Of a DNA stretch of 11,235 nucleotides, positions 1 through 11,235 are shown in pieces (within the stretch, counting starts at the first letter, position 1; each line of letters starts with the position of its first letter). Origin of the DNA: an uncultured delta proteobacterium (lineage in GTDB: Bacteria > RBG-13-61-14 > DRUE01); contig CAIYYW010000202.1 in NCBI GenBank assembly GCA_903930515.1, forward strand, positions 1 to 11,235, written 5' to 3'. Made by a program: the position numbers and the translations under genes. The notes below the pieces were generated by a model. That model saw only the letters and a list, made by a program, of their open reading frames with translations. It was not told the DNA's origin and did no database searches.

Positions 1-117
1 ACTTTCCTGGAACATACCTGCCTCAAGGCAGGTCTCCCGCCCGACGCCTGGAAGGATCCGGCCACCCGGATTGAAATTTTCAGCGCGGAAGTCTTCAACG
101 ACAAGGACCTGGAATGA
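1..117 (+). CDS. C-terminal end of an unrecognised protein (5' end outside window)
   Basis: An open frame enters from the left edge, encodes about 38 residues and stops at TGA 115-117. The codons end mostly in G or C, like the downstream genes. The stop overlaps the holB start in an ATGA arrangement, which implies translational coupling, so this is very likely the preceding gene of the same operon. The tail contains LPPDAWKDPATRIEIFSAEV. In many bacteria the gene before holB is tmk, but this tail does not resemble a thymidylate kinase C-terminus that I recognise, so I assign no function. Confidence 0.6.
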   Translation, partial: TFLEHTCLKAGLPPDAWKDPATRIEIFSAEVFNDKDLE

Positions 118-1067
118 TCAACGCCTTCGGCCAGATTGAGCAAAACCTTTCCCAAGCCATCAGCCGCAACCGGATCGCACACGCTTACCTGTTCCTGGGG
201 CCGAGGGCGGCCGGAAAGTTTCAATTCGCGCTCCGCTTCGCCCAGGCCCTGATCTGCGAGCGGAAAAATTTTCCTCCCTGCGGGGATTGCCCGGATTGCA
301 AGCAGATCCAGGCGCGGACCCACCCGGACCTGCATCTCCTGGAAGTGGAGCCGGACGAGGACCAGATCAAGATTAACGCGGTGCGCGAATTTCAAAAGCT
401 GCTCAGCCTTCGTCCATTCCAGGCAAGATGGAAAGTGGGGATCATCAAGGATGCGGAAAATCTGACCATCCAGGCGATGAACGCCCTGCTCAAGACCCTG
501 GAAGAGCCTTTGCCCAATACGGTTTTGATCCTGACCAGCTCCAACCGCAGCCGGCTTCTTCCCACCGTGGTCTCCCGGTGCCAGACCCTCCGTTTCCCGC
601 CGGTGAAAACCGAGTTGCTGGTGGAGATTTTATTGAGGGAGCAAAAACTTTCCCCGGAAAAGGCCAGGCTGGTCGCGTATTACGCCGAGGGCAGCCTGGA
701 AAAAATAGACCAGCTGGTCCCCCTGATGGAGCAACGGCGTAAGTTCCTGGAAAACTGGCTCAATGTTCCTTCCCAGAATGCCGTGGCCGGGTTCGAACTG
801 GTACAGGGCCAGTCCTTCACCAAGAACCTCGGGAAATATTTGGAATTCTTCATCAACTGGTACCGGGACCTGGTCCGGGTCAAGGTGAAGCTGAGCCCGG
901 AATTCAATCCGGACTTTGAAGTGGAGTTAACGGCCGAGGCGCAGCGGCTGAGCCTGGAGCGGATTATGGCCGGACTGGATCTTCTGCTAAGATTGGAAGA
1001 GCAAATGATCAGCTATCATTTAAACGCGTCCACCGTGGGCGAACAAATCTTTTTTGAGTTAAGGTGA
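114..1067 (+). CDS. holB: DNA polymerase III subunit delta' (clamp-loader AAA+ subunit)
   Basis: A 317-residue cytoplasmic protein of the clamp loader, which opens the beta sliding clamp and loads it on primed DNA. Visible motifs, in order: a P-loop GPRAAGK at residues 29-35; a four-cysteine zinc module C48, C56, C59, C62 (CGDCPDC core); a Walker-B-like strand ending KDAEN around 112-116; the NALLKTLEEP helix at 123-132, typical of gamma/delta' proteins; and the sensor-1 SRC motif at 154-156. Length is normal for the family. The P-loop has Ala where GPxGxGK normally has its middle Gly. Delta' subunits are often poor or non-functional ATPases, so this fits a structural role. The start is the ATG in the ATGA overlap with the upstream gene, and a RicT-like gene follows after 4 bases. 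The family call is strong. The cysteine module and SRC motif separate it from DnaX, which is also longer. Confidence 0.93.
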   Translation: MINAFGQIEQNLSQAISRNRIAHAYLFLGPRAAGKFQFALRFAQALICERKNFPPCGDCPDCKQIQARTHPDLHLLEVEPDEDQIKINAVREFQKLLSLRPFQARWKVGIIKDAENLTIQAMNALLKTLEEPLPNTVLILTSSNRSRLLPTVVSRCQTLRFPPVKTELLVEILLREQKLSPEKARLVAYYAEGSLEKIDQLVPLMEQRRKFLENWLNVPSQNAVAGFELVQGQSFTKNLGKYLEFFINWYRDLVRVKVKLSPEFNPDFEVELTAEAQRLSLERIMAGLDLLLRLEEQMISYHLNASTVGEQIFFELR

Positions 1068-1071
1068 AAAA

Positions 1072-1965
1072 ATGAGTGATCAGGAAAAACCGACTCCCCC
1101 GGTCACGGAGGAGCTCAAGGAAAAGAGATTGGTCGGGGTGAAATTCCGGCACGCGGGCAAGACCTATTTTTTTGAAGCCGGCCGGAACGAGTATTGTTAT
1201 GGGGATATGGTGATCGTGGAGACCGAGAGCGGGCTGTCCCTGGCCCGGATCATCACCCCGGTCTGCCTGATCCCTCTTACTCAATGCCCCAAGAACCTGC
1301 GGCAGGTTTTAAGGAAAGCCACCCGGGGGGATTTGGAGCGCGCTGAAAAAAACCGGGAGCGCGAGGGAAGGGCTTTTGAATTCTGCCAGTCCCGGATCCA
1401 TGAGCACAAGCTGGATATGAAACTGGTGCGGGTGGAATATCTCCACGACGGCAGCCGCGCGATTTTTTATTACACCGCGGCGCAGCGGGTGGACTTCCGG
1501 GAGTTGGTCAAGGATCTGGCCCACGACCTCCATACCCGGATCGAGATGCGCCAGATCGGAGTGCGGGACGAGTCAAAGCTGATCGGAGGGCTGGGCAGCT
1601 GCGGACGGGTTCTCTGCTGCGCGAGTTTCCTCACCGAGTTCGCCTCGGTCTCGGTCAAGATGGTGAAGGACCAGAACCTGGCGATGAACCCGGCCAAGGT
1701 GAGCGGGTTGTGCGGGAGGCTGATGTGCTGCCTGGCCTTTGAGCATTGCATCTATCAGGAGTTGATCGGGCAGATGCCGCGCAAGGGTAGTTCGGTGGAA
1801 ACCCCGGAGGGCAAGGGGAGAGTGGTTGACCTGAACCCGCTTTCTTATTCGGTCACGGTCGCGTTGGAGGAAGGGATCAAGAATTTCAAGACCGATCAGG
1901 TGAAAGAAATCACGCCGCCCCCGGAGTCTGACATCCCCGACGAATTGAAAAAGCTTGAGGAGTAG
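1072..1965 (+). CDS. ricT: PSP1 domain protein, RicT/YaaT-like
   Basis: A 297-residue protein of the PSP1 family. In Bacillus subtilis the relative RicT (YaaT) joins RicA and RicF in a complex that binds iron-sulfur clusters and promotes RNase Y-dependent mRNA processing; it also affects sporulation and competence. The N-terminal half (about 20-165) carries the PSP1 fold, with the YGDMVIVET stretch and the RVEYLHDGSRAIFYYTA strand pair. The conserved cysteine-rich region follows, with C177, C182, C183 in GSCGRVLCC and C214, C219, C220 in GLCGRLMCC, plus C226. These are candidate cluster ligands. A short C-terminal beta region (about 235-285) follows. The start ATG is preceded by AAGGTG, which overlaps the holB stop. 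Position between holB and metG matches the operon order known elsewhere. No RicA or RicF partner is in the window, so the RNase Y link is inferred from the family only. Confidence 0.88.
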   Translation: MSDQEKPTPPVTEELKEKRLVGVKFRHAGKTYFFEAGRNEYCYGDMVIVETESGLSLARIITPVCLIPLTQCPKNLRQVLRKATRGDLERAEKNREREGRAFEFCQSRIHEHKLDMKLVRVEYLHDGSRAIFYYTAAQRVDFRELVKDLAHDLHTRIEMRQIGVRDESKLIGGLGSCGRVLCCASFLTEFASVSVKMVKDQNLAMNPAKVSGLCGRLMCCLAFEHCIYQELIGQMPRKGSSVETPEGKGRVVDLNPLSYSVTVALEEGIKNFKTDQVKEITPPPESDIPDELKKLEE

Positions 1966-1968
1966 CGG

Positions 1969-3504
1969 ATGGGGAAGTTTTATGTGACCACCCCGATATA
2001 TTATGTGAACGATGTCCCGCACATCGGACACGCCTACACCACGGTGGCCGCGGACGCGCTCGCCCGTTACTGGAAACTGAAGGGAGAAAAAGTCTGCTTT
2101 CTCACCGGCACCGACGAGCACGGCCTGAAGATGCAGCGGGCCGCTCAGGAGAAGGGGATCACCCCCCAGGAACTGGCCGACCGGAACTCCGAACAATTCA
2201 AGCGCTTGTGGGAAAAGATGAACATCGGATATGACGACTTCATCCGGACCACCGAAGAGCGGCATATGAAAACGGTGAGCGCTTTTGTGGACCGGCTGAT
2301 CAAAGCGGACGACATCTACCTGGGGGAATATGAGGACTGGTATTGCGTTCCCGATGAAACCTATTGGACCGAGACCCAACTGTTGCCGGGCCGGCTCTGC
2401 CCGAACTGCAAGCGGCCGGTGGAGCTGTTGAAAGAGCCGAGCTATTTTTTCCGGATGAGCAAATACCGCGACCCGCTCCTGAAGCATTTGGATCTGCACC
2501 CGGATTTTGTCCAGCCCGAGGTCCGCTGGAACGAGGTCAAGAGTTTCGTCCAAGGGGAGATCCGCGACTTGAGCATCAGCCGCACCACCTTTGACTGGGG
2601 CATCCCCATCCCGAACGCCCCGGGTCATGTCACCTATGTCTGGGTGGACGCCCTGCTCAATTACATTTCAGCGCTGGGATGGCCGGATGACCCGGAGGGT
2701 AAGTTCGCCTCATTCTGGCCGGCGGATGTTCATTTGATCGGCAAGGACATCCTGCGCCATCACGCGGTCTATTGGCCGTGCCTGTTGATGGCCGCGGGTG
2801 TGCCCCTCCCGAAAACCATTTTCGCCCATGGCTGGTGGACCAACGAGTGCCGGAAGATGAGCAAGTCGCTTCACAATTTCGTGGATCCCAATGAGATGAT
2901 TGACCAGTTCGGGCTGGACGCCTTCCGCTATTTTATGATGAGGGAGGTGGCGTTCGGTCAGGACGGAGATTTTTCCGTGACCGCTTTCAAGGGCAGGATC
3001 AATTCCGATCTGGCAAATGATTTGGGGAACCTCCTCAGTCGCGTGTGCGGGATGATCAGCCGATACCTGGACGGCAAACTACAAGGCGCCCCGGACCTGC
3101 AGGGGATTGACCGCGAGTTGGAGCAGGGCCTCGCCACGACCGACCATGAGGTTGAGCTATGTTTCAATAAATTCACCTTCCATAAGGCGCTCACGGTGAT
3201 CTGGGGGTTCATCAACCAGGTCAACAAATATATTGACACCACCGGCCCCTGGACTTTGGCCAAGGACCCGGCGAAAAAGGACCGCCTGCTCACCGTGCTC
3301 TTTTATTCCGCCGCGAGCCTGCGCGGGATCGCGATCCTGCTCTGGCCGTTCATTCCCGGGTCCGCGGAGAAAATTTGGGAACAGATCGGGCTTGTGCCCC
3401 CGCTGGTCGGGATCAACCGGGCGGAGCAGATGCCCTTCAAAACCTTCGCGCCCAAGTCGTTGATAAAAAAAGCCGAGCCTTTATTCCCGCGCATAGAAGT
3501 CTAA
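1969..3504 (+). CDS. metG: Methionyl-tRNA synthetase, short form without C-terminal tRNA-binding domain
   Basis: A 511-residue class I synthetase that charges tRNA-Met with methionine in the cytoplasm. The HIGH signature is at 18-21 in YYVNDVPHIGHAYT, and KMSKS is at 296-300 in CRKMSKSLHNFVDP. The connective-peptide knuckle has C126, D129, C144 and C147 (CVPDET... CPNCKRP). Three Cys of the single-zinc type are kept, and the second ligand position is Asp, as in the degenerate Bacillus-type VPDETF sequence. The helical anticodon-binding domain fills about 330-500. The protein ends there, so the C-terminal EMAP/Trbp111-like dimerisation domain found in B. subtilis and E. coli MetRS is absent. 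GAGGAG at 1957-1962 is a good ribosome binding site six bases before the ATG and overlaps the end of ricT. Function is certain; only the zinc state is open. Confidence 0.96.
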   Translation: MGKFYVTTPIYYVNDVPHIGHAYTTVAADALARYWKLKGEKVCFLTGTDEHGLKMQRAAQEKGITPQELADRNSEQFKRLWEKMNIGYDDFIRTTEERHMKTVSAFVDRLIKADDIYLGEYEDWYCVPDETYWTETQLLPGRLCPNCKRPVELLKEPSYFFRMSKYRDPLLKHLDLHPDFVQPEVRWNEVKSFVQGEIRDLSISRTTFDWGIPIPNAPGHVTYVWVDALLNYISALGWPDDPEGKFASFWPADVHLIGKDILRHHAVYWPCLLMAAGVPLPKTIFAHGWWTNECRKMSKSLHNFVDPNEMIDQFGLDAFRYFMMREVAFGQDGDFSVTAFKGRINSDLANDLGNLLSRVCGMISRYLDGKLQGAPDLQGIDRELEQGLATTDHEVELCFNKFTFHKALTVIWGFINQVNKYIDTTGPWTLAKDPAKKDRLLTVLFYSAASLRGIAILLWPFIPGSAEKIWEQIGLVPPLVGINRAEQMPFKTFAPKSLIKKAEPLFPRIEV

Positions 3505-3511
3505 GCCGAAA

Positions 3512-4300
3512 ATGGCTTTCCTGGTTGACAGTCACGCCCATCTTGATTTCAGGGATTTCAATTCCGACCGGGACGCGGTGATTGAACGCGCCGTGCAGGC
3601 CGGGCTGAAATGGATCGTGAGCATCGGATCCGGAGAGGGGATCGTGAGCGCGAGGCGGGCGACCAAGCTCGCGCAAGAAATTCCCATGGTCTATTCCACC
3701 GCGGCCGTCCATCCCCACGACGCCAAGATCTGGTCCGCGGAGATTGCGGACGAAATCATTCGTCTCAGCCGCGAACCAAAGCAGGTCGCGATCGGAGAGA
3801 TCGGCCTGGACTTTGCCAAGGAATATTCTCCGAGGGAAACGCAGGAGTCGGTTTTTCGCGAGCAGTTGAAAATCGCCGATCAGCTGGACCTGCCGGTGGC
3901 GATTCATTCGCGCAATGCGCACGAGGACACGATGAGGATCATCAAGGAAATGAAGCCGCAAAGAGGCGTGATGCATTGTTTCTCCGGGAGCCTGGAACTG
4001 GCGCGCGAACTGGTCAAGCTCGGGTTCTACATCTCCATTCCGGGCGTGATCACCTTCAAGAACGCGCGGGTGCTGGTGGAAGTCGCGCAGGGAATTCCCC
4101 TGGAGCGGCTCCTGATTGAAACCGACTGCCCATTCCTCACCCCCGAGCCTTTCCGGGGAAAACGAAACGAGCCCGCGTATGTCCGGTATGTGGCGGAAAA
4201 GATCGCCCAGGCCCGGGGCGTGAGCATACAAGAGGTGGGCGAAAAAACCACAGCCAATGCCGAGCAGCTGTTCGGCCTGGGCCGGGATCAAAAAATCTAA
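3512..4300 (+). CDS. tatD: TatD-family metal-dependent hydrolase (DNase)
   Basis: A 262-residue TIM-barrel metallohydrolase. TatD proteins are 3'-5' exonucleases or deoxyribonucleases linked to DNA repair and fragmentation. All usual metal-site motifs are present: DSHAHLDF with H8 and H10; GEIGLDF with E96; HSRNAHED with H132; MHCFSGS with H155; ETDCPFLTP with D205. Length is typical. It starts 7 bases after metG with no clear Shine-Dalgarno, so translation may depend on coupling. Its stop codon overlaps the end of the convergent vapC by four bases. The last 18 codons (4241-4294) occur a second time at 5064-5117, so this gene's 3' end may be hybrid or imported, although the reading frame is intact and ends normally. 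Family is certain; the exact substrate is not shown. Confidence 0.93.
   Translation: MAFLVDSHAHLDFRDFNSDRDAVIERAVQAGLKWIVSIGSGEGIVSARRATKLAQEIPMVYSTAAVHPHDAKIWSAEIADEIIRLSREPKQVAIGEIGLDFAKEYSPRETQESVFREQLKIADQLDLPVAIHSRNAHEDTMRIIKEMKPQRGVMHCFSGSLELARELVKLGFYISIPGVITFKNARVLVEVAQGIPLERLLIETDCPFLTPEPFRGKRNEPAYVRYVAEKIAQARGVSIQEVGEKTTANAEQLFGLGRDQKI
4241..4294 (+). repeat. 3'-terminal tatD segment, copy A (intact gene)
   Basis: These 54 bases code for EKTTANAEQLFGLGRDQK at residues 244-261 of TatD. They match 5064-5117 at 50 of 54 positions without gaps. The four differences fall at codons CAG/CAA, CTG/CTT, CGG/AGG and CAA/CAG, and none changes the amino acid. Copy A has one extra codon (Ile) before its stop, while copy B stops directly. 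Together the two copies bracket the vapBC island as direct repeats. Confidence 0.9.
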
Positions 4301-4692
4301 ATAATTTCTCCGGGAGTTTTTTTGCCTTTGGCGGTTTTATTGAAATCCGCATCAAAGCTGACCAGTTGCAGGTTAAACTTTTCCGCGGCTGCGTATTGAT
4401 AGGCATCATCGTAATCCAGCCCAAATTGATCCTGCGCGCTGATGATCAGATCGGTGTTCCGAGGTTCCAAGCGAATCAAGCCCACCGAGCCGTCAATGAA
4501 GGCATCCCGGATAAATTTCAGCAAATCCGCGCTTTTTTTCAACCGGATCAAAGTGATGGAAATCGAGTGAAAAGAAAAATCGGTCAGGTTGATCTTTTCG
4601 GAGGAAATTTTCGCCAAAAACTTTTCGACCTCTGCGGACCGCTCTTGATTTAACAGCCGCTCCAGCCAGACATTGGTATCAAGAAGATACAT
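4297..4692 (-). CDS. vapC: PIN-domain ribonuclease toxin, VapC-type
   Basis: A 131-residue single-domain PIN protein. VapC toxins cleave RNA with Mg2+ or Mn2+ held by acidic residues and are silenced by a cognate antitoxin. Visible: the N-terminal LLDTNVWLERLL with D5; an acidic D38 in LTDFSFHS where the second acidic ligand usually sits; LDYDDAYQYAAAEK with D93, D95, D96; and VSFDADFNKT with D114 and D116. Length is standard. It begins 11 bases after the DUF2281 antitoxin gene, in the usual antitoxin-first order, and shares that promoter. Its TAG lies in the last four bases of convergent tatD, so transcripts of the two genes overlap tail to tail. Base composition is more A/T-rich than the flanking genes, in line with horizontal acquisition. 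The catalytic set looks complete, so the toxin is probably active. Confidence 0.88.
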   Translation of the reverse strand: MYLLDTNVWLERLLNQERSAEVEKFLAKISSEKINLTDFSFHSISITLIRLKKSADLLKFIRDAFIDGSVGLIRLEPRNTDLIISAQDQFGLDYDDAYQYAAAEKFNLQLVSFDADFNKTAKGKKTPGEII

Positions 4693-4703
4693 CGCAAACT
4701 ATT

Positions 4704-4910
4704 TCAGTCTCCGCGCCATTCCAGGGCTTTTTTCTGAAGCTCCAGCGAAGTATATTGGTCGCGGTATTCCTCGAGCGCGCCGGCCCAGTCCTGGCGAAGG
4801 AACTTTCCAGGTTTCTTCGTCCGCTTCTGGAGCAAGAACTCCACAAAGTCCACAACTTCCCGCTCAAGTTCCGGCGGCAATTGATCCAACAGTTCCTTGG
4901 GAAAAGACAT
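4704..4910 (-). CDS. vapB: DUF2281-family antitoxin, VapB-type
   Basis: A 68-residue protein. The N-terminal LPPELEREVVDFVEFLLQK helix and the C-terminal DWAGALEEYRDQYTSLELQK stretch are the pattern of DUF2281 antitoxins encoded just before PIN toxins. The first part would pair as a DNA-binding or dimerisation element. The C-terminal part, which carries the DWAGAL motif, would wrap the toxin; that division of labour is inferred from related pairs. ATG 4908-4910 has a strong ribosome binding site, GAGGTGA, six bases upstream. The TGA is 11 bases before the vapC start. Such antitoxins usually repress their own promoter, and a plausible promoter lies directly upstream. Confidence 0.85.
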   Translation of the reverse strand: MSFPKELLDQLPPELEREVVDFVEFLLQKRTKKPGKFLRQDWAGALEEYRDQYTSLELQKKALEWRGD

Positions 4911-4916
4911 CTTATC

Positions 4917-4923
4917 TCACCTC
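4917..4923 (-). promoter_or_regulatory. Ribosome binding site of the antitoxin gene
   Basis: On the - strand this reads GAGGTGA, six bases before the vapB ATG. It is the strongest Shine-Dalgarno in the region and fits the high antitoxin synthesis that such pairs need. It also fixes the start at 4910. Confidence 0.7.
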
Positions 4924-4930
4924 TATTATT

Positions 4931-4959
4931 ATTCTGGCAAATTTATGGCTCGGAGTCAA
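4931..4959 (-). promoter_or_regulatory. Candidate sigma-70-type promoter of vapBC
   Basis: Reading the - strand, a -35 box TTGACT (4959-4954) is followed by a 17-base spacer and a -10-like CAGAAT (4936-4931), about 20 bases before the antitoxin ATG. The -35 matches consensus at five of six positions, the -10 at four of six. The A/T-rich run between -10 and the start codon fits. No clear palindromic operator was found. Confidence 0.45.
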
Positions 4960-5057
4960 GGGTTCACTCTCCAAACGATTCCGCCGCAGACATGCCCCTG
5001 CACTAAACTTTTTCACCTTCCGGCGCTTTTCTTTTGGATCGGACCTATGCCAAATTC

Positions 5058-5120
5058 ATGGCGGAAAAAACCACAGCCAATGCCGAGCAACTTTTCGGCC
5101 TGGGCAGGGATCAGAAATAA
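5058..5120 (+). pseudogene. Displaced tatD 3' end (copy B)
   Basis: The reading frame ATG GCG GAA... TAA encodes MAEKTTANAEQLFGLGRDQK and stop. Residues 3-20 are identical to TatD 244-261. The four base differences from the intact gene are all synonymous, so this copy diverged inside a functional tatD gene and not as a free-drifting fragment. The frame is open upstream to a TAA at 5004-5006. The residues just before it, TYAKFMAEK, may match TatD AYVRYVAEK (222-230) if 45 bases between two GAAAA tracts were lost in frame. No Shine-Dalgarno is evident, and expression of a 20-residue peptide is unlikely. The last ten bases overlap the end of the convergent GH31 gene. Most likely this is the older tatD end, cut off when the vapBC segment arrived. 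Confidence 0.75.
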
Positions 5121-6781
5121 ATTTTCGCCTCAATTTTCCCGTTCTGGGGATTCAATTCCAGGAACAACTTTTGCTCGCGCTGACAGAACTCGTCTGCGCC
5201 CGCGGGTCGCGCGGCTTCGCACTCAACCTTCTTGACCGGCTTTCCCGAGGAAGAGACCGACTTGGGGGGAGCGGCAATTCCTTCCGCCAGCAAAACCACC
5301 GGCCTTTTCAGGCCCTGGGCGGAAAGCTCAATCCCATTCGCGTCTCGTTTCCAGTTTACCTTTCCGCTCAGGCCTTGCGGGTCCGAGAGATTCCTGCTCC
5401 CCTGCCCTGCCCCGGGCAAAATCCAAAAAGTATCCTGGCTCACAAAAAAAGAATTGAGCTGATGCCCGCCGAAACGCGATTTCACCCAGAGCGGGATCAA
5501 ACTGCCTTCTCTGAGATAGACCGGGAATTCTGAAAGCGGGAATCGCTGATTGATGGTCTCGCCGGTCTTGAAGGTTTTGGAAAGATCATACCAGTATCTC
5601 CAGTTCCCCTCCGGAATTTTCGCTGATATTTTTCCACCCGGCCTTTTGATCGGCGCCACAAAAATGGAATCGCCCAGGATATAATTTTCTCCCGCAACCT
5701 TCTCAACCAGACTCTTTCCCGCGGAAAACCTTTCCGGGACCAGGCTGTAAAGATACCATCTCATCTGCTCGTGCCAGACCGCGAGCAGCCGGTAAATCTC
5801 AACCGCATCCTCTCCATATTTCCACGGCCGGTGCTCGGAGTCCCCGCCGTTTTCCATAAAGGGCGCGAACGCCCCCCACTGCGCCCAGCGGATGAACACT
5901 TCCCGGTCCGGATTGCCGCTCCGGTATCCGAAGATGTCAAAGCCGGGCGAAACATATCCTGCTTTCACGCATTTCATAAAATCCCGGCGCGCGTCGCGCA
6001 TCCCGTTCCAGGTCGGGTCATGATCTCCGGTCCAGGTCATAAAGCTGACCTCGCGCGTGGCAAAGACAATATCCGGGCCGAGCCGCAAGGGGTTAGTCCA
6101 ACCCGGCAGGCCGATACTGTGTTCATTGAACTCCTCAATCCCGCGCGCCATCACCACGATCGGCTTATCGGTATGCTCCCGGCCGTAGTTGAAAAAATCA
6201 GCGTAATAGGCCCGCGAATAGGCCCTTTGTTTGGAAATGCCTCTCACGGCGACCGCGCCTTCAACCCCGTCCACCTTCCATCCGTCAATCCCCAGGTCCA
6301 AGGCCCGGTTCATAATCCCGTGCCAGTATTTGAGCGCCTCCGGGTTCTGGTAATCAATCAATCCGCCGGTTCCCTTCCACCATTTATATTTCTCCAAACC
6401 CTTGGCGAAATATCCTTTTTGCAGGTCGGATTGATAGTCCGGATTATCAGTATTGACCGCGGAGGTGATCCAAAGCAGAACCGCCAGGTCCTCGCCCTTA
6501 AGCTCCGAGATAAGCTCCCGGTAATCCGGGAACCGCTTGGGGTCAAAGATGAAATTGTTGTAATAGGTTTCCCACGGACTGTCTATGATCACCCCCGAGA
6601 TTGGAATCTCGCGGTCCTGATAGCCCTTAACCAAATCCCGCAGGCTCTGGCTGGTTGACTCGTCTTCCCAGACAATATGCCCGAAAATGAAAGCGGGATA
6701 GCTCGGAACCGTTTTCGCTTGAGCAAAGGCCAGGCTGGAGATCAGGGCCAGCCCCAGGCCGATGGAAAAAAGTTTTTTCAT
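5111..6781 (-). CDS. Secreted GH31-family glycosidase lacking the N-terminal beta-sandwich
   Basis: A 556-residue protein with a Sec signal peptide (MKKLFSIGLGLALISSLAFA, cleavage near 20-22), so it acts in the periplasm or outside. The catalytic barrel begins almost at once (about 29 on), so the mutarotase-like N-terminal domain of ordinary GH31 enzymes is missing. GH31 landmarks: the nucleophile strand IDGWKVDG with candidate D171; MTWTGDHDPTW with D253 as likely acid/base; PGFDIFGY at 279-286; RWAQWGAFAPFMENGG at 298-313; then the C-terminal beta domains with GDSIFVAPI (370-378), YWYDLSKTF and FPVYLREGSLIPL near 419-431. GH31 enzymes retain configuration and act on alpha-glucosides, alpha-xylosides, alpha-galactosides or sulfoquinovosides. 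The substrate cannot be read from sequence, but the ketouronate-type genes just upstream hint at an anionic sugar. GGGAGGGG, overlapping the preceding stop, is the ribosome binding site. The stop lies within the displaced tatD end. Confidence 0.88.
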   Translation of the reverse strand: MKKLFSIGLGLALISSLAFAQAKTVPSYPAFIFGHIVWEDESTSQSLRDLVKGYQDREIPISGVIIDSPWETYYNNFIFDPKRFPDYRELISELKGEDLAVLLWITSAVNTDNPDYQSDLQKGYFAKGLEKYKWWKGTGGLIDYQNPEALKYWHGIMNRALDLGIDGWKVDGVEGAVAVRGISKQRAYSRAYYADFFNYGREHTDKPIVVMARGIEEFNEHSIGLPGWTNPLRLGPDIVFATREVSFMTWTGDHDPTWNGMRDARRDFMKCVKAGYVSPGFDIFGYRSGNPDREVFIRWAQWGAFAPFMENGGDSEHRPWKYGEDAVEIYRLLAVWHEQMRWYLYSLVPERFSAGKSLVEKVAGENYILGDSIFVAPIKRPGGKISAKIPEGNWRYWYDLSKTFKTGETINQRFPLSEFPVYLREGSLIPLWVKSRFGGHQLNSFFVSQDTFWILPGAGQGSRNLSDPQGLSGKVNWKRDANGIELSAQGLKRPVVLLAEGIAAPPKSVSSSGKPVKKVECEAARPAGADEFCQREQKLFLELNPQNGKIEAKIYF

Positions 6782-6793
6782 CTTGACCCCTCC

Positions 6794-8260
6794 CTAATAA
6801 TTATTCTCAAAATGCAATCCCCGGATCAACCGCTCGGTCAAATTGAACACTTCCTGGTCCGCCTTTTTCCGGAAAGACAAATCCTTCTGATAGATCTCCA
6901 CCAGCTTTTGCCGATAGATCCGGTTTCCGGCTTGATCGCGGAACGCGAGCGCGAGCCAGGAATTGTAGCGGAAGAAATCCGCGCGCGGATTTCTTGATCC
7001 GGTCTTGCTCCTCTTCAACCCGGCCTGATATTTTTTCAATTGTTCCCGCAACAGGTCGCTGGCCAATTCTTTTTTGAATTCAACCTGATCCCGGCAGAAT
7101 TCATGGACCCGATCGAAAATTTCATTGTAAAGCCGCCTGCCCTTGGCGCCGGCCTCTCCCCGGCATAACAACTCCAGCAGCAGTTCGTAATAGACCCCGG
7201 AAATTTTGTATTTGAGACTACCCCCGGTGGCTTTCAAAAGAACCGCATATACCCCCTTGCCTTTGCCGCTCCAGGCGCTGGACCCGCTCCCGGAATGGAA
7301 AGAGATCAAGGCGCCGTCAAAATAGTTCCCGATCGCGGCCTGAATTTTCACCCGTTGCGCCAACTCGGCCAAAGAGCCTTTATAGTCCGCGCGCTTGCGG
7401 AAGCCGATGTTGGGCGCGAAGTAATCAAAATGACGGCCGGAGTTTACCCATTCGTTCAAATAGAAAAAGACATCCTTGAGCGGAGTAAGAAATTCCGTCT
7501 CGTCCAGCGATATTTCAAACCCGAAGGCCTTGGAGCTGATCGCCTTTTTAGCCAAATAGTCGTAAATCCGGGCGTTGGCCTTGATGCTGCGGCGGTATTT
7601 GAGGAACAGCCTCTGGATTTCCGGAAGACTGAACCGGACCTCCAGGCTTTCCCCGTCCGGGGCCGTGATGGTAATTTTCCTGCCCGAGTAGCGGTCAATC
7701 AGTTTCCTCCGACTCCGGGGCTCCAGGCTTTTTTCAAATTCGCTTTTTAATTCCGATTGGGGAAGAGTATCCGCCTCTCTCCAGATCAGGTCCGAGGTGT
7801 CGGTGGTGAAGGCTCTGGCCGGCGCACTGGCAATCGCCTGGTCAATCGCGGCGAAGTTATACTTGAAATTTTGCCGGAGCTTCTTCGCGTTAATCGGATG
7901 CATCTCCCAGACCCCTTCAATCCGCTTCACCGCCAGGTCCGCAGAACCGATCACGATCAGATGGTCGGCTTCCAGCTCCACCGGGATCCCCGCGGCTCTC
8001 GCCGCGCTCTCGCCGGCTTTCAAATAGTGAGGGATGGAAGTCCCGGTATGGCCGAGCGCGATCGGGTATTTACCCAATGGAGCCGTGATCACCTCTTCCA
8101 GGCTGGTCTCGCGTCCGAAGCTCAGCTCCAGCCCCGCGGCCACCTGGTATTTTTTCAGCGCCGAGACGATCCCGTCTAGAAATATTTCCGGAATCCTGAT
8201 CCCCAGCGCCGGGTGATGCCGTTTCCAGAAACAATTCGCTCCAGGCTTCAGTTTGGGCAT
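6794..8260 (-). CDS. Divergent tagaturonate epimerase (UxaE) family protein
   Basis: A 488-residue protein with no signal peptide, presumably cytoplasmic. UxaE enzymes, known from Thermotoga-type hexuronate pathways, convert D-tagaturonate to D-fructuronate with a divalent metal. Family-like stretches in order: LGHTGTSIPHYL (69-80), then LEADHLIV with H100, like the DADHLKT metal motif; FEISLDETEFLTPL with D253/E254, like the VDETDTPTTP motif; FDYFAPNIGFRKRADYKG (278-294), like LAPRF...DYIGD; ISFHSGSGSS with H322, like the LHSGSDK motif; KATGGSLKYKISGVYYE (343-359); and a helical end. The putative metal ligands are kept, but surrounding residues depart from the classic motifs. The true substrate may therefore be another ketose or ketouronate. 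A mannonate-oxidoreductase-type SDR precedes it by 25 bases and GH31 follows after 12. AAGGAG sits 8 bases before the ATG. Assignment rests on motif memory, not on a search. Confidence 0.72.
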   Translation of the reverse strand: MPKLKPGANCFWKRHHPALGIRIPEIFLDGIVSALKKYQVAAGLELSFGRETSLEEVITAPLGKYPIALGHTGTSIPHYLKAGESAARAAGIPVELEADHLIVIGSADLAVKRIEGVWEMHPINAKKLRQNFKYNFAAIDQAIASAPARAFTTDTSDLIWREADTLPQSELKSEFEKSLEPRSRRKLIDRYSGRKITITAPDGESLEVRFSLPEIQRLFLKYRRSIKANARIYDYLAKKAISSKAFGFEISLDETEFLTPLKDVFFYLNEWVNSGRHFDYFAPNIGFRKRADYKGSLAELAQRVKIQAAIGNYFDGALISFHSGSGSSAWSGKGKGVYAVLLKATGGSLKYKISGVYYELLLELLCRGEAGAKGRRLYNEIFDRVHEFCRDQVEFKKELASDLLREQLKKYQAGLKRSKTGSRNPRADFFRYNSWLALAFRDQAGNRIYRQKLVEIYQKDLSFRKKADQEVFNLTERLIRGLHFENNY

Positions 8261-8285
8261 TTTCCTTGCTCCTTAATTGGATTTT

Positions 8286-9119
8286 CTATACTCCGCTATA
8301 AGCGCTGAAGCCGCCGTCAACCGGGACCACGATCCCGGTGATGAATTGGCTCTCCGGCGAGATCAGCCAGAACAACGCGCTGAGCAGGTCTCCGGGTTTT
8401 CCGAACCTGCCGGCCGGGGTGTGATCCAGGATCCGTTCTCCCCGCGGGGTGAGTTTGCCTTTCTTGTCCATCAACAGGAATCGGTTCTGGGTGGTGATAA
8501 AAAAACCGGGCGCGATCGCGTTGACCCGGATCTTGGGGGTGTAGTTCTGAGCGAAATGTGCCGCGAGCCACTTGGTGAAATTGCTCACCCCGGCTTTGGC
8601 CGAGGAATAGGCGGGAATCCGGGTCAAGGGACGGAACGAGTTCATTGAACTGATGTTGATTATGTTACCCGCCCCCCGGGTCTGGTGAATTATTTTACCG
8701 AAGACCTGCGAGGCGAAAATGGTTCCCAGGATATTCAGCTCAAAAACTTTCCGGATCCCCTGGTCGGAAAGCTCAAAAAACCCCTGTTGCTCATTGGTGG
8801 TTGCCAGGGGGGAGTTCCCGCCGGCGCCGTTGATCAAAATATCCAGGCCGCGGAATTGTCGCACCAGTTCCCGGCCGGCTTTTTCCAGGCTCGATTTATC
8901 GGTCACATCGGCCTGAAGCGCGATCGCCTTGCCCCCGCGGGACCTGATCTTCTTCACCATGGCCTCTGCTTTTTTGAGGTCATAATCCAACACCGCCACC
9001 CGGCATCCGCATTCCGCGAGCGCCCGGCACATCTCCCCGCAAAGCTCCCCGGCCCCGCCCGTGACCAGGGCGGCCTTTCCCTTCAGGTCCGTCCGATTTT
9101 CCCAACTGGTCTTGCTCAT
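8286..9119 (-). CDS. SDR oxidoreductase, D-mannonate oxidoreductase (fructuronate reductase) type
   Basis: A 277-residue classical short-chain dehydrogenase. The NAD(P)-binding loop is TGGAGELCGE (20-29), with D71-V72 in QADVTD and NGAGG (97-101). The catalytic set is N129, S158, Y171 and K175 (YSSAK). The LNILGTIFASQVFGK stretch, NAIAPGFFITTQNRFLL near 200-216 and the ending PVDGGFSAYSGV closely recall the Bacillus YjmF-type SDR that interconverts D-fructuronate and D-mannonate. I prefer ATG 9117-9119, which has GGGGTG upstream and gives the family's usual length; an in-frame TTG at 9134 would add five residues. It starts four bases after the stop of the BtrH-like gene. With the UxaE-like enzyme next door, a tagaturonate to fructuronate to mannonate step pair is a reasonable inference. 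SDR membership is certain; substrate is probable. Confidence 0.85.
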   Translation of the reverse strand: MSKTSWENRTDLKGKAALVTGGAGELCGEMCRALAECGCRVAVLDYDLKKAEAMVKKIRSRGGKAIALQADVTDKSSLEKAGRELVRQFRGLDILINGAGGNSPLATTNEQQGFFELSDQGIRKVFELNILGTIFASQVFGKIIHQTRGAGNIINISSMNSFRPLTRIPAYSSAKAGVSNFTKWLAAHFAQNYTPKIRVNAIAPGFFITTQNRFLLMDKKGKLTPRGERILDHTPAGRFGKPGDLLSALFWLISPESQFITGIVVPVDGGFSAYSGV

Positions 9120-9123
9120 CCCT

Positions 9124-10143
9124 TCACCCCGCAATCCTTTTTAAACCCGCCAGCGCGTTCCCGAAAAATTCCTGCTCCAGGTCCGCGAGTTGGCTGAACC
9201 ATCGGCCGGCTTTTTTTAAATCCGTTTCGGACGGCCGCTTTTGCTCGCTCAACCCTTTCAGCAGCCCGGCCAGTTCCGTCCAGCAATTGCTGATTATTTC
9301 CATTTCATAGAAAGGCGCAACCTTTCCCAACTCGGGCCATTCCTGACCGGCCTCTTGCAGGAACCGGGCGTATAGTTTGCGGAAAGCCCCCCCGCCCGTG
9401 CCTCTCCGTTCAATGATCTGATAGGCCCAGCGGAAGCACCAACTCGCGTCTTTGGCATCCGGCCATTCCGCGATCCTTTCGCCGGCTTTCCTGATCCCGG
9501 CATATCCCGCCCATCCTGCCCCATCCGGGCCGGGATCGGAAAGCTGTTCCGCCTGGAGCCGGATCGCTTGGGCGACCCGCTGCTCGATCCGGTCAATCTT
9601 TTTCGGCAGCTTGCCCGGAAAGTAATCGCCGTGGAGATGGAAAAAGGAATCCTGGCTGTACCGGGCGCGGGAGAGGGATGCCAGGGGAAGCTCGATCAAA
9701 TTTTCCCAGCCGGTGTCCGCGATATAGGCGGTTCCTTTTTCCAAGTCATATCCCCAGAGCATAATCACATGGAGCGGGAAATGGGTTTTGGACCGGTAGT
9801 GATCCAGGTAAAAAATATCCGCGTGAAACAGCGCCGGGGTGTCCCGGTCAATAAGTTTTTTCGCGGCCTCCCATCCGGCTTCCGGGTCCGGCTCTTTCTT
9901 CCACTCAAAATCAACCCCCAGGCTTCGAAAAAAAGTCCCTTCCAACTCCTGCGAGCGGGTCATCAGGGTTCGGCTGGGGGAGAGCAACTCGCCTTCCATA
10001 TAAAAGAACCCGAGCCCGGCTCCCAGTCCCAGGCAGAAAGGCTCGCTGAAATTTAGGCGGTAAAAGATGGATAGGTCGCTGAGCACGGTTGAGGCGCAAT
10101 GCTCTCCGGGTCGGTGGCCCCATCCCTGAATGATTTTTTGCAT
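9124..10143 (-). CDS. BtrH_N / DUF4872 protein, predicted papain-like acyltransferase or amidase
   Basis: A 339-residue soluble protein. Residues about 5-165 match the BtrH N-terminal domain: GEHCASTV with candidate nucleophile C16; SEPFCLGLGAGLGFFYME (33-50), a hallmark glycine-rich stretch; THFPLHVIMLWGYD with H125; and YIADTGWE with D143. Together these would be a Cys-His-Asp triad. Residues about 180-339 match DUF4872, including the telling IERRGTGGGAFRKLYARFLQEA. In butirosin biosynthesis BtrH moves an acyl group from a carrier protein to an aminoglycoside amine. Homologues elsewhere are mostly uncharacterised. No carrier protein or biosynthetic genes are seen here. The ATG is the only normal start after the upstream in-frame stop and lacks a clear Shine-Dalgarno, suggesting coupling to the PilO-like gene 15 bases away. 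Domain calls are firm; the reaction is unknown. Confidence 0.82.
   Translation of the reverse strand: MQKIIQGWGHRPGEHCASTVLSDLSIFYRLNFSEPFCLGLGAGLGFFYMEGELLSPSRTLMTRSQELEGTFFRSLGVDFEWKKEPDPEAGWEAAKKLIDRDTPALFHADIFYLDHYRSKTHFPLHVIMLWGYDLEKGTAYIADTGWENLIELPLASLSRARYSQDSFFHLHGDYFPGKLPKKIDRIEQRVAQAIRLQAEQLSDPGPDGAGWAGYAGIRKAGERIAEWPDAKDASWCFRWAYQIIERRGTGGGAFRKLYARFLQEAGQEWPELGKVAPFYEMEIISNCWTELAGLLKGLSEQKRPSETDLKKAGRWFSQLADLEQEFFGNALAGLKRIAG
9125..9130 (-). promoter_or_regulatory. Ribosome binding site that sets the SDR start
   Basis: The - strand reads GGGGTG five bases before ATG 9119, spanning the last codons and the stop of the upstream gene. It supports the ATG at 9119 over the in-frame TTG at 9134, which has no comparable site at the right distance. 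Confidence 0.5.
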
Positions 10144-10158
10144 CGGGAGGGGTGAAGG

Positions 10159-10932
10159 CTATTGCTTCAAATCCTTGCTCAACTTGATCTGGTTTTCCAG
10201 GCCCTTGCTTTCTTTTTCCAGCTCGCACTGCTCAGCGAGCAGTTGTTGGGCGTTGGACAATTTGGATTTTTCCGCGTCCACCTCATTTTTCAGATCGGCC
10301 AGGTTGCCCTTGAAAATTTTCACCCGGCTGATGTTGGTTTCTTTCAGCTCCGGCGGATTAACCCGGAGGGTGCAACTGTAAGAGTTGTTCCATCCCGCGA
10401 GATCAAATGCCAAAAATTCTAGGTTGATGTCAACCTGGCCGGAGGTAATGGTGGGGGTGCCTCGCCGCCGGCTGGACACGCCCATATTATCAACTCCGAT
10501 CAGGAACCTGGACAATTGTTCGTTGGCGCCTTTGATCGAAAGCGACACCGGGCCTACTTTCAGGAATCCGTCGGAGGTGATCGCGCCGGGCTCCATTTTA
10601 TCCAGGCTGATCCCGGTGGAAGAGGCCACCTGTCGGATCTTGTTCTGGATTTCGTCCAGATTCAATTCCAGGCCGAGTTTAGGCTTAAGCTGGTTCAACT
10701 CCGCCCGGAGGGAATCAAGCTTGGCTTTGGTCTCGTCCAAGCTCTTCTGGCTGGGCGGCTTCCAGGTGGAATAAAAATCCTTGACCTGGGCGGTTTCGCT
10801 TTCCAGCTCCGCCTTCAGGCTCTTGGCCGTGGTGTAATCGTTGATCACGAAGATGCTCGCGGCAATCGCCAGCAGCGCAAAAAGAATGATCCCGACCGCG
10901 CTCCTCCAATTGATCTCATCCCAATCTATCAT
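10159..10932 (-). CDS. PilO-like inner-membrane protein with C-terminal coiled-coil extension
   Basis: A 257-residue bitopic membrane protein. A short cytoplasmic N-terminus (MIDWDEINWR) precedes one transmembrane segment at about 13-31. A long coiled coil at about 33-85 and a ferredoxin-like PilO region at about 90-180 follow; the latter includes VGPVSLSIKGANEQLSRFL (126-144) and SGQVDINLEFLAFDL. PilO, with PilM and PilN, forms the inner-membrane alignment complex of type IV pili; GspM has the same layout in type II secretion. Here the C-terminus runs on into a second charged helix at about 205-257, which is unusual for PilO. No pilM, pilN, pilP or pilQ gene is in the window. A complex role is inferred from fold only, and an unrelated TM-coiled-coil protein remains possible. 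A candidate promoter lies just upstream. Confidence 0.65.
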   Translation of the reverse strand: MIDWDEINWRSAVGIILFALLAIAASIFVINDYTTAKSLKAELESETAQVKDFYSTWKPPSQKSLDETKAKLDSLRAELNQLKPKLGLELNLDEIQNKIRQVASSTGISLDKMEPGAITSDGFLKVGPVSLSIKGANEQLSRFLIGVDNMGVSSRRRGTPTITSGQVDINLEFLAFDLAGWNNSYSCTLRVNPPELKETNISRVKIFKGNLADLKNEVDAEKSKLSNAQQLLAEQCELEKESKGLENQIKLSKDLKQ

Positions 10933-10960
10933 CTCTGTTCCCCCTTTGTTACTTTGTTTT

Positions 10961-10988
10961 AATCTATCACTTCCAGCGATCAGGTCAA
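10961..10988 (-). promoter_or_regulatory. Candidate promoter for the PilO-like gene and the genes after it
   Basis: On the - strand TTGACC (10988-10983), a 16-base spacer and TAGATT (10966-10961) lie in the 69-base gap before the PilO-like start. The -10 is 28 bases from the ATG, leaving room for the purine-rich AAAGGGGGAAC ribosome binding region. If real, it could drive the whole leftward set down to the GH31 gene, since later gaps are 25 bases or less and no better promoter was seen in them. Confidence 0.35.
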
Positions 10989-11001
10989 GTAAAGGATCCG
11001 C

Positions 11002-11235
11002 TCACTTGGGATTGAGCTGGTTGAGTATTCTTTCCAGCTCCTGCTCCCCCTGTTTTTGCAAATCCCCCGGGGGCAGTCCCGAATTTTTGCCCGCGTTCCC
11101 GGCCAGGTTGCCCGCGATGATTTTTCCGTATTTGACCGGGTCAATCACGGCCTGGAGTCCGGGGAAATTACCGCCGAGATTAAAGGGCAAAAGCAGGTTC
11201 TTGCCGTCTTGGAAAAGGATCCGGGTGATTTCCGG
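11002..11235 (-). CDS. C-terminal end of an AsmA-like protein (5' end outside window)
   Basis: An open frame enters from the right edge, encodes 77 residues and stops at TGA 11004-11002. The stretch LLLPFNLGGNFPGLQAVIDP followed by a small-residue helix and a polar tail resembles the end of AsmA/DUF748-type proteins, where a final beta strand, an LPF-x-GG turn and a predicted helix close the repeat. Such proteins are large, inner-membrane anchored and bridge the periplasm in lipid transport or outer-membrane assembly. Too little is present to be certain. There is a 69-base gap before the PilO-like gene. Confidence 0.45.
   Translation of the reverse strand, partial: PEITRILFQDGKNLLLPFNLGGNFPGLQAVIDPVKYGKIIAGNLAGNAGKNSGLPPGDLQKQGEQELERILNQLNPK

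Follow-up and report, generated by a model that had tools for sequence, protein, structure and literature searches.

A vapBC toxin-antitoxin pair between two 3' ends of tatD, probably an insertion scar of a known kind

Insertion with a long target duplication has been described for restriction-modification genes of Helicobacter. In homology-facilitated illegitimate recombination (HFIR), a small linear DNA is inserted by means of one homologous anchor and one non-homologous join (PMC3240628). HFIR has been proposed for the T6SS effector-immunity arrays of Vibrio cholerae, where the arrival of a module pushes the previous effector end back (PMC5361080). At the R.PabI locus of H. pylori, a homologous right junction and a non-homologous left junction leave a duplication that sandwiches the insert (PMC4615327). 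The arrangement described here, a vapBC pair between two copies of the 3' end of tatD, looks like a real insertion scar, but probably one of a known kind.

HFIR is known from transformation and conjugation experiments (PMC3240628), whereas the present case was inferred from one assembled genome, concerns toxin-antitoxin (TA) cargo and has an unseen donor. As in the V. cholerae T6SS arrays and in Rhs C-terminal displacement arrays, modules enter at the 3' end of a gene, the old end is moved downstream and arrays grow; the displaced ends there are the toxin's or effector's own, whereas here an unrelated housekeeping gene, still functional, is their source. The duplication at R.PabI is 1577 bp long and gene conversion-like, with an element of about 50 kb. 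Cis-mobilizable and integrative elements at gene 3' ends likewise restore the end, leave a second copy at the far side and accrete in tandem. Here, however, no recombinase was seen, there is no constant core, and 5' ends of genes are involved as well.

The window, the whole stretch of 11,235 nucleotides that was analysed, is one whole contig (G000:C202) of a metagenome-assembled genome. It was compared with G001 (apparently the CAIUDS01 record), the only genome of the same genus in the collections searched. The features of the locus are as follows.

3512–4300, plus strand: tatD (TatD-family DNase), intact, 262 aa (PF01026, E=1.4e-88; TIGR00010 over cut-off; G001 orthologue 81% identical)
4241–4300, plus strand: copy A, the 3' end of the intact tatD; its stop overlaps the vapC stop (CTAA)
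4297–4692, minus strand: vapC-like PIN-domain toxin gene (PF01850, E=2e-12; G001 has a protein 89% identical at this site)
4704–4910, minus strand: vapB-like antitoxin gene (DUF2281; PF10047, E=3e-16; weak NCBIfam TA_VapB match below cut-off)
4931–4959, minus strand: predicted sigma-70-like vapBC promoter, TTGACT-17-CAGAAT (consensus scan)
5003–5042, minus strand: remnant of the 3' end of geneX with a 1-base frameshift (unbroken alignment to L033 7492-7532, ending at 5042)
5043–5063, plus strand: junction filler of uncertain origin (best match in the geneX interior, P about 0.03 by shuffling; not convincing)
5064–5120, plus strand: copy B, probably a tatD allele's displaced 3' end, reading in frame as far as TAA 5118–5120; G001 lacks it or keeps no more than a decayed trace
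5111–6781, minus strand: convergent GH31 gene, its stop overlapping copy B (PF01055 and PF21365; orthologue G001:C150, 79% identical)

The PIN-domain toxin gene and the adjacent small antitoxin gene are co-oriented, as in a vapBC pair. Their order, domains and promoter are like those of type II vapBC (PIN and DUF2281), and from these the pair is predicted to be an ordinary type II toxin-antitoxin member; the VapC and VapB of the window fall below the NCBIfam cut-offs. The ORF listing of the window holds no site-specific recombinase between the repeats, in agreement with the first-pass annotation.

The direct repeat (4236–4294 and 5059–5117) is identical at 53 of 59 positions (BLAST E about 1e-17 within the locus). 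It includes tatD codons 244–261 (4241–4294 versus 5064–5117), 18 codons with 50 of 54 bases identical and an identical run of 26 bases. The four differences (CAG/CAA, CTG/CTT, CGG/AGG, CAA/CAG) are all silent. That the tatD end occurs twice with only silent changes had already been noted from the sequence and was confirmed here; these are not strictly the last 18 codons, since copy A has one further codon (Ile, 4295–4297) before its TAA (4298–4300), whereas in copy B the TAA (5118–5120) directly follows Lys. In addition, the fourth difference falls in bases that also encode the 3' end of the convergent GH31 gene (stop 5111–5113), so that 3 differences in 50 bases, the ones that surely concern tatD, are the safer count. 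Genome G000 contains no other copy of tatD.

In G001 the gene order is tatD-vapBC-geneX-GH31, with geneX intact (235 aa). Alignment of the window to G001 is continuous over positions 1–5042, stops there, 40 bases into the 3' end of geneX, and resumes at 5110 to run through GH31. That the right end of the insert cuts a gene that is intact in the congener had escaped the first-pass annotation. Since homology to G001 is interrupted between 5042 and 5110, copy B occupies the scar, at the right join of the insert. The GH31 gene is the original downstream neighbour of tatD. At the left join of copy B a filler of 16–21 nt was found; a GATCA match is present instead at the GH31 side. A clear second tatD tail was not found in G001, where a short resemblance beside GH31 was not significant against genomic segments.

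GeneX (L033 7492–8199, minus strand, 235 aa) has a GIY-YIG-like motif and a low-complexity C-terminal tail. A search of about 290 genomes found it only in G001 and, with 39% identity, in G031; viral contigs yielded none. Its assignment as a GIY-YIG nuclease was rejected: the sequence is motif-like (GCYVF...YVGLT), but had no Pfam, NCBIfam, PHROG, PDB or fold match, and the structural model was poor (pLDDT 44). An empty tatD site, without the island, was not found in the collections searched, whose one congener carries the island. The order relative G002 has tatD with different neighbours and therefore does not provide an empty site either.

Divergence between the window and G001 at four-fold sites is about 42–43% in tatD and about 43% in metG. 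A neutral relic dating from the genus split is expected to differ from its ancestor at about 26% of positions, compared with 3 of 50 between copies B and A; copy B is too well preserved for such a relic (P=3e-4, approximately), even when all three changes are placed in B. Copy B is either recent or belonged to a functioning gene until a short time ago. The silent-only pattern in the window has P 0.02–0.07 when unpolarised and 0.09–0.22 when polarised with G001, which assigns two of the three changes to A; by itself the silent-only argument is weak in this window. Copies A and B differ at 3 of 50 positions, A and G001 at 8, and B and G001 at 7. A and B are thus mutually closest, so the window alone does not separate a local copy from the second allele of a close relative.

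The parallels at other genes carry the case more than the window does. These loci were found partly by following leads rather than by blind design: a search for VapC relatives led to the unrelated genomes G033 and G043, a survey of DUF2281 loci to G257 and a survey of HepT loci to G011. In G033 (L163, G033:C202, 224–3971) the C-terminal part of a [2Fe-2S] subunit gene is present in three copies (two extra tails), with MntA/HEPN, vapBC and HicBA modules between and after them. In G043 (L164, G043:C1:85000-104999, 11815–18268) a DUF218 gene is followed by four extra 3' ends, all ending at the stop, which alternate with DUF2281/PIN, nucleotidyltransferase/HEPN, UPF0175 and vapBC genes. All five DUF218 copies share the same final 33 bases up to the stop, while the parts upstream differ, and the left ends of the tails vary (43, 88 and 104 nt). 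In G257, 5'-end fragments of a metallophosphoesterase gene flank vapBC and an AbiEii module.

The anatomy in G011 (L278, G011:C6:3362-13646, minus strand) is almost that of the window: downstream of gyrB lie MntA/HepT and, beyond it, 21 gyrB codons, and this second gyrB 3' end overlaps the stop of a convergent gene of 500 aa. The gyrB of the congener G376 has neither a TA module nor a second tail. Copy A in G011 matches G376 over the last 67 coding bases and copy B differs; because the region downstream of gyrB varies in its own right, G376 does not serve as a clean empty site.

Control regions contained such ends as well. In G357 (L297, G357:C35:97249-107596, minus strand, 2024–3591) a DUF1016/YhcG nuclease gene is bracketed by a displaced 56-codon methyltransferase 5' end, and in G146 a decayed 5' end of a cyclase-like gene was seen. 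Overall, gene-end scars were found in 5 of 73 TA regions and in 1–2 of 39 controls, a difference which is not significant (the survey was small, the detector noisy, and the TA cases were picked by eye from its output). Specificity of the scar for toxin-antitoxin cargo is therefore not demonstrated. No gene-end repeats accompany the other vapBC paralogues of G000 and G001.

Pooled over the loci, the differences between copies (S 54.5, N 30.5; some codon ranges were set by hand) gave a pN/pS of 0.16, and the G357 pair alone showed silent bias with P=1.3e-8. One G257 copy has no silent bias, which counts against displacement. The pooled ratio indicates that the majority of the displaced ends were those of functional alleles until a short time ago. 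Ends copied on the spot and then drifting would lack such constraint, whereas ends that were functional until the insert arrived would be expected to show it, which supports displacement. The reasoning of the first-pass annotation, that silent changes argue against a simple duplication, is thus weak for the window taken singly and is backed more strongly by the pooled loci. Its proposal that two functional alleles contributed the ends is borne out by the same anatomy and the mostly silent differences at other genes, together with a copy B too fresh for an ancient relic; the same recurrence upholds the involvement of homologous recombination in the target gene.

The anatomy of the locus, the truncated geneX, the freshness of copy B, the recurrence at other genes and the silent bias there were all shown here. 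Taking these together, we consider it somewhat more probable than not that the 3' end which the recipient's tatD originally had survives, displaced, as copy B, left by an HFIR insertion of a donor tatD end with vapBC. Two marks of HFIR are present: copy A, the in-frame end of an intact tatD, corresponds to the homologous anchor, and the non-homologous join lies where the insert ends inside geneX at 5042 and copy B starts inside tatD. Our reconstruction of the donor, of the direction, order and timing of events, and of selection runs as follows. DNA of a close relative carrying tatD, vapBC and geneX in the G001 arrangement would have entered by homologous recombination within tatD. The far end of this DNA, which lies in the final codons of geneX, would have been joined without homology into the recipient tatD, about 18–20 codons before the stop. 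The donor would thereby have supplied a working tatD end (copy A) and vapBC, and the recipient's last codons (copy B) would have stayed beside GH31. Selection for an intact tatD, and for a TA pair that is costly to lose, may have kept the product. A single event of this kind would account for the cut geneX, for the position and freshness of copy B and for its natural overlap with GH31. Against HFIR speak the mutual nearness of A and B, which a local duplication would also be predicted to give, the lack of any change of identity to G001 that would mark a crossover in tatD, the presence, at the left join of copy B, of what appears to be filler rather than clean microhomology, the absence of an empty tatD site from the collections searched, and a frequency near TA genes that is not significantly above that in controls.

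Alternatively, geneX may have been deleted in the window's own lineage and the break patched by a short copy of the nearby tatD tail, through template switching that ended at ATCA/GATCA microhomology next to GH31, after which A and B diverged. The closest relationship of A and B to each other agrees with this, as does the GATCA found in the tatD tail and again next to GH31 in G001. The remnant of geneX has diverged by only 7%, hence its loss was recent, and three silent changes are not improbable if two of them arose in a functional tatD (P 0.09–0.22). However, B-type ends elsewhere that reach the native stop exactly, under strong constraint, are left unexplained, and an in-frame stop has to lie by chance two codons beyond the join, just as a natural-looking convergent junction with GH31 has to arise by chance. 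We regard this course of events as rather unlikely.

It is improbable that a small recombinase-less (cis-mobilizable) element inserted by site-specific integration at gene 3' ends through a core site and restored the end, the repeats being attL and attR. The five identical 33-base ends in G043, with differing upstream parts, would fit such a core, and tandem accretion is typical of such elements; yet no recombinase was seen in the window, the cores differ between loci, copies occur also at gene 5' ends (G257, G357) and the left ends of the G043 tails vary. An arrival in the manner of an integrative element had been suggested at first, but evidence for a dedicated integrative element was not found. 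Finally, copy B could be a relic of an old insertion that predates the genus split and was kept similar to A by gene conversion, with a decayed copy B in G001. We hold this to be very improbable: copy B is far too well preserved for it unless conversion acted, and 50 bases are short for gene conversion. In its favour is the weak resemblance to copy B beside the GH31 gene of G001 (CTTTTCGCCTAGAGGCCGATCA), which is matched in 0.7% of shuffles but in 7% of genomic segments.

If HFIR is the correct reading, it bears on the open question of how chromosomal TA pairs that lack mobility genes move. It is possible, and we propose it only tentatively, that TA modules spread between related bacteria as cassettes that bring along a functional end of an adjacent housekeeping gene; every new arrival would displace the resident end and so build arrays of alternating tails and TA modules as in G043. 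A gene end would then act as a homology landing pad without any recombinase. Displaced gene ends would form a readable scar that gives the insertion point, the limits of the insert and, from the silent divergence, how closely donor and recipient are related; with such scars, recombinase-free spread can be tested in many genomes. In G043 the scars would order four successive arrivals.

Several further candidates were considered and set aside. Bases 5043–5058 and those immediately upstream of the repeat (TGGGCG/TGGCGG) do not convince as tatD: TYAKFM against the TatD columns gave P=0.02 and a poor TatD profile match. The duplicated tail is an unconvincing terminator: a minus-strand terminator-like match in A is lost in B, and folding was no better than that of shuffles. 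An Rfam search gave no match. A recent exchange of the whole island with G001 was rejected, as four-fold divergence in vapBC (0.25–0.33) is only mildly below that of the flanks (0.40–0.45). Repeats in G020, G023, G089, G170 and G209 (L167, L202, L207, L261, L203, L244) appear to be dispersed or intergenic and were left out of the count.

Three minor observations were made at the locus. The filler matches, at 22 of 24 bases, the 3' end of an unrelated sugar isomerase-like gene in the same genome (G000:C310:41431-41454, E 0.014), which is not convincing. The tatD-vapBC-geneX-GH31 region of G001 spans contigs C148 and C150, which share an exact overlap of 73 nt at the GH31 3' end (L124 end, L123 end); this points to a fork in the assembly, which may reflect strains that have the insert and strains that lack it. 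The non-coding stretch 4911–5042 upstream of vapB is 91–93% identical to G001, despite a four-fold divergence of about 42% nearby.
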